In this document: in pieces, positions 1-64,000 of the stretch
Position numbering within the stretch: position 1 is the stretch's first letter
How the letters are laid out: the number at the start of each line of letters is the position of its first letter
From: Streptomyces sp. NBC_01707
Lineage (GTDB): Bacteria; Actinomycetota; Actinomycetes; Streptomycetales; Streptomycetaceae
NCBI RefSeq assembly: GCF_041438805.1
Contig: NZ_CP109191.1
Coordinates: forward strand, 124,001-188,000
Reading direction: 5' to 3'
Length of the DNA stretch: 64,000 nucleotides
Position numbers and translations under genes: made by a program
The notes under the pieces: model-generated
Databases searched by the model: none
What the model saw: only the letters and a program-made list of their open reading frames with translations
Told to the model about the DNA's origin: nothing

Positions 1-616
1 GATCGTGGATGTCGCGCACGAACTCTCCAGCCGCCGTTGCGAAGCCGGCGGCTGCACCGGCGCCCTGTGGTGGTCGGCCCGTCAGGGCCTGCTTGGCGCC
101 GAGGAGAGGGAGATGCTGCACCGGCAGGTCTTCCTCGCCCACCATGCTGCCGGCGACATCGACGCCCTGCGTGCAGCCGCCGCCCGGCTCGCGCGCATCA
201 ACGAGCAACTGGGCGGCGGCGTCGACATGGAAGCACAGACTGCTGAACTCCTGCGTAACCTGCTCCCTCGCACCGTCACCGGGCCAGGTGAGGGGCGCCG
301 AAACAACGGGCGATGCCTCGCAGCGCAGCTCGGTCTTCTACAGGCGACAGCCCGGATACCGATGCCGCCTAGCCGGACAAGCCGGCAACAGCGGGGCCAC
401 CCGTTCCCACAGGTCATCAGGCGTCCGCTCGGCAGACACCCAAAAGATCCTGCCGAGACAACACCCAACTGCCAAGTCCCACAACGAACTTCACTGCAAA
501 AGCCACGAGTCAAGCCTCAGGCGGCGGACATCAAGTCCGGCAAATTGTGCCCGCTGAATCAAAAAGCTGGCACCGTAGTTCAATGCTCTCTTGCTCTCTT
601 CTCGTTCAAATGGTGA
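1..616 (+). CDS. C-terminal part of a BTAD-type regulator, cut by the window edge
   Basis: The frame is open from base 2 with no start, so the N-terminal part lies outside the window. The first 95 or so residues are helical and alanine-rich (EEREMLHRQVFLAHHAAGD, then RLARINEQLGG and LLRNLLP). This matches the tetratricopeptide-like bacterial transcriptional activator domain that closes SARP and LysM-BTAD proteins of Streptomyces. From about base 295 the composition changes to a proline- and arginine-rich stretch with no family resemblance, so the original stop was probably near 300 and has been lost or shifted. Function beyond regulation cannot be inferred. BTAD assignment is from remembered family pattern. 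Confidence 0.6.
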   Translation, partial: IVDVAHELSSRRCEAGGCTGALWWSARQGLLGAEEREMLHRQVFLAHHAAGDIDALRAAAARLARINEQLGGGVDMEAQTAELLRNLLPRTVTGPGEGRRNNGRCLAAQLGLLQATARIPMPPSRTSRQQRGHPFPQVIRRPLGRHPKDPAETTPNCQVPQRTSLQKPRVKPQAADIKSGKLCPLNQKAGTVVQCSLALFSFKW

Positions 617-850
617 ACGTCACCGTTCCGGATCGAGAAAGGACAATCGCCATGGCCAAGTCCGACTGGTAGGTGAACTAGCAACGGCACCCGATGCAGC
701 CCCCACCTCAAGGGGGGCACGGGTGGACATTCGGGTGCCGTTGCGCCGCGCAGTGCCAACACGTGGGGCCCGGCCAGGATGTTGTATCTGCGCGTTTCAG
801 AACCCGCCAAATCTCGAGCGGGCGCTAAGCGAAAGAGCAACGTAACCTTC
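300..850. other. Non-coding or decayed stretch
   Basis: Between the recognisable end of the BTAD domain and the first MFS gene I see no credible gene. The short open frames here have no codon bias and no family motif. Confidence 0.5.
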
Positions 851-2071
851 GTGCACAGTAGAGTCACACCGCTATCCCTTTTCTCCTCGACCGAGTTCCG
901 AGCCACCTGGCTGGCCGAACTGGTCTCGTACTTCGGAGACCAGCTCGCCCGGGTCGCGCTGGCGATCCTGGTGTTCGCCCGCACGGACTCGGCGGCCCTG
1001 ACCGGCCTGACCTACGCGCTCACTTACGTTCCGAGTGTCCTCGGCGCGCTCACGCTCTCCCACACGGCGGACCGCCGACCCCGCCGAAGTGTCATCATCG
1101 CCGTGGATGCCTCCCGGGCCGCAGTCGTGGGCTCCATGGCGATTCCAGGCGCTCCACTCTGGACTCTCTGTCTACTTGTATCGGTCATGTCCTATCTGGG
1201 TGGACCATACAAAGCGGCACAGCTCGCCCTACTGCGCGAAATATTGACCGCCGAGCAATATCCGATCGGAATGTCTGTCCGTCAAGTGACTACACAGGCA
1301 GCTCAGATTTTTGGCTTCGCCTTCGGGGGCATAATATCGTCCCTTATTTCTCCTCAGCTATGTCTCGCTTTCGACGCTGTGACGTTCTTCATGTCCTGTG
1401 GGCTCTACTGGACCTTCGTCAAGTCGCGACCAGCCCCCGAGACATCGAAGAGATCCAGATCAGTGGCCGGCGGTATAACCGTCCTTTGGGTTGAACCGCG
1501 TCGGCGGGCAATCTTTCTGACTACGGTTCTCGGATTCTTCTACATCGCACCAGAGGCAGTGGCCGCGCCCTACGTCAGTGCGCTCGGCCGCGGACCCGTC
1601 TGGGTTGGTGCCTTGCTAGCCAGCACGGGTGTGGGGGCGGTGTCCGGCCTTTGGATGTTCCATCGGTTCGTGCCAGTCCATCGGTATGCGAACTACCTGC
1701 CGCTGTTGTGCTTCACGGCAGGTCTTCCACTCATCGCCGTCGTGATTCAAGACGGCGGCATATATGTGGCCATGGTGGCCTTTGCTGTCAGTAACGCACT
1801 GTGGTGCATCCAGGTCGTGGTATCGGTCTCCACCCTGATAGAGCTGCTCCCAGAAGACCGCAGAGCTCAAGGTATGGGGACTGCGTCGGCAATGAATCTC
1901 ACTGCTCAGGGCCTCGGTACAGGAGGCGCCGGACTTCTCGCACAGTGGCAGAGCCCTGTCGTCGCCTTGTCGTTCATGGGGGCAGCATCTGCACTGGTCG
2001 GGCTGTGGCCTGGTCTGCTGTGGCTTCGGACCGCACGGGAAACTGAATTGCCTTCGCCCAGCAAAGCGTGA
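851..2071 (+). CDS. MFS transporter (probable drug exporter)
   Basis: An integral membrane protein of about 406 residues with roughly 12 hydrophobic segments. The N-terminal sequence STEFRATWLAELVSYFGDQ and the loop HTADRRPRR (the GxxxDRxxRR-type motif A of the major facilitator superfamily) identify it as an MFS exporter of the actinobacterial type. I prefer the GTG at 851 because homologues begin just before the TPLSLFSS segment; an ATG at 779 is also in frame. Neither start has a clear Shine-Dalgarno sequence. The central part (about 1200-1400) is AT-richer than its neighbours, which fits acquired DNA. Substrate unknown. Confidence 0.85.
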   Translation: MHSRVTPLSLFSSTEFRATWLAELVSYFGDQLARVALAILVFARTDSAALTGLTYALTYVPSVLGALTLSHTADRRPRRSVIIAVDASRAAVVGSMAIPGAPLWTLCLLVSVMSYLGGPYKAAQLALLREILTAEQYPIGMSVRQVTTQAAQIFGFAFGGIISSLISPQLCLAFDAVTFFMSCGLYWTFVKSRPAPETSKRSRSVAGGITVLWVEPRRRAIFLTTVLGFFYIAPEAVAAPYVSALGRGPVWVGALLASTGVGAVSGLWMFHRFVPVHRYANYLPLLCFTAGLPLIAVVIQDGGIYVAMVAFAVSNALWCIQVVVSVSTLIELLPEDRRAQGMGTASAMNLTAQGLGTGGAGLLAQWQSPVVALSFMGAASALVGLWPGLLWLRTARETELPSPSKA

Positions 2072-2264
2072 GCGTGCCCAGGTGGGATGTGACGGGCACA
2101 GGCTTCCAAGATCATGAAGCTCTGTCCGGGACCTTCGCCGGTGTGGCACCTGCTCACTGATCCCGCGTTCTTCGTCTGGGCCCAGACCATGGCCCAGACA
2201 GTCGACAGCACCGTGACTGCTCTGCTCGCCGGGCCCCGTGCCGCACAACCGACATGACGCCACG

Positions 2265-3091
2265 TCACTCACGAGACCGGCGAACCGGACCAACCCCGAT
2301 CGTGCAATGACCGTAGTGGCAGATGAGGGCTGCGGTTATGCCGGCGAAGGTGAGGAAGGGTTCTGCCTTGCGTTCGGAGCGGCGGTGGAGGCGACGGCAG
2401 CCGACGAGCCAGGACACTGTCCTCTCAACAACCCATCGGTGGCAGCCGGGTTGCTGTGAGGACTCGATCCCTTTGCGGGCGATGCGGTGGCGGATGCCGT
2501 GCTCGCGGAGCCATGGACGGAGGTGGTCGTAGTCGTAGCCCGTGTCGGCATGTAGTTCCGCCGGTCGTTGCCGTCGTGGGCCACGGCGTGAGCGGATCAG
2601 CGGGATGACCCGCACAAGCGGTGCAAGGCTCTGGCTGTCATGCATGTTCGCACCGAAGATGCCCGACGGCAGAGGAAGGCCGTTCCGGTCTGCGAGCAGA
2701 TGGATCTTCGATCCCAACTTGCCGCAAGCGGTCGGATTCGGTCCCGTCAGCGTCCCCCTTTTGCAGCCCGCATGCTGACCGAATCGATCGCGCAGCGCGC
2801 CCAGTCCAGCTCACCTCCGGCGCTAAGTTCGTCGAGGATGACGCGGTGGAGCCGAGTCCGGACCCGGCTCCACTGGGCGAAGCGTAGGTAGACCGTGTGC
2901 CAGCTCTGGCCGAACATTGGTGGCAGCTGCCGCCAGGCGCAGCCCGAGGCCGCCATGAAGATGATCCCCTCGCGATCCCGCGCGACGCCGGGCCCACCCT
3001 GCGGGCATATCACCTCCGTCGGCGGGACGACGACCCGCCGGAATAGCATCCACAACTCGTCCGGCACCAGCCGCTCAACCAGACCCGTCAT
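2265..3091 (-). mobile_element. IS5-family transposase, two frames joined by -1 frameshifting
   Basis: The upstream frame (3091 to 2747) encodes the DUF4096-type N-terminal domain (CAWRQLPPMFG) and the first catalytic Asp in CAIDSVSM. It ends just after AAKGGR. A slippery run A-AAA-GGG-GGA around 2750-2760 allows a -1 shift giving AAKGGTLTGPNPT, which continues into the downstream frame (to 2265) with LHADTGYDYDHLR and WVVERTVSWL, supplying the second Asp and the Glu. All three DDE residues are present, so the product can be active if frameshifting occurs. I could not find convincing terminal inverted repeats. A relic of the same IS end lies at about 4632-4790 in opposite orientation. Confidence 0.85.
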
Positions 3092-3365
3092 GCACGGTTC
3101 AACGAACGATCACGCCATAAGAAACACTGCTTAAAAGGACAAAAGTGGCAGCGCCTTTTAGGCAGAGTGGGGTTCTGCGGTCCTTCCGAGCTGAAGCGAC
3201 ATTCCCAGAATTGGCAACAACTTTTGCAGGCTCCAGTAAGGGGAGTCGAAGATACAAGACCGCATACTGCTTCGAGGTTCCCTCGAGCGGACCTCGCAGC
3301 GTGCTCCACTTCGTCGCGTGCTTCACGAGAGAGTGAATCCGGGGCCTCATCCGGCGAGAGAACAG

Positions 3366-4613
3366 ATGACAGTATCAATGAAAAGTGCGTTGCGTCGTGC
3401 TCAAGCAGGGACCGTATTGATTGCATTTGGCACTGGTTTTACGGGTCCTTTCCTCTTTGTTTACGTGGCTCACGTTCGGCGATTGGGCGATACGGTAGCT
3501 GGCGTGACGTCTGCCTGCTTCGCCGTGGCAGCCCTTTGTCTTCTGCCGCTGATCGGTCGGGCCATTGACCGACGAGGACCAGCACGCGTGCTTGCAGCGG
3601 GCGCCTTTACTACTGCCCTGGGTGCGCTGTTGTTCGGCCACATGAATACTGCAATAGGAGTAATTGCAGCATCAGCCATGATGGGCGCAGGCGTTTCGGC
3701 GATCCAGCCCTCCAACGCGACGCTGGTCATGCTCGCTTCGACGCCACAAACACGGGCACGCGCATTCGCGACACAAGCTTTCATTATCAACCTAGGTCTA
3801 GGTGCCGGCGGTCTGGTCGGAGGTGCCTCAGTGGATTTGGCCCGCCCGGAGACTTTCACGACCCTCTTCACTGCAGAAGCTGTACTCTATTTTGCGCTCA
3901 GCCTACTGACCGCGACCATCCGCACTGAAGCAGTTACCTCTGAATCCTCGCTTCGCCGGGAAAACCCTAGTCGGGATGGATTGAAGCTCGTTTTTGCAGA
4001 TAGGGCCATGCTTTACCTATGCATTCTTGGCGGAGTTATATTCTTTGCCGGTTATGGGCAGATTTCCTCAGGCCTCCCTGCTTACGCAACCGAGTCGGCA
4101 CAGGTGCGGCCGCTGACCCTTGGCATAGCGGAAGCGGCTAACACGGGCGTAATTGTCATTGCACAGTTCCTCGTACTCCGAAGAGTTAGCCGGATGCGCC
4201 GAAGCCGAGCAATTCAATGGACTGGGATCTTCTGGACCATGGCTTGGTTGACTGCTGGCCTGGCGGGTATATTCCACGCCAGCGAAGTAACAGCTACGAC
4301 TCTAATTGTCGTAGCGTACGGAACTTTTGGATTCGGGGAGACGCTTCTCTCGCCTACCCTTTCTCCTATCATCGCCGATCTCGCACCCGAAGATCGAATA
4401 GGAACGTATAATTCAAGTTTCGCATTGGTGAAGCAGATATCTCTAGCCGCTGGCCCTGCGGTCGCCGGCCTAATAGTCAGCACTGGATATTATGGCGCGT
4501 ATATAGCGTTTCTTTCCAGTTGCTCGATCTGCATCGTCTATATAGCGAAAAAACTAAAGCAACATCTCGCGCCTGCTCACGACAATCCGCAAGAAGAGCC
4601 TCAGAATGCGTGA
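3366..4613 (+). CDS. MFS transporter, second copy
   Basis: A 415-residue membrane protein with about 12 hydrophobic segments and the MFS loop PLIGRAIDRRGPARVL (motif A, DRRG). It is closest in style to multidrug exporters. I choose the ATG at 3366 because GGCGAGAG lies just upstream; the frame is open from 3318. The gene is clearly AT-richer than typical Streptomyces genes and uses A/T-ending codons (for example the stretch around 4480-4570), so it was probably acquired from a lower-GC source. It sits between an IS5 transposase gene on the left and an inverted relic of the same IS end on the right. Substrate unknown. Confidence 0.85.
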   Translation: MTVSMKSALRRAQAGTVLIAFGTGFTGPFLFVYVAHVRRLGDTVAGVTSACFAVAALCLLPLIGRAIDRRGPARVLAAGAFTTALGALLFGHMNTAIGVIAASAMMGAGVSAIQPSNATLVMLASTPQTRARAFATQAFIINLGLGAGGLVGGASVDLARPETFTTLFTAEAVLYFALSLLTATIRTEAVTSESSLRRENPSRDGLKLVFADRAMLYLCILGGVIFFAGYGQISSGLPAYATESAQVRPLTLGIAEAANTGVIVIAQFLVLRRVSRMRRSRAIQWTGIFWTMAWLTAGLAGIFHASEVTATTLIVVAYGTFGFGETLLSPTLSPIIADLAPEDRIGTYNSSFALVKQISLAAGPAVAGLIVSTGYYGAYIAFLSSCSICIVYIAKKLKQHLAPAHDNPQEEPQNA

Positions 4614-4631
4614 CCTCACTTGGACGGGCAG

Positions 4632-4790
4632 GATCATTGCACGATTGGGGTTGGTCGGGTTCGCCGGTCTCGTGAGTGACGCGGCGTCTTATCCGTTGTA
4701 CGGCACGGCGCCCGGAGAGCGGAGCAGGCGCGGTGCTGGTGATCATGTGGTTGTCGAGACCCATGCGAACCCCGAGCACGTCAATGCTGC
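4632..4790 (-). mobile_element. Relic of the IS5 end seen at 2150-2310, inverted
   Basis: Read on the + strand, this segment matches the reverse complement of about 2310 to 2180 base for base over long runs (for example TTCGCCGGTCTCGTGAGTGA), with similarity fading after about 130 bases. The match begins inside the last dozen codons of the transposase and continues into the IS end. The rest of the element is gone. Confidence 0.7.
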
Positions 4791-4923
4791 CACCGTCAGC
4801 GGAGGCGGCCCGGACCCGTTTCTGCGTCTGCGGCGGAAAGAAGTGGATGCTTCGTCAGTGATGTGATCTTCGTCGTCTGTCGGCGTGTTGGTCCGGGTCG
4901 TCGTGCCGCAGAAGGTTTGGGTT

Positions 4924-5106
4924 ATGTCTCGCGACAAGGCAGCGCGACTGCGCATGGATCACACCGGCGAGCCCTATACCGCGGCGTTCCACCTGGAAGC
5001 CCAAACTTGGAATCGGCTGGCTTTGGCCCTACAGCAATTGGCGCACCAGGCCTGCTTCCCTCGACTAGAAGCCGACCAGAACCTCCTGTTCTTGTGGGAG
5101 ACGTGA
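4924..5106 (+). CDS. Small protein, 60 residues, unknown function
   Basis: The ATG at 4924 follows GAAGG at a spacing of about 8. The peptide begins MSRDKAARLRMDHTGEPYT and continues with an amphipathic helix and a leucine-rich tail. The pattern basic residues - AR - L - TG - Y is one I associate with short N-terminal segments of actinobacterial plasmid proteins, but I cannot name a family. It lies between the IS relic and the terpene synthase gene and is not obviously co-transcribed with it (gap of about 240 bases). Confidence 0.45.
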   Translation: MSRDKAARLRMDHTGEPYTAAFHLEAQTWNRLALALQQLAHQACFPRLEADQNLLFLWET

Positions 5107-5349
5107 CAATGGAACCGCGCACTGCACCGACGGGCCTTCTTCGTCTGCCGGAAGAATTTTGCACGTGAGTGCCGCGAATAGAACGAGAGCGCCAGATGCA
5201 TGCGATGCGTGTAGCCAGACCATCCGCAAGATTGCCAGCGAGTGTAGCTAAGCAGCGGAGTTGATCTTGATCGGCACGGTCTTCGATCGCCTACGATGAG
5301 TGCACCGTGCCGTCAGACGTGACACAAAATCCTCAGAGAGTTGTGCAGC

Positions 5350-6327
5350 ATGACACAGTTTCCATTGACCGACCTGACCCACCCATTCGAAACTCATGTA
5401 AGTCCATACATTGAGGAGACCGAGGATCACCTGAGGTCGTGGCTCCGACGCTACAACCTTCTCGATTCCGAGACAGCCCTGACCCGCTTCACCTCAGCCG
5501 GCTTCGCTGACCTGACGGGAAGAACTCACTGGCAGGCGTCTTTCGACGACCTTGCCCTCGTCACTGATTGGCTGGGATGGCTCTTTGTCGTTGATGACTA
5601 CTTCGACGACACTCCTGCGGGACGTCATCCCGATACTCCGCGCACCCTGCTGCGCGAAGCCCTCGACCATCTCACCATTCCCTATCGCGATGTACAGCCG
5701 CGCACAGCGCTACTCCAGGCGCTTGCTGATCTTTGGGAGCGCACGGCGACAAGTAGTAGCGAGAGCTGGCAACGACGGTTCGTCGGCCACATTGCCGAAT
5801 ATTTCGACCTCGTCATCTGGGAATCCAGAAATCGCGCCATGGATCAGATTCCGGATTTTTCTGCATTCTATGATATGCGCCGGAAAGCGGCCGGGATGGT
5901 ATTCGTTGATCTCGTCGAATATATTCACCACAAAGAGGTCCCGGCGGAGGTTCTCAACGGAACAGCCGTTCAGACATTGCAAAATATCGCCATGGATGTC
6001 ACGGATTGGGTGAATGATATATCGTCACTCGAAAAAGAAGTGTCGAATGGCGAGGTGAACAATTTTGTTCTGGTTACGGCGAACTGGTTGGGCTTGCAAG
6101 TACCGGCCGCCATCGAGGCTGTGGGTAAACTCATCTCGGATCGCAACAATCAGTTCGTGGCACTACGTCGCGAAATTACCGAGTCCGCTCATTCCATGCT
6201 TATTCCCACCAGCGCTGTCGACTATTCATGGTACCTCGATGGCCTCGAGAGCTGGATCAGTGGAAACATGCATTGGACTATTACCTCGCAACGCTACAGG
6301 AATCCTGACGCCGTATTCACGTATTGA
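5350..6327 (+). CDS. Class I terpene synthase
   Basis: A 325-residue cytoplasmic cyclase that would ionise a prenyl diphosphate (probably C15) and cyclise it using a Mg2+ cluster. The Asp-rich motif DDYFDD is at residues 82-87, the NSE triad NDISSLEKE is at 222-230 (N222, S226, E230), and the C-terminal RY pair is at 315-316. Length and motif spacing fit bacterial sesquiterpene synthases; the second-domain extension of geosmin synthase and the proline-rich N-terminus of 2-MIB synthase are absent. I choose ATG 5350 because AGAGAG lies 10 bases upstream; a TTG at 5341 is in frame. No P450, prenyl transferase or methyltransferase is adjacent, so it is an orphan cyclase; the nearby MFS exporters might or might not be linked. 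Product not predictable. Confidence 0.92.
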   Translation: MTQFPLTDLTHPFETHVSPYIEETEDHLRSWLRRYNLLDSETALTRFTSAGFADLTGRTHWQASFDDLALVTDWLGWLFVVDDYFDDTPAGRHPDTPRTLLREALDHLTIPYRDVQPRTALLQALADLWERTATSSSESWQRRFVGHIAEYFDLVIWESRNRAMDQIPDFSAFYDMRRKAAGMVFVDLVEYIHHKEVPAEVLNGTAVQTLQNIAMDVTDWVNDISSLEKEVSNGEVNNFVLVTANWLGLQVPAAIEAVGKLISDRNNQFVALRREITESAHSMLIPTSAVDYSWYLDGLESWISGNMHWTITSQRYRNPDAVFTY

Positions 6328-6503
6328 TCCGAAACATAGGATGTGCGGGGTGCCGGAGTGGCTGAGGATGCAGAGCTCCGGTGTTCTCACGATTCATGAG
6401 TTCGTCCTGCAATTCAAGCTCATTCTCCCTTGATCCCGTAGAGATCTGTGACCCGGCCGTCACCAGCGCCCCAGCCTCGTAACGAGTTCGTGGGCCTCGG
6501 CTC

Positions 6504-6775
6504 GTGAGCATTGCGGCCAGCTGCGGTGGACTCCCGACCGGCAGTCCGGAGCGCACCCTCCACCAAGCCATCCAGAAGTTCCCGAAGAAGGCGTGGGCAC
6601 CGGCCCATGACGCCGACGGAACCGAGCCTCCCGGTGCCTGGGCCACTGAGATCACCGACATGCGCGGTCTGAGCACCGGACCCATAGACATGCTGCTCAA
6701 CGTTCCGCCAGGAACGGCCTCACCTAGGCGCCCAGTTGCACTTATTCACCCAGTTCAACCCCGCCGTCCCCGACC
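6504..6775 (+). pseudogene. IS1380-family transposase relic
   Basis: The translation PKKAWAPAHDADGTEPPGAW followed by ATEITDMRGL matches the pattern 'AWTPAxDADGxxRxGAxVAExTDLL' I know from IS1380-family transposases. After a frameshift near 6715 the homology resumes with ERPHLGAQLHLFTQFNP, the next block of the same family. The rest of the transposase is missing on both sides, so this is a short fragment with no activity. Confidence 0.65.
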
Positions 6776-6874
6776 ACGACGCCGCAATCCGCGCCCTCGA
6801 ACCCATCGCGACCGAGGTGGCGCCCACCCTGGGCTAGAAGCCCGCCACCGTGCCCGACCCCGCAGGAGTGTGAG

Positions 6875-7189
6875 ATGACCCAGTACACCGGCCACCACGG
6901 CCCCGAAAGCCTCCGGACCCGCGGCACGATCGTCGTGGTGCCCGGGCGGGGTGAGTGCCAGGCCGCCTATACGCGGTTCGGCAGGCGGCCCGCCGACGCC
7001 TACCGCGTCCGTGTCGTCGACACCCGGTGGATCAACGCCAACGTCCTGCCCCATTCGCAGGCGCGGTTCGTCGCCGAACTCGCCGCGGCCGTCGAGGGTC
7101 CCGCGAAAGGGCGTTGCGCGGCCCGGCCTGGCCACCCTGCCGAGCGGACCGGATTCATCACCCTGCCCCGTCAAAAGGAAGCGATATGA
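6875..7189 (+). pseudogene. Alpha/beta hydrolase, N-terminal part only
   Basis: The first about 75 residues (RGTIVVVPGRGECQAAYTRF and the region to LAAAVEG) resemble the N-terminal strand-and-oxyanion-hole part of an alpha/beta hydrolase. The remaining two thirds, including the nucleophile elbow and catalytic His, are absent. The frame instead runs into a short unrelated tail and stops at 7189, overlapping the start of the flavin reductase gene by 4 bases (ATGA). The deletion therefore kept the translational coupling to the next gene. The intact gene probably belonged to a flavin-dependent catabolic operon. Confidence 0.5.
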
Positions 7190-7701
7190 CCGCCCTTCCG
7201 TATAGCGACGCACCACCGCCGTCCGTGGCTCCCGACGGCGCGGACCTGCTTCGCGAAACCATGCGCCGGCACGCGGCCGGGGTCACGGTGATCACCTTCC
7301 CCGGCCCTGTCGGCTTCACCGCCACGTCATTCACGTCCGTCTCGCTGCGTCCCGCCCTGGTGTCGTTCTGCGTAGGCGTCGACGCTTCCAGTGCCCCCGC
7401 CGCCCGCAGCGCGGATCGGTTCGCCGTCCATATGCTTGGCACGGCCAACGCGGGGCTGGCGAGCCGGTTCGCCCGCAGTGGCGTGGACCGGTTCGCCAGT
7501 GTCCCCTGGTGGGCGCAGGATGACGGGCTGCCCGTCCTCTATGGCGTCGCCGCCTGGCTCTCTGCCCGGATCACTCTCCGTCAGACCATCGGCGATCACC
7601 TGCTGGTCGTGGGCGAGATCGACTCCGGCGCGACCGCCGGGCAGGCCACGGCACTCGTCCACCACAACGGGTCGTTCGCCTCAGCTCACCCTCTGGGCTG
7701 A
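7186..7701 (+). CDS. Flavin reductase family protein
   Basis: A 171-residue FMN-binding split-barrel protein. The segments RHAAGVTVITFPG, GFTATSFTSVSLRPALVSFC and AVHMLGTANAGLA match the flavin reductase (HpaC/DszD-like) domain that supplies reduced FMN to two-component monooxygenases. The ATG at 7186 has AAGGAAG a few bases upstream. It overlaps the preceding truncated hydrolase gene, as expected for an operon. No matching monooxygenase is seen nearby, so its partner may have been lost with the IS activity at the left. Confidence 0.85.
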   Translation: MTALPYSDAPPPSVAPDGADLLRETMRRHAAGVTVITFPGPVGFTATSFTSVSLRPALVSFCVGVDASSAPAARSADRFAVHMLGTANAGLASRFARSGVDRFASVPWWAQDDGLPVLYGVAAWLSARITLRQTIGDHLLVVGEIDSGATAGQATALVHHNGSFASAHPLG

Positions 7702-8427
7702 CCGCCGTCGCGGCGGTGTGCCCGCTGGTAGCCGACGGCGTCCCTGCCGCCGGCCCCCGGATCCGCCAGTTGGACACAACCGCGGGATCAGCTCGCGTGA
7801 CATGCCCGCCGGCCCATTAGGCGAGCTGGTCATACGTCACGTTAGGAGAGTCCTCTGCCGTCGGGTTGAGCCTCAGACTCTATCCGCCTGGCAGGACTGC
7901 CGAACGGGCAGCGCTGAGAGCATCCAACTCGGCGTCGATCGGCTTTACGGGACAGCCCTTGGGCTAACAACTCACCAGACGTCAATATTTTGAAGCAAGT
8001 TGCAACATTCTGCTAGCGGTTCGCGTGGTCGCTGTGACGTGCCGCGTGCCCAGGTCGGGTGACGCGCGGAAGATCACCGAGGAGGAAGTGGAACGGGTGA
8101 CCGGAAAATGATGGCACCGATATTCTTTCCCCATTCAACCTAGTCGTGATAATCGAGCAGGAAGCGCCTGAATTTCTCAACCTGATTGGTTAGTCGCGGT
8201 GGGGTCTCAACGAGCATTGGCCGAATCTCGGGAGGCTTGCTCCCTCTTCCGATGGTGGGCCGGAGTGCGTCACGATGGCCAGATTGTCGCAGGTGGGAAG
8301 GGTGGGAGAGAGCGTAGTGATTCAGTAATCACGCTGCGCGCAGATCGCGCCGCGTCCGTATGCTGGACACACTCCTTTGATTATGGCCCGCTGTACTATT
8401 TTCCTTCACGCAATGAGCCTAGGCGTT
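7702..8427. other. Intergenic stretch without a recognisable gene
   Basis: About 725 bases between the flavin reductase and the MEKHLA gene. Open frames here lack family motifs. The right part is less GC-rich and probably holds the promoter of the downstream gene. Confidence 0.5.
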
Positions 8428-10517
<2,090 letters not shown>

Positions 10518-10543
10518 CGCGTGCGTGCGCCCCGCCCGCGCCA

Positions 10544-10599
10544 ACGCCAAAGCGCTTTCTCCGCCGTCCAGTCCGATGGCCGGGACCGCGCTTTGGCGT
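10544..10599 (+). terminator. Rho-independent terminator after the reductoisomerase gene
   Basis: Arms ACGCCAAAGCGC (10544-10555) and GCGCTTTGGCGT (10588-10599) form a perfect 12-bp stem with a 32-base loop that has internal pairing potential. It lies 27 bases after the stop codon. There is no long T run, as is common in Streptomyces. Confidence 0.65.
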
Positions 10600-10850
10600 G
10601 TGGCCGAACCATGCCGCACATTTCGATGCCGGTGTTAAGCGGGTCCGCGATGATCACGATTGAGGTTGTTTCTCCGCCTTGCGACCGTGCAGGTGGTACG
10701 GACGGCTATGGAGTACCCCTATGGTGTGGACACTTGCTCCGGTGAGATAGGCGCGCCGACAGTTGCCCATCGCCATGCGGGCTTAAGCGTTTCTCGCGGT
10801 TCCGTGAAAAGATCGAAGTGGACACTCCAAAAACCGGGTACCATCCCTCT
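10600..10850. other. Region upstream of lsr2
   Basis: No gene seen. A 13-base sequence GGTGTTAAGCGGG at 10631 recurs in the same orientation at 11333, so the two copies flank lsr2. No clear Shine-Dalgarno sequence precedes the lsr2 start. Confidence 0.4.
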
Positions 10851-11183
10851 ATGGCTCAGAAGATTGTAACTGTCTACACAGATGACCTCACGGGTGCAGA
10901 ATCCGAAGAGGTGCAGACGCATACTTTTTCGCTCGACGGCGTCAACTACGAGATCGATCTCGTGTCGGATAACTATGACGAGCTGTTCGAGGCGCTTGCG
11001 CCCTTCATCGACAAGGGGCGCAAGATCGGCCGGTCGGTGAGTGCAGGACGATCGCGTAAGGCATCGACCGACGGGCCCAGCGCAGAGAAAATTCGGGCCT
11101 GGGCGCGGGAGAACGGCCACCAGGTGAGTGACCGAGGCCGCGTTCCCGCCACTATACGAGAGGCCTACCAGAAGGCGCACTGA
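10851..11183 (+). CDS. lsr2: Lsr2 nucleoid-associated gene silencer
   Basis: A 110-residue DNA-binding protein. It begins MAQKIVTVYTDDLTG, has the N-terminal dimerisation sheet (VQTHTFSLDGVNYEIDLVSD), and ends with the DNA-binding domain IRAWARENGHQVSDRGRVP, which holds the RGR hook that enters the AT-rich minor groove. Lsr2 bridges and silences horizontally acquired AT-rich DNA in actinobacteria. Length and order match the family. Streptomyces chromosomes carry a core lsr2 and often a second copy on plasmids or islands; in this IS-rich setting the gene may be an accessory copy. It is monocistronic here. Confidence 0.95.
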   Translation: MAQKIVTVYTDDLTGAESEEVQTHTFSLDGVNYEIDLVSDNYDELFEALAPFIDKGRKIGRSVSAGRSRKASTDGPSAEKIRAWARENGHQVSDRGRVPATIREAYQKAH

Positions 11184-12026
11184 CATCGTTACACATCCCG
11201 CTCCTATGGGATGGCCTCGATGCGCTGTGTTTGTCGCCGGTTCCCAGACGGGCCGGGCGGATTCCTGCATGGTTGCGTCGGGCGTTCCGACAAACGCGGC
11301 GAGGTGCCGTAGCTGTCGTCGTGCGCTCGCCAGGTGTTAAGCGGGGCGAGTTACTTGTGGGCGGAGGGTGAAGGTAGGAGCCCTTCATTTGAAGCACGGG
11401 CGGGTGCGCGTGGGACGTTGAGTGCTGTGGGCTGCGGTGGCGGCCGGCCCGATCGGCCTGCTTTGCGTCAGGTCGTGCACTGCAGTCCCGCCCTCTGTGC
11501 ACGCGCGTTGCCTCTGGCGGTGTGCGGAGCCGCGGTATGGGCGGTGTGGCGGCCACACATCGCCGGGCGCGCGGTCGTTCCCGCAGCGGCGGGCTGGCTG
11601 AAGCTCCTCTCGGAGCGTTCCGGCCCGGCGGCGCGCGGTGCTCACAGGGGCACAGTCGTTGGACGGCGGATCTTGCCGTCAAGGACCTTGATATGGCACC
11701 GGCCGCCCCGGGATCCTGCCGGAAGACACTCGAGCCCCGGTCGTCCGGCGGTCCCGGTCATGCCGTCGGCCCCGCTGCCGCCTCGCACCGTGACGAGTAG
11801 TCTGTAAAGGGCTCATGCAGCGCTCCCATTAGCGACGCGGCATCGACACCGGCCTAGAGAAGACCACCACGCTTCACCTGGACACGGCGGGGGCGGTCGC
11901 AGTCCTAGCTCTATGTCCATCGTGCTGCGGCAGAAAGGGTGCACCTCGCTGGATGGAAACACTGGGATGGAGTTATCCCGTCCGAGTGTCGACGACTGCC
12001 TCAGACGGCAGATTACGAGGCACGCC
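11184..12026. other. Intergenic stretch without a recognisable gene
   Basis: About 840 bases, GC-rich. The open frames (for example 11334-11807) have no motif I recognise. The end near 12010 contains CGAGG, the ribosome binding site for the next gene. Confidence 0.45.
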
Positions 12027-14324
12027 ATGTTCACCTACCTGTTTGAGGCACGTCCAGCGTCAGGCCGGGACGATGTCTACCGTAGCCAAGTCATGGCTTT
12101 GCAGGCGGCGCTCGGAGAGTGCGGCGACCTGATTGAACAATGCGAGTACCGCAGCGCTACTCGGGAGGGGTGGCTGCTGTGGATGTCGTCCTGGGCGAAT
12201 TCTGGATGCTCAGCGCTGCAGTGTGCTAAACAAGTCAGCCGCAGCGCACTGCAGTCGTATAAGGAATCGGGCCTTCTCGAGTTCTGCTCCAGAGCAGGCT
12301 GTGAGTTCACGGGCACGGACTATGCCGCGTCGTCTGCTTCCGGCCGCGGCGATGGCAGTCAGCCCGTCGATAGAGCGACGGCAGTGACCGTCCTGAGTGC
12401 GCCGCGGGGAGAGCTGCCCGATCTCTGCGTCGGGCCGCGGCAGCGTGCCGAGAGGCTCGGCCTTGACGTATCAGCGCAGGGCTTGGTGATGTGGGACCTC
12501 TTTGAAGGGTTGGACGCCCAGGGTGAGACGCTCGTCCTTCTTTCCTGGAGTGACCTAGAGGCAGCCAGGGAGTTCGAGTGCCACCACAACCTGCCAAGCA
12601 GGGTACGGATACGTCACATTGACGTATCCAGCGATCGGTCTGGCGAGATTCAAGACTCGCCGCCTCTTGCGCCGTTCAGTGCACAAAAGCACTGGAAAGC
12701 ACTGGAAATACTTGCAGAATCTGGTGCGACGCTGAGTGTCGATTTGGATTTGGTAGGAACAGCGCAAGCTTTGACTGACCTTCTGGTGCCTCACCTAGCT
12801 GTTGCCGCCACAGTCGATATTGCAGACACATCGGTCGGCGAAAGCGCCATAATCGCGTCATCGCCGCACAGATTGATGCGCATGGGTGCGACAAAGGCAC
12901 CAACACTTGCCATCCCGGCTCGCGATGCCCGATTCGACGTGCCGCAATGCTTCCCCATTCCTGATGCTCACGCCTTGCTTTCCAGTGGCCCACGTGTGTT
13001 CAAAGTCAAAGATGCTGGCTTCAGTAACGCAGTTCAAGAAGACCGCCAGGGTTATCGGTATGTGCAAACCTTGGGCTTGGAGTCGGTGGGTCTTATCCCT
13101 TTGAGGGTGTGCGCAGGTGAAACTCTGGGGCTGCTAAGTCTGTACCGTCAGGATGGCCAGTTCGGGTGGGAAGACCTTAATTTGCTGGAAGAACTCGCGC
13201 GGCGTGCCTGTATAGCGATGAACAATTGTCGTGCGTACCTTCGCGAACGGGACGCCGCTACCTCTCTACGCATCGCAACGCGCCAGAGGGGCATTCCTGC
13301 AACACCCGCGCTGAACGTGCGCCATGGCTTCAGCGACGCAAACGATGCTGAAAGGTACTGGTTCGACGTCATCGCTCTTCCCGGTGCGCGAACCGCCTTG
13401 GCCGTTGGAAATTCTCTGTTGCAAGGGCCTTCGGTAGCGGCAGCAATAATGCGACTCCGTTCGGCGATCCAAGCTCTGTCCCATCTCGACCTGGCGCCAC
13501 AGGAGTTGATGACAAGAGTCAACGACCTCACTGTCGATCTCGAACCAAGCCTTGCATCATCCGTGCGCGATTCCCAAAGCGCTGAGAACGGAACATGTTT
13601 GTATCTCGTCTACGACCCTATAAAAAGGCAAGTCACCTTCGCTCATGCCGGTGAGATCCAGCTCTTCGCTACTCTGTCAACAGGGGAGACTCAGATCCTG
13701 AGCGGTGGGAAGGCGCCGGCGCTCGGCCAACCGGGCCAAAAGTACTCGCAGGATAACGTCTCCGCTGAGCCAGGAACTTGTTTTGCACTGACTCCTCTTC
13801 CTCATGGTCTAAGCATCCTGAAGAAGGCCCTTGAGGAAGGGGCCTCGGATATTGATAACAAATTTCAGGATGCGGCGACGGCGTTGTACCCGACGCATCC
13901 CGAGGCCGCACCACTCGTCATCCTCCAGACGCATGCCATCGACTCGCAACACAGTGTGGCCTGGAACCTCCCTCAAGACATAGCAGCTGTTGCTTCTGCC
14001 AGGACGCTGGCTGAGCGGCAACTCAGCGTATGGGGACTGAAAGACGAAAATAAATTCATGGCAACGCTAGTCATTAGCGAGCTCGTTACCAACGCTATAC
14101 GTTACGCATCTTCCCCTATTAGTCTCCGTCTGATTCGTCAAGATAAGCTGACATGCGAAGTGTCGGACGGCAGTAGCACCGCGCCATATATTCAGTACGC
14201 ACTCCCAGACGAGGAGGGAGGGCGCGGCCTCTACATCGTTGCCGAGTGTTCCTCCCGGTGGGGCGTACGTCATGAATCCACAGGCAAAACAATCTGGGCC
14301 GAACAGAACCTGAATACAGCCTGA
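12027..14324 (+). CDS. Fusion regulator: ABM-like, GAF, PP2C-like pseudophosphatase and HATPase
   Basis: A 765-residue soluble protein. Residues 1-95 (MFTYLFEARP, REGWLLWMSSW) look like an antibiotic-biosynthesis-monooxygenase (ABM) fold and about 125-215 like a second degenerate one. Residues about 225-420 form a GAF domain (LGLESVGLIPLRVCAGETLG). Residues 444-640 align with SpoIIE/PP2C phosphatases, but the metal-binding Asp of VGDxxGHG is Asn462 (VGNSLLQG), the TDG motif is LTPLPHG (588-594), and the final acidic pair is missing (EAAPLVIL). The C-terminal RsbW-like HATPase is intact: N box ELVTNAIRYA (685-694), DGSSTAP, and GGRGLY. So it should bind ATP and perhaps phosphorylate or sequester a partner, but should not dephosphorylate. 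ATG 12027 is chosen because CGAGG lies 7 bases upstream; the frame is open from 11913. Confidence 0.8.
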   Translation: MFTYLFEARPASGRDDVYRSQVMALQAALGECGDLIEQCEYRSATREGWLLWMSSWANSGCSALQCAKQVSRSALQSYKESGLLEFCSRAGCEFTGTDYAASSASGRGDGSQPVDRATAVTVLSAPRGELPDLCVGPRQRAERLGLDVSAQGLVMWDLFEGLDAQGETLVLLSWSDLEAAREFECHHNLPSRVRIRHIDVSSDRSGEIQDSPPLAPFSAQKHWKALEILAESGATLSVDLDLVGTAQALTDLLVPHLAVAATVDIADTSVGESAIIASSPHRLMRMGATKAPTLAIPARDARFDVPQCFPIPDAHALLSSGPRVFKVKDAGFSNAVQEDRQGYRYVQTLGLESVGLIPLRVCAGETLGLLSLYRQDGQFGWEDLNLLEELARRACIAMNNCRAYLRERDAATSLRIATRQRGIPATPALNVRHGFSDANDAERYWFDVIALPGARTALAVGNSLLQGPSVAAAIMRLRSAIQALSHLDLAPQELMTRVNDLTVDLEPSLASSVRDSQSAENGTCLYLVYDPIKRQVTFAHAGEIQLFATLSTGETQILSGGKAPALGQPGQKYSQDNVSAEPGTCFALTPLPHGLSILKKALEEGASDIDNKFQDAATALYPTHPEAAPLVILQTHAIDSQHSVAWNLPQDIAAVASARTLAERQLSVWGLKDENKFMATLVISELVTNAIRYASSPISLRLIRQDKLTCEVSDGSSTAPYIQYALPDEEGGRGLYIVAECSSRWGVRHESTGKTIWAEQNLNTA

Positions 14325-14924
14325 CACTGGCCACGCTCGCATTCACTGAGACCGCGTTTGAGATCTGCTCTGTCTTGCGGCTGGGGTGCCGCCGAAGTGG
14401 CCGGTGTTGTTGAGGGGAGCTAGCCGACGGAGGCGACAGGTGCGGTGTACCGGTGAAGCAGTTCCTGATCAGCGAGGAAGGCAAACGGCGGCCTACGAAG
14501 CAGCCGTTGCAGAGTCAGCTAATGTCCGAGCATGGCAAAGAAGGACATACTCGGGAGAGCGCGAGACGACCCTGTGGCAGCTAAGTGGCAGGTCGTGCGA
14601 GACACGGACGCGAACCTCATCGACACAGCCTGGTAGAGGCGGCATACGTACACCCTGCCCTCCGGGCTCTGTTTCCGCTGGTCAGCCATGGATCGCTGCT
14701 TCAGCCGGTGCACCCGCTTCCCTTGTCGCAAGACCTGCCCTCGATCTTCCCCCACGGCTAACGGCACTTCCGTGTCCTTGGGCTGCATGAGCCGCGCCGT
14801 TCGGGGCGGGAGCAGATCGGTGGCCCTGTTACTGCCGATGAGGCCGTGGAACTCGTAGCCTCGCCGCGCCTCCCCCCGGACTGTGGTCCTGCCCTTGACC
14901 GCACGCCCGACGACCTCGAATCGC
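14325..14924. other. Intergenic stretch, probably decayed DNA
   Basis: No gene recognised between the fusion regulator and the IS5 relic. A minus-strand open frame at 14519-14971 has no family motif. Confidence 0.4.
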
Positions 14925-15620
14925 TCAGCCGAGTCGAATAGCTTGTCCGGCTGCGGCGCGTAGGAGCGCATGCGGGCACGGCTGCGTCGCCGGTCGGCCG
15001 CAGGTCAGACGGCAGACCATGACGCCGATCATCGCCCAGCGGATCACGGTCTCGGACAGGGCCGGAATGGTCTCGTAGTCCCGGGCGAGGCGGCGGTGGG
15101 CGGTGAGCCAAGAGAAGGCGCGCTCGATCGCCCACCGCTTGGGTTGGACCTGGAAGCCGCGCCGGCCCGGGTCTTTACGGACCATATCCAGCTCGCGGCC
15201 GAGGATCTGAGCGGGCCAATCGACCAGGCGGCCCGCGAACCCTGGTCCGCACAGATCTTCTTCACACCCGGGTGGTCGAGGCGGGTCCACAGCAGCGGAC
15301 GCCTGGCGCCGTCGCGGTCCTGGATGTTCGCGGCGACGACGTGGACGGCCAGGAGCAGGCCGAGGGCATCGGTGACGATGAACAGCTTGCGGCCCTTGAC
15401 CTTCTTGCCCGCATCGAAGCCTCTGGTAGCAGCCGGGGCGGAGCCGGCAGTGCGCACGGACTGAGAGTCGATCAGTCCGGCACTCGGTTCAGGGTTGCGT
15501 CCGTCGGCCTCGCGGACCCGATCACGCAGTGCGTCGTGGACGCGCTCGACGGTGCCGTCATCGTGCCACCAGGTTAAGTACCAGTAGACCGTGGGCCAGG
15601 GCGGGAAGCAGCCCACGGCT
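14925..15620 (-). pseudogene. IS5-family transposase, frameshifted and lacking its N-terminus
   Basis: Reading from 15620 downwards: FPPWPTVYWYLTWWHDDGTV, then LIDSQSVR (first Asp), DALGLLLAVHVVAANIQDRDG and CADQG in one frame; after a shift near 15230, FAGRLVDWPAQ and WAIERAFSWLTAHRRL (Glu) in another. These are the standard blocks of the IS5 (ISL2/IS1031-like) transposases. The N-terminal DUF4096 domain is absent: homology stops at about 15610 where a different, hairpin-rich sequence begins. Inactive. Confidence 0.75.
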
Positions 15621-15629
15621 ACGGCAGAT

Positions 15630-15790
15630 CTCAAACGCGGTCTGAAGCCACTGGCTGCCACGACTCGTTCAGTCGTGGCGACGCTATGCGCTACTCCATG
15701 GGTGCAACCCCAACCCCGGCATCAAAGCCCGCGGCTTGGGCAACAGTCACCGCCTCGCTGGGGACCTCTCGGAGAGGTCAACTTTCCGCC
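15630..15790. repeat. Hairpin-rich segment, possible right end of an IS200/IS605-type element
   Basis: A perfect 9-bp hairpin GCCACGACT-CGTTC-AGTCGTGGC (about 15657-15679) is followed by a second hairpin built from GACCTCTC and GAGAGGTC (about 15765-15781) ending in GGTCAAC. Right ends of IS200/IS605 elements, which also encode the scaffold of TnpB guide RNAs, commonly show such stems and end at a TCAA. No tnpB reading frame survives here, so this is an inference from structure only. It abuts the truncated IS5 transposase. Confidence 0.35.
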
Positions 15791-15834
15791 AGCAGGGAAG
15801 TTCCACGATCCCGCATCACGAGACGACGGGCCGG

Positions 15835-16473
15835 TCATTTCTCGCCGTAGAGGGTGTGCGGGGGAGGGGCTGCCGAGTCTCGACTGTGCCCGGCGGTTGA
15901 CGGCGTCACAATAGGTCGCACCTGTTCACCTTGACGGCCAAACAGACAGAGCGCTTCGGCAGGCTCTTGGCAGTTGTTGCCGAACCAGTGCGGCACCCGG
16001 GTGCCGAACTCGGCCGACTCGCCGACCCTCACCTGCAGATCCTTGTCTCCAAGCACGAGGCGCAGGCTGCCGGACAGGACGTACAACCACATGTGCCCTT
16101 CGTGGACCTGTGGGTCGGGATGGGCACGGCCCACCGGCACGACCAGCTTGAACGCCTGGATGGGGCCGATCTGGCGGGCGAGCGGCAGACGCACCATCCC
16201 GTTCCAGGGCTGCGGCTTCAGCTGATTGAAGGGACCTTCCTGCGGCACAGCCTGAACCACGTCGTCCAGACTGATCCGCAGCGCCTGAACTATCGGCAGC
16301 AGGAGCTCCAGCCCAGGACGCCGCTGGCCCGACTCCAACCGGGACAGAGTGCTCTTGGAAATACCGGTCGCCGCAGCGAGCGTCGTCAGAGTCACACCAC
16401 GACGCATACGGTGCCGCCGCAGCTGAGGGCCTACTTCCGCTAGTGCCAGGGCGATCGCCTCGTGAGATTCCAT
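15835..16473 (-). CDS. XRE-family regulator with C-terminal cupin
   Basis: A 212-residue protein. Residues 15-70 are an HTH_3 domain (RRGVTLTTLAAATGISKSTLS and RLESGQRRPGLELLLPI). Residues about 100-190 form a cupin barrel (VHEGHMWLYVLSGSLRLVLGDK and VPHWFGNN) with potential metal- or ligand-binding histidines. Proteins of this layout (PuuR/SutR-like) sense a small molecule and repress adjacent genes. It is divergent from the GNAT gene at 16697 with a 223-base shared upstream region, so it may control that gene. The start ATG at 16473 is the first Met before the HTH. Confidence 0.88.
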   Translation of the reverse strand: MESHEAIALALAEVGPQLRRHRMRRGVTLTTLAAATGISKSTLSRLESGQRRPGLELLLPIVQALRISLDDVVQAVPQEGPFNQLKPQPWNGMVRLPLARQIGPIQAFKLVVPVGRAHPDPQVHEGHMWLYVLSGSLRLVLGDKDLQVRVGESAEFGTRVPHWFGNNCQEPAEALCLFGRQGEQVRPIVTPSTAGHSRDSAAPPPHTLYGEK

Positions 16474-16696
16474 GATGGCTCAACACCATTGCCTCGGCTC
16501 CGATTCCCGAAAACAGCAACACGACTTGGCGGGCTCTTTCGTCCCGTACACGATGCCTTGTATCGACGTGAGATCGCGGTCGCGTCAGGCGGGCAGTCGG
16601 CGAGCCTTCTCCTGCGAACTCCCGTGCCGTGACGAGCGCGTTGCCGCGGTTGCGTCTGACATCGTGTCAATTTCTTGATCCGGAAGGATTTCACTC

Positions 16697-17566
16697 GTGA
16701 CAATCGACATCCCCGCCATCATTCTCGAGCGGGCCGAGGCAGAGGAGATGTACGAATTTGAAGGCGGAGTTCCGGAAGCGCTCAGGGAGAAGTGGGGGGT
16801 CGCGTCGACCCGACTGGGAGGCGGAGTCGTGTTGGCCATGCGGGACGACGTCAGTGACTACTGGAGCAAGGCTCTCGGATTCGGGTTCGACGAGCCTGTC
16901 ACGCTGTCGCTGATGGAACAGGTCATCGCCTTCTATCGTGAACGGGGCGTCCGCCAGGCCACCGTCCAGCTCGCGCCGTCCGTAGTTCCCAACGACTGGC
17001 CCGCGATCTGTGAGGCTCTTGGCCTTGAACCCAGCGACATCATCCGCAAGCTTGGCTGTGACATTGAGACAGCGGTCAAGGCGAGCGAGAGTGTCACCCT
17101 CGACGATGGTCTGACGGTCGGCCCGGTCACCCCGGACGAGGCCGCTGCCTGGGCCGACGTGATGCCGCGCGCGATGGGGATGCCGCACCAGGGAATGCAG
17201 GACATGGCCGCCACCTCCGTCGTCCGGGACGGCTGGCACCCCTTCGCCGTCCGGGAGTCCGGCTCCATCGTCGCCACTGCCACCCTGCGAGTGCAGGGCG
17301 AGGTGGGCAGTCTCTTCGCGGGATGTACCTTGACCGAGGCACGCGGGCGTGGTGCCCAGTCCGCGCTGATCGCCGCCCGCATCCGAGCGGCCCAAGACGC
17401 GGGGTGCCGCTGGCTTGTCGTGGAGACGTTCGACGAACCCGCAGGCACGCACAACTCCTCGTACCACAACCTGATTCGCTCCGGATTCACGCTCCAGTAC
17501 GGACGCCAGAATTGGATCTGGCGCAACCCGGCGGTGTCCGCCGGTGACGACGCCAGCGCAGGCTGA
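16697..17566 (+). CDS. GNAT-family N-acetyltransferase
   Basis: A 289-residue acetyltransferase. The acetyl-CoA-binding motif A is LTEARGRGAQSALIAARIRA (R-x-x-G-x-A/G type), followed by AGCRWLVVET and HNSSYHNLIRSGF, the usual motif B region. The N-terminal half is a degenerate second GNAT-like domain. The GTG at 16697 has GGAAGGA 8 bases upstream. The product is homologous over most of its length to the GNAT at the right edge of the window (63356-64000). It is divergent from the XRE-cupin regulator. Substrate unknown. Confidence 0.88.
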   Translation: MTIDIPAIILERAEAEEMYEFEGGVPEALREKWGVASTRLGGGVVLAMRDDVSDYWSKALGFGFDEPVTLSLMEQVIAFYRERGVRQATVQLAPSVVPNDWPAICEALGLEPSDIIRKLGCDIETAVKASESVTLDDGLTVGPVTPDEAAAWADVMPRAMGMPHQGMQDMAATSVVRDGWHPFAVRESGSIVATATLRVQGEVGSLFAGCTLTEARGRGAQSALIAARIRAAQDAGCRWLVVETFDEPAGTHNSSYHNLIRSGFTLQYGRQNWIWRNPAVSAGDDASAG

Positions 17567-18184
17567 ACCCTGCGGCCATCGGTGACCTCGGGTCCCTGAC
17601 GGCCAGGGCGCGCCGGGCAGCAGGAAGGCAGGCTGCTGCCCGGCGGAGGTCCGTCACCCCTTCGTTGGGAGAGCAAGTGAGCAAGCGGCCGAGGTTGTCG
17701 ACGTCCCGGTCCGGTTCGCCAGTCAGCCACTGATGTTCCGGCGGCCAAAGAATGGGCATGCCGGAGGAGCCCGCCATCGCCTCCCTGCGCGTACGGGCGG
17801 TGCCGGCCGACGAAGTCAGCCTGTTCGCCCAGACCCTGGCTGGGGGCCGGCGACTACAGCATCCCCGCCCCTGCAAGCGATCCGATGGCCGCAAGGTGAT
17901 CGAGAAGTGGGGCACGCTGCGTCAGGCCGCGCCATGCGTGGCGTACCAGATGTAACAGGCGTCGACGCGGCTATCACCGCGTCCGCCGAGGTCACCGCGT
18001 CCTGAGCCGGACCGACAGCGTGTAGACGGTGGTGCCGCCACCGGCTCTTCCATGTTTCCTCGTTGGGTGCAACATGCCGCACGATGCGGCACCAGGAGAC
18101 ACGATTGTTCTTGAGGCCATCGCGGCCGCTCTTGCGATCGGATGGGGATGAGTTCTCACGGGCCTTGCCCTGCGTCTGCGGAGT
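17567..18184. other. Stretch without a confident gene
   Basis: A short open frame at 17752-17955 contains LRVRAVPADEVSLFAQTL, which faintly resembles the start of DUF4338 (DruA-like) proteins found with transposases, but the homology ends after about 30 residues. Otherwise nothing recognised. Confidence 0.35.
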
Positions 18185-18658
18185 ATGCGGCGCGTCGGCT
18201 CCGAATCACTGCGCAACAGGGAGGCCGGACAATGCGAGTTCTTGGAGGAGTTTCTCCTCCATCGCGATCTGGCGACCTCCATCAGAGCCAGGGTGAGCCG
18301 CCGGCGGGTCCAGGTGATGTGGCTCGCATGGGGCTGGTCGGTCTACGTGCGGGTGCTTATCTCGCACATCTCCCTGCGCCATGTGCCCGAGGGATGGCAG
18401 GCGCACGGATCGTTGGCCCCCACGGAGGATCCGGACCTGCTCACCGGCATTGCGGCCATGGCCACAGCTGCCGGCGTCCTTATCGGTGGAGTTCTCAAGG
18501 GCATCTCGGCGCTTCTCGAGGCACAAGAGGACGCCGAGGCCAACCGCATGCGAGCACAGGCGGAACTGCACTACGCGCAGGCGGACATGGCACGCGCTAA
18601 GCGCGGATTCCCTCCGGGGCCTCATGTCCGGAAAACCGCTGCTCCTGAAAAGCCCTGA
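18185..18658 (+). CDS. Hypothetical protein with one membrane segment and a coiled-coil tail
   Basis: Up to 157 residues. A hydrophobic stretch (TGIAAMATAAGVLIGGVLKG, about residues 92-111) is followed by a charged, alanine-rich helix (EAQEDAEANRMRAQAELHYA) likely to form a coiled coil. This looks like a small membrane-anchored protein. No family recognised. The true start is uncertain; a shorter form beginning inside the frame is possible. Codon positions show the usual GC bias from about 18300 onwards. Confidence 0.5.
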   Translation: MRRVGSESLRNREAGQCEFLEEFLLHRDLATSIRARVSRRRVQVMWLAWGWSVYVRVLISHISLRHVPEGWQAHGSLAPTEDPDLLTGIAAMATAAGVLIGGVLKGISALLEAQEDAEANRMRAQAELHYAQADMARAKRGFPPGPHVRKTAAPEKP

Positions 18659-19174
18659 TGCAGGCATCTGCTCCGGCCGTCCCCCGTTCCAGCTTAGCTG
18701 GGGCCGCCCGCGCTGCATCAGAGCGGGTGGGTCCAGGCATCACCGACGCGGACCGTCACACCCCGACGCTGCCGCCCACGATCAGTGAGCGTCCTCGGGA
18801 AGCCAGGAACATGTGACCAGTGTGCTGTTGGTGCACATCATGGTCAGGACCGCCGGTCGCGGGATTCCAGATCTGCAGGGTCTGGTTCTTGCAAATCGTT
18901 CGCTCCGCCGACCGCGTGGTGTGCTGACACGCACCAGATGCTGAACACTGGGCGCATTCGAGATGGAGCCCCAACGCCACTAATCGGCGCCGTCAGCGAC
19001 TGGCTGTCAGGGATGCGGCACGATGCCCGCGTCGCAGGAGGTTCATCAAACCGCTGATCACGCGGTGGCCGTACCTGTTCCCAGCCGGGCCCACAGCAAG
19101 ATCGCGAAGTCAGACTGAAGTATGAGCCCCGAGCGCCGCACCGCGGATCCGTGGTGCCCACATCACACGACAAC
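18659..19174. other. Intergenic stretch without a recognisable gene
   Basis: About 515 bases with no gene I can support on either strand. Confidence 0.45.
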
Positions 19175-19214
19175 GGCCCGCCGCGTGTCGCTGCTGAGCG
19201 GCGGGCGGCGGGCC
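19175..19214 (-). terminator. Hairpin downstream of the secreted cupin gene
   Basis: GGCCCGCCGC (19175-19184) and GCGGCGGGCC (19205-19214) pair perfectly around a 20-base loop. It lies 60 bases beyond the stop codon of the minus-strand cupin gene. Confidence 0.5.
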
Positions 19215-19273
19215 ATTGAGGCGGGTGGTGGGTGCCCGGCCGGGCAACAGCCACGACCGGGCACCGCGAGCCG

Positions 19274-19708
19274 CTACTGGAAGTCGCAGCCGGGGTTGGG
19301 CGCGTCCTCGGAGAAAGGCGCGCCGTGCGGGAGGACGTAGAGGACGTCGAGCACCACGTCCTGCCGGCCGAGGTTCCTGCCGATGTGGACGTGTCCTGCG
19401 CCCGACGGCTCCCGCAGGGCGCTGCCCGCGTGGTAGACGCCGTCGGCGGCGCAGGTCGAGTCGAAGTGGCTCAGCGTGCCCTTTTGCACGTAGCCGTACA
19501 GGGTGCCGTCGTGGAAGTGCCAGCCGGTGCTCTGGCCGGGCGGGATGGTGATCTCCCGGAGGATGTAGTCCGTGTCTCCGACGGTGCTCTGCGAGATGAT
19601 CCGGGCCGTGATGCCGGGGCCTGCGGGGGTGGCGTCGGCGGTGCCGGCCACGAGCGAGAGGCCCGCGGCGAGCCCGGCGACCAGCGCGGAGCGAAGGAAC
19701 GTGCGCAT
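19274..19708 (-). CDS. Secreted cupin-domain protein
   Basis: A 144-residue protein with a typical Sec signal peptide (MRTFLRSALVAGLAAGLSLV, cleavage probably after ADA). The mature part is a small cupin: ITIPPGQSTGWHFHDGTLYG and SGAGHVHIGRNLG provide the His cluster of the two cupin motifs, so it may bind a metal. It ends with a Cys (NPGCDFQ) that could pair with the Cys in FDSTCAADG. The start at 19708 is chosen because the signal peptide begins there, although the frame is open further upstream. It lies 175 bases downstream of the symporter gene, same strand. Function unknown. Confidence 0.8.
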   Translation of the reverse strand: MRTFLRSALVAGLAAGLSLVAGTADATPAGPGITARIISQSTVGDTDYILREITIPPGQSTGWHFHDGTLYGYVQKGTLSHFDSTCAADGVYHAGSALREPSGAGHVHIGRNLGRQDVVLDVLYVLPHGAPFSEDAPNPGCDFQ

Positions 19709-19883
19709 GGAGGCGCGTCTCCGTTCGGTTGTGAGGTGGGTTTCGGATGGTGCGCGAGCAGGGGACGTGGTCCCCTGCTCGCGGGGTCCCAACTGCCCGC
19801 CCGGCACGGATGGCAGGGCGGACGGCCGGGAAGGCGGCGTTTCCGGTGTCCTTGTCAGGAGCCGGAACGCCGCCGCGGGACCG

Positions 19884-21512
19884 TCAGTGGGCGGCCCCGA
19901 CCGGCTGCGCCGGGATCACGCCGGGGTCACCGGGGTCGCCGGCTTCAGCGGTGTAGTCGGAGGGGCGGGTCTCGTCGGTGCCCTCGGGGGCCTTGAGGGC
20001 CTTAAGGACGAAGGTGAGGACGACGGTGACCACCAGGTTCAGCACGAAGGCGGTCAGTCCGAGGTAGCCGATCTCGCCGATGCCGGGGATCTCCTTGGCC
20101 GAGCCGCCGAAGTGCTTCTGGGTGGGCGAGGCGACCCCGTAGGCGGCCAGCGTGCCGTAGGCCATGCCGACCGCCCAGCCCGCAAGCAGGGCCCAGCGGT
20201 GGAACCAGCGTGTGAACAGGCCGCCGACCAGCGCCGGGAAGGTCTGGAGGATCCAGATGCCGCCCAGGAGCTGGAAGTTGATCGCCACAGTCTTGTCCAT
20301 GGTGAGGACGAAGACCAGCGCGCCCACCTTCACCAGCAGCGAGACCAGCTTGGAGATCTTGGTCTCCTGCTCGGGCGTCGCGTTGGGCTTGATGAAGTCC
20401 TTGTAGATGTTGCGGGTGAACAGGTTCGCGGCCGCGATGGACATGATCGCCGCCGGGACCAGCGCGCCGATGCCGATCGCCGCGAATGCCACGCCCGCGA
20501 ACCAGTCCGGGAACATGTCCTCGAACAACTGCGGGATGGCGAGCTGCCCGTTGGTGACCTTTACCCCGGCCGCGATCGCCATGAATCCCAGCAGCGCCAG
20601 CAACCCCAGCAGGAACGTGTAGAGCGGCAGCACGGTGGTGTTGCGGCGGATCACGTCACGGCTCTTGGCAGACAGAGTCGCGGTGATGGAGTGGGGATAC
20701 ATGAACAGCGCCAGGGCCGAGCCGAGGGCGAGCGTGGCGTACGTCCACTGCCCGGCCTCCGGCGGAACGACCCCACCGCGCGGTTTGCCCGTGGCGGGGT
20801 TCACCTGCGAGAACGCCTTGCCGGCGGAGGCGAAGACGTCATCGAAGCCACCGAGCTTGATCGGGATGTAGATGATGGCAACCGCGATGACGATGTAGAT
20901 CAGCGCGTCCTTCACGAAGGCGATCAGCGCGGGTGCGCGAAGCCCGGAGGAGTAGGTGTAGGCCGCCAGCACGCCGAAGGCGATCAGCAGCGGCAGATCC
21001 TTCACGAACCAGTTGGTGTCCTCACCGCCGCCCACGCCCATCACGTCCAGCACCGCCTGGATGCCAACGAGCTGGAGCGCGATGTACGGCATGGTCGCCA
21101 GGATGCCGGTGACCGCCACCGCCAGCGACAGTCCCTTGGAGCCGAACCGACCGCGCACGAAGTCAGAGGTGGTGACATACCCGTGGCGGTGCGAGACCGA
21201 CCACAGCCGGGGCAGGAAGGTGAAGATCAGCGGGTAGACGAGGATCGTGTACGGCACGGCGAAGAACCCCGACGCCCCCGCCGCGTAGATCGCGGCGGGC
21301 ACCGCGACGAACGTGTACGCCGTGTAGACGTCGCCACCGAGCAGGAACCACGTGATCCAGCCGCCGAAGCTGCGACCGCCGAGGCCCCATTCGTCGAGAT
21401 GCTCGGGATCGGTCGCCTTGCGCCAGCGGGCGGCGAGGAATCCCATGACCGCGACGGCCAGGAAGAAGAAGACGAAGACGCCGAGCGCCACGCCGTTGAC
21501 CCCGTTCTTCAT
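19884..21512 (-). CDS. mctP: Sodium:solute symporter, monocarboxylate permease type
   Basis: A 542-residue membrane protein with about 13 hydrophobic segments. GGRSFGGWITWFLLGGDVYT at the N-terminus, the segment MPYIALQLVGIQAVLDVMG and ALVPAAIMSIAAANLFTRNI (the SSS signature region) identify the solute:sodium symporter family; the companion DUF3311 gene upstream is the arrangement of MctP-type transporters that import lactate, pyruvate or acetate. It starts at 21512 and overlaps the DUF3311 stop by 4 bases (ATGA), so the two are translationally coupled. The antisense strand is open over 660 codons, which is only a GC-skew shadow. Confidence 0.9.
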   Translation of the reverse strand: MKNGVNGVALGVFVFFFLAVAVMGFLAARWRKATDPEHLDEWGLGGRSFGGWITWFLLGGDVYTAYTFVAVPAAIYAAGASGFFAVPYTILVYPLIFTFLPRLWSVSHRHGYVTTSDFVRGRFGSKGLSLAVAVTGILATMPYIALQLVGIQAVLDVMGVGGGEDTNWFVKDLPLLIAFGVLAAYTYSSGLRAPALIAFVKDALIYIVIAVAIIYIPIKLGGFDDVFASAGKAFSQVNPATGKPRGGVVPPEAGQWTYATLALGSALALFMYPHSITATLSAKSRDVIRRNTTVLPLYTFLLGLLALLGFMAIAAGVKVTNGQLAIPQLFEDMFPDWFAGVAFAAIGIGALVPAAIMSIAAANLFTRNIYKDFIKPNATPEQETKISKLVSLLVKVGALVFVLTMDKTVAINFQLLGGIWILQTFPALVGGLFTRWFHRWALLAGWAVGMAYGTLAAYGVASPTQKHFGGSAKEIPGIGEIGYLGLTAFVLNLVVTVVLTFVLKALKAPEGTDETRPSDYTAEAGDPGDPGVIPAQPVGAAH

Positions 21513-21769
21513 CGCGCGACCTCCTTACGGTTCCGCTCCTCGCGACGCACCAGCACATAGGCAAGGCACGTGAGGACGGAGGAAATGACGACCCACAGCA
21601 TCTGGTACCAGTAGAAGAACGGGATACCGATGAACGTCGGGTCCGTCTGCGCATACGAGTCGACACAGAGCAGGGCGGCGAACGGTATGACGAGGCACAG
21701 GCCGACGACGACCCTGCCCGGTGTCACCACCGGTTGCCGCGCGCGGTCTCCGGATTCCTTCTGCAACAC
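21509..21769 (-). CDS. DUF3311 small membrane protein, symporter partner
   Basis: An 86-residue protein with two hydrophobic segments (VVVGLCLVIPFAALLCVDSY and WVVISSVLTCLAYVLV) separated by the conserved GIPFFYWYQMLW, which is typical of DUF3311. These proteins are encoded immediately before SSS-family carboxylate permeases and are presumed small subunits. The stop overlaps the symporter start (ATGA). It ends with a basic cytoplasmic tail. Confidence 0.88.
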   Translation of the reverse strand: MLQKESGDRARQPVVTPGRVVVGLCLVIPFAALLCVDSYAQTDPTFIGIPFFYWYQMLWVVISSVLTCLAYVLVRREERNRKEVAR

Positions 21770-22479
21770 TTCGGCGTTCTCAATCTTTCGGTATGGCAGC
21801 GGGCGGGCTCAGCGGCCGCCCGATGAAGGCGAGTCGAGTGGAATTCGACGTGCCGGACACCCGGCGCGCGTGGTCCTTCCGACTCGACCGTGAGCCGGGA
21901 GGACGCGCCAGGTCCGTGGGGGCGCTTCGGAGGCGTCGCCCGCAGTGGCTGCGAACGCGGAGGAGGGCCGTAACACGCGTGTTCGGCCTTCCTCCGTCAG
22001 GCGGGGGGACGATTCCGCGCCGTTCTGCGCTACGGCGAGGTGCGCGGTGGCACGCCTCGCGGTCGAATCCTCAGCCCGACACATGACACGGGGTCATCAA
22101 CCCCCTCACGCGTCCGACCTTTCCTCCACACCCAGTCGCCCCGTCGACCACTATGGCCCCGCCCGCGGCCAGGACATAGAAGGCCCGTGCCACCTTTTCT
22201 TTCACAATCCGAGCGCACGACAGGATTGCTTTCGACGGATAGCTGGCGCCGCCTGGGCAGGGCAGGATCGGTAAGACGCTACCGGCCGCAGTGGGTGCGG
22301 TGGAGCCGCTCAGCACACGCCGTCTGCACTCCGCTCCGATTCGCACAGGATCGCCTCTGGGCCCGCGGCGTGACCGTCACATCCGGGGCACTCGGCGTGA
22401 CTGTACGTACGGAAAAGCGAAATTCCCCACGGTAAAAGGGAATTTACAGTGAGTCTTTTCCAACCTGCTGCTTGGGTTG
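21770..22479. other. Upstream region of the symporter operon, no gene recognised
   Basis: About 710 bases. It should hold the promoter of the DUF3311-mctP operon near its left end. The rest shows no gene; around 22420-22470 the sequence becomes AT-richer before an IS relic. Confidence 0.45.
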
Positions 22480-23029
22480 GCCAGTTGGCTTGATAGAACG
22501 TGGGCGCGCTCACGGCAGCCGATGGCTACGCCTGAGCGCGGGCCGACAGGCTCTGCTCAGCCTCGCGCACCTGCGAGGCGGCGATACCTACGGCCGGCTC
22601 GCCGCGGCGTTCAACGTCGGCATCGCCACCGTCTACCGCTACATCCGCGAAGCCGTCGACGTCCTAGCCGCCCTCGCCCCCACGCTTGAACAAGCCGTCA
22701 GCACCGCGGCGACGAAAGCGTTCGTGATCCTGGACGGCACCCTGCTCCGCATCGCCGCCGCACTGACCCAAGCGGGCATCCGCTGCTGGGCGGACAAGGC
22801 GTACCAAGGAACAGGCGGCACCGTCCGCGTCCCCTACCGCGGCCGCTGGGACGAACTCTCCGCAGGCCAACGAGCCGTCAACGCCTCCCACGCCAAAGAT
22901 CCGCGCGCTCGGCGAGCAGGCCATGGCCACTCTCAAGACGTGGCGCCTCCCGCGCAAACTCCGTTGCAGTACGACCCGCGTCACCACCATCGTCAAGGCC
23001 GTCCTCGCCCTGCAACTCGCAGCGCACTG
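22480..23029 (+). pseudogene. IS5-type (DDE_Tnp_4) transposase relic with internal deletion
   Basis: The N-terminal HTH part is readable (LSLAHLRGGDTYGRLAAAFN and VGIATVYRYIREAVDVLA). After ILDGTLLRI (first Asp) the sequence jumps to AALTQAGIRCWADKAYQG (second Asp region), so about 50 codons are missing. A frameshift near 22900 then breaks the Glu-containing tail, which continues in another frame as KIRALGEQAMATLKTWRLP. A shorter relic of the same type lies at 57940-58300. Inactive. Confidence 0.75.
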
Positions 23030-23069
23030 ACGAGACCGGAACCAACAACGCAGAAAGGACCCCAGCATC

Positions 23070-23390
23070 GTGCCTGACGTCAAAGTCACTTACGACAAGA
23101 CCGTGAACGCGGCGTACGTATACTTCACCGACCCGCAGGTCAGTGTGAGATCAGCACATACCTATCCCTGCGATCCGATCGATGTCGACGGAATGATCAA
23201 CCTCGACTTCGACGAGCAGGACCGCCTCATCGGTATCGAGGTCCTAGCCGCCACGTCGAAGCTCCCCGAGTACGTGCTCCAGGCCGCCGAGCGGCTGGAC
23301 TCCGAGGGCATTTCAGCCGGGAGCAGCCCGACGATTGTTAGCCTGCACAGCCACCAGCACAGGTTGGAAAAGGCTCAAGGGCATGAATGA
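23070..23390 (+). CDS. DUF2283 family protein
   Basis: A 106-residue protein. VTYDKTVNAAYVYFTD, DGMINLDFDEQDRLIGIEVL and ASKLPEYVL are the three blocks of DUF2283, a small beta-rich domain of unknown function often encoded next to mobile elements and toxin-antitoxin genes. GTG 23070 follows GAAAGGA at a good distance. The C-terminal 30 residues are outside the domain. No obvious partner gene is adjacent. Confidence 0.85.
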   Translation: MPDVKVTYDKTVNAAYVYFTDPQVSVRSAHTYPCDPIDVDGMINLDFDEQDRLIGIEVLAATSKLPEYVLQAAERLDSEGISAGSSPTIVSLHSHQHRLEKAQGHE

Positions 23391-23449
23391 CAGGGGAGGG
23401 AAGCCGATTCCTGTTTGCCCGAGCAAGATCAAATAGGGGTGGACGTAGA

Positions 23450-23775
23450 CCACCGAGAAGCAGATCTGGTCTCAGGACCCGTTCGCGCTCAAAAGTGACG
23501 GGCATGGGTTCTGCGACCTGCGTTGTTTGCAGAAATTCGACCCCATGCCGGCACGGAAGAACCTTCCCGCGAACTTGAGTCCGAAGCCGATCTAGTCGAA
23601 CGTCATCAGTGCCCGACGTGCAAGGCCGCCCCTGCCTCACCCTGCCGCTCGAGCAGCGGGGCGGTCACGAGCACGTAGGACACCGGCCCCTTCACCGAGG
23701 TGCCGAAGTTGGCGAAGGAGCTCCGGGTGCCGTCCCGGCCAAAAGAGGCCGGGCCAGCCCTGGCGGCCCGCTAGT
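23450..23775 (+). pseudogene. Relic of a protein with a phage-type zinc-binding motif
   Basis: In one frame a readable segment runs SEADLVERHQCPTCKAAPASP, then CRSSSGAVTS and DTGPFTEVPKLAKELRVPS. The CPxCxxxPxSPC pattern is the zinc-ribbon I know from actinophage and plasmid DNA-binding proteins, sometimes at the C-terminus of recombinases. Upstream the frame is broken and no start can be assigned. Confidence 0.4.
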
Positions 23776-24164
23776 CGGTCCCCGCGGCGGTCGACTCCAA
23801 CTCTGCCGAGCGCGGAGATCCACATCGGATGTGTCCGTTGCTCGCACCTCAGCCAAGACCTCGACTCGCGGTTAGACGCGCCCGACAAGCACCGCATCGC
23901 CAGAGACAGCTCTTCAGATGTGGGACACGAAGTTCCTGCTCCTGGTCGCGTCTCGTCAATGCGGTCCACAAACAGGATCAGAACGACGGCGGCAGCAATG
24001 AACCGGAGACGCTCTGGTCACTGTGCCCGGCCCGCGTCAGGGGCACCACCAGTCGGTCGACGACGGACTCAGCATCCTTGGCCTGCAGGGGACACGTCGA
24101 GCCGCACCACGCGCGAAAACACGGTCTCCAGCAGCGCGGCAGCTTCCTCGCCTCAGAACTCACC
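23776..24164. other. Decayed DNA without a recognisable gene
   Basis: No supported gene on either strand. Confidence 0.35.
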
Positions 24165-24580
24165 GACCATGACCCGGGGGAGCGCAACGCGGTGCGGGTT
24201 ACCCGACCGGTACGCGGGGCCCAGAGCCCGCAGCAGCGTCGTCTTCCCGCTCGCCAGGTCCCCGGCGAGGATCATGAAGAGGCCGGCCTTGACCGCCTGC
24301 GGTAACACTGCACCAGCTCCGCGAGCCCAGCACGCTCAAGGACCTGCCGACGGAGCGCGAGCACGAGGTCCTCAGTGATTAGCGTCGCCGCCACCCACAA
24401 CCCCTGCAGCAGGTCGAACTCGACACAGGCCGTGGCATGCGGCAGCTGCCGCCTCCCGTGGTCGTCGGCCGCCGCCATCCGATTCACCCACCGCACAGCC
24501 TGCCTGAGCGTGGAGCTAAAGGGGATCGCCCGCCCTCCCGCGGCCCGCTGTAAAGGGACGGAAGGGACTGTGAAGTGCAC
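24165..24580 (-). pseudogene. Relic of a P-loop ATPase
   Basis: On the minus strand, AGLFMILAGDLASGKTTLLR (about 24285-24220) contains a Walker A motif (GDLASGKT) and runs on to a stop after about 40 residues. The upstream segment, in another frame (24580-24272), is helical (WVAATLITEDLVLALRRQVL). The two probably belonged to one gene now broken by frameshifts. It ends against the GGGAC-box region of the replication module. Family not assignable. Confidence 0.35.
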
Positions 24581-25050
24581 TTATCAACAAGTCAGACGTG
24601 CGTCTTACGCACGGGCGTGACTGCTCGACGGATCCACAAGGGAGGCTGCTCACAATAGAAATTTCCAGTCCCTTCAGCCCCTTAAAGAGGTGCACGATGC
24701 TGCTGAGCTGGGCAAATGTTCAGGGACCCAAGCAGTGTGGTCAGCCAAGCTGATGGGAGATGCCCCTGCTCGGGGGCGACCCCCACGACGGCAGCGTGGA
24801 AGATCAGCGTCATTTTTGTTGATCCTCCGTGCCATTCGCCTCTGTCTTAGTCACCAGCAGTGACGGCCGATCTAGTTGCCTATTAGGCTGTATTTCGTCC
24901 TTATCTTGGACATCATGCCCTCGAACTAGAGGCTGAAGGGACCTAAGGGACGCAAAGAAGAACTCCGGCGTCACGCTGAGGAGCAGGGGCGACCCCGAAC
25001 GAGGGGCCTACACTCTCTTCCGAAAGCCAGTCCCTACAGTCCCTTTGATC
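24551..25050. repeat. Four paired GGGAC boxes, candidate origin or operator of a replication module
   Basis: Pairs of GGGAC-type boxes spaced 9 bases start to start occur four times: 24555/24564 (forward), 24668/24677 (reverse, second is GCCCC), 24938/24947 (forward) and 25030/25039 (reverse). The core is AAGGGAC or its complement. The strands alternate, giving two inverted sets separated by about 250 bases that include AT-richer DNA. The array lies directly before the prim-pol stump and P4-type helicase gene. Similar GGGACT boxes precede the second prim-pol gene (50805-50936). Regular pairing on one DNA face suggests protein binding. Confidence 0.6.
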
Positions 25051-25069
25051 CCTTGTTTCGAGCACGCAC

Positions 25070-25357
25070 TTGGCTCTGGATGTTCAGGGACGGTGCGACA
25101 AGACCCCGCTGAAGGACAGACCCGTGGCCGGCCCCGACGTGATGAGAGCACCCACTGCGGCTACGCGGCCTGACACATCCCACTTGGCTGCTGAAGGACT
25201 CCCGGCTAGCCGGCTCAACGAACATGCTGCGCTCACTCAGCTCCTAGCGGCTGCCGAGACGGCGCGCCCCCGGCAGGGACCCCGCAACGAACGCGTCATC
25301 GACGCCGTCCTTGCTGCCGTGTCAATCCGCCCGCTCCACCTCGAAGGACGTTCATGA
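25070..25357 (+). pseudogene. C-terminal stump of a prim-pol gene
   Basis: The last about 60 residues (HLAAEGLPASRLNEHAALTQ, then LLAAAETARP and IRPLHLEGRS) align with the C-terminus of the intact prim-pol at 51012-52088 (GLIQGGHLTEPEARTLLLDA, AARTARP, RPLHPQRRS). The catalytic N-terminal primase-polymerase domain is missing entirely. The stop overlaps the ATG of the helicase gene by 4 bases, the same coupling seen in the second module. Transcription and translation of the helicase could still use this leader. Confidence 0.65.
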
Positions 25358-26883
25358 GCAGCGCCGAGACGCCGCGCTTCGACGCCGCCGCCGCTGCCCA
25401 GCAGATGCTGCAAATCGAAATGACCGGCCGAGAGACTGTCACCCCAGTCCAAGCCGCGACCTCCTCACCTCCTGTACTGTCATGGGCATTGTCGGCACCG
25501 CTGCCGGAAACGCTCACGGACCGTGGCAACGCCAAGCTATTCGTCAAGCTCTACAGCGGCCAATTTCGCCATGTCGAAGGCCTTGGCTGGTTCTCATGGG
25601 ACGGCTACCGCTGGAAACGCACTGGAGGGGAAAAGGCGGCCCTGTGGGCTGCTGGTGAAATGGCAGAAAACATGCCCACCACCGATCCCCGCGGTTTCTT
25701 TGGCGACCGAGAGCTACAGCTTCACAAGAAGCGCACTCTCTCCACCACTGGCATGACGGCTCTGCTCACCCAGGCCAAAGCCTCACCAGATCTCTCCGTC
25801 GACCCCAACTCCCTCGACGGCGACCCGTACTCCCTGTGTACCCCCGCGGGGGTCGTCGACCTGCACACTGGACTACTGCGCAAGCCCGACCCCGCCCGCG
25901 ACTTGCACTCCCGCGCCACCAGCGTGGCCCCGCAAGCAGGCGAGACTCCTCGCTGGCACCGCTTTCTCCACGACACCTTTGGCGACGACGCCGAAGGTCA
26001 AGAGATGATCGACTTCCTACATCTGCTACTGGGCTACTCCATCACAGGGGATGTGGGCGCCCAGGTTTTGCCGTTCCTCCATGGCCACGGGAAGAACGGG
26101 AAAAGCGTCCTACTTGACGTCATGATCCAGATCCTGGGCGATTATGCCGACGCCGCACCACCCGGATTCCTCATGGACCGGGGCGCCTTCTCCGAACACT
26201 CCACCGAACTTACTGAGCTCCACGGCCGCCGACTGATCGTATGCAGCGAGCTCAAACCCAACGACAAGTTCGACGAAACCAGGGTCAGGCTGCTAACGGG
26301 CGGTGACAAGATCAAAGCCCGCAGGATGCGCCAAGACTACTTCTCCTTCACTCCCACCCACCATTTGTGGCTGCTGGGCAACCACCGCCCCGAAGTTTCC
26401 ACCGGCGGGTTCGCGTTCTGGCGCCGTATCCGGCTTCTACCCTTCGAGCGGACTGTTCCCGACCACCGCAAGATTGACAACCTAGCCCTCGAGCTGGTCC
26501 GTGACGAAGGCCCTGGCATCCTGCAGTGGCTCATCGAAGGAGCCCACCGTTACCTCACCACCCGTGACAACCTCAAAGGACCCGACCGCGTGCGTATCGC
26601 CACGAGTGCCTACGCCAACACCGAGGACCACATAGGCCGCTTCCTCACCGAATGCTGCACCCGCGACATCGACGAGCAGCCCGACCTTCGGGTTGAGCAA
26701 GGGCTGCTCTACACCGCCTACGCGTCATGGTGCAGCACCGGCGAAGGCATCCGCCCCGCCGGCACGCGCGCCTTCGCCACCCGTGTGAGGCAAGAGGCTG
26801 GTCTCACTTCACCGGCTGACATGATCAAATCCAACGGCCGCAAGTACTACCCAGGCATCGCTCTGTTGGATACCCCGGCATGA
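25354..26883 (+). CDS. P4/D5-type phage-plasmid primase-helicase
   Basis: A 509-residue superfamily 3 helicase. The D5_N domain covers about residues 120-225. Walker A is GHGKNGKS at 244-251; Walker B region is LHGRRLIVCSEL; the sensor segment is THHLWLLGNHRPE (Asn), followed by FWRRIRLLPF, the arginine-finger motif. A winged-helix-like C-terminal part follows. Such proteins unwind origins of plasmids, P4-like phages and integrative elements. The ATG at 25354 overlaps the stop of the prim-pol stump. It appears intact, while the counterpart in the second module is truncated after about 20 residues. Confidence 0.9.
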   Translation: MSSAETPRFDAAAAAQQMLQIEMTGRETVTPVQAATSSPPVLSWALSAPLPETLTDRGNAKLFVKLYSGQFRHVEGLGWFSWDGYRWKRTGGEKAALWAAGEMAENMPTTDPRGFFGDRELQLHKKRTLSTTGMTALLTQAKASPDLSVDPNSLDGDPYSLCTPAGVVDLHTGLLRKPDPARDLHSRATSVAPQAGETPRWHRFLHDTFGDDAEGQEMIDFLHLLLGYSITGDVGAQVLPFLHGHGKNGKSVLLDVMIQILGDYADAAPPGFLMDRGAFSEHSTELTELHGRRLIVCSELKPNDKFDETRVRLLTGGDKIKARRMRQDYFSFTPTHHLWLLGNHRPEVSTGGFAFWRRIRLLPFERTVPDHRKIDNLALELVRDEGPGILQWLIEGAHRYLTTRDNLKGPDRVRIATSAYANTEDHIGRFLTECCTRDIDEQPDLRVEQGLLYTAYASWCSTGEGIRPAGTRAFATRVRQEAGLTSPADMIKSNGRKYYPGIALLDTPA

Positions 26884-27049
26884 ACAGCATTGCAACACCG
26901 GGGGACCCGCAAACGGAACGGTATCGTCTACCCAGGCTCATTTTTCCGCCCTACCATGTAAACGTATGGCCACGTCCAGCAGCGGACGACTCACCACGCT
27001 ACAAGGTGGGCCTACGTGTGGCCCCGCAGACGAAGGAGGGGCAGCAGCC

Positions 27050-27433
27050 ATGAGCTCGCTACTGACCGAGGGCGATCTCACCCACGAGGAAGATGTCGTG
27101 TGGCTGGAAGACCCCACAGACTTCGACTATGTCCGTCAGGCCCTCGACAAGACCCGACGCCGTAATACGAAGCCTCCTTACGAACGCGACGGCCGCATGG
27201 TGGGGTATGCCCTCCTGGACAACCAAGCGGAACCCGACCCGGATAGTGGTCTGTACAAGCGCCGCGTCTTCTTCCTGCTACCTCATGACCGAGACAGTCT
27301 CCCGGGAGGCCTGTACCGCGAGGGCGCGCCTGGCGAAGCCGTGGACCCGCGCACCATCGAAGTGAGGAGGGTGGGCGAGAAAACCCCACGTTCCCAAAGC
27401 GGGCCGTCTTCCCAAGCGGCCTCTTGTCTCTGA
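27050..27433 (+). CDS. DUF6009 family protein
   Basis: A 127-residue protein. It starts MSSLLTEGDLTHEEDVVWLE and has DFDYVRQALDKTRRR, RDGRMVGYALL and FLLPHDRD, the conserved blocks of DUF6009, a Streptomyces family of unknown function that often follows plasmid-type primase-helicase genes. The ATG at 27050 has AGGAGG about 11 bases upstream; the frame is open from 26966. It probably belongs to the same replication module. Confidence 0.7.
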   Translation: MSSLLTEGDLTHEEDVVWLEDPTDFDYVRQALDKTRRRNTKPPYERDGRMVGYALLDNQAEPDPDSGLYKRRVFFLLPHDRDSLPGGLYREGAPGEAVDPRTIEVRRVGEKTPRSQSGPSSQAASCL

Positions 27434-27734
27434 GATCCTGCCGTTGCTCCTTGCCCGCAATTGATCTCCCTCAGCTTCGCACCGTTCCGTCGACTCCATG
27501 TCTTGATTTGCCGTGCCGAACTCTGTGCGTGGTGTGATGCATCCAACTGCGCGGACTCAACTGCGCAGCTACAACTGGCCACGCCACGGGCTGGGAGCAG
27601 GGCTCCTATCAAGAGCGGGAGCGCCTGAGGGGGCTGTCCCGTAACCCCTCGTGGAACGGCGCGCAGCGTCAGATGCGTTGCTTCCGAGGCGGAGACTCGT
27701 CCTCATAATGGGCGTATTCGGCTGATCCTCCAAT
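27434..27734. other. Short stretch without a recognised gene
   Basis: Nothing supported; it contains the small repeat ACTGCGCGGACTC/ACTGCGCAG around 27545-27570. Confidence 0.3.
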
Positions 27735-28120
27735 GTGGCGAGGTGTCATAGCTGCGTGGTGTGCTCACCGGGATTACGGGACAACAGAACCCGCTGGCCC
27801 GACCGTCCCGAGCGGCACCTTTGCCACGAGACCATCTGCCGTGCCCTCTACCAAGGGGTCAAAGGCGGCTTGAGTAGGGCTCTGACCAGGAAGCTGCGCA
27901 CCGGCCGGCCGCTGAGTAAGAAGCGCCGCCGCCCTGACCAGCGCGTCCCCCGTTTCGTTGCACCGGCCGTCCTGATCGGCCGACGATCGTCGAGCTGCGC
28001 GAGCGGCTCGACGACTGGGAAGGAGGCCCCCGTCGTGGCGCACGCAGTCAATCCGCCGTCGCCACGCCCGTCGACCGACGTGCCCGCTATGTCTGCTTAG
28101 CCTCGCTGCCCGAGGGACAC
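27735..28120 (+). pseudogene. IS30-family transposase relic
   Basis: RHLCHETICRALYQGVKGGL followed by SRALTRKLRTGRPLSKKRRR and DQRVPRFVAP is the pre-catalytic block of IS30-family transposases. After a frameshift near 27970 the homology resumes as RPTIVELRERLDDWEG, which normally carries the first catalytic Asp in DWEGD; here the final Asp is lost. The rest of the transposase is absent. Confidence 0.75.
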
Positions 28121-28199
28121 TCAGTCGGCCAGGTGGCGATGCCCTCATCACCACCTGCAGCACGCTGCCAGAACAAGCAGGTCGGAGTCCAACCTGGGA

Positions 28200-28396
28200 T
28201 CAGGGCTCCGAGATGGCCCGCCATTACGAACTCGCGTCCTGCTTCACCGACGGCATCGTCTTCGTATACCGCGCCGTGGTTCGGGGTCTCGAAGCCTGCG
28301 GCCGACCGCATCCTCGACCACCTTGCACCGCTGCTGGTCATCTCGCCTGCGCGCCAGCCGCGCAGGGACACCGTCGATATCGTCGACGGCGCTTTG
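28200..28396 (+). pseudogene. Left half of an IS5-type transposase gene split by the Tn7-like element
   Basis: The frame WFGVSKPAADRILDHLAPLL then RRDTVDIVDGAL aligns with FGVSKSTADRIIDHLGPML and KDTVLIVDGTL of the intact transposase at 52718-53509. It stops exactly where the Tn7-like end begins. The right half resumes at 35765. This copy was already the target when the larger element inserted. Confidence 0.75.
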
Positions 28397-28445
28397 CGTG
28401 ACTGACACTTTTGGTTGGCGGACGAGCACCCTAGTTGGCGGATCT
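28397..28445 (+). repeat. Left end of the Tn7-like element with two TnsB-site-like repeats
   Basis: The terminal CGTGACTGACAC is followed by GGTTGGCGGA (28413-28422) and AGTTGGCGGA (28433-28442), spaced exactly 20 bases. Matching repeats at the right end are on the opposite strand: TCCGCCAAAC (35744-35753), TTCCACCAATA (34826-34836, degenerate) and CCCGCCAACC (34803-34812). Such arrays are TnsB binding sites in the family. Confidence 0.65.
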
Positions 28446-28451
28446 TGATCC

Positions 28452-28466
28452 CGACACGCCGTGTCG
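28452..28466. promoter_or_regulatory. Palindrome in the tnsA upstream region
   Basis: CGACACG-C-CGTGTCG is a perfect inverted repeat with 7-bp arms, located between the left-end repeats and tnsA. It is a plausible operator or an additional end-binding site; no regulator gene is adjacent. Confidence 0.4.
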
Positions 28467-28522
28467 CGATCAGTTCAGGAGAATGGTCTCCATCACCGGC
28501 CGGGGGGTGCTGCTGTGAGTGA

Positions 28523-29344
28523 GTGAGAGAGACAGCGAGCGCGAAGATCCCGTCGGATTCAAGTCATCTGGATCAGATTGTGACGGCGTACGACGGGGAT
28601 GCCGCGTTCCGGGATCTGTTGCAGCTCGGGAACGGCTGGGCTGGTCGGTGGAGTTCGACTTGGCAGGTGGCTGCCGGCAAGGTCTGCTGGCCGATCCGGG
28701 ATATGGCTCACGTATCGGTGCTGACGTCCCGGCCGATGCGGGGGTTCACGTGGCGAGCGAAGCAGCGGCATCGCCCCGGGCTTGAGGTGATGGCTTCAAC
28801 GGGCAGGGCACACGGCTTCGAGTCGCTGGAAGAAATGCGGCTGCTGGTCGCGCTGGACTTTCTGGGTGCATCAGAGGTGCTGTCGCAGCCGTTCCGGCTG
28901 GACTTCGACCATGCGGGCGGGCAGTCCTGGCACATCCCGGACTTCCTGGCCGTGATCGGCGGCGGGATGTGGCTGCTGGATGTCCGCCCGATGGAGCTGG
29001 TCAAGGGCGCGGACGCGCTGAAGTTCGCGGCGGCCAGGGAGGTGGCGGCGGCGTGCGGCTGGCGGTACTCGGTGGTCGCAGGCTGGCGCCCGCATGTCTG
29101 GAGCGTCCTTGATCACTTGTCCTCGCGTCGGCGGCCGGTGAGGGACCTGCTGGGCATGCGGCATCAGTTGCTCACTGCTGTCGGCGGCACGGAGGACCGG
29201 GTGATGACGTTTTCCGCATTGGCTGATGCGACCAGCGTGCCTTCCGTTGGCCGGGCCAACATTGTGCGGCTGCTATGGCAACGTGAGCTCGGCATCGATC
29301 TGGGCAGTCCCTTGCGCGACACCTCGCTGGTCTGGCAGGTGTGA
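28523..29344 (+). CDS. tnsA: TnsA-like heteromeric transposase endonuclease subunit
   Basis: A 273-residue protein. It would cut the 5' strands at the transposon ends so that the element moves by cut-and-paste. The TnsA_N nuclease region is GFESLEEMRLLVALDFLGAS (residues 99-117, Glu100/Glu104), SQPFRLDF, WHIPDFLAV (Asp140) and LLDVRPMEL (Asp153, Arg155). The last motif has Arg where Tn7 TnsA has its active-site Lys; I recall DVRP in other Streptomyces members, so this may be a family trait. The start is uncertain: GTG 28523 is the first in frame and a later GTG precedes TAYDGD. It overlaps tnsB by a TGATG. Confidence 0.8.
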   Translation: MRETASAKIPSDSSHLDQIVTAYDGDAAFRDLLQLGNGWAGRWSSTWQVAAGKVCWPIRDMAHVSVLTSRPMRGFTWRAKQRHRPGLEVMASTGRAHGFESLEEMRLLVALDFLGASEVLSQPFRLDFDHAGGQSWHIPDFLAVIGGGMWLLDVRPMELVKGADALKFAAAREVAAACGWRYSVVAGWRPHVWSVLDHLSSRRRPVRDLLGMRHQLLTAVGGTEDRVMTFSALADATSVPSVGRANIVRLLWQRELGIDLGSPLRDTSLVWQV

Positions 29345-31632
29345 TGACGGTGAGGGGGTTCTTGCAGATCGCGCCGGGCAGGCGGGTCGCGCTCAACGGA
29401 GTCGAGTGGACGGTCGAAGATGTCCACGGCCAGCTCGGCCGGCTCGTCCTTGTGGATGCCGACGGCCGCGCGGAGGCCCGCTCGTTCCGCTGGCTCATCA
29501 ACCATGCCGATCTGCGGCTTTTGCCGACGGTCGAAGCATCGGGGTGCCCTTCGCCGGTCTCCCGACAGCCAAGGACGCTGGCTGACCTGACTGAGGACCA
29601 ATTGGAACGGGCCAGGCTGCGGGCTGCGCATGTGTTGGAAGCCGAGACGGGGTTCCGGGAGGGTCAATCGGCTCGGGCCCTGCCGGGTGAGCCCCGGCTG
29701 GCCTACGACCCGGACCGCACGACGCTGACCCAGCGCCGCCACGCGAAGGCGGCGGAGACGAAGGCGATGCCCCGTCCGGAGGCGGTCCGGCTCGGCTTGC
29801 AACACCTCAGCTACCGGACCCTGGAGCGTCTGTCGGGACTCTCGGGCGAGAGTCTCTTGGTGGCCTGCGCGGACGGGCGCTGGACACGGCGACGCAGTGG
29901 GCATCGCAGCGTCACTGAGGAGGTCCGTGAGGCGATCTTCGCGGTCAAGGGCGAGTGCGGTGAACGCGCCCGCCTGAGTTTGGCCGCCAGGCACCGATTG
30001 ATGCACCAGTACATTCGCGAGCGGTTCCCGACGTTTCCGGCCGAGAGGATCCCTTCCCGCTGGACGCTCGCGGACGTCTGGGAGGAGTGGTTCGGGCCTG
30101 GCGGCGCCCGGCCGCGCTACGAGCGGACGGCCCGGGCCGCTGCAGAGGCCGGTGTCTCCGGCCGGATGGTGGTCCACCGGCCGGGCCAGGTTCTGGCGTT
30201 GGACTCGACCCCGATGCCGGTGAAGCTGCGCGAGACCGTGTTCGGCGACGCGGTCACCGCGACACTGACCCTTGCGCTCGATCTCTACACGCACGGACTG
30301 CCGGCCTTCCGACTCACGTTGCAGTCCGACACGTCGGTCGACGTCGCGATGCTGCTGCGGGACGTGATGCTGCCGCTTCCGATGCGGGACGGCTGGGGCG
30401 AGGATATGGAATGGCCCTACGCCGGGGTCCCGGCCGACGTGATTGCCGAGTTCACCGGGCACCGGGTCGCCGCTCTGCCATTCTTCGCACCGGAGACGGT
30501 CACCACCGACCACGGCAGCCCCTACAAGAACCACGACCTGGTGGAAGCCGAACGGGAGATCGGCTGCCGGATCCTGCCTGCTCGCGTCCTGCGGCAGACC
30601 GACAAGTTCGCGGTCGAGCGCCAGTTCTTAACCATCCAGACCATGCTCTTCGAGCATCTGTTGGGCTTCACCGGCGGCGATGTCGCCGACCGCGGGGCTG
30701 ACCCGGAACGCGATGCGAGTCTCACGCTCGCGCAGGTCGAGCACATCATCGCGACGTGGATCGTCCAGATCTGGCAGAACCGCAAACTGGGCGAATACGC
30801 CCCAAGCTGGGCTCCAGGTGAGGATCACAGCCCCAACACTTTGTTCGCAGCGGCGATGGAACAGGGCGGCTTCGACCTGGACTTCCCCGAGCCGGGCTTC
30901 TATTACAAGGTCTTGCGCAAGCACCACGTGAAGATCCATCCCCGACGTGGAGTGAAGATCCTCGGGCTTTGGTATCACCACCCGATCCTCGACGAGCCGC
31001 ACTTCCTGCAGCCCTCCGCCCGAGGGGGCAAGCACGCGGGCAAGTGGGTGGTCCGCAGTGACCGAAGGGACCGCCGGCAGGTGTTCTTCCAGGACCCGGC
31101 CGACCACGAGACCTGGCACATCCTGCGCTGGCGAGGGTTGCCGTCCGAGGGCGAAGTCCCCGCTTTCTCGGACAGGACCGCCGACGCTCTCCTGGCACAC
31201 GTGAAGGCGAACAACATCAGGATCCACTCCGAGAGCGAGCTCTTGGAACATCTGCTGGAGATTCTCGGCTCGGTCACTCCGGTCGACCAATGGCTCAGCC
31301 AGGCCAAGAAGAAGGCCGGGAAGAAGCAGCGCGTCGCCCAGGCCCGCGATATCACTCGTGCACAGGCTGCGGCAGCTGACCGCCCCACCGCACCGGCCCC
31401 TGCAGACGAGCCGGCTCCGGCCGAGATGCCCGCGGTCTGGGCAGAGCATGGTCGCACGATCGACCGCGCGGTCGACACCGACCGTCGCCGGCGACGCGAA
31501 GAAGCACTTGCGGGAACCAGACCTGTCGCCCCGCCGACGCTGCGCGAGGGCTTGAGCCGACGGCCCATGTTCCTGCCGCCGCCCCACGATGGGTCGGAAG
31601 CCGACACAAGAGTCCAGGAGGACGACGAGTGA
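29344..31632 (+). CDS. tnsB: TnsB/Mu-type DDE transposase
   Basis: A 762-residue transposase catalysing 3'-end cleavage and strand transfer. An N-terminal helical DNA-binding region is followed by the rve integrase core: Asp287 in LALDSTPMPV, Asp389 in TTDHGSPYKN and Glu425 in DKFAVERQFLTIQ. The Mu C-terminal beta barrel (about residues 520-600, GVKILGLWYHHPIL) and a charged tail for TnsC contact follow. All three catalytic residues are present, so it should be active. ATG 29344 overlaps the tnsA stop; the preceding GTG 29341 is also in frame. The stop overlaps the tnsC GTG. Confidence 0.92.
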   Translation: MTVRGFLQIAPGRRVALNGVEWTVEDVHGQLGRLVLVDADGRAEARSFRWLINHADLRLLPTVEASGCPSPVSRQPRTLADLTEDQLERARLRAAHVLEAETGFREGQSARALPGEPRLAYDPDRTTLTQRRHAKAAETKAMPRPEAVRLGLQHLSYRTLERLSGLSGESLLVACADGRWTRRRSGHRSVTEEVREAIFAVKGECGERARLSLAARHRLMHQYIRERFPTFPAERIPSRWTLADVWEEWFGPGGARPRYERTARAAAEAGVSGRMVVHRPGQVLALDSTPMPVKLRETVFGDAVTATLTLALDLYTHGLPAFRLTLQSDTSVDVAMLLRDVMLPLPMRDGWGEDMEWPYAGVPADVIAEFTGHRVAALPFFAPETVTTDHGSPYKNHDLVEAEREIGCRILPARVLRQTDKFAVERQFLTIQTMLFEHLLGFTGGDVADRGADPERDASLTLAQVEHIIATWIVQIWQNRKLGEYAPSWAPGEDHSPNTLFAAAMEQGGFDLDFPEPGFYYKVLRKHHVKIHPRRGVKILGLWYHHPILDEPHFLQPSARGGKHAGKWVVRSDRRDRRQVFFQDPADHETWHILRWRGLPSEGEVPAFSDRTADALLAHVKANNIRIHSESELLEHLLEILGSVTPVDQWLSQAKKKAGKKQRVAQARDITRAQAAAADRPTAPAPADEPAPAEMPAVWAEHGRTIDRAVDTDRRRRREEALAGTRPVAPPTLREGLSRRPMFLPPPHDGSEADTRVQEDDE

Positions 31633-32909
31633 ACCGAGCCCTCTCGCACGATGATCCGCTGGAGGGCCTGCCCTCACGAGCCGGAATCGCCGAGTTGATC
31701 CTGGGCGGCCACCCGCCCCGCGACACCTACGTCGGTTGGCAGCACTACCGCAGCCACTACGGCCTGCTCGCCCCCGCTCCGGTGATCTCCCTTAAGCAGA
31801 TGCCGATGATCCCCGCGAGCCGCAAGGCCGACTACGACCTCTATCGGCATCTGACGAACGCGAACCTCCCGCTGCAAGACACCCCCATGCATGACAAGGT
31901 CGGCAAGCTGATTCGGCGCCGGTTGCGCGGCAACACAATGAAGCAGGACGATCCGACGCGCGCTGGCGTCATGGTCAGCGGCTGGGGCAACTATGGCAAG
32001 ACCGCGTCCGTCTGCTCAGCCGGGGCTGTATTCGAAGACCAGTGGCTGCAACTGCACAGCTACCTCAACCCTGGGGCTCTGCCGGGTACGCGTGATCTCC
32101 ACGCGCCGGTCGTCTATGTCTCGACCCCGGTGACAGCGACCCCAAAGAGCCTTTGCGTGTCGATCCTGGGCTTCTTTCGGGCCGCGATCCGCAAGTCGAT
32201 CACGCTGCCGGAACTGGTACGGCAGGTCGCCGACTCCCTCCACGACCACGGTGTCAAAGCGCTGATCCTGGACGACATCAGTCGGCTGCGGATGCACCGG
32301 GCAGACGACCAGGACGTTCTCGACCTGATGCGGGCCTTCATGAACCTGGACGTCACCCTGATTCTTACAGGCGTCAACATCTCGGGCATCGGACTGTTGC
32401 GCGAGGCCAAGTGGAACAAGAAGACCCGGCAGTGGGAGATGCCACCGCTGGAGTCGACCCGCATCCACGGCTTGGAGATCACTCAAACCGAGCACCGCTT
32501 CGAGCTCATCGAGCTCGACCGCTTCCGCTACACCACCCCGAAGCAGATCCATGCCTTCGTCGACCACCTGGAGGGAATCGAGCGGCACCTCCGGCTACTG
32601 AATGCGAAGGAGGGCATGCTCACCGGCAGCACGATGCCGGAGTACTTGATGCGCCGCACCGGCGGTGTCGTCGGCCTGCTGGGACGTCTGATCGAGGACG
32701 GCGCACAGGAGGCTATGGAGTCCGGGAAAGAGCTGATCGACGAGACCCTGCTGGACGAGATCGTGCTCCGGCGGGACAAGCCCGAGCAGCCGCCGGACGA
32801 GCCCGTGATCCCGGCCGACCCGCCGACCACCAGCGAGAACCCGAGAGCGAAACGGCCCCGGAACACCGTTTTCGATGACCAAGGCCCGGCTGCACGCTCG
32901 GGCGCCTGA
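31629..32909 (+). CDS. tnsC: TnsC-type AAA+ ATPase
   Basis: A 426-residue regulator that assembles on target DNA and activates the transposase. Walker A is GWGNYGKT at residues 118-125; Walker B is ALILDDIS with Asp215/Asp216; the sensor-1 segment is VTLILTGVNISG. The N-terminal 60 residues (DTYVGWQHYRSHYG) are the part that contacts TniQ or TnsA in relatives. GTG 31629 has AGGAGG 8 bases upstream and overlaps the tnsB stop (GTGA). It is longer than TniB of Tn5053 and comparable to TnsC of small Tn7-like elements. Confidence 0.88.
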   Translation: MNRALSHDDPLEGLPSRAGIAELILGGHPPRDTYVGWQHYRSHYGLLAPAPVISLKQMPMIPASRKADYDLYRHLTNANLPLQDTPMHDKVGKLIRRRLRGNTMKQDDPTRAGVMVSGWGNYGKTASVCSAGAVFEDQWLQLHSYLNPGALPGTRDLHAPVVYVSTPVTATPKSLCVSILGFFRAAIRKSITLPELVRQVADSLHDHGVKALILDDISRLRMHRADDQDVLDLMRAFMNLDVTLILTGVNISGIGLLREAKWNKKTRQWEMPPLESTRIHGLEITQTEHRFELIELDRFRYTTPKQIHAFVDHLEGIERHLRLLNAKEGMLTGSTMPEYLMRRTGGVVGLLGRLIEDGAQEAMESGKELIDETLLDEIVLRRDKPEQPPDEPVIPADPPTTSENPRAKRPRNTVFDDQGPAARSGA

Positions 32910-32924
32910 ACAAATGGAGCCCTG

Positions 32925-34802
32925 ATGCATCCACTGCCCCGGAGTCTCGAACCCATGTCAGGAGAATCCCTGGTCAGCTACCTGCTTCGGCTTGGGCACC
33001 GTCTCAGCCTCCCACCCCTGCACCTGATCCGTGCGGCAGGCTGGACCGAGCGCGTATACGCTCACCACCTCCCCGGCGGTCTGCTGCTGGATCTCACGGG
33101 GCCGCAGGCCGAAGCATTCGCCCGGCTGACGAGGCAAACGGCCGAGGAAGTCTCGGCACTGACGCTGACGCAGTGGCGAGACCGATATCCGCCGATCGCC
33201 CGGTCCATGCCCGGGTCGGGACACAAGAGGCCAGACGCATGGCTCTTCGTCGGCTCGCCACGGTTCTGCCCCTCCTGCTTGGCGGGCGACGGCACCCCGG
33301 CCCAGCAACTCCATGGCGGACCCTGGCAAAAACTCTGGCACCTTCCCGTTGCCTTCGCCTGTGTCGAGCATCAGACCTATCTGGAATCCGACTGCCCGTA
33401 CTGCGGCCAGCCGCACGCCACATCAGGACGCCTGATTGAGCGGGCCAACGACCACACCCTGCACCCAGCGCAATGCCGATGGACGATCGACACTCAGACC
33501 CAGGAGCGGACCCGTGCCTGCGGCGGCAGACTCGATCAGCGTGCTGCCCCGCCTCCCGGCGGCCGGCCGCAACCGACAGCGGACATCCTTCGCTTCCAGG
33601 AATCCCTCCTTGCACGCCTGAAGTCGCCGATTCTGGCCACCGACGCAGCCGAGTACTTCACCGATCTCCGGCTGGCCACCGCGCTGATCAGCAGTACATG
33701 GCCGCAAGGGGAGCACCTTCTCAACACTGCCCTGGCCGAGCACGTGACCACTCATCTCCACTCCGACTCAGAGCGTTCGGACACCAGCAACGGTCGTCTT
33801 CAGTACTCGCGCCTGCGCGATGCACCGCCCCGTGACCCTGTCGCCTGCGCTGGACTCCTGCACGCAGCTCACTCCATGCTCGAAGCGGGCGATCTATCCG
33901 AGTGCCTTTCCCGGTTCATCCACGCCTTCAGCAAGCGGCCAACCCGCACACCCTGGGTCCGCTTCTTCGCCGGCTATGAGCACTCTTGCTCGCGACGATT
34001 CCGAAACGCGGCCGAACCCTTGACCCACGCCTTCCGTAAGATCGGCGGCCCCCAGGGAACCCGAGCGCCTCTGCGGAACGACTACCGGCCCGAGCACATT
34101 CCGGCATATTTGGAGCCGGACTGGTACGAACGTCATTTCGCACCCATTGTCGGAATTGCGCCGAAGGTATTGCGGCGAACTGCCGCAGTCCGGCTCGTTC
34201 AGTGGGCCATTGGCGGCCCCCTCGGTGATGCTGCGGCTTACCTCGGCATCACCCCCGACCGGATGCAATTCAGAGCCAACACCGACTACCAGCGCTGGGA
34301 ACGCGCGGGACGTGACCCGGCGGAGTTCGAATCGGTCCTCCGCGAGCTCAGCGCCGAACTCCGGACACCATGCCGGCCCCTTGTCGACTACCAGCGCAGA
34401 CGTGAGGCGCTCCGGGACTGGGCTCTGCCCCCTGACACATGGGATGCCCTGGTCAGCGAGTTGCCGCACATTCCCGGCCCCATCCGACCAGCAGTCGGCG
34501 ACCGCAAACGTCAGGACGCCTCCGTCTTCATCTGGGTGCAGGTCACACGAGGCGAGCACCTCTTCGCCCCGCGCCCCATTGAGGCCGAGCAGCCTCAGCA
34601 TATCCAGCGCGAATGGGCCCAGCGCCGGAACATCACCTGGCACCATCTCGTCCGGCCCAATCCGCTAAGACACTACGCCGACCTGCGGAAACTCCTCACT
34701 GAATACGCCTACCAGCTCGCCCGGGACATCGACTCGAGTGCCGGGCAGATCTCAACTGTCAACGGCCCGACACTCACGCACAGTGAACACCCATGGTTCT
34801 GA
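32925..34802 (+). CDS. tniQ: TniQ family target-site protein
   Basis: A 625-residue protein. The N-terminal TniQ domain shows PLPRSLEPMSGESLVSYLLR and a zinc-ribbon with FCPSCLAG, FACVEHQ and SDCPYCGQ (Cys/His ligands). The long C-terminal part has a helical DNA-binding region (AAYLGITPDRMQF, HTH-like). The size resembles TnsD, which recognises a specific DNA site, more than the short TniQ of Cas-associated elements. ATG 32925 follows GGAGCCC. The gene ends only about 100 bases (IS removed) from the right terminus, so it is the last gene of the element. Confidence 0.88.
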   Translation: MHPLPRSLEPMSGESLVSYLLRLGHRLSLPPLHLIRAAGWTERVYAHHLPGGLLLDLTGPQAEAFARLTRQTAEEVSALTLTQWRDRYPPIARSMPGSGHKRPDAWLFVGSPRFCPSCLAGDGTPAQQLHGGPWQKLWHLPVAFACVEHQTYLESDCPYCGQPHATSGRLIERANDHTLHPAQCRWTIDTQTQERTRACGGRLDQRAAPPPGGRPQPTADILRFQESLLARLKSPILATDAAEYFTDLRLATALISSTWPQGEHLLNTALAEHVTTHLHSDSERSDTSNGRLQYSRLRDAPPRDPVACAGLLHAAHSMLEAGDLSECLSRFIHAFSKRPTRTPWVRFFAGYEHSCSRRFRNAAEPLTHAFRKIGGPQGTRAPLRNDYRPEHIPAYLEPDWYERHFAPIVGIAPKVLRRTAAVRLVQWAIGGPLGDAAAYLGITPDRMQFRANTDYQRWERAGRDPAEFESVLRELSAELRTPCRPLVDYQRRREALRDWALPPDTWDALVSELPHIPGPIRPAVGDRKRQDASVFIWVQVTRGEHLFAPRPIEAEQPQHIQREWAQRRNITWHHLVRPNPLRHYADLRKLLTEYAYQLARDIDSSAGQISTVNGPTLTHSEHPWF

Positions 34803-34836
34803 CCCGCCAACCAGCGCCCTCAAGTTTCCACCAATA
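34803..34836 (-). repeat. Inner part of the Tn7-like right end
   Basis: CCCGCCAACC directly after the tniQ stop and TTCCACCAATA before the IS are the inner right-end repeats. The outer part of the end, with TCCGCCAAAC and the terminal TCGGTCACA, continues at 35698-35764 beyond the inserted IS. Confidence 0.6.
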
Positions 34837-35697
34837 ACCGTGTCCTATGTGGTGAGGCGAATGAGCCGTTTGTAGCAGCAGAGGGCTGCGGCGAGGCCGA
34901 GAAATGCCAGGTAGTTGCGGGGGTGGCGTTCGTAGCGGTGGTTGAGCCGGCGGTGGCCGGTCAGCCAGGACATGGTCCGCTCGATGACCCATCGTCGGCG
35001 CCCTAACCGTTCGCTGGACTCGACTCCCTTGCGTGCGATACGAACACCGATGTGCTTGCCCCACAACCATTTTCGCAGGTGGGGGATGTCGTAGGCCTTG
35101 TCTGCGTGGAGACGTTCGGGTTTGAAGTACCGGCCGCGGTGAGGGTCGTGTCTCGTTTGGTGACCCTGGATCATGGGCTTGAGGGCGAGTCTGTCGTGGG
35201 TGTTGGCTGCCGAGAGGCCGACGACGGGCAGTCCGTTCGCGTCCGACAGGACGTGCATCTTGGAACCCGGCTTACCCCGGTCCACGGGGCTCGGACCTGT
35301 GAGTTCGCCCCCTTTTTCGCCCTTACGTGGGCGGAGTCGAGGACAGCTCGGGAGAGATCGAGCAAGCCGGCGTCGTCCAGGCGGTGCAGGATCTCCTCGT
35401 GCAGCCGGCCCCACACACCTGCCCGCGACCAGATCAGGAACCGACGATGTACGGTCGACTTCGATATCCCGAAGCACGGCGGCAAAGCCCGCCAGGCACA
35501 TCCACTGACCAGCCCATAGACGATCGGCGCGAACAGCGTCTCATCAGGCGTGTCCTGCGTCCCGCCGCCCTGCGGCCGCACCCTCGACGGCGGGATCCGC
35601 GGTTCCGCGATCTCCCACAGCCCATCCGGAACAATCCAACTCCACGTACCCCGCCCCATAACCAACCCCAACGACCCAACCCCACATAGGACACGGT
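34837..35697 (-). mobile_element. IS5-family element with 16-bp terminal inverted repeats
   Basis: ACCGTGTCCTATGTGG at 34837-34852 is perfectly inverted at 35682-35697. The transposase (minus strand, about 35671 to 34845) is in two frames: the first ends after VLDSAHVRAKKGA (first Asp), and a -1 slip on the A-rich/G-rich run (AAAAAGGGGG, about 35304-35316) gives EKGGELTGPSPVDRG. The second frame has LHADKAYDIPHLR (Asp) and WVIERTMSWL (Glu). It seems intact and is probably the youngest insertion here. It sits inside the right end of the Tn7-like element, and could interfere with end recognition. Confidence 0.88.
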
Positions 35698-35764
35698 CTA
35701 AGGGCCCACAACACGCCCCTGACCTCCAGAGTCCAGATCGTGTTCCGCCAAACTCTCGGTCACA
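35698..35764 (-). repeat. Outer part of the Tn7-like right end
   Basis: Reverse complement begins TGTGACCGAGAGTTTGGCGG, matching the left end in the TGAC-GA terminus and the GTTTGGCGGA repeat. It is directly followed by the resumed IS5-type transposase gene. Confidence 0.65.
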
Positions 35765-35940
35765 CCCTGGAGCCCATCCGCGACCGCAGCATCGCGACCT
35801 CGAGCAAGACCTACCGCTACTCGACCAACCTGAAGGTGGTCATCGATGCGAACAGCCACCTGGGCGTGGCGACCGGCGTGCCGCTGCCCAGCAGCCGCAA
35901 CGAATGCCGCGCGTCCACGGAGTCACATGCATGGGTGCAT
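35765..35940 (+). pseudogene. Right half of the split IS5-type transposase gene
   Basis: TLEPIRDRSIATSSKTYRYS, then TNLKVVIDANSHLGV and PLPSSRNECRA, align with TLVPTRDHTVAEQSKNYRYS and PLPGNRNDCKA of the copy at 52718-53509. It continues exactly where the left half at 28396 stops. The C-terminal third, with the second Asp and the Glu, is missing. Confidence 0.75.
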
Positions 35941-35957
35941 AAGCTGTTCTTCGGGCG

Positions 35958-36854
35958 TCAGGCCGTTGTGGCCGTGTTGTCCGCCCAGCGCGTCTCCGTC
36001 ACGCCAACAAATCCCGCTACCGCGTCAGTGAACTCGGCGGGCTGCTCAAGGTGTCCGTAGTGACCGCTGTCCAGCAGCTGGACCAAGCTGGCATCGGGGA
36101 GTTCCGCGATCATCTCCTCGGCCCAGCGCGGCGAGCAGATGAAGTCGTGCATACCCACGACCACCAGCGTGGGGGTACGCATCTCGCCCAGCCGGCCTCG
36201 GTGATCAAACGACAAGCCGTTCACGTTGTGGACGAACACGCTCTCAGCCATAGCCGCGAACTCCTCTTCGCGACCCCAGTAGTCCTTGAAGTACGCAGGG
36301 AGCAGCTTACGAAACCGTGCTGTCCGCAGCTCGTCCGTAGGATTTTCGACTACTGGTTCCTCCCAGACCGCACGCACCGTCACGGGGCCGGGGTGGCCCG
36401 GGAATCGGGCAGGTAGGTCGTCGAGCCTGGCGGTCGCCTCCTCGCGCAGCTCCAGGGTGTTGTGCGCCATAGAGCTGTGAAGGATGACTCCGGCCAGCCG
36501 GTCGGGATGCGTCAGCGCATAACCCTGGGCGAAGAAGCCGCCCGCGGAATGACCGAGTAGGTAGACCCGGGGCACGTCCAGGTGTTCCACGACCGCATGC
36601 ACGAAGCGGACGTACACCTCCATGGTGTAGCCGTCCGGGTGGCTGGGCAGCCTACTGTCTTCGGTGGTTCCCACTTGGGTGGGGTACACCATCGTCATCC
36701 GCTCCTCCAGGGCAGGAAGCCGGAAGTAGCCGCCGTCGATACCTGGCCCGCCCGTGAGCGCCAGACACACCGGCCCGGCCACTCCGCGAACCTCGTACTC
36801 CTGGGGTATGCCGTCGACGTCAATCACGTGGTGGCCCTGCGCCAGTGCGTTCAT
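35958..36854 (-). CDS. Alpha/beta hydrolase, proline iminopeptidase-like
   Basis: A 298-residue soluble hydrolase. The oxyanion region is LALTGGPGIDGGYFR (the HGGPG-like motif of prolyl aminopeptidases, with T for H), the nucleophile elbow is LLGHSAGGFFAQ (Ser), the acid is in VVVGMHDFIC, and the catalytic His is in DSGHYGHLEQP. Substrate could be a peptide or an ester. Start ATG 36854 follows GGAACGGGA; the longer open frame upstream has no coding character. It is flanked by IS relics on both sides, with no operon partner. Confidence 0.85.
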   Translation of the reverse strand: MNALAQGHHVIDVDGIPQEYEVRGVAGPVCLALTGGPGIDGGYFRLPALEERMTMVYPTQVGTTEDSRLPSHPDGYTMEVYVRFVHAVVEHLDVPRVYLLGHSAGGFFAQGYALTHPDRLAGVILHSSMAHNTLELREEATARLDDLPARFPGHPGPVTVRAVWEEPVVENPTDELRTARFRKLLPAYFKDYWGREEEFAAMAESVFVHNVNGLSFDHRGRLGEMRTPTLVVVGMHDFICSPRWAEEMIAELPDASLVQLLDSGHYGHLEQPAEFTDAVAGFVGVTETRWADNTATTA

Positions 36855-36976
36855 GTCCCGTTCCCTGCTGCTGATGTGAAGCTCTATAAGGCTTTGAACG
36901 ACGGCGCTACCCGGATACGAACAACACCGCCGGCTCTGCCTGATCGGGGTGACCCCAATCGAGTGAGGGAGCCTGC

Positions 36977-37290
36977 ATGGACCCCGAAGGCGTCGCCAAG
37001 TCACGTTGCCGTTTCCGGGAATCTGCACGTTCCTCAAATGAACGTCATCGACCCGGTCAGGAAGCCGCCACCGGTCGGCTGACGGTGCAGGCGGACGGCA
37101 AGTTGGCCGCGGTGAATGAGTCCGGGCCGCTGGAGTGGACGCTTGACGCGCTGGCTGCCGAAGCCAGGCGGTTGGCCATCGAGATGGGCCGCAGTCAGGT
37201 GTGTCGGATCCTGCTGGCTGAGGGAGTGCGCTGGCGTCACACCAGGTCCTGGGTCCGCTCAAGGGACGCGAACATCGATCATCAGTTTGA
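36977..37290 (+). pseudogene. IS630-family transposase relic, N-terminal part
   Basis: EWTLDALAAEARRLAIEMGR followed by SQVCRILLAEGVRWRHTRSW is the helix-turn-helix region just before the DDE core in IS630-family transposases. Homology stops at the WVRSRDANID segment. No catalytic residues remain. Confidence 0.65.
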
Positions 37291-37353
37291 CCATGGCATC
37301 CCACGCCGAGACTGGCCCAATCAGTTTGGCGGGAACCGCGTTTGCGTTGGTGG

Positions 37354-37764
37354 TCAGACGTCGCCGAGATGATTGGAGATGTGGAGAGCCGCGGTGGCCA
37401 CGGCGAGGGCAGCGCAGAGACCTCGTACCTCGTAGAGCGTAGGACGGATCAGGTTCGGCCAGTTCACTGGAGCCGCAGGCCAGGAGGCGAGGTGAACCTC
37501 GGTGCGGGCAAGTCGGAGGTGGGTGGTGATGTTCCAGCCGGTGAGTGGGGCGGCTTCCCAGTGCAATCTGATGCGCCCCAGGGCGACTGCAGGAGCATCG
37601 GCGGGGAGCCAAGAAATTTCGAATGGACCGTCGTGAAGGGGAGAGATGCGGTGGATGAGAGCACCGGTTGCCCCGCTCGGCATAGGCCGCAAGGCGACGT
37701 CGGCAAGCGAGCAGACCGGAGCGAGACCGGGGGAAAGATGTACTCCGCTGCGTCGTGTATCCAT
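37354..37764 (-). CDS. Hypothetical protein, 136 residues
   Basis: The likely start is ATG 37764 (MDTRRSGVHLSPGLAPVCSL). The sequence has a mixed alpha/beta look, with LHDGPFEISWLPADAPAVAL, and ends in an alanine-rich helix (LCAALAVATAALHISNHLGD). No signal peptide and no family recognised. Codon bias is moderate. It could be a real small gene or a relic. Confidence 0.45.
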   Translation of the reverse strand: MDTRRSGVHLSPGLAPVCSLADVALRPMPSGATGALIHRISPLHDGPFEISWLPADAPAVALGRIRLHWEAAPLTGWNITTHLRLARTEVHLASWPAAPVNWPNLIRPTLYEVRGLCAALAVATAALHISNHLGDV

Positions 37765-38232
37765 GATCAAGCCCAGGTGAGGGTGTCGCGGACGGGCGGC
37801 GGCAGATATGCCAAACCGGGTTGAGGCGGGTGAAGTTTGCGGTGGCCGACGGCCAGGCATTCAGGCACGAGAACCTCCGAGCAATGATTGTCAGGGGCAG
37901 TGGCAGATTCGTAGCTGGGCGCATGGTGAAGGAGGAAAGATCGCGCAGTAGGACACTCGTCAGATTGGCGGATACCTGTGGCGTAGCGATACAAGCCCTG
38001 CGTCTCTCGTCACGAAGCTCGTGCAGGGCATTTGCCTTTTTGGCGTCCTGTGTTCGGCCGGTCGGACAGTTCCGACGGGGTCGGTGAGCGGAGCTCTAAA
38101 CCTGAACGCGAGCCCAGCTCGTCCGAGGTAGTGCTGCTGGACGGGCGCCGCCCGCTGACGGTCACCGAGGGGGGCCGACCCACTCAGTGCGGAAAGGGAG
38201 GATCGGGCGACCCCTCGGGCCGTATTCTGGAT
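37765..38232. other. Intergenic region downstream of katA
   Basis: No gene supported between the hypothetical gene and the end of katA. Confidence 0.4.
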
Positions 38233-39711
38233 TTAGCCGCGACGGGCTTGGACCGCGACCTCGAGCCGCTTGCCGAAGTCGCCGTCCGCCTGGCGGAAGT
38301 TGTTGATCGCGCGCTCGGCGATGTCGTCGCGCGAGACCTTGGCGATGAACCCGGCGAGGTTGTCGATCAGCCGCACCTTCTCGTCCTCGGAGAGGAGCCG
38401 GTACAGGTTCCCGGCCTGCACGAAGTCGTTGTCCTCGGCGTGGCGCGGCGCCTCGTGCGTACCGGTCTCACCGGTGACGGAGGTGGGCTCCCACAGCGGA
38501 CGGTCGGTCTGGACCGGTCCGCCGAAGCTGTTGGGCTCGTAGTTCTTCGCACCCTTGTGGCGGCCGTCGTACAGGTGGCCGTCCCGGCTGTTCGTCCGCG
38601 CCTCGGTGGCGTGCGGACGGTTCACGGGCAGGTGGTCGGCGTTGATCCCGACGCGGTAGCGGTGGGCGTCGCCGTAGGCGAAGAGGCGGCCCTGGAGCAT
38701 CTTGTCCGGGGACGGGCCGATGCCCGGCACGAAGTGCGCGGGGCTGAAGATCGACTGCTCGGTCTCCGCGAAGATGTTCTCGGGGTTGCGGTTGAGCTCC
38801 AGCTTCCCGATCTCGATCGGCGGGTAGTCCTCGTGCGGCCAGACCTTGGTGAGGTCGAACGGGTTGAAGCGGTACGTGGCCGCCTCGGACGCGGGCATGA
38901 TCTGGACCTGCACCGTCCATGACGGGAAGTCGCCGCGCTCGATCGCCTCGCGCAGATCGCGCTGGTGGCTGTCCGGGTCCTCGCCGGCGAGCTTGTTGGC
39001 CTCGGCCTGCGTGAGGTTCTTGATGCCCTGGTCGGTCTTGAAGTGGTACTTGACCCAGAAGACCTCGCCGGCCTCGTTGTTCCACTGGTACGTGTGCGAG
39101 CCGTACCCGTTCATGTGGCGCAGCGTGGCCGGGATGCCGCGGTCACCGAAGAGCCAGGTCACCTGGTGGGTGGACTCGGGCGACAGCCCCCAGAAGTCCC
39201 AGACGTTGTCCGCCTCCTGCGAGCCGGTGTACGGATCGCGCTTCTGGGTGTGGATGAAGTCCGGGAACTTGATGGCGTCCTTGATGAAGAACACCGGGGT
39301 GTTGTTACCGACGAGGTCGTAGTTGCCCTCTTCGGTGTAGAACCTGAGCGCGAAGCCACGCGGGTCGCGCACCGCGTCGGCGGAGCCGAGGCTGCCCGCG
39401 ACGGTGGAGAAGCGCAGGAACGTCTCGGTCTGCTTGCCGACCTCGGAGAGGAACTTCGCACGCGTCCACCGCGAGACGTCGCGGGTCAGCGTGAAGGTGC
39501 CGTACGCACCGGCGCCACGGGCGTGCACGATGCGCTCCGGAATGCGCTCACGGTTGAAGTGCGCGAGCTTCTCCAGCAGCGACTGGTCCTGCACCAGGAC
39601 CGGACCACCGACGCCTGCGGTCTGACTGTTCTGGTTGTCGGCGACCGGCGCGCCGGCCTCCGTGGTGAGCGGTCCCTGCGTCACGTGCGCCTCCAACGCT
39701 TTTTCTCGCAT
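38233..39711 (-). CDS. katA: Monofunctional haem catalase
   Basis: A 492-residue clade-3-like catalase that disproportionates hydrogen peroxide. The distal-His block is [15 protein letters not shown], the distal Asn is in [12 protein letters not shown], and the proximal haem Tyr is in [19 protein letters not shown]-binding-region residues and the C-terminal helix are present, so the enzyme appears complete. The ATG at 39711 has AAGGAAG upstream. In Streptomyces, katA is controlled by the Fur-like repressor CatR; the 590-base upstream region is long enough for that, but I did not find a clear catR gene. Confidence 0.95.
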
Positions 39712-40303
39712 TTTTCTTCCTTCATCGAATTGTTCTGGACTCTGGTAAATCTTGCAAAGGACTTCCGCGAAATGCTGTGAGAGCAGTGCTGAATGACCCG
39801 TACTGATTGGAACTACTAGCCAGTCTAAATGAGTGTCAATTTTGCAAGATAGCTACCTTGTGGCAATGGAGTGAACCTTCAACTGCGAAGAGTCCCCATA
39901 TGGGAGATCTAAGACCCTGCGAGAAAACCTGAATAGGAGATGAGCGCCGTGGGCACTCCTGCGGCACGCATCTTCACTCTGACTGACGTTTGAGCGTGCT
40001 AACTTGCGCGATCGGCCCTCAGGTGTGACGGCATTCCTCGCAACACATCTACGGAGTGCTTTCGACCTGCACCCCGTGGTTCTCCGTTGCGGCCGGATAT
40101 CAAATTTCGGGAAGGATCTGCGACCACTCCTGAGATACCCGGCTCGCACTCGCGATTCTGTAGGCGACAATCTAAATTTCGAAGTACGGAGCGGATGATG
40201 TTGAACTTGAATGGATGAGATCCACCTGTAGTCCTATTGAAGATAAAGCAGACCGACGTCACGGCTCCGCTCGGAACCGTGGCCCGTCCCAAGGAGCACA
40301 ATT
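39712..40303. other. Shared upstream region of katA and the YceI gene
   Basis: About 590 AT-richer bases between divergent genes; promoters for both should lie here. No gene seen. Confidence 0.45.
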
Positions 40304-40912
40304 ATGGGCATCTTCGGCCGCAAGTCCGCCGCCGAGTCGCCGGCGGCCGCCGCGACCCACGTCACCCCTGAGTTGGCCGCGCTGACCGGCGACTACACGA
40401 TCGACCCGTCGCACTCGACGATCGGCTTCGTCGCGCGCCACGCGATGGTCACGAACGTGAAGGGTTCGTTCCTTGACTTCACGGGTTCGCTGCACCTGGA
40501 TGGCAGCGACCCGTCCAAGTCCACGGCGAGCCTCGACATCAAGATGGACAGCATCGACACCGGGTCCGCTGACCGCGACGGCCACCTGAAGACCTCCGAC
40601 TTCTTCAAGACGGACGAGTTCCCGACGATGACCTTCCGCTCCACCAAGGCGGAGGCCCTGGGCGGCGACGACTACCGGATTACGGGCGACCTGGAGATCC
40701 TCGGCGCCACCAAGGAGATCTGCATCGACCTGGACTTCTACGGTGCCGCGAAGGACCCGTTCGGCAACGAGCGCGTGGGCTTCGAGGGCAAGTCTGAGCT
40801 CCTGCGCTCCGAGTGGGGCCTCACCTGGAACGCGGCGCTGGAGACTGGCGGCGTCCTCGTCTCCGACAAGATAAAGCTGAACTTCGACATCTCCGCCATC
40901 AAGAACGCCTGA
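40304..40912 (+). CDS. YceI family protein
   Basis: A 202-residue lipocalin-like protein with DYTIDPSHSTIGFVARHAMV, VKGSFLDFTGSLHLDG and TGDLEILGATKEICIDLDFY, the conserved YceI blocks. YceI proteins bind isoprenoid-type lipids such as polyprenols. There is no signal peptide; the N-terminal 28 residues are a short cytoplasmic extension, as in other Streptomyces members. ATG 40304 has AAGGAG 6-9 bases upstream. It is divergent from katA, and the pair may share stress control. Confidence 0.93.
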   Translation: MGIFGRKSAAESPAAAATHVTPELAALTGDYTIDPSHSTIGFVARHAMVTNVKGSFLDFTGSLHLDGSDPSKSTASLDIKMDSIDTGSADRDGHLKTSDFFKTDEFPTMTFRSTKAEALGGDDYRITGDLEILGATKEICIDLDFYGAAKDPFGNERVGFEGKSELLRSEWGLTWNAALETGGVLVSDKIKLNFDISAIKNA

Positions 40913-40987
40913 TCCCACTGCCCGTGCTCAACAGGCTCACCAACTTCGTCGTCATGCCTAGTGTTGTGTGCACGCATGGTTCCGGGC

Positions 40988-41617
40988 ATGGAGTTGCTGC
41001 GTATGTCCAAGGCTGCGAAGCGTCTCGGGATACACCCGATGACGTTTCGTCAGTGGGCGTTTGGAACGCAAGATCCCCTTTCACGTGGGTCGGTCGTGAG
41101 CGCCGGTTATTCTTGGTTGATGTCGAGAACGTGAAGCGCAGCAGTGACTCTTCAATTTCGCGCCCGCGTCTGGAGTTGCTGTACATGAGCGTGTCCGGCT
41201 CGTCCGGGCGGGAGTCCTCGTTGGAGGTGCAGGAGGTCGAGCTGCGGGCCGCCTCGACGGGCAAGATCGTCAAGGTCGTCCGGGATCGTGGCTCGGGCCT
41301 GAAGGAGAACCGGCCCGGTTTGAACCGGGTGTTGACGATGGTGGCCGACGGATCAGTCACTGTCGTGCGCGTCACGCACGAGGGCCCTGGCTGGCCCGGT
41401 TCGGTGTGAGCTGGCTTAGGCGGCTGTTCGCCGTGTACGGGCTCACCGTGGAAGTGTTGCACCCGAAGAAGCTCGGCGGCCGGGATGAGCTGCTGGAGGA
41501 TTTTGTCTCTCTGGTGACGACATTCGCCGGGCGCTTGTATGGGATGCATAGTGCGGAGAACCGCAAGCGGTTGCTGGCCGAGTCCTGCTCTGGCGGAACG
41601 GGTGGGCTGGTGTGCTG
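40988..41617 (+). pseudogene. IS607-type serine recombinase TnpA, frameshifted
   Basis: MELLRMSKAAKRLGIHPMTF opens with the MerR-like HTH of IS607 TnpA. After a frameshift near 41085 the resolvase domain follows (SSGRESSLEVQEVELRAAST, VVRDRGSGLKENRPGL, VVRVTHE), and after another near 41405 the tail LEDFVSLVTTFAGRLYGMHS. The catalytic Ser region near the frameshift is damaged. The companion TnpB relic follows directly. Confidence 0.75.
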
Positions 41618-42680
41618 ACCTCGTGGCCGGTATGACCTGCGCGCTGCCGGTCGCACATTGGAATTCCACCGACGTGGATGAACTGGCTGACGGACAAGAA
41701 CCGGGCGGCCGGGAGCTGCCGTCGAACGCGTGGATGGCACTGCGCCGCCTGGACTAGACGGTCTTCTGCGAGGTGAAGGTCAACGATCGGATCGTGCGCA
41801 TGGCCCAGGAGTAGGTGGTCGTGCACTGCGGTCGGTGAAGTGGCGAGCCGATCTGGTGGCCGGTGTGCTGGCCGTGGGGCCCGGAAGTCCCGAAGAAGCG
41901 CACCGGCGAGGAATGGGACGCCGTGCGTGCCGCGATGCCCGGCGGCGAGCACCCTCCGTCCAACATCATTCGTACCCGCACTCGGCAGATCACCTCCTTC
42001 GAGCGCAACTCGGCCGTGCCTGGTCGACGTGTTCGAGCTGGAGCCCACATCGCGTGTGGCCCGCATGCTGCTCCTCCCCGCCTGCGACGGGCAGCAGGCC
42101 ACATCGAACGGTCCGTGACCGAGCCGACGAGGGCCCTGCTGCGGCTGCAACTCCCCACTCGGCCAATCCCGCAAACATATCGTGACTGGAGCTGGGTCGA
42201 GTGCTCGATCACGCTGCCGCCCACGGTTCTGACGAACGCGGTGATCCACCCTTCCACCCTGCGCATCGCGGGCGGGAAGGTACGCGCCGATCTCGCCTGC
42301 ACCCACGCCGTGCCCAAGATCCATCGCACCGGCCACACGGTCGCGCTCGGCGTGGGCTGGGGCCTGAACACCCTTCTCAGCGCGGGTGCGGTCCGGCTGC
42401 ACGACGAGGGACAGACAGATCACCGATCTCGGGGCGGGCACGCAGTTCCGGGCCGCTGGTGTGCTGCCCAAGCACTACCGGCTGCGCCGAATCTCGGAGC
42501 GTCTGCACGCCAAGGCCGACCACTACGACCGGCTCGCCGACCCTCCATGGACAGCAGGGTGGCGACCTTAGCGGAGGAGATCCGGCGCGTCTGGGCGCGC
42601 CGCTCGAACCTCAATCGCTTGACGCGATATAGCAGCCTCTGGGACGTGAAGTGCCGAGGGCGTTGGTCGGGCCCCCGTGC
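41617..42680 (+). pseudogene. TnpB-like nuclease relic of the IS607 element
   Basis: Pieces of one protein are spread over several frames: ALAERVGWCADLVAGMTCAL, DWSWVECSITLPPTVLTNAV, TGHTVALGVGWGLNTLLSAG and LAEEIRRVWARRSNLN. The block VALGVGWGLNTLL corresponds to the RuvC-I motif (normally GVDWGVNTLL) of Streptomyces TnpB-related proteins; its catalytic Asp is Gly here. Stops at 41756-41758 and several frameshifts confirm decay. The RuvC-II, zinc-finger and RuvC-III parts are gone, and no guide-RNA region can be assigned. Confidence 0.6.
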
Positions 42681-42745
42681 ACGGTGAAATCTTCGGACGC
42701 ACGCTCGGTGAGCTCCTTCAAGGTCAACCAGTTTGACTCTGAGCG

Positions 42746-43156
42746 TCACTCATGAAGCGCGGCGGAGAGGTCGATCTCGACGAGCTGCCCGGGATAGCCG
42801 AGCTGTGCGACACCCAAGAGGGTGCTTGCTGCGCCGAAGGCGGGTGCGAGGGAGGAGTTCCGCAGCCGTGTCGAGACCTCGCGGAGAATGCCGGGCTCTG
42901 TGGTGACGACGTAGATCACCGCCCGTACAACCTGCTCGGGGCGCGCGTTGACGGCGGCAAGTGCGGTCAGTGCGTTGGCAGCCACTTGGTCGGTCTGGGC
43001 CAGTATGTCGCCCGGGCCGACCAGGTTACCTGCCAGATCTAGTGGGCACTGTCCGGCGAGGTGTGCGGTGCGGCCGGCTTCCACAATCGTGATGTGGTGG
43101 TAGCCGGGGGTGGCATGCAGAGTGGCGGGGTTGATCCGCGTGATGTGGTCAGACAT
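42746..43156 (-). CDS. ridA: RidA family protein
   Basis: A protein of about 136 residues (MSDHITRINPATLHATPGYH from the ATG at 43156; Met codons at 43165 and 43183 are also in frame). VEAGRTAHLAGQCPLDLAGN, VNARPEQVVRAVIYVVT and GQLVEIDLSAALHE are the RidA/YjgF blocks. Canonical RidA deaminates reactive enamine/imine intermediates and has a conserved C-terminal Arg before VEI; here the position is GQLVEID, so this is a RidA-like paralogue rather than a proven deaminase. Monocistronic. Confidence 0.85.
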   Translation of the reverse strand: MSDHITRINPATLHATPGYHHITIVEAGRTAHLAGQCPLDLAGNLVGPGDILAQTDQVAANALTALAAVNARPEQVVRAVIYVVTTEPGILREVSTRLRNSSLAPAFGAASTLLGVAQLGYPGQLVEIDLSAALHE

Positions 43157-43484
43157 GCGAGTCATGATATTGGGCAGTTTCAACGCGAAGTCGGCTGCCC
43201 AGGCACGAGGAGGTCTCGGAGTGCTGGACTAGGGGGTCATAGTCCCGGACATGGCGGGCATTCATGATCCAGGCCAGGCCTCCCGCAAACCGAGGAACAC
43301 CACCCGCTACGTTGTCACCCTTTGACGCTGGGTCATGCAATCGGCCTCCTCCCTCGGGAGGAAGATGCGTGCCTCGTGTGTGCCTCGAGTCACTCATCTC
43401 CTATTCCCATGCTTTCGTACGTCCTTAGATGGCTGGGTCGGTGTTGCTGCCGGCCAGGGTTAACCACGCGAGAGGAATGAGCTC

Positions 43485-44303
43485 ATGCCTACCATCACTA
43501 CTCCAGACGGTGTAGAGATCTACTACAAGGACTGGGGTACTGGTCAGCCGATCGTCTTCAGTCACGGTTGGCCCCTGTCGGCTGACGACTGGGACGCGCA
43601 GATGATGTTCTTCCTGCAGCACGGCTACCGGGTGATCGCTCACGACCGGCGCGGGCATGGCCGGTCGGAGCAGGTCAGCACGGGTAATGACATGGAGCAC
43701 TGGGTCGAGGACCTTGCGGCGCTGACCGCGCACCTGGGTCTTAAGGACGCAGTCCACATCGGACACTCCACGGGCGGCGGCGAGGTTGCCCGTTACGTGG
43801 CCCGTTACCAGGACAGGGTTGCCAAGGCCGTGCTGGTTGCCTCCCTGACGCCGAACATGTATCAGTCTGCGGACAACCCTGCGGGCCAGCCTCCGGAGTG
43901 GTTCGAGGCGATCAAGGACGGAACCCTGAACAATCGGACGGACTTTTTCCGTGAGGTGCCGGAAGGGCCGTTCTACGGATTTAACCTTCCGGGAGCCGAG
44001 CGGTCCGAAGGGGTCATCGCGAACTGGTGGCGGCAGGCCATGGCTGGCAGCATCCAGGCCCACTACGAGACCCCCAACTCGTGGCTGGAGGACTACACCG
44101 AGGACCTCCGGAAGATCACGGTCCCGGTTCTGGTGATGCATGGCGAGGCCGACCAGGTCGTCCCCTTCGCCAGCTCCGTCCCGCGGGCGGTCGACCTGCT
44201 CAAGAACGGCACGCAGAAGTCGTACCCGGGCTACCCGCACGGCATGCTGACCACCCACGCGGACGTCCTTAACCCCGACCTCCTCGCCTTCATCCAGTCC
44301 TGA
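43485..44303 (+). CDS. Alpha/beta hydrolase, non-haem chloroperoxidase type
   Basis: A 272-residue hydrolase closely following the cofactor-free haloperoxidase/perhydrolase family of Streptomyces: PDGVEIYYKDWGTGQPIVFS, HGWPLSADDWD, DRRGHGRSEQ, nucleophile elbow IGHSTGGGEVARY (Ser), acid in MHGEADQVVP and His in YPHGMLTTH. The true physiological activity is usually esterase or perhydrolase. ATG 43485 follows GAGAGGAATGAG. Monocistronic, with IS relics a little upstream. Confidence 0.93.
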   Translation: MPTITTPDGVEIYYKDWGTGQPIVFSHGWPLSADDWDAQMMFFLQHGYRVIAHDRRGHGRSEQVSTGNDMEHWVEDLAALTAHLGLKDAVHIGHSTGGGEVARYVARYQDRVAKAVLVASLTPNMYQSADNPAGQPPEWFEAIKDGTLNNRTDFFREVPEGPFYGFNLPGAERSEGVIANWWRQAMAGSIQAHYETPNSWLEDYTEDLRKITVPVLVMHGEADQVVPFASSVPRAVDLLKNGTQKSYPGYPHGMLTTHADVLNPDLLAFIQS

Positions 44304-45145
44304 CTGTCAGTCTGGACCCGGCTGTACCAGGTGACTCTGGATAACATCGTTACCCAGAGTCAGCTGTTGGCCCCGCCGCGCGATTGGCTCGCTGCGTATC
44401 GGTACTGCCTCGCTCCCCGCTTAGTCGCATCGATCCCCCTCATCTGTGATCTGCGAAGGCCCTGTCATACGCCGTCATATGACACTTGGGGCTTGCGGCT
44501 CTATCTCCGAGATCGAGGTATCAGACCTTGCCTAACCGAGCTTGGAGCGAAGAACTCACCAGTTCTGAAGTTCTGAAGCCAACGTTGGGCGACGGAGGCA
44601 AGCCCATCCTGGCCCGCAGACAGCCCGGGCTTCGCCGAATCGGGTTGGTCCCGAACGCGGTCGGGACCAACTCACCGGAGATCCGGGAGTCTATCTCGGT
44701 CTGCCGAGAGTGGGTTTATCGACGACTCACGACAGTAGTTGTTCAGGACTGCGGGAGGCACCTGCTGCGTTGGAATGTCGATGTCGATGAGAACGGGAGG
44801 CAGTGCGCCGCCACGGCCCGCGTGACGGCGTCGATGCTGCGCCGCCGATCGCCTTGCCCCGTGGCCAGCGCTTTTGTCCTCGGCCACCCGGGCTCCGATG
44901 GCGGTTCAGACGGCGGGGCGCTTCCCCGGCGGTGGGCGGTGCCGCCCATCGTCATGAATAACAGCTCCGCGCCGGCCGCCGAAGTGCCTCCCGAACTGTT
45001 GTAGAAACGCTCCTACTCGACGTGTACAGAGCCACGAGAGGGATCGGTGTCATCATTTCGCACCGCCCGCCCTGACGTCGGAGGCTCTCCCGCTCCCAAC
45101 AAGGCGGCTCTCACGCCTTCTTCTATCCCCAAAGGGTTGAGCTTC
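44304..45145. other. Intergenic stretch without a recognisable gene
   Basis: About 840 bases. An open frame at 44486-45004 has no motif and poor codon bias. The right end leads into the msrB relic. Confidence 0.4.
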
Positions 45146-45364
45146 ATGTCGTACGACGTCGAAAAGCCGGACGAAGAGCGGCGCGTGGAGCTGACCCCGG
45201 CCGAATACTCGGTGCTACGCATGGCCGGCACGGAGCCGACTTCATCGGTGAGTACACCGACACCAGAACGAAGTGCGTCTCTCCTGTCGGGCCTGCGGCG
45301 CCGAGCTGTTCACCTCGACAGAGAAGTTCGAGTCACGCTGCGGCTGACGCCCGATGAGGGCTAA
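45146..45364 (+). pseudogene. msrB: msrB relic (methionine-R-sulfoxide reductase)
   Basis: MSYDVEKPDEERRVELTPAE and YSVLRMAGTEPT are the N-terminus of actinobacterial MsrB. A one-base loss then shifts the frame, and FIGEYTDTRTK is readable in another frame; a second shift gives SCRACGAELFTSTEKFES, with the first zinc Cys pair. The sequence then jumps from about RCG straight to the C-terminal LRLTPDEG, so the catalytic Cys and the second zinc pair are deleted. Inactive. The intact partner gene msrA follows 85 bases downstream. Confidence 0.8.
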
Positions 45365-45449
45365 GCTCTTGGACCCGCGCGAGACAGTCCGACAGGGTGC
45401 CTAAAAATGTTCAAACGCAGTTACTGGCTGACAGTGAAAGGCTAGCGCT

Positions 45450-45962
45450 ATGAGCGGGCGGGAGAAGAAGGCACTGCTGGCGGGCGGCTGCTTCTGGGGC
45501 ATGCAGGAGTTGATCCGGACGTTCCCGGGTGTCCTGGACACGCGGGTGGGATACAGCGGAGGCGATGTCCCGAACGCGACGTACCGGAACCACGGTACGC
45601 ACGCCGAGGCGATCGAGATCACGTTCGATCCCACGAAGACCGACTACCGGACGATCCTGGAGTACTTCTTCCAGATCCACGACCCGTCGACGAGGAACCG
45701 GCAGGGCAACGACATCGGTCTCAGCTACCGGTCCGCGATCTACTATTTCGACGATGAGCAGAAGCGCGTCGCCGAGGACACCATCGCCGACCTCGATGCC
45801 TCCGGTCTGTGGCCCGGGAAGGTCGTGACTGAGGTCGTGTCGGCTGGCCCGTTTTGGGAGGCGGAGCTCGAGCACCAGGACTACCTCCAGCGCTATCCCG
45901 ACGGGTACACCTGCCACTTCGTCCGCCCGAACTGGCGGCTTCCGAAGCGCGCGCAGGCCTGA
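45450..45962 (+). CDS. msrA: Peptide methionine-S-sulfoxide reductase MsrA
   Basis: A 170-residue cytoplasmic enzyme that reduces methionine-S-sulfoxide in proteins. The active-site motif is [10 protein letters not shown] (Cys14), followed by [28 protein letters not shown] and FFQIHDPST. It belongs to the form lacking extra C-terminal recycling cysteines, which may use mycoredoxin or thioredoxin. ATG 45450 follows a weak AGGC site. It was probably in an msrB-msrA operon whose first gene is now broken. Confidence 0.95.
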
Positions 45963-46356
45963 CGACGGAGCCACGCAGCCACTGTGCCGTGGCCATCAGC
46001 GGTTCCCGGCAAGCGGATTTGAGCCTTCGCAAAGGGCGAGATGCTCCAGCCGATCCTGTCGGATGAGCTGACCGGCACTGCGCAGCTTCCGACTGGCCGC
46101 TCGCCTCGATAGCCATCCATGGACCACAACTATCGTGCTCTCTCGCGCTCAAAATTTAGAGCGTAGGCAAGGTAATGGGCACCGAGGACACGCGCATTCG
46201 CTCCGCATCAGTGACACGCGGCGGATGATCGCTCACGGCCTGAGCTCAATGGTCACCAGCAGGAACTCAGCTCTCGTCAAAGCCCACCCTGCTCCACGAC
46301 GCTACTTCATCATCCACAGTGAAATCGACAAAGCACGACAGGAAGGGGGTGACACT

Positions 46357-46956
46357 GTGGGGACCTTCTCACCCGGTTTCCGGGGACGGCCGAGATCCTC
46401 CGACGGGCGGCTGCCGCCCGGACAGTACGAGGCCTACGACTTCCCAGTGCTGTCTGCCGGACCCACGCCCCGGGTCAGCCGCGACACCTGGCAGTTCACG
46501 GTGACCACCGAGACCGGCGCCGAGCACACCTGGACCTGGACGGACCTGATGAGGTTGCCCTCGGAGCGGCCGACCGTGGATCTGCACTGCGTCACCAAGT
46601 GGTCCAAGTTCGACACTCTCTGGCAGGGCGTCGCGCTCGACCTCCTGCTCGCGGACGTCGAGACGGCCGCAGAGTTCGCCCTGGTCCACTCCTACGGCGG
46701 CTACACCACCAACCTACCCCTGGAAGACCTACTCGACGGGAAGGCCTGGATCGCCTACGGCTACGACGGCGACGACCTGCACCCGGAGCACGGCGGCCCG
46801 GCCCGCCTGCTGGTCCCTCACCTGTACCTGTGGAAGTCCGCCAAATGGGTGCGCGGCATCCAGCTGCTGCTCGACGACGAACCGGGCTTCTGGGAGAGCG
46901 CCGGCTACCACGACTACGGAGACCCATGGCGCGAACAGCGGTACCAGGGCGACTAG
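46357..46956 (+). CDS. Sulfite-oxidase-like molybdopterin oxidoreductase
   Basis: A 199-residue Mo-enzyme of the YedY/MsrP-like fold. WTWTDLMRLPSERPTVDLHC followed by VTKWSKFDTLWQGVAL contains the molybdenum-ligand Cys; HGGPARLLVPHLYLWKSAKW and WVRGIQL are the cofactor-binding C-terminal blocks. There is no signal peptide, so it should be cytoplasmic. I choose the GTG at 46357, with GGAAGGGGG just upstream; the frame is open from 46135. It overlaps the next gene by 31 bases, and the pair form an oxidoreductase plus reductase unit. Confidence 0.88.
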   Translation: MGTFSPGFRGRPRSSDGRLPPGQYEAYDFPVLSAGPTPRVSRDTWQFTVTTETGAEHTWTWTDLMRLPSERPTVDLHCVTKWSKFDTLWQGVALDLLLADVETAAEFALVHSYGGYTTNLPLEDLLDGKAWIAYGYDGDDLHPEHGGPARLLVPHLYLWKSAKWVRGIQLLLDDEPGFWESAGYHDYGDPWREQRYQGD

Positions 46957-47681
46957 GCGACCGGCTGCCCTGGCGGGCGGCCACGCTGACGGAGCGGCGG
47001 TCGGAGACACGAGGGGCGAGCACCCTGGTCCTGGAGGTCCCCGGCTGGCCGGGACACCTGGCCGGCCAGCACGTGGACGTGCGGCTGACGGCCGCCGACG
47101 GCTACAGCACCCAGCGCAGCTACTCGATCGCGTCCGCACCGGGCGCCGAGCAGGTCGAGCTGACGGTGCAGCGCGTCACGGACGGGGAGGTGTCGCCGTA
47201 CCTCGTCGACGTGTTCTGTGCCGGTGATGCGGTGGAGCTGCGCGGGCCGGTTGGCGGCTGGTTTGTGTGGCGCCCGGAGCAGACCGAGCCCGTTCTCCTG
47301 GTCGCCGGCGGCTCCGGACTGGTCCCGCTGATGGCGATGGTCCGCGCGCGTCGTGCCGTCGGTGGCCGGTCGCCGTTCCGGCTCATCTACTCGGTGCGCA
47401 CCCCGGAGGACCGGCTCTACCAGGACGAACTGCGGCACACCGACCCGGGGTTGGACGTGGAGTACGTCTACACGCGCACCGCCCCCGAGGGATCGCGGCG
47501 CCCGCCCGGCCGGCTGCGCGCCGAGGACCTCGTGGCGTCCGGGTGGCCGCCCGACCTCGAGCCGACCGTCTACGTTTGTGGTCCCACCGGCTTCGTCGAG
47601 TGTGTGGCCGACCAGCTGGTCGGGCTCGGTCACGCCCCTGGACTCGTCCGCACCGAACGCTTCGGTCCCAGCGGAGGCTGA
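46926..47681 (+). CDS. Ferredoxin-reductase-type FAD oxidoreductase
   Basis: A 251-residue protein. RSYSIASAPG is the FAD-binding RxYS motif, LLVAGGSGLVPLMAM the NAD(P)H-binding loop and TVYVCGPTGFVE the C-terminal nucleotide motif. No 2Fe-2S Cys cluster is present. It probably passes electrons from NAD(P)H to the molybdopterin protein encoded just upstream; the start ATG 46926 lies inside that gene. This gene order is common in actinobacteria, followed by a DUF6510 gene as here. Confidence 0.9.
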   Translation: MARTAVPGRLGDRLPWRAATLTERRSETRGASTLVLEVPGWPGHLAGQHVDVRLTAADGYSTQRSYSIASAPGAEQVELTVQRVTDGEVSPYLVDVFCAGDAVELRGPVGGWFVWRPEQTEPVLLVAGGSGLVPLMAMVRARRAVGGRSPFRLIYSVRTPEDRLYQDELRHTDPGLDVEYVYTRTAPEGSRRPPGRLRAEDLVASGWPPDLEPTVYVCGPTGFVECVADQLVGLGHAPGLVRTERFGPSGG

Positions 47682-47682
47682 C

Positions 47683-47988
47683 ATGACCAGGCTCCCCATC
47701 GACGCACCGTACGACGCCTATGACGATGCCCCCGAGGACGGCAACGTCATGGGCCATCCCCTCTCGGGGGTTTTCGCCGTCGACCTGACCGATGCGGTCG
47801 CCACCTGCACCGGCTGCGGCTGCGCGGAACCCGTCGCCGGGCTGCGCGTCTAGGGCCGCGGGCCCGGGTTGATCGCCCGTTGCCCTGACTGCGTCCACGT
47901 CGTGCTCCGGCTGGTCCGCGGCCCCGGCACCGCCTGGCTAAATCTGCGCGGAACTGTCAGCCTGCGCATCCCGCTCAGTGGCAGCTGA
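47683..47988 (+). pseudogene. DUF6510 gene interrupted by an in-frame TAG
   Basis: From ATG 47683, GNVMGHPLSGVFAVDLTDAV then ATCTGCGCAEPVAGLRV follow the first half of DUF6510, with a CxxC pair. A TAG at 47851-47853 ends the frame, but the same frame continues as GPGLIARCPDCVHVVLRLVR and LNLRGTVSLRIPL to TGA 47986-47988, which is the normal second half with the other CxxC pair. A single nonsense change therefore splits an otherwise good 101-codon gene. It starts directly after the reductase stop and completes the three-gene operon. Confidence 0.75.
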
Positions 47989-48101
47989 GCGAACCACGAG
48001 CGACAACCGAGTAAGGAACTTTGCAACGACGAGCTCAACATGGCAGTCATACGCAGCCATGCAGCTGGGGGAGCCCCCGGCGTTATTCGGAGGACAATAG
48101 T

Positions 48102-48305
48102 ATGGCCAGTGGCACCGTGAAGTGGTTTAACCGTGACAAGGGCTTCGGCTTCATCGAGCAGGAAGGTGGCGGCCCGGACGTCTTCGCCCACTACTCCAAT
48201 ATCTCCGGCGGGGGCTTCCGCGAACTGGTCGAGGGCGAGCACGTCACGTTCGACGTCACCCAGGGCCAGAAGGGCCCTCAGGCCGAGAATATCGTCCACG
48301 GCTGA
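48102..48305 (+). CDS. Cold-shock protein
   Basis: A 67-residue CspA-family RNA/DNA chaperone. The RNP motifs are KGFGFIEQE and DVFAHYSNI, starting from [14 protein letters not shown]. Length and sequence are canonical for Streptomyces Csp proteins (such as SC 7.0). ATG 48102 has CGGAGG 9 bases upstream. Two strong hairpins follow the stop, so the gene is monocistronic. Confidence 0.95.
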
Positions 48306-48324
48306 AACGAATAGTCAGTCCATG

Positions 48325-48347
48325 GACGCCCGAAGCCTTCGGGCGTC
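48325..48347 (+). terminator. Hairpin terminator after the cold-shock gene
   Basis: GACGCCCGAAG and CTTCGGGCGTC form a perfect inverted repeat starting 20 bases after the stop. Confidence 0.75.
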
Positions 48348-48370
48348 TCGGGCTGAATCCACTCGCGTAA

Positions 48371-48395
48371 GAGGGCCCGTCACAGCCGGGCCCTC
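48371..48395. terminator. Second hairpin terminator
   Basis: GAGGGCCCG (48371-48379) pairs with CGGGCCCTC (48387-48395) around a 7-base loop, followed by TTC. Confidence 0.65.
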
Positions 48396-48911
48396 TTCAC
48401 TGCTCTGCCGCTACGCTCCCCGTCCTGAAGGCATCCGCAGTGACGTGGTCTGCCCGCCCCACCAGAGCGTGACGCTGTTGGTCTATTAGAGGCCTGCGTC
48501 CGCCCCCTCGAAGATGAGCTCGGCTGTCGGTCCGGCGGACCTGCTCACCTTCTACGACGGCATCGTCGAGGTCACCTGGGCAGGCATCGGAAACGGCTAC
48601 TTCCTCGACCGGGCAAGTGACGTTTTTCTACGGCTCCAAGCTCAGGCGCTGCCGGCACGGCCCAGAAGGTGGCAATGGGCTCGAACGTCGGCGGCGTCTT
48701 CTGCGTCGTGGGCTCTGATGGATCGGTTCATTGGCGGGACAGCGTCGCGGGACGCATGGGAGCACGACAAGGTAGCGCAACTGAACGAGCGCAGCAGCAT
48801 GTTCATCAATGATGGCGCCTATGTTCTATCTAAACCTCAGACGAACTGGAAATATGGCCATATCTTACGTCTTTTCCGTTCATGGGCGAGACGGGTAATA
48901 AAGGAAAACGA
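48396..48911. other. Stretch without a confident gene
   Basis: An open frame at 48514-48915 has no recognised motif. The right end is AT-rich and should hold the promoter of the secreted protein gene. Confidence 0.4.
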
Positions 48912-49283
48912 ATGAAGTTCATGAAGTCTCTGTCCAGTGTCGCCGCTATAGCAGCCCTTACGGGTGGAGTAACAATCGTCAACGTGGGCACCGCCAATGC
49001 GGCGTCCACGGTTACCGTGTGCATGGATGTCAACTTCGTCAATTGTAAGAATTACCCGACAATGGTCGCAACTCTCCGGGAGCTCGGTGCGGCTAATGAC
49101 AAGATTTCTTCGATTGCCGCGGTTCCGGTCCGGATGTGCTTCTATGACGACGCTAGCTTCCAGGGTAATTACATGGTGCTGCCTGCTGGCGGCTCTGTGT
49201 CAGACCTCCGCAGCGTAAAGTACATCTGGGATGGGAAGGTCCAGGACACGAACGACAAGATCTCCTCCTGGAGGCCCTGCTGA
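48912..49283 (+). CDS. Secreted beta/gamma-crystallin-like protein (peptidase inhibitor I36 type)
   Basis: A 123-residue protein with a Sec signal peptide (MKFMKSLSSVAAIAALTGGV, cleavage after ANA). The mature part has CMDVNFVNCKNY, then MCFYDDASFQGNYMVLPAGG and NDKISSWRPC, the Y/F-x-x-x-x-F-x-G pattern of crystallin-type Greek keys that also defines the I36 (SMPI) family. Four cysteines can make two disulfides. ATG 48912 follows AAGGAAAA. AT-rich codons suggest acquisition. It may inhibit a protease, but this is inferred from family. Confidence 0.8.
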   Translation: MKFMKSLSSVAAIAALTGGVTIVNVGTANAASTVTVCMDVNFVNCKNYPTMVATLRELGAANDKISSIAAVPVRMCFYDDASFQGNYMVLPAGGSVSDLRSVKYIWDGKVQDTNDKISSWRPC

Positions 49284-49468
49284 ACCTCTTTAAGAACTCT
49301 CTGAGGCTGTACTCAAGTTGATTCTAAGGGCTGTCCCGTATAAGGAGTGAGCTGGGCGTTTACCTGACGGTACGGTCGTTGGGTGGAGTCGATGAGGGTG
49401 AGCGAGTGCCCGTTGCACGGGGCCGATGTGCGTCCTGATTACCTGGTCGGGAGGCGTCTTGAATAAGT

Positions 49469-49815
49469 GGTGGCTTCGTGGCATCTGTACGGCACGGAGG
49501 TTCCCTCCGACCCGCTGGACGTGTGGCTGATCGACGGCGAGGCAGTCGCCACGCACATCACGACCGGTTCGAACTGGTGCCTGATCGTGGAGACGTCGGC
49601 CCCTCACGGGATACGACATGGCGGAGTCAGGTCGCATCGAGGTGGCGTCGATCAGCGGCGAGACCCCGTTCGCGGACCATCTGGGCAAGACGGTACTGGC
49701 AGTCAGCGAAGTGGGTGCCCCGGACAACGAGCGGCTCGCACTAGAGATCGCCTTCGACTCTGGCCGTGTCCGGTGCGAGACCTGGTCCGGAGCGCTCCGC
49801 CTGCCCAGCACGTGA
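49469..49815 (+). pseudogene. Passenger gene of IS copy 1, frameshifted, unknown family
   Basis: The first part reads VPSDPLDVWLIDGEAVATHI and TTGSNWCLIVETSAPHG; one extra G in a GGG run near 49607 shifts the frame, and the second part continues as YDMAESGRIEVASISGETPF, ADHLGKTVLAV and RVRCETWSGALRLPST. Joined, these make a plausible small beta-rich protein of about 115 residues, resembling the compact immunity-type proteins encoded in actinobacteria, though I cannot name a family. It lies upstream of, and in the same direction as, the transposase. Confidence 0.5.
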
Positions 49816-49936
49816 TCAGCACACCAGCCGCGGCTGGAACCGTGTGAGGCTCCCGCCGTGGTTGGTGTGATCACGGCGCCGTAGCCGCCCTGGATAGGCC
49901 CCGTTCACCGGGCTGAGCCCCCGCTGCTTTGGCACG

Positions 49937-50628
49937 TTGGTGACACAGTTGCGGCGTGAAGGGGCTGACTTGGTCCGCAGAGGCCGACCGTGGAGCCTGC
50001 CGCTGGAGGACCGGGTACTGCTGGGCACGGCCCACTGGCGTACCAACTTGACGCTGCGGCAGCTCGCACCACTGTTCGACGTCTCGAAGTCCGCGGATGA
50101 CCGGCTCATCAGCCACCTCGGTCCCCTGCTCGCGCTCAAACCCCGCAGACGGTTCCGCAAGGACACCGTGCTCATCGTGGACGGAACCCTGGTCTTCACC
50201 CGCGACCACACGGTGGCCGAGCAGTCGTAGAACTACCGCTACTCCACCAATCACCAGGTTGTCATCGACGCCGACACCCGGCTTGTCGTCATGGTCGGCC
50301 GGCCGTGCCCGGCAACCGCAATGGCTGCAAGGCGTGGGCACTGTCCGGAGCCAAGGGCACCGTCGGCCGCACCACCGTGATCGCTGACGGCGGCTACCGG
50401 GGCACCGGCCTGGTTACCCCGCACCGCCGCGATCGCGGGCAGAGCGAACTGCAGGCCTGGAAGGAAGAGCACAACACTTCCCACCGCCAGGTCCGCGCCC
50501 GTGTCGAGCACGCCTCCGCCCGCATGAAGACCTGGAAGATCCTCCGCGACTGCCGCTTGCAGGGCGACGGCATACACCACGCGATGAGTGGAATCGCCCG
50601 CCTGCACAACCGTGCCCTCGGCCGATAG
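49937..50628 (+). pseudogene. IS5-type (DDE_Tnp_4) transposase, copy 1
   Basis: LRREGADLVRRGRPWSLPLE, LAPLFDVSKSADDRLISHLG and VLIVDGTLVFTRDHTVAEQS are followed by TAG where the sister copy has Lys (AEQSKNYRYS). After NYRYSTNHQVVIDADTRLVV a frameshift leads to NRNGCKAWALSGAKGTVGRT, IADGGYRGTG (second Asp) and VRARVEHASARMK (Glu). All catalytic residues can be found, but two lesions block translation. Confidence 0.85.
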
Positions 50629-50799
50629 ACGAGCACAGCAGGCAGCAGCCGATCACGGCCACACTGACTCGAAGATCTTTACGGGACAAGCCTAGGCGAC
50701 GTCTCCACAGTGAGAGGGACTGACGCGACTCAGGCCGGTAGCTATCAGCGCGTTAGAGGTACTTGGTTAGACACGCGCGTGTAGTGCCTCGGCATATCA

Positions 50800-50940
50800 G
50801 GTACGGGACTGAACTGGGGACTGAACTGTCTCCGCAGGGGTGGCAGAGCAACGGGACTACGGGACTGGCGGCCCCCGCCTGCTCGTCCTGCCCTGCTGAG
50901 CTACGCTCTGCTGGTCAATTCCGAAATCTTAGTCCCGTCA
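50800..50940. repeat. GGGACT boxes upstream of the second prim-pol gene
   Basis: GGGACT occurs at 50805, 50817, 50853 and 50861 on the + strand, and its complement AGTCCC at 50931. The first two are embedded in GGGACTGAACTG repeats. The arrangement recalls the GGGAC pairs before the first replication module at 24551-25050 but is not identical in spacing (12 and 8 instead of 9). Confidence 0.55.
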
Positions 50941-51011
50941 GACCTATAGATCCGTCGACGGCGGGCCTGAAGGAATACAGACTTCAAGCACGGACGCACG
51001 AGGACGATTCA

Positions 51012-52088
51012 TTGGCCAGCCCGCCCGCGATGCAGGACGCGACCCCCCGCGGGAGCGGGACGGGTCGTGCTGTCGCCCTCTGGTGCGCCAAACAGGGCTG
51101 GCCGGTCCACCCGCTTGCTCCTGGTTACAAGGTCCCGCCGGCCAACTGCCAAACCTGCAGGGGACAGGGGCACTCCATCACTTCCTGTGAGTGCCGTGAT
51201 TTGGGTCGTTGGTGTCACGGATTCCACGCTGCCACGACAATCCCTGCTCATATCGACGAGTGGTGGCGAGAGGAACCCCGTTTCGGTGTCGGAGTCTCAT
51301 GCGGGCCCGCCAACCTGATAGTGCTGGACGTCGACGCACACGCGTCTCAGGTCCCCGACCGCTCCCGCCTCTTGCCCGGCATTCCGATCGGCCCGGACGT
51401 CAACCTTGCCGGTCTGGCCACCGGCTTCGACACGTTGGCTCTCCTGGCTGCCCTACGAAGCCAGCCGGATCCCACCACGCAGGACACCACGCTGCGCGTG
51501 CAGACCCCGTCAGGGGGACTGCACATCTGGTATCGCAATCCCGCCCCCGAGATCCGATACCGGTCTTCAACCGGCTCAAGTCTCAAGAGGGCCCTGGCCT
51601 GGCAGGTCGACATCCGCGCAGACAACGGATACATCGTCGCCCCACAAACCCGAACTCTGGCTGGGACGTACCGCCGGATCGGCGCATGCCGCTACCCCGC
51701 CCCGTTGCCGGACTGGATCGCAACGGAACTCGTCCGCACCGGCCACGTTCCTACGACCCAGCCCACAGCAGCCCACCCGCCCAAGCCTCCACGACAGCGT
51801 CGAGCCCCGAAAGCCGCAGAGCGCATGATGCAGCCACTTCTCGATGCCGTATCCGCTTGCGTCGCGATCCCACAGGGCGCGAGCTTTACGGAGAAGCTCA
51901 ACCGCGCTGCCTACACCGCGGGTGGCCTGATCCAGGGTGGCCACCTCACCGAACCCGAAGCACGAACTCTTCTGCTGGATGCAGCGCGCACGGCCCGCCC
52001 GCACCAAGAACATCGCAACACCACGATCATCGAGTCCGCTCTGTCCGCGGGCGCGCAGCGCCCGCTCCATCCCCAGAGACGTTCATGA
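51012..52088 (+). CDS. Bifunctional DNA primase/polymerase (prim-pol, archaeo-eukaryotic primase fold)
   Basis: About 358 residues. AVALWCAKQGWPVHPLAPGY opens the prim-pol N-terminal domain; a Cys cluster (CQTCRGQGHSITSCEC) is followed by WCHGFHAATT and the catalytic LIVLDVDAH (DxD), then VQTPSGGLHIWY and VDIRADNGYIVAPQT. The C-terminal segment is shared with the stump at 25070-25357. It would initiate replication of a plasmid or integrative element. I choose TTG 51012, with GAGG about 9 bases upstream; ATG 51030 is an alternative. The stop overlaps the ATG of the truncated helicase. Confidence 0.85.
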   Translation: MASPPAMQDATPRGSGTGRAVALWCAKQGWPVHPLAPGYKVPPANCQTCRGQGHSITSCECRDLGRWCHGFHAATTIPAHIDEWWREEPRFGVGVSCGPANLIVLDVDAHASQVPDRSRLLPGIPIGPDVNLAGLATGFDTLALLAALRSQPDPTTQDTTLRVQTPSGGLHIWYRNPAPEIRYRSSTGSSLKRALAWQVDIRADNGYIVAPQTRTLAGTYRRIGACRYPAPLPDWIATELVRTGHVPTTQPTAAHPPKPPRQRRAPKAAERMMQPLLDAVSACVAIPQGASFTEKLNRAAYTAGGLIQGGHLTEPEARTLLLDAARTARPHQEHRNTTIIESALSAGAQRPLHPQRRS

Positions 52089-52170
52089 GCTCCGAGTCCG
52101 GCGGCTTCGACGCCGAAGCCGCCGCTACGCAGATCTCCCGGCACAGACAGTGGTTTCGTATTGGGATGGG
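52085..52170 (+). pseudogene. 5' stump of the P4-type helicase gene of the second module
   Basis: MSSESGGFDAEAAATQISRH begins like the intact helicase at 25354 (MSSAETPRFDAAAAAQQ) and has the same 4-base overlap with the prim-pol stop. Homology ends after about 20 residues, where an IS5-type relic is joined. The helicase domain is gone. Confidence 0.65.
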
Positions 52171-52459
52171 CTGGCACCCCGCCTGGCCGGCATCAGTGCG
52201 GGCGTGACCGTCCTCGCTGACGGCGCTCACATCAACACCGTCCTCGTCGTCCCGCACCGCAATCGCGCCGGCCGGGCCCTGCTGCGCGACGAGGAAGCCG
52301 ACAACACCGAGCACCGGAGAGTCCGGGCCCCGCGTCGAGCATGCCTTCGCCGGCATGAAGCAGTACGAGATCCTCCGTGACTGCCGACAGCGCGGAAACG
52401 GTCTCCACCACGCTGTGCAGTCGGTGACTCACATGTACAATCTCGCCCTCGCCGCATGA
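52165..52459 (+). pseudogene. IS5-type transposase relic, C-terminal part
   Basis: GVTVLADGAHINTVLVVPHR (second Asp) and, after a frameshift near 52335, VEHAFAGMKQYEILRDCRQR (Glu) and MYNLALAA align with the C-terminus of the 52718-53509 transposase. It has replaced the body of the helicase gene. Confidence 0.75.
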
Positions 52460-52717
52460 TCACCCCCGCCATGAAACCCGCGCAGGCCTGTCCAGGCAAA
52501 GCCTTCTGCAACACGGGGAAGCTTCACCTGGCCCACTTCTCTCGCAAGCAGTTGAATTCTGCTGGAACCTACGTCGGGTCGGAGTCGAGCCGCGTATATG
52601 CAGCCGTGGACAGTAGCGGTAGCGGGACCGGCTCTACGAAATCGATTGCTAAGGGCCGTCCCGTAAATGATCTCTGAGTGGCCTCGGGCATGGTGGGCTG
52701 CTGTGCGGCGGGATGGT

Positions 52718-53509
52718 CTATGCGGCGAGGGCGAGGTTGTGCATCCGTGCGATGCCGAGCATGGCGTGGTGGACGCCGTCGCCTTTGAGGCGGCAGTCGC
52801 GGAGGATCTTCCAAGTCTTCATGCGGGCGAAGACGTGCTCGACGCGGGCGCGGACCTGCTTGTGAGACTTTTTGTGGGCCTGCTTCCAGTCGGGCAATTC
52901 CTCGCTCTTGCGGCGCCGGTGGGGCATCACGAGCCCGGTCCCCGGATAGCCCCCGTCGGCGATGGCCATGGTCTTGCCGACTGCGGCCTTCGCTCCGGAC
53001 TCCTCCCACGCCTTGCAGTCGTTGCGGTTGCCGGGCAGGGGCCGGCCGACCACCACGACCAGGCGGGTGTCGGCGTCTATGACGACCTGATGGTTGGTGG
53101 AGTACCTGTAGTTCTTCGACTGCTCGGCGACGGTGTGATCGCGGGTGGGCACCAGGGTGCCGTCAACGATCAGCACGGTGTCTTTCGCGAACCGCTTGCG
53201 GGGCTGGAGAGCGAGCATCGGCCCGAGGTGATCGATGATCCGGTCCGCCGTCGACTTGGAAACCCCGAACAGTGGGCCCAGCTGGCGCATGGTCAGGTTC
53301 GTGCGCCAGTAGGCCGCAACCAGCAGGGCCCGGTCCTCAAGCGGCAGACTCCACGGTCGGCCCCTGCGGACCGCATCCGCACCCTCGCGCCGCAGAACCG
53401 TCACCAGCTTCCCGAACTGCCGCGGGCTCAGCCCGGTGAACGGCCTATCCAGGACGGCTCCGAAGCCGTGATTACACCAGGCACGGCGAGATCGTCTCAT
53501 CTTGATCAT
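52718..53509 (-). CDS. IS5-type (DDE_Tnp_4) transposase, copy 2
   Basis: A 263-residue transposase starting MIKMRRSRRAW. The HTH region is MRQLGPLFGVSKSTADRIID; catalytic residues are Asp in IVDGTLVPTRD, Asp in AIADGGYPGTG and Glu in VRARVEHVFARMK. It ends MHNLALAA shortly before the left inverted repeat. No frameshift is needed, unlike the three IS5 elements of the two-frame type in this window. Likely active. A much longer open frame upstream is only read-through opposite the passenger gene. Confidence 0.92.
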   Translation of the reverse strand: MIKMRRSRRAWCNHGFGAVLDRPFTGLSPRQFGKLVTVLRREGADAVRRGRPWSLPLEDRALLVAAYWRTNLTMRQLGPLFGVSKSTADRIIDHLGPMLALQPRKRFAKDTVLIVDGTLVPTRDHTVAEQSKNYRYSTNHQVVIDADTRLVVVVGRPLPGNRNDCKAWEESGAKAAVGKTMAIADGGYPGTGLVMPHRRRKSEELPDWKQAHKKSHKQVRARVEHVFARMKTWKILRDCRLKGDGVHHAMLGIARMHNLALAA

Positions 53510-53584
53510 CGTGCGGGTCCGGTCAGCCCCTGGCGGGACATATCTCGTTCGTCCGGACGGATCCGGCGTGAGAGCCTCGCGCCT

Positions 53585-53998
53585 GTGGCTACTGAAACCG
53601 AGGTGGGAGAGCTGTTGCACCAGCGCGGCTGGCGGACGGCATTCACAGTCGCTGAGAGGGTGAACGCGTGGGCCACCCTGGTGAGCTTCATCGAGCGTGG
53701 CTATGGCGACGACATCTACGAGTACACCAACGACCTGTACTGCCGGAACTGGCTGCACGAGGCGTGGCTCCTGCTGGATGAACACATCGTCCAGCTCTGG
53801 ACCCCGCAGATTAAAGCTCTGGATGACCGGTACAAGGCCGCGACCGTGGACGATGATGGCCAAGCACTTGACCAGTTCCACAGGCTGCCCGGCCCCGACC
53901 TGTGGTGGTGGCGGCGACACCCCCGCATCCTCACCAAAGACCTCGGGCGTTCGCTTCGCTCGGCCGGCGCCGTCGGCACCGACCCGGACACCGCGTGA
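53585..53998 (+). CDS. Passenger protein of IS copy 2, unknown family
   Basis: A 137-residue protein from GTG 53585 (VATETEVGELLHQRGWRTAF). It is rich in Trp and acidic residues (GYGDDIYEYTNDLYCRNWLH, EAWLLLDEHIVQLW, LDDRYKAATVDDDGQALDQF, DLWWWRRHPRILTKDLG) and looks like a compact helical protein. No signal peptide, no family recognised. It is divergent from the transposase with a 75-base gap and ends 18 bases before the right inverted repeat, so it moves with the IS. It differs completely from the passenger of copy 1. Confidence 0.7.
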   Translation: MATETEVGELLHQRGWRTAFTVAERVNAWATLVSFIERGYGDDIYEYTNDLYCRNWLHEAWLLLDEHIVQLWTPQIKALDDRYKAATVDDDGQALDQFHRLPGPDLWWWRRHPRILTKDLGRSLRSAGAVGTDPDTA

Positions 53999-54033
53999 CC
54001 CTCAGCCTCCTGGGATTACGGGACAGCCCTTAG

Positions 54034-54922
54034 GGGGCTCCTGTGGGGGTCACGAGGAATGTAGGAGGCCCCTCGCAGGCCTGATGAGTCTGGGAACTTC
54101 TGATCAGGTGGCTGCCTTCGGCTGTCTGACCATTTCGAGTCCGCCGCTAGGAGGCTTCGCGCGGACATTCCGGAACGCAGTTGCGGAGCCTCCTGCGAGG
54201 GCCGCGGTGCGCGCCCGGGGCGGAGAACGGTGTCGAAAAGGGGAGCGCGCCGCCGACCGCGTACAACTCACCCGTCTGCCCGTCTGCCAGCGGCTGGCCT
54301 CGGTTGTCCACCCCACTCACCGCACCTGGGGTACCGGAGCGCGGAGCATGCCCGACCAGGACGTCGCCCAGCCGGCCAGCGTGAACTCCCGGGAGACCCA
54401 GGGCAGGGCACGTCTGCAAGAGCGAAGTCGGCACGTAGCCGGGTGCCAGGCAGAGCCGTGAAGTGCCGGGCCACGAGATCGCTCGGCACCGGGCGGCCGA
54501 TGAGCTGCCCCAGACGCGGCCGGGATAGGGAGGACATCGACGCGGGCGTCGTACTCCTCGGGGCTGAACACGGCGGCGGACATCGTCCTGTCGCGTTGTG
54601 CCATGGCTCCCGTGCCCGGCAGGGTACGCAGCGATCCTCCGTTGGCGAACGCCTACCACATTGCGGACAACACGCGCGGGCCGGCCGACGGCCAGCCACG
54701 AAGACCCGACGCGGAGCGGGGCCCACTGTCTGGATTCGCTCAGCCACGGGGAGTCGCCAGGCGGTCGACCGCTACGAACCAGGATCGATGCCAGCCACAC
54801 GGCCCACGACTCGAACCTACTCAGACCGACCGCATCATAGGCCCGGGCGAGCCCGTCTTTCACGCCCCGTTCTTACCAATGCAGATTGGCCGTTGGCGTC
54901 GGAGTGCAGTGCCTTGCTGCAA
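54034..54922 (-). pseudogene. Decayed minus-strand gene(s), family not assigned
   Basis: Readable segments in different minus-strand frames include KDGLARAYDAVGLSRFESWA with VWLASILVRSG (from about 54860), MSAAVFSPEEYDARVDVL (from about 54590), LIGRPVPSDLVARHFTALPG and WVSREFTLAGWATSWSGMLR. They read like pieces of one or two former proteins broken by several frameshifts. I cannot name them. No intact gene exists on either strand in this interval. Confidence 0.35.
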
Positions 54923-54961
54923 ACCCGCGGCACCTTCAGGGGGTGTGAAGGTGCCGCGGGT
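54923..54961. terminator. Very strong hairpin
   Basis: ACCCGCGGCACCTTCA (54923-54938) and TGAAGGTGCCGCGGGT (54946-54961) form a perfect 16-bp stem with a 7-base loop, followed by GTTTCAC. It looks like a bidirectional terminator, although no intact gene now ends here. Confidence 0.7.
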
Positions 54962-55176
54962 GTTTCACAGTAGACTAATATAAGTTGGATGAGTCAATAA
55001 ACCGGCAACAATTCCCGGTGAGCCAGGACTGACGCCATCCCAAAACAGTTTCCAGCGGCAACCAGGCTACTGAGTGACGAAGTGATCGCATAGAACACTG
55101 GTGCCAAAGGTGTGCGTCGGTCGCCCTCGGTCCGAGAGGCGAAATCCATCAGGACCCGCTAACTGATCATTTCAGA

Positions 55177-55850
55177 ATGAGGTTCGTTGGGGGCCTCGGC
55201 AGTCGGTGGTTGTGTGGGCGGGATTGGTCTGCGCCTGCTGATCTTGTACCTGCTGACCTGTGGGAGCACATGGTCCCGCTGTTGCCGGCCCGTCTGTCCG
55301 GGTGCCATCGGTCTCCCGGGCGGTTGCTGACGGATCACCACGATGCGCTGCGGGGGATCGTTTTGCGTGCTGTGCAGGGGTGTGAGTCGACGGGATGCTC
55401 CGGCGGAGCTGGTCGGCTGCGGTGGCGTGAGGGCCTGGCCTCTGCGGGACTGGACCGAGCCTGGCGTCTGGCCGAGTTGTGGGCCGCGGACTTGCCTGAT
55501 CGTCGACCGGCGCAGCCCTCCGTTGACCGTGTCGCTGAACAGCGGAAACCGTCACGGCATCATGCAGTTGATGCCCTTAAGGGATGCGATACCCGGGACC
55601 CGCGGGGGTTCGTTCGTGGCCTGCCGCGTCGACTGTCTGCGGACTGTGGCTACGACTACAATAAGTACAGTCTCCTTTGGGCCCGCGGCATAACCCGGAA
55701 GATCGCCTGTAAAGGCGCCGCCCGCGGTTCCACGCAGGCCAAGACCCGCTGGGTCGTCGAGCGGACCTTCACCTGGCTCGACCAGTCCAAGCGAATGCGG
55801 ATCCGCCGCCAGTTCTTTCGCCTCCAGAGCCAGCTGATTTCGTTTGACTG
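55177..55850 (+). pseudogene. IS5-family transposase relic
   Basis: ADLVPADLWEHMVPLLPARL opens the DUF4096-type N-terminus; ELVGCGGVRAWPLRDWTEPG, LTVSLNSGNRHGIMQLMPL and ADCGYDYNKYS follow in shifting frames, and the end KTRWVVERTFTWLDQSKRMR carries the Glu. The first catalytic Asp region is deleted. Many frameshifts; inactive. Confidence 0.75.
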
Positions 55851-56003
55851 CCCCAGATGGTTACGACAGTCACTGTCGCCGGTTTTCCAAATGCAGGCCC
55901 TGGCATTCTATCGCAAAAGATGCGGGGGCGGTAAAATGTGGGCGCGCATATTAGGGGGAAAGTTGCATGTGTTTGCATTATCGATTTATCGGAGGTTATA
56001 GCG

Positions 56004-57161
56004 GTGCGCCGTACGGTGTTTAACGAGGATCACGAGGCGTTCCGGGAAACCCTGCGGGCCTTCATCGAGGCCGAGGTCGTTCCCGTCTACGACGAGTGGT
56101 TCGCCGCGGGCCAGGCGCCGCGCGACTTCTACTACAAGCTCGCGGAGCTCGGCGTCTTCGGCATCAGTGTCGACGAGGAGTTCGGCGGCGCCGGCATCGA
56201 CTCGTACAAGTTTGAGGCCGTCATAGCTGAAGAGACCGCTCGCGCCGGTGTCCGGTTCGGCGGTTCCGGCGTGCACGTGCTGCTCGGCCTGCCGTACATC
56301 AAGATGCTCGCCACCGACGAGCAGAAGAAGCGCTTCCTGCCGAAGTTCGTCACCGGTGGGGAGATGTGGGCCCTTGGGATGACCGAGCCGGGCACCGGCT
56401 CCGACGTCGCGGGCATGAAGACCACCGCCAAGCTCTCCGAGGACGGCACGCACTACGTCCTCAACGGCGCCAAGACCTTCATCACCGGTGGCGTGCACGC
56501 CGACCGCGTGATCGTCTGCGCCCGCACCTCCGCGCCCACCGCCGAGGACCGCCGCTTCGGCATATCCCTCTTCGCCGTGAACACCAAGTCCGAGGGCTAC
56601 TCCATCGGCCGCAAGCTCGACAAGCTCGGCCTGAAGACCTCCGACACCGCCGAACTCGCGTTCGTCGACGTCAAGGTGCCCGTCGAGGACCTCCTCGGCG
56701 AGGAGAACAAGGGCTTCCACTACCTCGGCCACAACCTGGCGTCCGAGCGCTGGGGCATCGCCTTCGACGCGTACGCACAGGCCAAGGCGGCCGTCCGGTT
56801 CGCCAAGGAGTACGTCCAGGACCGCACGGTCTTCGGCAAGACCGTCGCCTCGTTCCAGAACACCAAGTTCGAGCTGGCCGCCTGCCAGGCCGAGGTGGAC
56901 GCCGCCGAGGCCGTCGCCGACCGCGCCCTGGAGGCCCTCGACGCCGGCGAGCTGACCCCGGCCGAGGCCGCCTCCGCGAAGCTGTTCTGCACCGAGGTCG
57001 CGCACCGCGTGATCGACCGCTGCCTGCAGCTGCACGGCGGCTACGGCTTCATGAACGAATACCCGATCGCCCGCCTGTACGCGGACAACCGCGTCAACCG
57101 CATCTTCGGCGGTACCAGCGAAATCATGAAGACGATCATCGCCAAGAACATGGGCCTGTAA
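56004..57161 (+). CDS. Acyl-CoA dehydrogenase
   Basis: A 385-residue flavoenzyme that alpha,beta-dehydrogenates acyl-CoA esters with FAD. The two family signatures are ALGMTEPGTGSDVAGMKTTA and QLHGGYGFMNEYPIARLYAD; the catalytic base region (GGTSEIMKTIIAKNMGL) is complete at the C-terminus. GTG 56004 has GGAGG 8 bases upstream. It is monocistronic, between an IS relic and a hairpin, with codon use typical of the core genome (nearly all third positions G or C). Substrate chain not predictable. Confidence 0.95.
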   Translation: MRRTVFNEDHEAFRETLRAFIEAEVVPVYDEWFAAGQAPRDFYYKLAELGVFGISVDEEFGGAGIDSYKFEAVIAEETARAGVRFGGSGVHVLLGLPYIKMLATDEQKKRFLPKFVTGGEMWALGMTEPGTGSDVAGMKTTAKLSEDGTHYVLNGAKTFITGGVHADRVIVCARTSAPTAEDRRFGISLFAVNTKSEGYSIGRKLDKLGLKTSDTAELAFVDVKVPVEDLLGEENKGFHYLGHNLASERWGIAFDAYAQAKAAVRFAKEYVQDRTVFGKTVASFQNTKFELAACQAEVDAAEAVADRALEALDAGELTPAEAASAKLFCTEVAHRVIDRCLQLHGGYGFMNEYPIARLYADNRVNRIFGGTSEIMKTIIAKNMGL

Positions 57162-57181
57162 CGCGGCCTGCCCAACGAGTG

Positions 57182-57550
57182 GTCTTCTCGAGATGATCCG
57201 GCGCTCGCGAAACCGATGGACACGGTGGATCTGAGGATGCAGCCGTCATCGAGAGCGAGCGACTGGCGAAGCTGCTCGCGCAGCGCGGCCAGCTTTTCGA
57301 GGGCAGCCGTACCGCTGTTCAGACGCGGCCGCATCCAAACGTCGTCAGCGATCGCGGCCAGCGTGAGTGGCACCGTCACCAGATGATCAGTGTGCGGACA
57401 GGCTGCTGTGACAAGGTGCTGGCAGGCATCATGGATCTCCTGTTTTTGCCCCTCGGCGGGACATAAAGAGGCGCACCCCGGACTGTCCGGGCATTGGGGG
57501 TGCGCCTCCTGCTGTGAAGTGGTGCCCATTCCGGCTTGCTGGTCGGGCAT
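57182..57550 (-). CDS. Possible small protein, uncertain
   Basis: From ATG 57550 the frame reads MPDQQAGMGTTSQQEAHPQC, then HLVTVPLTLAAIADDVW and AALEKLAALREQLRQSLALD, a helical segment with reasonable codon bias. Further down the frame only mirrors the acyl-CoA dehydrogenase gene, so the true end is lost or undefined. A terminator-like hairpin (57469-57507) falls inside the 5' part, which argues against intact coding. No family recognised. Confidence 0.3.
57469..57507 (+). terminator. Hairpin downstream of the acyl-CoA dehydrogenase gene
   Basis: AGGCGCACCCC (57469-57479) and GGGGTGCGCCT (57497-57507) form an 11-bp stem; the loop contains CCGGAC/GTCCGG and can pair further. It is 308 bases after the stop. 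Confidence 0.5.
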
Positions 57551-57939
57551 GCTGGATGGAGCTCCCGTGATGTGACGGTGGGGGAGCATCTCGGGACGGT
57601 CTCCGCGCCTTAACCGATGCTGCGGCCGCCCCCCGCTACCGTCAGGCGCCGGCCGGCCTGAGGGGCGGGTTGGCCGTGATGTTGGCATCGAGCAGGTCCT
57701 TCTCGTCGTGCAGACACTGACCAGCCGTAAGCCGGAGCTCCAAGAGGATCTCCATCGGGTCACTCTCGGTCTCGACGCCGATGTCGGCGTAGCCACGACC
57801 GCAGGTGCACGGCACGATCAGCGTAAGCACTCGGTGAAGCGCTAGAAGCCTGAGTTGGGGCGCGTCGGCGGTGGCGTGGTTGGACGGTGGCCTATGGCTG
57901 CATCACACTCTGCGCACCACCGAGGAAGACGGTGCGAGG
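57551..57939. other. Stretch without a confident gene
   Basis: A minus-strand open frame (57642-57830, CGRGYADIGVETESDPMEIL) has fair codon bias but no recognised family; otherwise nothing. Confidence 0.35.
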
Positions 57940-58300
57940 GCTGTCTCTTGTGAGTATCACTGCCCCGCTTTGAGCTCTCCACGACGTCTGGGCAGCCGAC
58001 CACTACGGCAGCCTCGACGCTCTCACCGCACCTGGCATCACCTGCTGGGTGGGCAAGGCCTACGGGGTGTTGACGGGGCAATCTGCACCCCTTGCTGCGT
58101 CCGTTGGGTCACCTTTCCCCCGCTCAGCAGGCCGTCCGCCCGGTCCCATGCGAAGATCCGGACTCTTGTCAAGCAAGTCCTCGCCACCTTGAAGAGACCT
58201 GGCAGCTTCTTCGCAAACTTCGATGCGCGACCACCCGCATCACGAGCCTCGTCAGGCCGCCTCCTCAACCTGCAAATGGTTGGTCAGGTCAACTTGAGTT
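57940..58300 (+). pseudogene. IS5-type transposase relic, C-terminal part
   Basis: LDALTAPGITCWVGKAYGVL corresponds to the second-Asp block (normally WADKAYQG, here Asp is lost), and AKIRTLVKQVLATLKRPGSF to the Glu-helix block of the transposase also found as a relic at 22480-23029. Several frameshifts. Confidence 0.6.
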
Positions 58301-58437
58301 GCGTGCTCGAAGACCTGCGGAGGTTCTGAGCACGCTCTCCCATCTGCAGTTAAAACCTATGCGGCACTAAAGTTCTACGTTGCGGCATGGAAATCCTATG
58401 AATCTCCGTGCCATGAAGTATCTTACGTGAGATCTGC

Positions 58438-59577
58438 ATGTCAAAAACTAATCTCAAGTCGGGGATTTATGGAAATCGGACCCCGCTGTCTCGATCGATT
58501 GCATTCCCGCCTGAAGTGAGGTTCATTATGTCGCGTGATTTTGGTAATGGAGGGAAATTCGGTGGGATTCGATTCGAGGGAAGAATTTCAGTAAAGTCGA
58601 CCTCTCTCGGGTTTCGCACAGTCCAAGCGGTGAACATAAAATCGCGATACACCACCGAAATGCATGACCTTATGAGGATGCCGGCATCGGGTCTAATCAA
58701 TCACATAAGCGACATCGAGATCCCTGACTATGGAGGAATCTATTGCTACCGATTCCGGGCGAGCGGGTACCGACTGGGGTCTCTAACGTATGCCACTCAA
58801 TACACCGATGAAATAAGGGGGATCTCTGGGGGAGGAGATCGCGAGAGCGGTATTATCGCCAAGTTCGTACTCTCGGGCGAGATGAGACTCGAGAACGGCA
58901 AGACATCGCTGATCGTCAAAGCTGGTCAGGCGTGCATATTTGACACTCGGAGACCCTGGAGGTTTTGGAAGTCTGCCAACACCAGCTACCGGTGGGTCAT
59001 GCTGCCAAAGATTCCGATATTGCAAAATACGGGTGGTCTACGTCTCGCGGATCAGCCCGTCCTTCTCGATGCCTCGAAGCCGGAAGCGAAGATCGCAATG
59101 TCTTTCCTCCAGCAGTTGAAGTCGCAGGACCTGGGGCGCTTGAGCCTATCCGGCATAGCATCTACTGAAGAAGCGGCATCATCGCTGCTCGCTGGCGCGG
59201 TATCCAGCGCAAATGTTCTTTCTTCTCGAGAGTTTGATAGCGCAACACTGGCAGTTGCTCAAGATTTCATCGACAATAATCTGGAATGTCCAGAGTTGAG
59301 TCCCGCGCTGATAGCGAATGCTATATCGGTGTCTGTGAGGACACTGCATCGCGCATTCTCGAATGCCGGCAGCTCCGCGATGGGGTATGTGCGGATGAGA
59401 AGGCTTCAGGGGGCGCGAAATGACCTGTTGAGCTCTGACCCGACTGAAAAAATATCTTCTATTGCGGCCAAGTGGAGATTTTCTGACGCGAGTCACTTTA
59501 TTCGCCAATTCAAGGAAGTCTATGGCGTCACGCCGTCCTCTTACGTAAGGGAATTCCGCTCTAATGGAGGAGGCTGA
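58438..59577 (+). CDS. AraC-family transcriptional regulator
   Basis: A 379-residue protein. The N-terminal about 230 residues form an AraC_binding_2-type sensor domain (ESGIIAKFVLSGEMRLENGK and ACIFDTRRPWRFW). The C-terminal 100 residues are two HTH motifs: LIANAISVSVRTLHRAFSNA and the conserved AAKWRFSDASHFIRQFKEVY, then GVTPSSYVREFR. The gene is strongly AT-rich for this genome, so it was probably acquired. ATG 58438 is the first start; ATG 58528 is also possible. No obvious target operon adjoins it; the divergent neighbours are IS relics. Confidence 0.88.
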   Translation: MSKTNLKSGIYGNRTPLSRSIAFPPEVRFIMSRDFGNGGKFGGIRFEGRISVKSTSLGFRTVQAVNIKSRYTTEMHDLMRMPASGLINHISDIEIPDYGGIYCYRFRASGYRLGSLTYATQYTDEIRGISGGGDRESGIIAKFVLSGEMRLENGKTSLIVKAGQACIFDTRRPWRFWKSANTSYRWVMLPKIPILQNTGGLRLADQPVLLDASKPEAKIAMSFLQQLKSQDLGRLSLSGIASTEEAASSLLAGAVSSANVLSSREFDSATLAVAQDFIDNNLECPELSPALIANAISVSVRTLHRAFSNAGSSAMGYVRMRRLQGARNDLLSSDPTEKISSIAAKWRFSDASHFIRQFKEVYGVTPSSYVREFRSNGGG

Positions 59578-59719
59578 TTGACGCTCTTGAATGTTATAGA
59601 GAGAGGGGGTGTGTAGCCTAAATGGCACCGCTGGGTGAGATGCGGAGGAAGCGCCGAGAAACTGCTAGTGGCAATCGGATGCGATGTGCCGACTAAAGCA
59701 TGTTGCAGAAGGCTTTGGG

Positions 59720-59870
59720 CCGGGCATTTTTCCCTTGCATGGGTGCGGTGTTGAGGGCTGAGCCGTTGTGGGTGGAGACGTTCACCGGGTTGCGGATGCG
59801 GCAGTTCGACGGGTTACTGAGGGCTGTCCGGGAACGAGGTGGTGATGGTCCGCGGACCGGTCGTCCGTAG
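59720..59870 (+). pseudogene. Short IS5-type transposase fragment
   Basis: VETFTGLRMRQFDGLLRAVR followed by ERGGDGPRTGRP is the extreme N-terminus of a DDE_Tnp_4 transposase (compare FTGLSPRQFGKLVTVLRREG in the copy at 52718-53509). Only about 40 codons remain. Confidence 0.6.
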
Positions 59871-59944
59871 AGGTCGTAACAAGATCTTGTGGGGATGGCC
59901 CGGTTAGGCGTGTGAGGGGTTCCGCCACCGGTCCGTCGCCCGTG

Positions 59945-60574
59945 ATGGCAGAGTCGTCTCGCATGATCGATAATTTCGCGAAAGAGTACCTACACAGCGA
60001 TCTGCGAGAGCTGCGCGCGGCGGTCCTCTGGAAGCTCGATGGGCTCGTTGAGTACGACATCCGACGCCCCCTGACCTCGACTGGAACCAACCTACTCGGC
60101 CTGGTCAAGCACTTGTCGATCTGGGAGTCCAGGTACTTCGGCGAGGTTTTCGACCGACCGTTCACCGAACCTCTGCCCCGGTGGGACAACACCATGGAAG
60201 GCGGCGGCGACATGTGGGCGACCGAACAGGAGACGAGGGATGAGATCATCGACCGCTACCGTCGCGTGTGGGAGCACTCAGATGCGACGATCACCGCCCT
60301 CGCTATAGACTCCGTCGGCTACGTGCCCTGGTGGCCACGCCCCAACGTGAAGCTGTTCAACATCCTGGTCCACATGCTCACCGAGACCAGCCGGCACGCC
60401 GGGCATGCCGACATCCTGCGCGAACAGCTCGACAACTCGACAGGGACAACAGCCGCATACGCGACTCAGCAGCACGACGCAGCCTTCTGGGATGCCCACC
60501 GAGCGAAGATCGAGCGAGCTGCCAAAGCAGCCGTCGCCAAGCCTGATCACGCTGGCTCTACCGAGAGCTCGTAG
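59945..60574 (+). CDS. DinB family protein (DUF664), mycothiol-dependent type
   Basis: A 209-residue four-helix-bundle protein. ELRAAVLWKLDGLVEYDIRR, STGTNLLGLVKHLSIWESRY (metal-binding His) and LVHMLTETSRHAGHADILRE (second His pair, H-x-x-x-H) are the DUF664/DinB_2 blocks. Actinobacterial members are thiol S-transferases that use mycothiol with a metal ion, for example in detoxification. The ATG at 59945 has no strong Shine-Dalgarno sequence; ATG 59963 is an alternative. A frameshift-type IS5 element begins only about 15 bases after the stop. Confidence 0.9.
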   Translation: MAESSRMIDNFAKEYLHSDLRELRAAVLWKLDGLVEYDIRRPLTSTGTNLLGLVKHLSIWESRYFGEVFDRPFTEPLPRWDNTMEGGGDMWATEQETRDEIIDRYRRVWEHSDATITALAIDSVGYVPWWPRPNVKLFNILVHMLTETSRHAGHADILREQLDNSTGTTAAYATQQHDAAFWDAHRAKIERAAKAAVAKPDHAGSTESS

Positions 60575-60587
60575 CACGGGGCTCTGT

Positions 60588-61487
60588 AGAGCTCGTGACA
60601 CGATCACGATCCGGCCTTCTTGAGGCGCCTCCAGCAGATGAGACTGCAGGCCAACGAGAGGAAGGCGTCGTGGAGTTCAAGGCGTCGTTCCCAGCGCACG
60701 GCGAGGCGCTTGAACTGGTGGAGTAGGGCGAAGGTCTGCTCCACCACGTAGCGGAGCTTGCCCAGGCCCTTGATGTTCGGGGCGCCCTTGCGGGAGATCA
60801 CCGGCATGATCTTGCGATGCCGTAGTTCTTGGCGCACGGCCCTGGAGTCGTACGCTTTGTCGCCCAGCAGGGAGTCGGGGCGGCGGCGTGGGCGCCCCAC
60901 CCGTCCGGCAGTGGGCGGGACGCCGTCGACCAGGGCGAGGGTCTGGGTGATGTCGTTGACGTTCGCCGCGGTGGTGATGACATGCAGGGGGGTGCCGCGT
61001 CCATCGCAGATCAGGTGGTGTTTACTGCCCGTCTTGCGCCGGTCGACCGGCGACGGACCGGTCTCGTCGCCCCCTTTTTCGCGCGGACGTGGGAGCCGTC
61101 CACGCAGGCGCGTGACCAGTCGAGCTCGCCGGCCGCGTTCAATTCCGCGAGCAACAGGCGGTGCAGCTGGTCGAAGACGCCTGCCTGCTGCCACCGCTCC
61201 AGGCGCCGCCAGCAGGTCTGTCCGGAGCCGAACCCCAACTCCAGCGGCAGGAGTTGCCAGGCGATGTCCTGGTGTAGGACGAACAGGATGCCCTGCAGAC
61301 AGCGCCGGTCGTCCACCGGCTTCGGACCTGGCGAGCGCTCCGGCCAGGGCGGCAATAGCGGCTCGATCAGCGCCCACAAGTCGTCATCCACGATCCACGG
61401 CCGAGTCGTCACACACCACGAACGGCCCGATCGTCGCACAAGTCACGTCTCACCAGGACGGTTCAGCAAGATCCTGTTACGAGCTCT
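60588..61487 (-). mobile_element. IS5-family element, two frames, intact
   Basis: AGAGCTCGTGACACGATC (from 60588) and the complement AGAGCTCGTAACAGGATC (to 61487) are imperfect terminal inverted repeats. The transposase begins at 61439 (VDDDLWALIEPLLPPWPERS), reaches ACVDGSHVRAKKGA (first Asp), and a -1 slip on AAAAAGGGGG (about 61069-61078) gives EKGGDETGPSPVDRRK. The second frame has LLGDKAYDSRAVRQELR (Asp) and RYVVEQTFALLHQFKRLAVR (Glu) and ends at 60604. All catalytic residues are present. Confidence 0.88.
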
Positions 61488-61569
61488 TAGCTCTCGATAC
61501 AGGCGAGTGCCTATTCCTTCGTTCCGACGAGCATCCATCCGTGACTCATATGTGCATGGACGGCATAGG

Positions 61570-62727
61570 TCAAAAGAGGAGCCTGTCGGGGGCGTTGCCA
61601 AAACGAACGCGTCCCGCGTCTTCGAAGAGGACAGCGGAATGATTGGCGTGCTGGAGAGCAACCATACCGTCACGGAAGAGTCGCTCAAGGGGATTTCCTC
61701 GATAGAGCGAAGACGAGCTACCAAGCTCATACATCTCTACAAGAACTTGTCGGCTGACCTGCGCAGCGTGGCTCATCGCAGATCGAAGTGCGGCACGCTG
61801 CTCAATGGTTACCGGATCTCCATTTTCGCCAGCGGTGTCCAATGCTTCGGCTGCGGACAGTAGAAGAAGCCGAGCTGCGTGCAGAGAGGCTTCGGACCGT
61901 GCGATGACAGCCTGGGCACGAGCAGACTCCGAAAGTGTGCCTCCGCCATTGGACATTTTCTTGGACAGAGCGAGAGCTACGGTCTCCTCAATGGCAGTCT
62001 GTGCCACGCCGAGCACGACCGCTGAGCAGCCAGGAAGCACGAGAGCGGGCATGAATCCCTGATAGAGAGGCCTCTGGATTCGAGCCGGCACATCCATGCG
62101 AGCTACGAGCTCTTCGGGTACGAAGGCGTCGTTGACGAGGACATCATTGCTGTCTGAGCCAACCATGCCGCTGACATTCCACGTTGCCTTAATCGAAAGC
62201 TGGTCCCGGTGAAGTACGAACAACCGTACATCCGGGCTGCCTGCATCCGTCAGGCGGGGGCTGCCGTTCTCCACAATGACGCCGATTACTGTCAGCCAGT
62301 CCGCATTCTTGATGCCACTGACTATCTTCCAGTTTCCCGATAGCCGGTAGCCGCCATCGCTCGGTATTGCCGTGCCGGGTGCACCTGAATTCGAGAAGAC
62401 TGGTTCGTCGTCGCCCGCCCAAATTCTAGCGTTACCTTCCTCGCCGAGTAGTGCACCGATGAATCCGAAGTTGGCGTTCCAAACCACCCATGCCACAGAT
62501 GCATCGAGTCGACCGAAGCCTTCGTACACCTGAAGAACTGTCTTCAGTGAGGTTTCGGAGCCACCAAGCTCACGCGGAGTGAGCATGCGGAAGGCGCCTT
62601 TGTCACGGAGCTCGTGCAACAATTTCCTAGGCAGGCCTCGGCCCGCTTCCATACCTTCGACAGCTGCCTCAATAGAAGGGGCAAGTTCCGTTGGCAGGTC
62701 TATCAGGCTAGCCTCGTTCATGTTCAT
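61570..62727 (-). CDS. Acyl-CoA-dehydrogenase-like flavin monooxygenase or hydroxylase
   Basis: A 385-residue protein. GRGLPRKLLHELRDKGAFRM, LTPRELGGSE, YEGFGRLDASVAWVVWNANF and RLSGNWKIVSGIKNADWLTV follow the HsaA/HpaB-like branch of the acyl-CoA dehydrogenase superfamily (FMNH2-dependent group D monooxygenases). The canonical acyl-CoA-dehydrogenase Glu base and CoA-binding signature are not evident. Proteins of this branch hydroxylate aromatic or natural-product intermediates and need a flavin reductase, possibly the one at 7186. ATG 62727 is the first start. AT-richer than the 56004 gene, so probably acquired. No operon partner in the window. Confidence 0.8.
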   Translation of the reverse strand: MNMNEASLIDLPTELAPSIEAAVEGMEAGRGLPRKLLHELRDKGAFRMLTPRELGGSETSLKTVLQVYEGFGRLDASVAWVVWNANFGFIGALLGEEGNARIWAGDDEPVFSNSGAPGTAIPSDGGYRLSGNWKIVSGIKNADWLTVIGVIVENGSPRLTDAGSPDVRLFVLHRDQLSIKATWNVSGMVGSDSNDVLVNDAFVPEELVARMDVPARIQRPLYQGFMPALVLPGCSAVVLGVAQTAIEETVALALSKKMSNGGGTLSESARAQAVIARSEASLHAARLLLLSAAEALDTAGENGDPVTIEQRAALRSAMSHAAQVSRQVLVEMYELGSSSSLYRGNPLERLFRDGMVALQHANHSAVLFEDAGRVRFGNAPDRLLF

Positions 62728-63355
62728 TTACCCTCTTTCATTGCAGAGATGGAAGATGCCGCCATGGGCGCGGCGGGAATTAATATTGGAATCTTCTTCA
62801 GAGGAGTGGCTGGCTACATATGCAGCTTCCACGGGGGGCACTTCCGTGCCGGGCCGTGACCGTCGGCGGCACCAGGGAGTGCTGCCTGTGATGGGTTTCG
62901 TTGCACGGTCGGACTACACCTGGTTGCGGTCGTCTTCGATCCGGACTTTTGAGAGCCAGCCACAGCGCACCGGGTGGGCTTGAGAAAAGCGGGCTGGACA
63001 GAAGCTGCCAACTAGTCCTGTGCGAACCCTCCGCCAACAGTCTTATACGGTGCCCGCGGCGCGAGAGCCCAACCAGTGCCCGACGCCTACGGGGCATCGT
63101 CCAGCACCGTGAGGTGCGCCTGCCGGCCTCTCCGAGCTACAACATCTGTACCCATATCGCAGCAGCCCGAGAGCGGCTTGCCTGCGGTCTTCAACAGCCT
63201 GACTGGAGGAGAAGCGGAGCCCCATCACAAATCCGGATACGACTCTCCGGATGCGGAACCGGGGCCCTCCAACCGGCCGCAACCCCCGCCTAGGCACGAT
63301 CCCGGCGCACTAGTCGATGACGGCCAGTCGTCAGTAGACGTGGCAGCTAGCGTCT
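62728..63355. other. Intergenic stretch without a recognisable gene
   Basis: About 630 bases. The left end holds the promoter of the flavoprotein gene. Nothing else supported. Confidence 0.45.
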
Positions 63356-64000
63356 CTACCTGGAGGGCTTTCCGCGCCATAGCCAGGTGACCCGTTCGTA
63401 GAGGGGTCGGAATCCAGCACGTTGCATATTGTGGAGCGAGCTGTTGTGCTCGCCTGGGCCCTCAGCACCGGTCTCTGCGACAATCCAGCGGCACCCAGCC
63501 TCCTGCGCAGCTAGAACACGAGCTGCGAGGAGTGCAGACTGGGCGCCGCGTCCGCGTGCCTCTGCGAGGGTCGCCCCGCCGAACATGTCGGCGCACTCTC
63601 CGTCCACGAAGATGCTGCCAACCGCCACAATCCGGTCCGCTTCCCATACTGCGTACTGGTGCCAGTTCGGTCGACCTACACACGCGGCAGCTGTCTCGGC
63701 CATTCCTGGAACGCTGAACCCGAAGCCGCTCATCATCACTGCAGCCCACTCATCCGCTTCAGCGGAGCTCACTCGGCCGATACGCAGTTTGGGGTCAAGC
63801 GCAGGGACTTCAGGCGGCACACTCCGCGTCGTTTTGACATTGCGCACCAGCTTGGCGAAGCTGCGTCCCGGGGTGAGGTTCGCGCTCTCAGCAATTCTGT
63901 GCCAGTTCGGTCCCGACAACGGTGGTGCAACCATGAAGGCAGCCTGGTCCACTTTGTGCGCACGAAAGAAAGCGTCCGCGCGCGCTACGTCGTCAGCCGT
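63356..64000 (-). CDS. GNAT-family acetyltransferase, 5' end beyond the window
   Basis: The frame is open through the window edge (upstream codons read ADDVARADAFFRAHK), so the start is outside; the GTG at 63952 is internal. The product aligns with the GNAT at 16697-17566: motif A is LAEARGRGAQSALLAARVLA, then AGCRWIVAET and HNSSLHNMQRAGFRPLYERV, and the upstream SGPNWHRIAESANLTPG matches PNDWPAICEALGLEPS. The C-terminus (TWLWRGKPSR) ends a little earlier than in the other copy. Substrate unknown. Confidence 0.85.
   Translation of the reverse strand, partial: TADDVARADAFFRAHKVDQAAFMVAPPLSGPNWHRIAESANLTPGRSFAKLVRNVKTTRSVPPEVPALDPKLRIGRVSSAEADEWAAVMMSGFGFSVPGMAETAAACVGRPNWHQYAVWEADRIVAVGSIFVDGECADMFGGATLAEARGRGAQSALLAARVLAAQEAGCRWIVAETGAEGPGEHNSSLHNMQRAGFRPLYERVTWLWRGKPSR

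Follow-up and report, generated by a model that had tools for sequence, protein, structure and literature searches.

Gene content of the locus

The window, that is, the whole stretch of 64,000 nucleotides analyzed here, covers positions 124001–188000 of contig C2 (312,363 bp), which is most likely a linear plasmid, since identical inverted repeats of 8,828 bp lie near both of its ends. At positions 28397–35764 of the window, four genes on the forward strand, tnsA, tnsB, tnsC, and tniQ, form one operon. The product of tnsA (28523–29344; 273 aa) matched the actinobacterial TnsA-like model NF033179 at 111.8 bits (cut-off 110), shares 77–86% identity with the 13 close relatives measured, and bears a D-V-R motif found in all 17 aligned sequences, at the position where Tn7 TnsA reads Q-V-K. 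No Pfam or NCBIfam model matched the product of tnsB (29341–31632; 763 aa) at E 0.001; a profile of six relatives matched solved TnsB chains at E 2e-7, and the residues of the DDE transposase (D288, D390, and E426) are conserved. The tnsC gene (31629–32909; 426 aa) encodes an AAA+ regulator matching the TniB and AAA models (PF05621 and PF13401), with conserved Walker A and B motifs. The last gene, tniQ (32925–34802; 625 aa), encodes a large TnsD-like putative target selector, which matched PF06527 at residues 5–153 and is of the argC type by comparison with its relatives (see below); a profile of 52 TniQs matched none of the solved structures by sequence at E 0.01. The sequence-only reading had described a single overlapping operon, which is accurate for tnsA/tnsB and tnsB/tnsC (overlaps of 4 bp each), whereas tniQ starts 15 bp past tnsC without overlap.

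The right arm of the element carries a later IS5-family insertion on the reverse strand (approximately 34837–35697, with limits set by eye from its inverted repeats), which matched NF033580 at 112.8 bits (cut-off 110). In the ORF listing, no further gene-sized reading frame was seen inside the element besides the four genes and this later IS, in agreement with the earlier description of an element lacking cargo, and the host genome encodes a single TniQ of this kind. The lack of cargo is not a special trait of this copy, as three relatives (L057, L066, and L070) also measure ~6.5 kb and have little room beyond the four genes. A search of viral contigs returned no relative.

These observations place the element among the Tn7-like transposons, as initially proposed: a TnsA-type endonuclease is encoded beside a DDE TnsB, an AAA+ TnsC and a TniQ-domain protein share their operon, and repeated, putative TnsB-type boxes at the ends occur together with a 5-bp duplication (exact in relatives, 3/5 bases in the window). 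By its flanks and ORF content, it is not Tn7 proper, which is defined by attTn7 downstream of glmS and by TnsE, given that the halves of an IS5-like gene flank it and that four genes and an IS lie inside. Cas genes or a CRISPR array would be expected within a CRISPR-associated transposon; the ORF content showed no gene-sized reading frame beyond the four genes and the later IS. Transposons of the Tn5053/Tn402 type (TniABQR) lack TnsA and possess a resolvase; here TnsA is present, and no further gene that could be a resolvase was seen in the ORF content.

Element ends and the interrupted IS5-like gene

The tnsA-proximal end (28397–28522, forward strand) contains two TTGGCGG boxes resembling TnsB sites and was aligned with six relatives, whereas the tniQ-side end is split by the later IS into an inner part (34803–34836, forward strand; aligned with L066, L035, L058, and L055) and an outer part (35698–35764, forward strand). 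Both arms, including the left 126 bp, align with those of the relatives, which supports the boundaries originally assigned at 28397 and 35764. The arm alignment also showed that the ends recur, the outer sequence of the relatives being TG[TC]GAC...AGTTGGC. The window copy begins with CGTGAC, its first base deviating from this consensus, and its outer right TnsB-type box is ~5 bp short compared with those of the relatives.

The flanks correspond to the two halves of an IS5-like (IS1373-type) transposase gene, the left one at 28133–28396 (forward strand), of which only ~28277–28396 matches in frame, and the right one at 35765–35940 (forward strand). When the flanks were joined after removal of one 5-bp copy, they aligned across the junction with an IS5-like copy located beside the relative L065 (71% identity over 160 nt), with four gap positions, none of them at the junction, and with a second block leftward that keeps the register; when the extra 5 bp were retained, no alignment crossed the junction. 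The joined translation matched, in one piece, transposases annotated as IS1373 (IS5-like) with 79% identity over 91 residues, so the proposal that joining the halves rebuilds a transposase gene was confirmed. This joined translation had no Pfam match, and the IS5-like copy beside L065 reached only 25.8 bits against its IS5 model (cut-off 140).

The duplication itself is CTTTG on the left (28392–28396) and CCCTG on the right (35765–35769), agreeing at 3/5 bases. Among the 12 elements that carry tns genes or remnants and for which both ends were located, eight have an exact 5-bp duplication, namely L033 with L049 (CCGGC), L046 (GTGGC), L057 (CGTGT), L058 (GAACT), L066 (GCCTG), L070 (ACGCC), L163 (ACGGC), and L166 (ACTGC); it is inexact in L035 (GGGTG plus one extra base) and in the window, and absent at L055 and L056. 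The 5-bp duplication suggested from the sequence thus stands for the family, and only in degraded form for the copy in which it was first read. Because the terminal base is altered, the right box is short, an IS sits in the arm, and the duplication agrees at only 3/5 bases, the window copy is probably old and perhaps immobile. With both ends and the right arm damaged, it cannot be called complete in the sense of functionally intact.

Insertion sites of the relatives

Relatives were pooled from a genome scan (16 loci), a plasmid collection (two loci with TnsB above 85% identity), and a genus search that contributed more. After merging duplicates, 19 distinct elements with near-identical TnsB remained, the window included, while L070 (TnsB 76%) and L072 (56%) were left out; L087 and L090 (TnsB 86% and 91%) also lie at argC and stay outside this count, as they were found through the argC pattern. 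Ten of the 19 are inserted upstream of argC (L031, L032, L033, L034, L035, L037, L059, L066, L067, and L069; tniQ had no match in L059 and is cut by the contig end in L037), two upstream of tap, one at a dnaE-type site, and five elsewhere, with one unassigned (L071/L038).

The two elements at tap are L055, placed 114 bp upstream of the gene, and L058, placed at 99 bp (NF047542, >1100 bits each). At L147, where nothing but a TnsA remnant was detected, tap follows after 123 bp; at L057, outside the clade with a TnsB identity of 62%, tpg (NF047541) follows after 74 bp. Within the clade, the tap link is carried by L055 and L058 only. The dnaE-type element, L056, has lost its tniQ and precedes a broken gene for DNA polymerase III alpha, whose start codon, as read by eye, is 121 bp away; for the distant L160, an annotated dnaE begins 120 bp downstream, and for L070 a different gene start, likewise placed by eye, follows after 74 bp.

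The five elements located elsewhere include the window copy. Of the other four, L061 follows an EamA transporter ORF at a distance of 17 bp, L065 precedes a doxX gene by 153 bp, L073 abuts a marR reading frame, and the 22 kb of L064 lack the argC box. Off-site insertion is not uncommon, since these five of the 19 occupy sites other than argC and tap/dnaE. The prediction that a tap-type TniQ leads to tap held for L055 and L058 and failed for L163, a tap-type deletion derivative on Streptomyces clavuligerus pSCL4 located away from tap. On account of L163 and of these five elements, either the target is chosen loosely or other determinants act besides TniQ.

TniQ is incongruent with TnsABC

Among 14 close elements (from a table of 17), pairwise identity ranged from 87 to 99% for TnsB and from 29 to 99% for TniQ. 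The maximum-likelihood trees of TnsABC and TniQ, built for 15 elements, reject each other in AU tests (p 7.6e-18 and 9.2e-10); L067, whose TnsC entry is a truncated frame, was left out of both. When DNA identity was followed along the operon in ten pairs, it dropped at the tnsC/tniQ border in four (L031/L034, L033/L066, L066/L034, and window/L058) and inside tniQ in two (window/L033 and, more weakly, L033/L064), while four showed no clear break (L065/L034, window/L061, L055/L058, and L058/L070).

Such a pattern might arise without any exchange if selection for new targets merely drove tniQ to evolve at a much higher rate than tnsABC. TniQ presumably contacts the target, its identities to the window copy are graded (79, 65, 59, 56, 48, and 41%), and four of the ten pairs lack a clear break; nonetheless, we consider this explanation improbable. 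Identity is uneven in the other six pairs, falling either where tnsC meets tniQ or within tniQ, the TniQs of L065 and L034 are 91% identical whereas L034 and L031 share 96% of TnsC and only 54% of TniQ, and the AU tests reject a common tree. Additionally, the TniQs of L055 and L058 group with that of L070, yet in TnsB these two elements are 87–91% identical to the argC elements and only 77–78% to L070. Exchange of tniQ among elements whose TnsABC is almost unchanged agrees better with these observations, and any direction assigned to it would be presumptive.

Not every exchange alters the target, since argC is shared by elements whose TniQs are as little as 40% identical. In the most distant argC elements, residues 541–625 are the best-kept segment of TniQ (L035, 67%; L066, 73%; L036, 58%), the other segments reaching 21–58%; in L031, L033, and L034 this segment is not the best kept. 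The same residues are 17–19% identical in L055, L057, L058, and L070, and these C-terminal 85 residues of the window TniQ are 72–79% identical to those of L061, L031, L032, L067, and L069. This distribution suggests that residues 541–625 may help to read argC.

The recurrent site upstream of argC

The identity of argC is supported by the host's own gene, which matched TIGR01850 at 398 bits. A conserved box, CATGACTATACG...TTTATGCA, which is presumably the ArgR operator, precedes the gene, and the transposon end lies 28–31 bp beyond it in all 11 measured elements (the ten of the clade and L036). The geometry is given as the distance to this box, the rule for parsing start codons being crude (erroneous in L033, questionable in L037, L059, and L067). 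The argC relatives thus show, from position only, the behavior of homing elements, which the window copy does not. The host's own argC site is empty, and no filled-site match occurs in the host genome.

Any expectation that the interrupted gene would disclose the target rule failed on comparison, with ten of the 19 close relatives upstream of argC. The IS5-like target was also considered as an argC-like site and rejected, scoring no higher than random DNA: the sites of the window copy, L061, L064 (its flank placed by guess), and L065 score 15.3–17.8 in similarity to the argC site against a null mean of 16.6, with 0.22–0.80 of the null reaching these values, and the host's own argC scores 129.3. 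The target rule that was initially called open is therefore partly answered, by the relatives at argC rather than by the split gene. The window TniQ could alternatively have gained a new specificity and actively target IS5-like transposase genes, as the insertion falls at a conserved transposase motif (VDG/ALEP) and the closest TniQ (L061, 81%) likewise belongs to an element away from argC. We regard this as quite unlikely, given that L061 sits behind its transporter ORF and not in an IS5, that the C-terminal 85 residues of the window TniQ remain 75–79% identical to those of the argC elements L031, L032, L067, and L069, and that a single case is known. An off-site insertion of an argC-type element accommodates these points better.

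A search of 392 Streptomyces genomes for the filled-site pattern (TGYGAC 24–34 bp past the box) returned 34 places in 33 genomes, and a reversed-pattern control returned none in the same genomes. Among the 30 filled-site loci that were fetched, TGYGACNGAG was present in 23, and either this motif or a TGGC-type box in 26; TnsA or TnsB was detected in 11 of the 30, ~3 kb being examined for each. That the argC cases might represent a small number of ancient insertions, passed on by descent or carried along with the chromosome region, instead of repeated homing, would account for the identical spacing throughout and may apply to the close set L031, L032, L067, and L069, which could share one insertion, but is very unlikely overall, as the distant L044 is mirrored, L036 and L044 (TnsB 53–54% identical) occupy the same place, the site is filled in so few genomes, and, as a weaker point since flanks differ between species, the duplications differ (CCGGC, GCCTG, and GGGTG).

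A Tn7-like family with probable exchange of its target selector

Together, these observations make it likely, in our judgment, that the window harbors a member of a TnsABC–TniQ family that homes by means of a TnsD-like TniQ and exchanges its tniQ, and that this copy is an off-site jump of an argC-type element. By analogy with the respective protein families, TnsA and TnsB would cut and join the ends, TnsC would couple them to the target, and the single large TnsD-like TniQ would pick the site, presumably by binding it. The window TniQ appears to be of the type whose elements occupy the fixed place upstream of argC; the element would have inserted off-site, presumably by the action of its own transposase, into an IS5-like gene on the probable linear plasmid, and would afterwards have been struck by another IS and decayed. 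In the family as a whole, tniQ would pass from one element to another while TnsABC stays almost constant. Elements with some of the differing TniQ types are found upstream of distinct genes, and an exchange may alter the target.

Tn7 comprises TnsABCDE, and its TnsD pathway inserts downstream of glmS. The present family shares with it the TnsA, TnsB, and TnsC core, the 5-bp duplication, a large TniQ-domain selector, and the orientation in which the tnsA-proximal end faces a fixed chromosomal site. It differs in that the recurrent site lies upstream of argC, in that the gene content consists of four genes only, with no TnsE seen, and in a TnsB missed by Pfam and NCBIfam and a TniQ lacking a solved sequence relative at the threshold given above. 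As set out in passages of Benler et al. (2021; PMC8649781), clade 2 of the Tn7-like transposons is dominated by Actinobacteria and holds no experimentally characterized member; it shares the host group and core genes of this family, which probably belongs to it. A search of the accessible text of that article returned neither argC nor Streptomyces. Passages of Faure et al. (2023; PMC10293859) treat target selectors as modules, including the single large TniQ/TnsD, favor in-place duplication for two-selector (TniQ–TnsD) loci, and mention few cases fitting an exchange of tniQ/tnsD between transposons; in contrast to those two-selector loci, exchange is seen here among close relatives with a single tniQ. 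In open-access titles and the openings of abstracts, we found no description of argC, tap, or tpg as insertion sites of such transposons.

The finding is wider than the window, as elements of this clade exchange the selector gene while the transposase hardly varies. It provides a testable target rule for one actinobacterial Tn7-like family, a fixed point upstream of argC, together with candidate sites at tap and tpg, the marker genes of linear replicons. Pairs of elements differing mainly in tniQ constitute natural swap experiments, from which the part of a TnsD-like selector that reads DNA could be determined, and, if tniQ exchange changes the target, such elements could be engineered into tools for site-specific insertion in Streptomyces. 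A bolder generalization, which we advance tentatively as a serious possibility that falls somewhat short of probable, is that one TnsABC has been retargeted in nature by the swap of a single gene, an argC-type TniQ leading to the chromosomal argC promoter, one of the tap type to the operon for the telomere protein on linear replicons, and hence to plasmids able to spread the element, and further types to tpg or dnaE, with insertion as a rule immediately before the start of a conserved gene. If this holds true, the family would represent a natural, protein-guided, and modular insertion platform.

Derivative and adjacent elements

At the recurrent insertion site, a fixed point upstream of argC, another genome (locus L140) carries a 1.3-kb element (7268-8585) in which both ends are present, with the duplication ACGGG/ACGGA agreeing at four of five bases. 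This element produced no matches to any tns query and is probably a non-autonomous copy occupying the site. An internal deletion derivative is carried by the S. clavuligerus megaplasmid pSCL4 (L163:10081-12826); it retains both ends and the duplication ACGGC, and its tnsA runs straight into the C-terminal portion of a tniQ of the type found in the elements upstream of the telomere-protein gene tap. Two Tn7-like elements lie side by side in locus L046, where only 5 bp (GTGGC) separate the right end of one from the left end of the other (approximately 15198-15222), and GTGGC recurs immediately beyond the second element on its opposite side.

In both tap-site elements, L055 and L058, additional DNA separates tnsA from the left end, at about the same point in each (L055:6123-11100 and L058:8392-9100), and possibly represents a nested insertion or left-arm cargo. 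In the host plasmid (C2), tap itself is broken into N-terminal and C-terminal pieces approximately 38 kb apart, the latter adjoined by a match to tpg (C2:77556-77852 and C2:115000-119000, L155). The host chromosome carries two tap genes above the family cut-off.

TnsA active site

The active site of Tn7 TnsA contains Gln-Val-Lys, whereas Asp-Val-Arg was observed at this position in all 17 aligned proteins, comprising the TnsA of the window (28523-29344) and its relatives, whose alignment suggests a possibly unusual catalytic center.

Miniature elements with Tn7-like ends

The host genome contains three copies of a 222-bp miniature element with ends of the same kind as those of the elements (TGTGACCGAG). 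The two plasmid copies mirror each other within the inverted repeats (L134, C2:5120-5341; L135, C2:307081-307302), and the chromosomal copy (L136, C1:5758889-5759110) is flanked by an exact 5-bp duplication, GCCGC. A second miniature element of approximately 225 bp (L162:5676-5900), exhibiting both ends and the duplication TCTGT, is located in an S. chartreusis plasmid, where another left end of Tn7-like type lies a short distance downstream. The 222-bp element of the host may have been mobilized by a related TnsABC.
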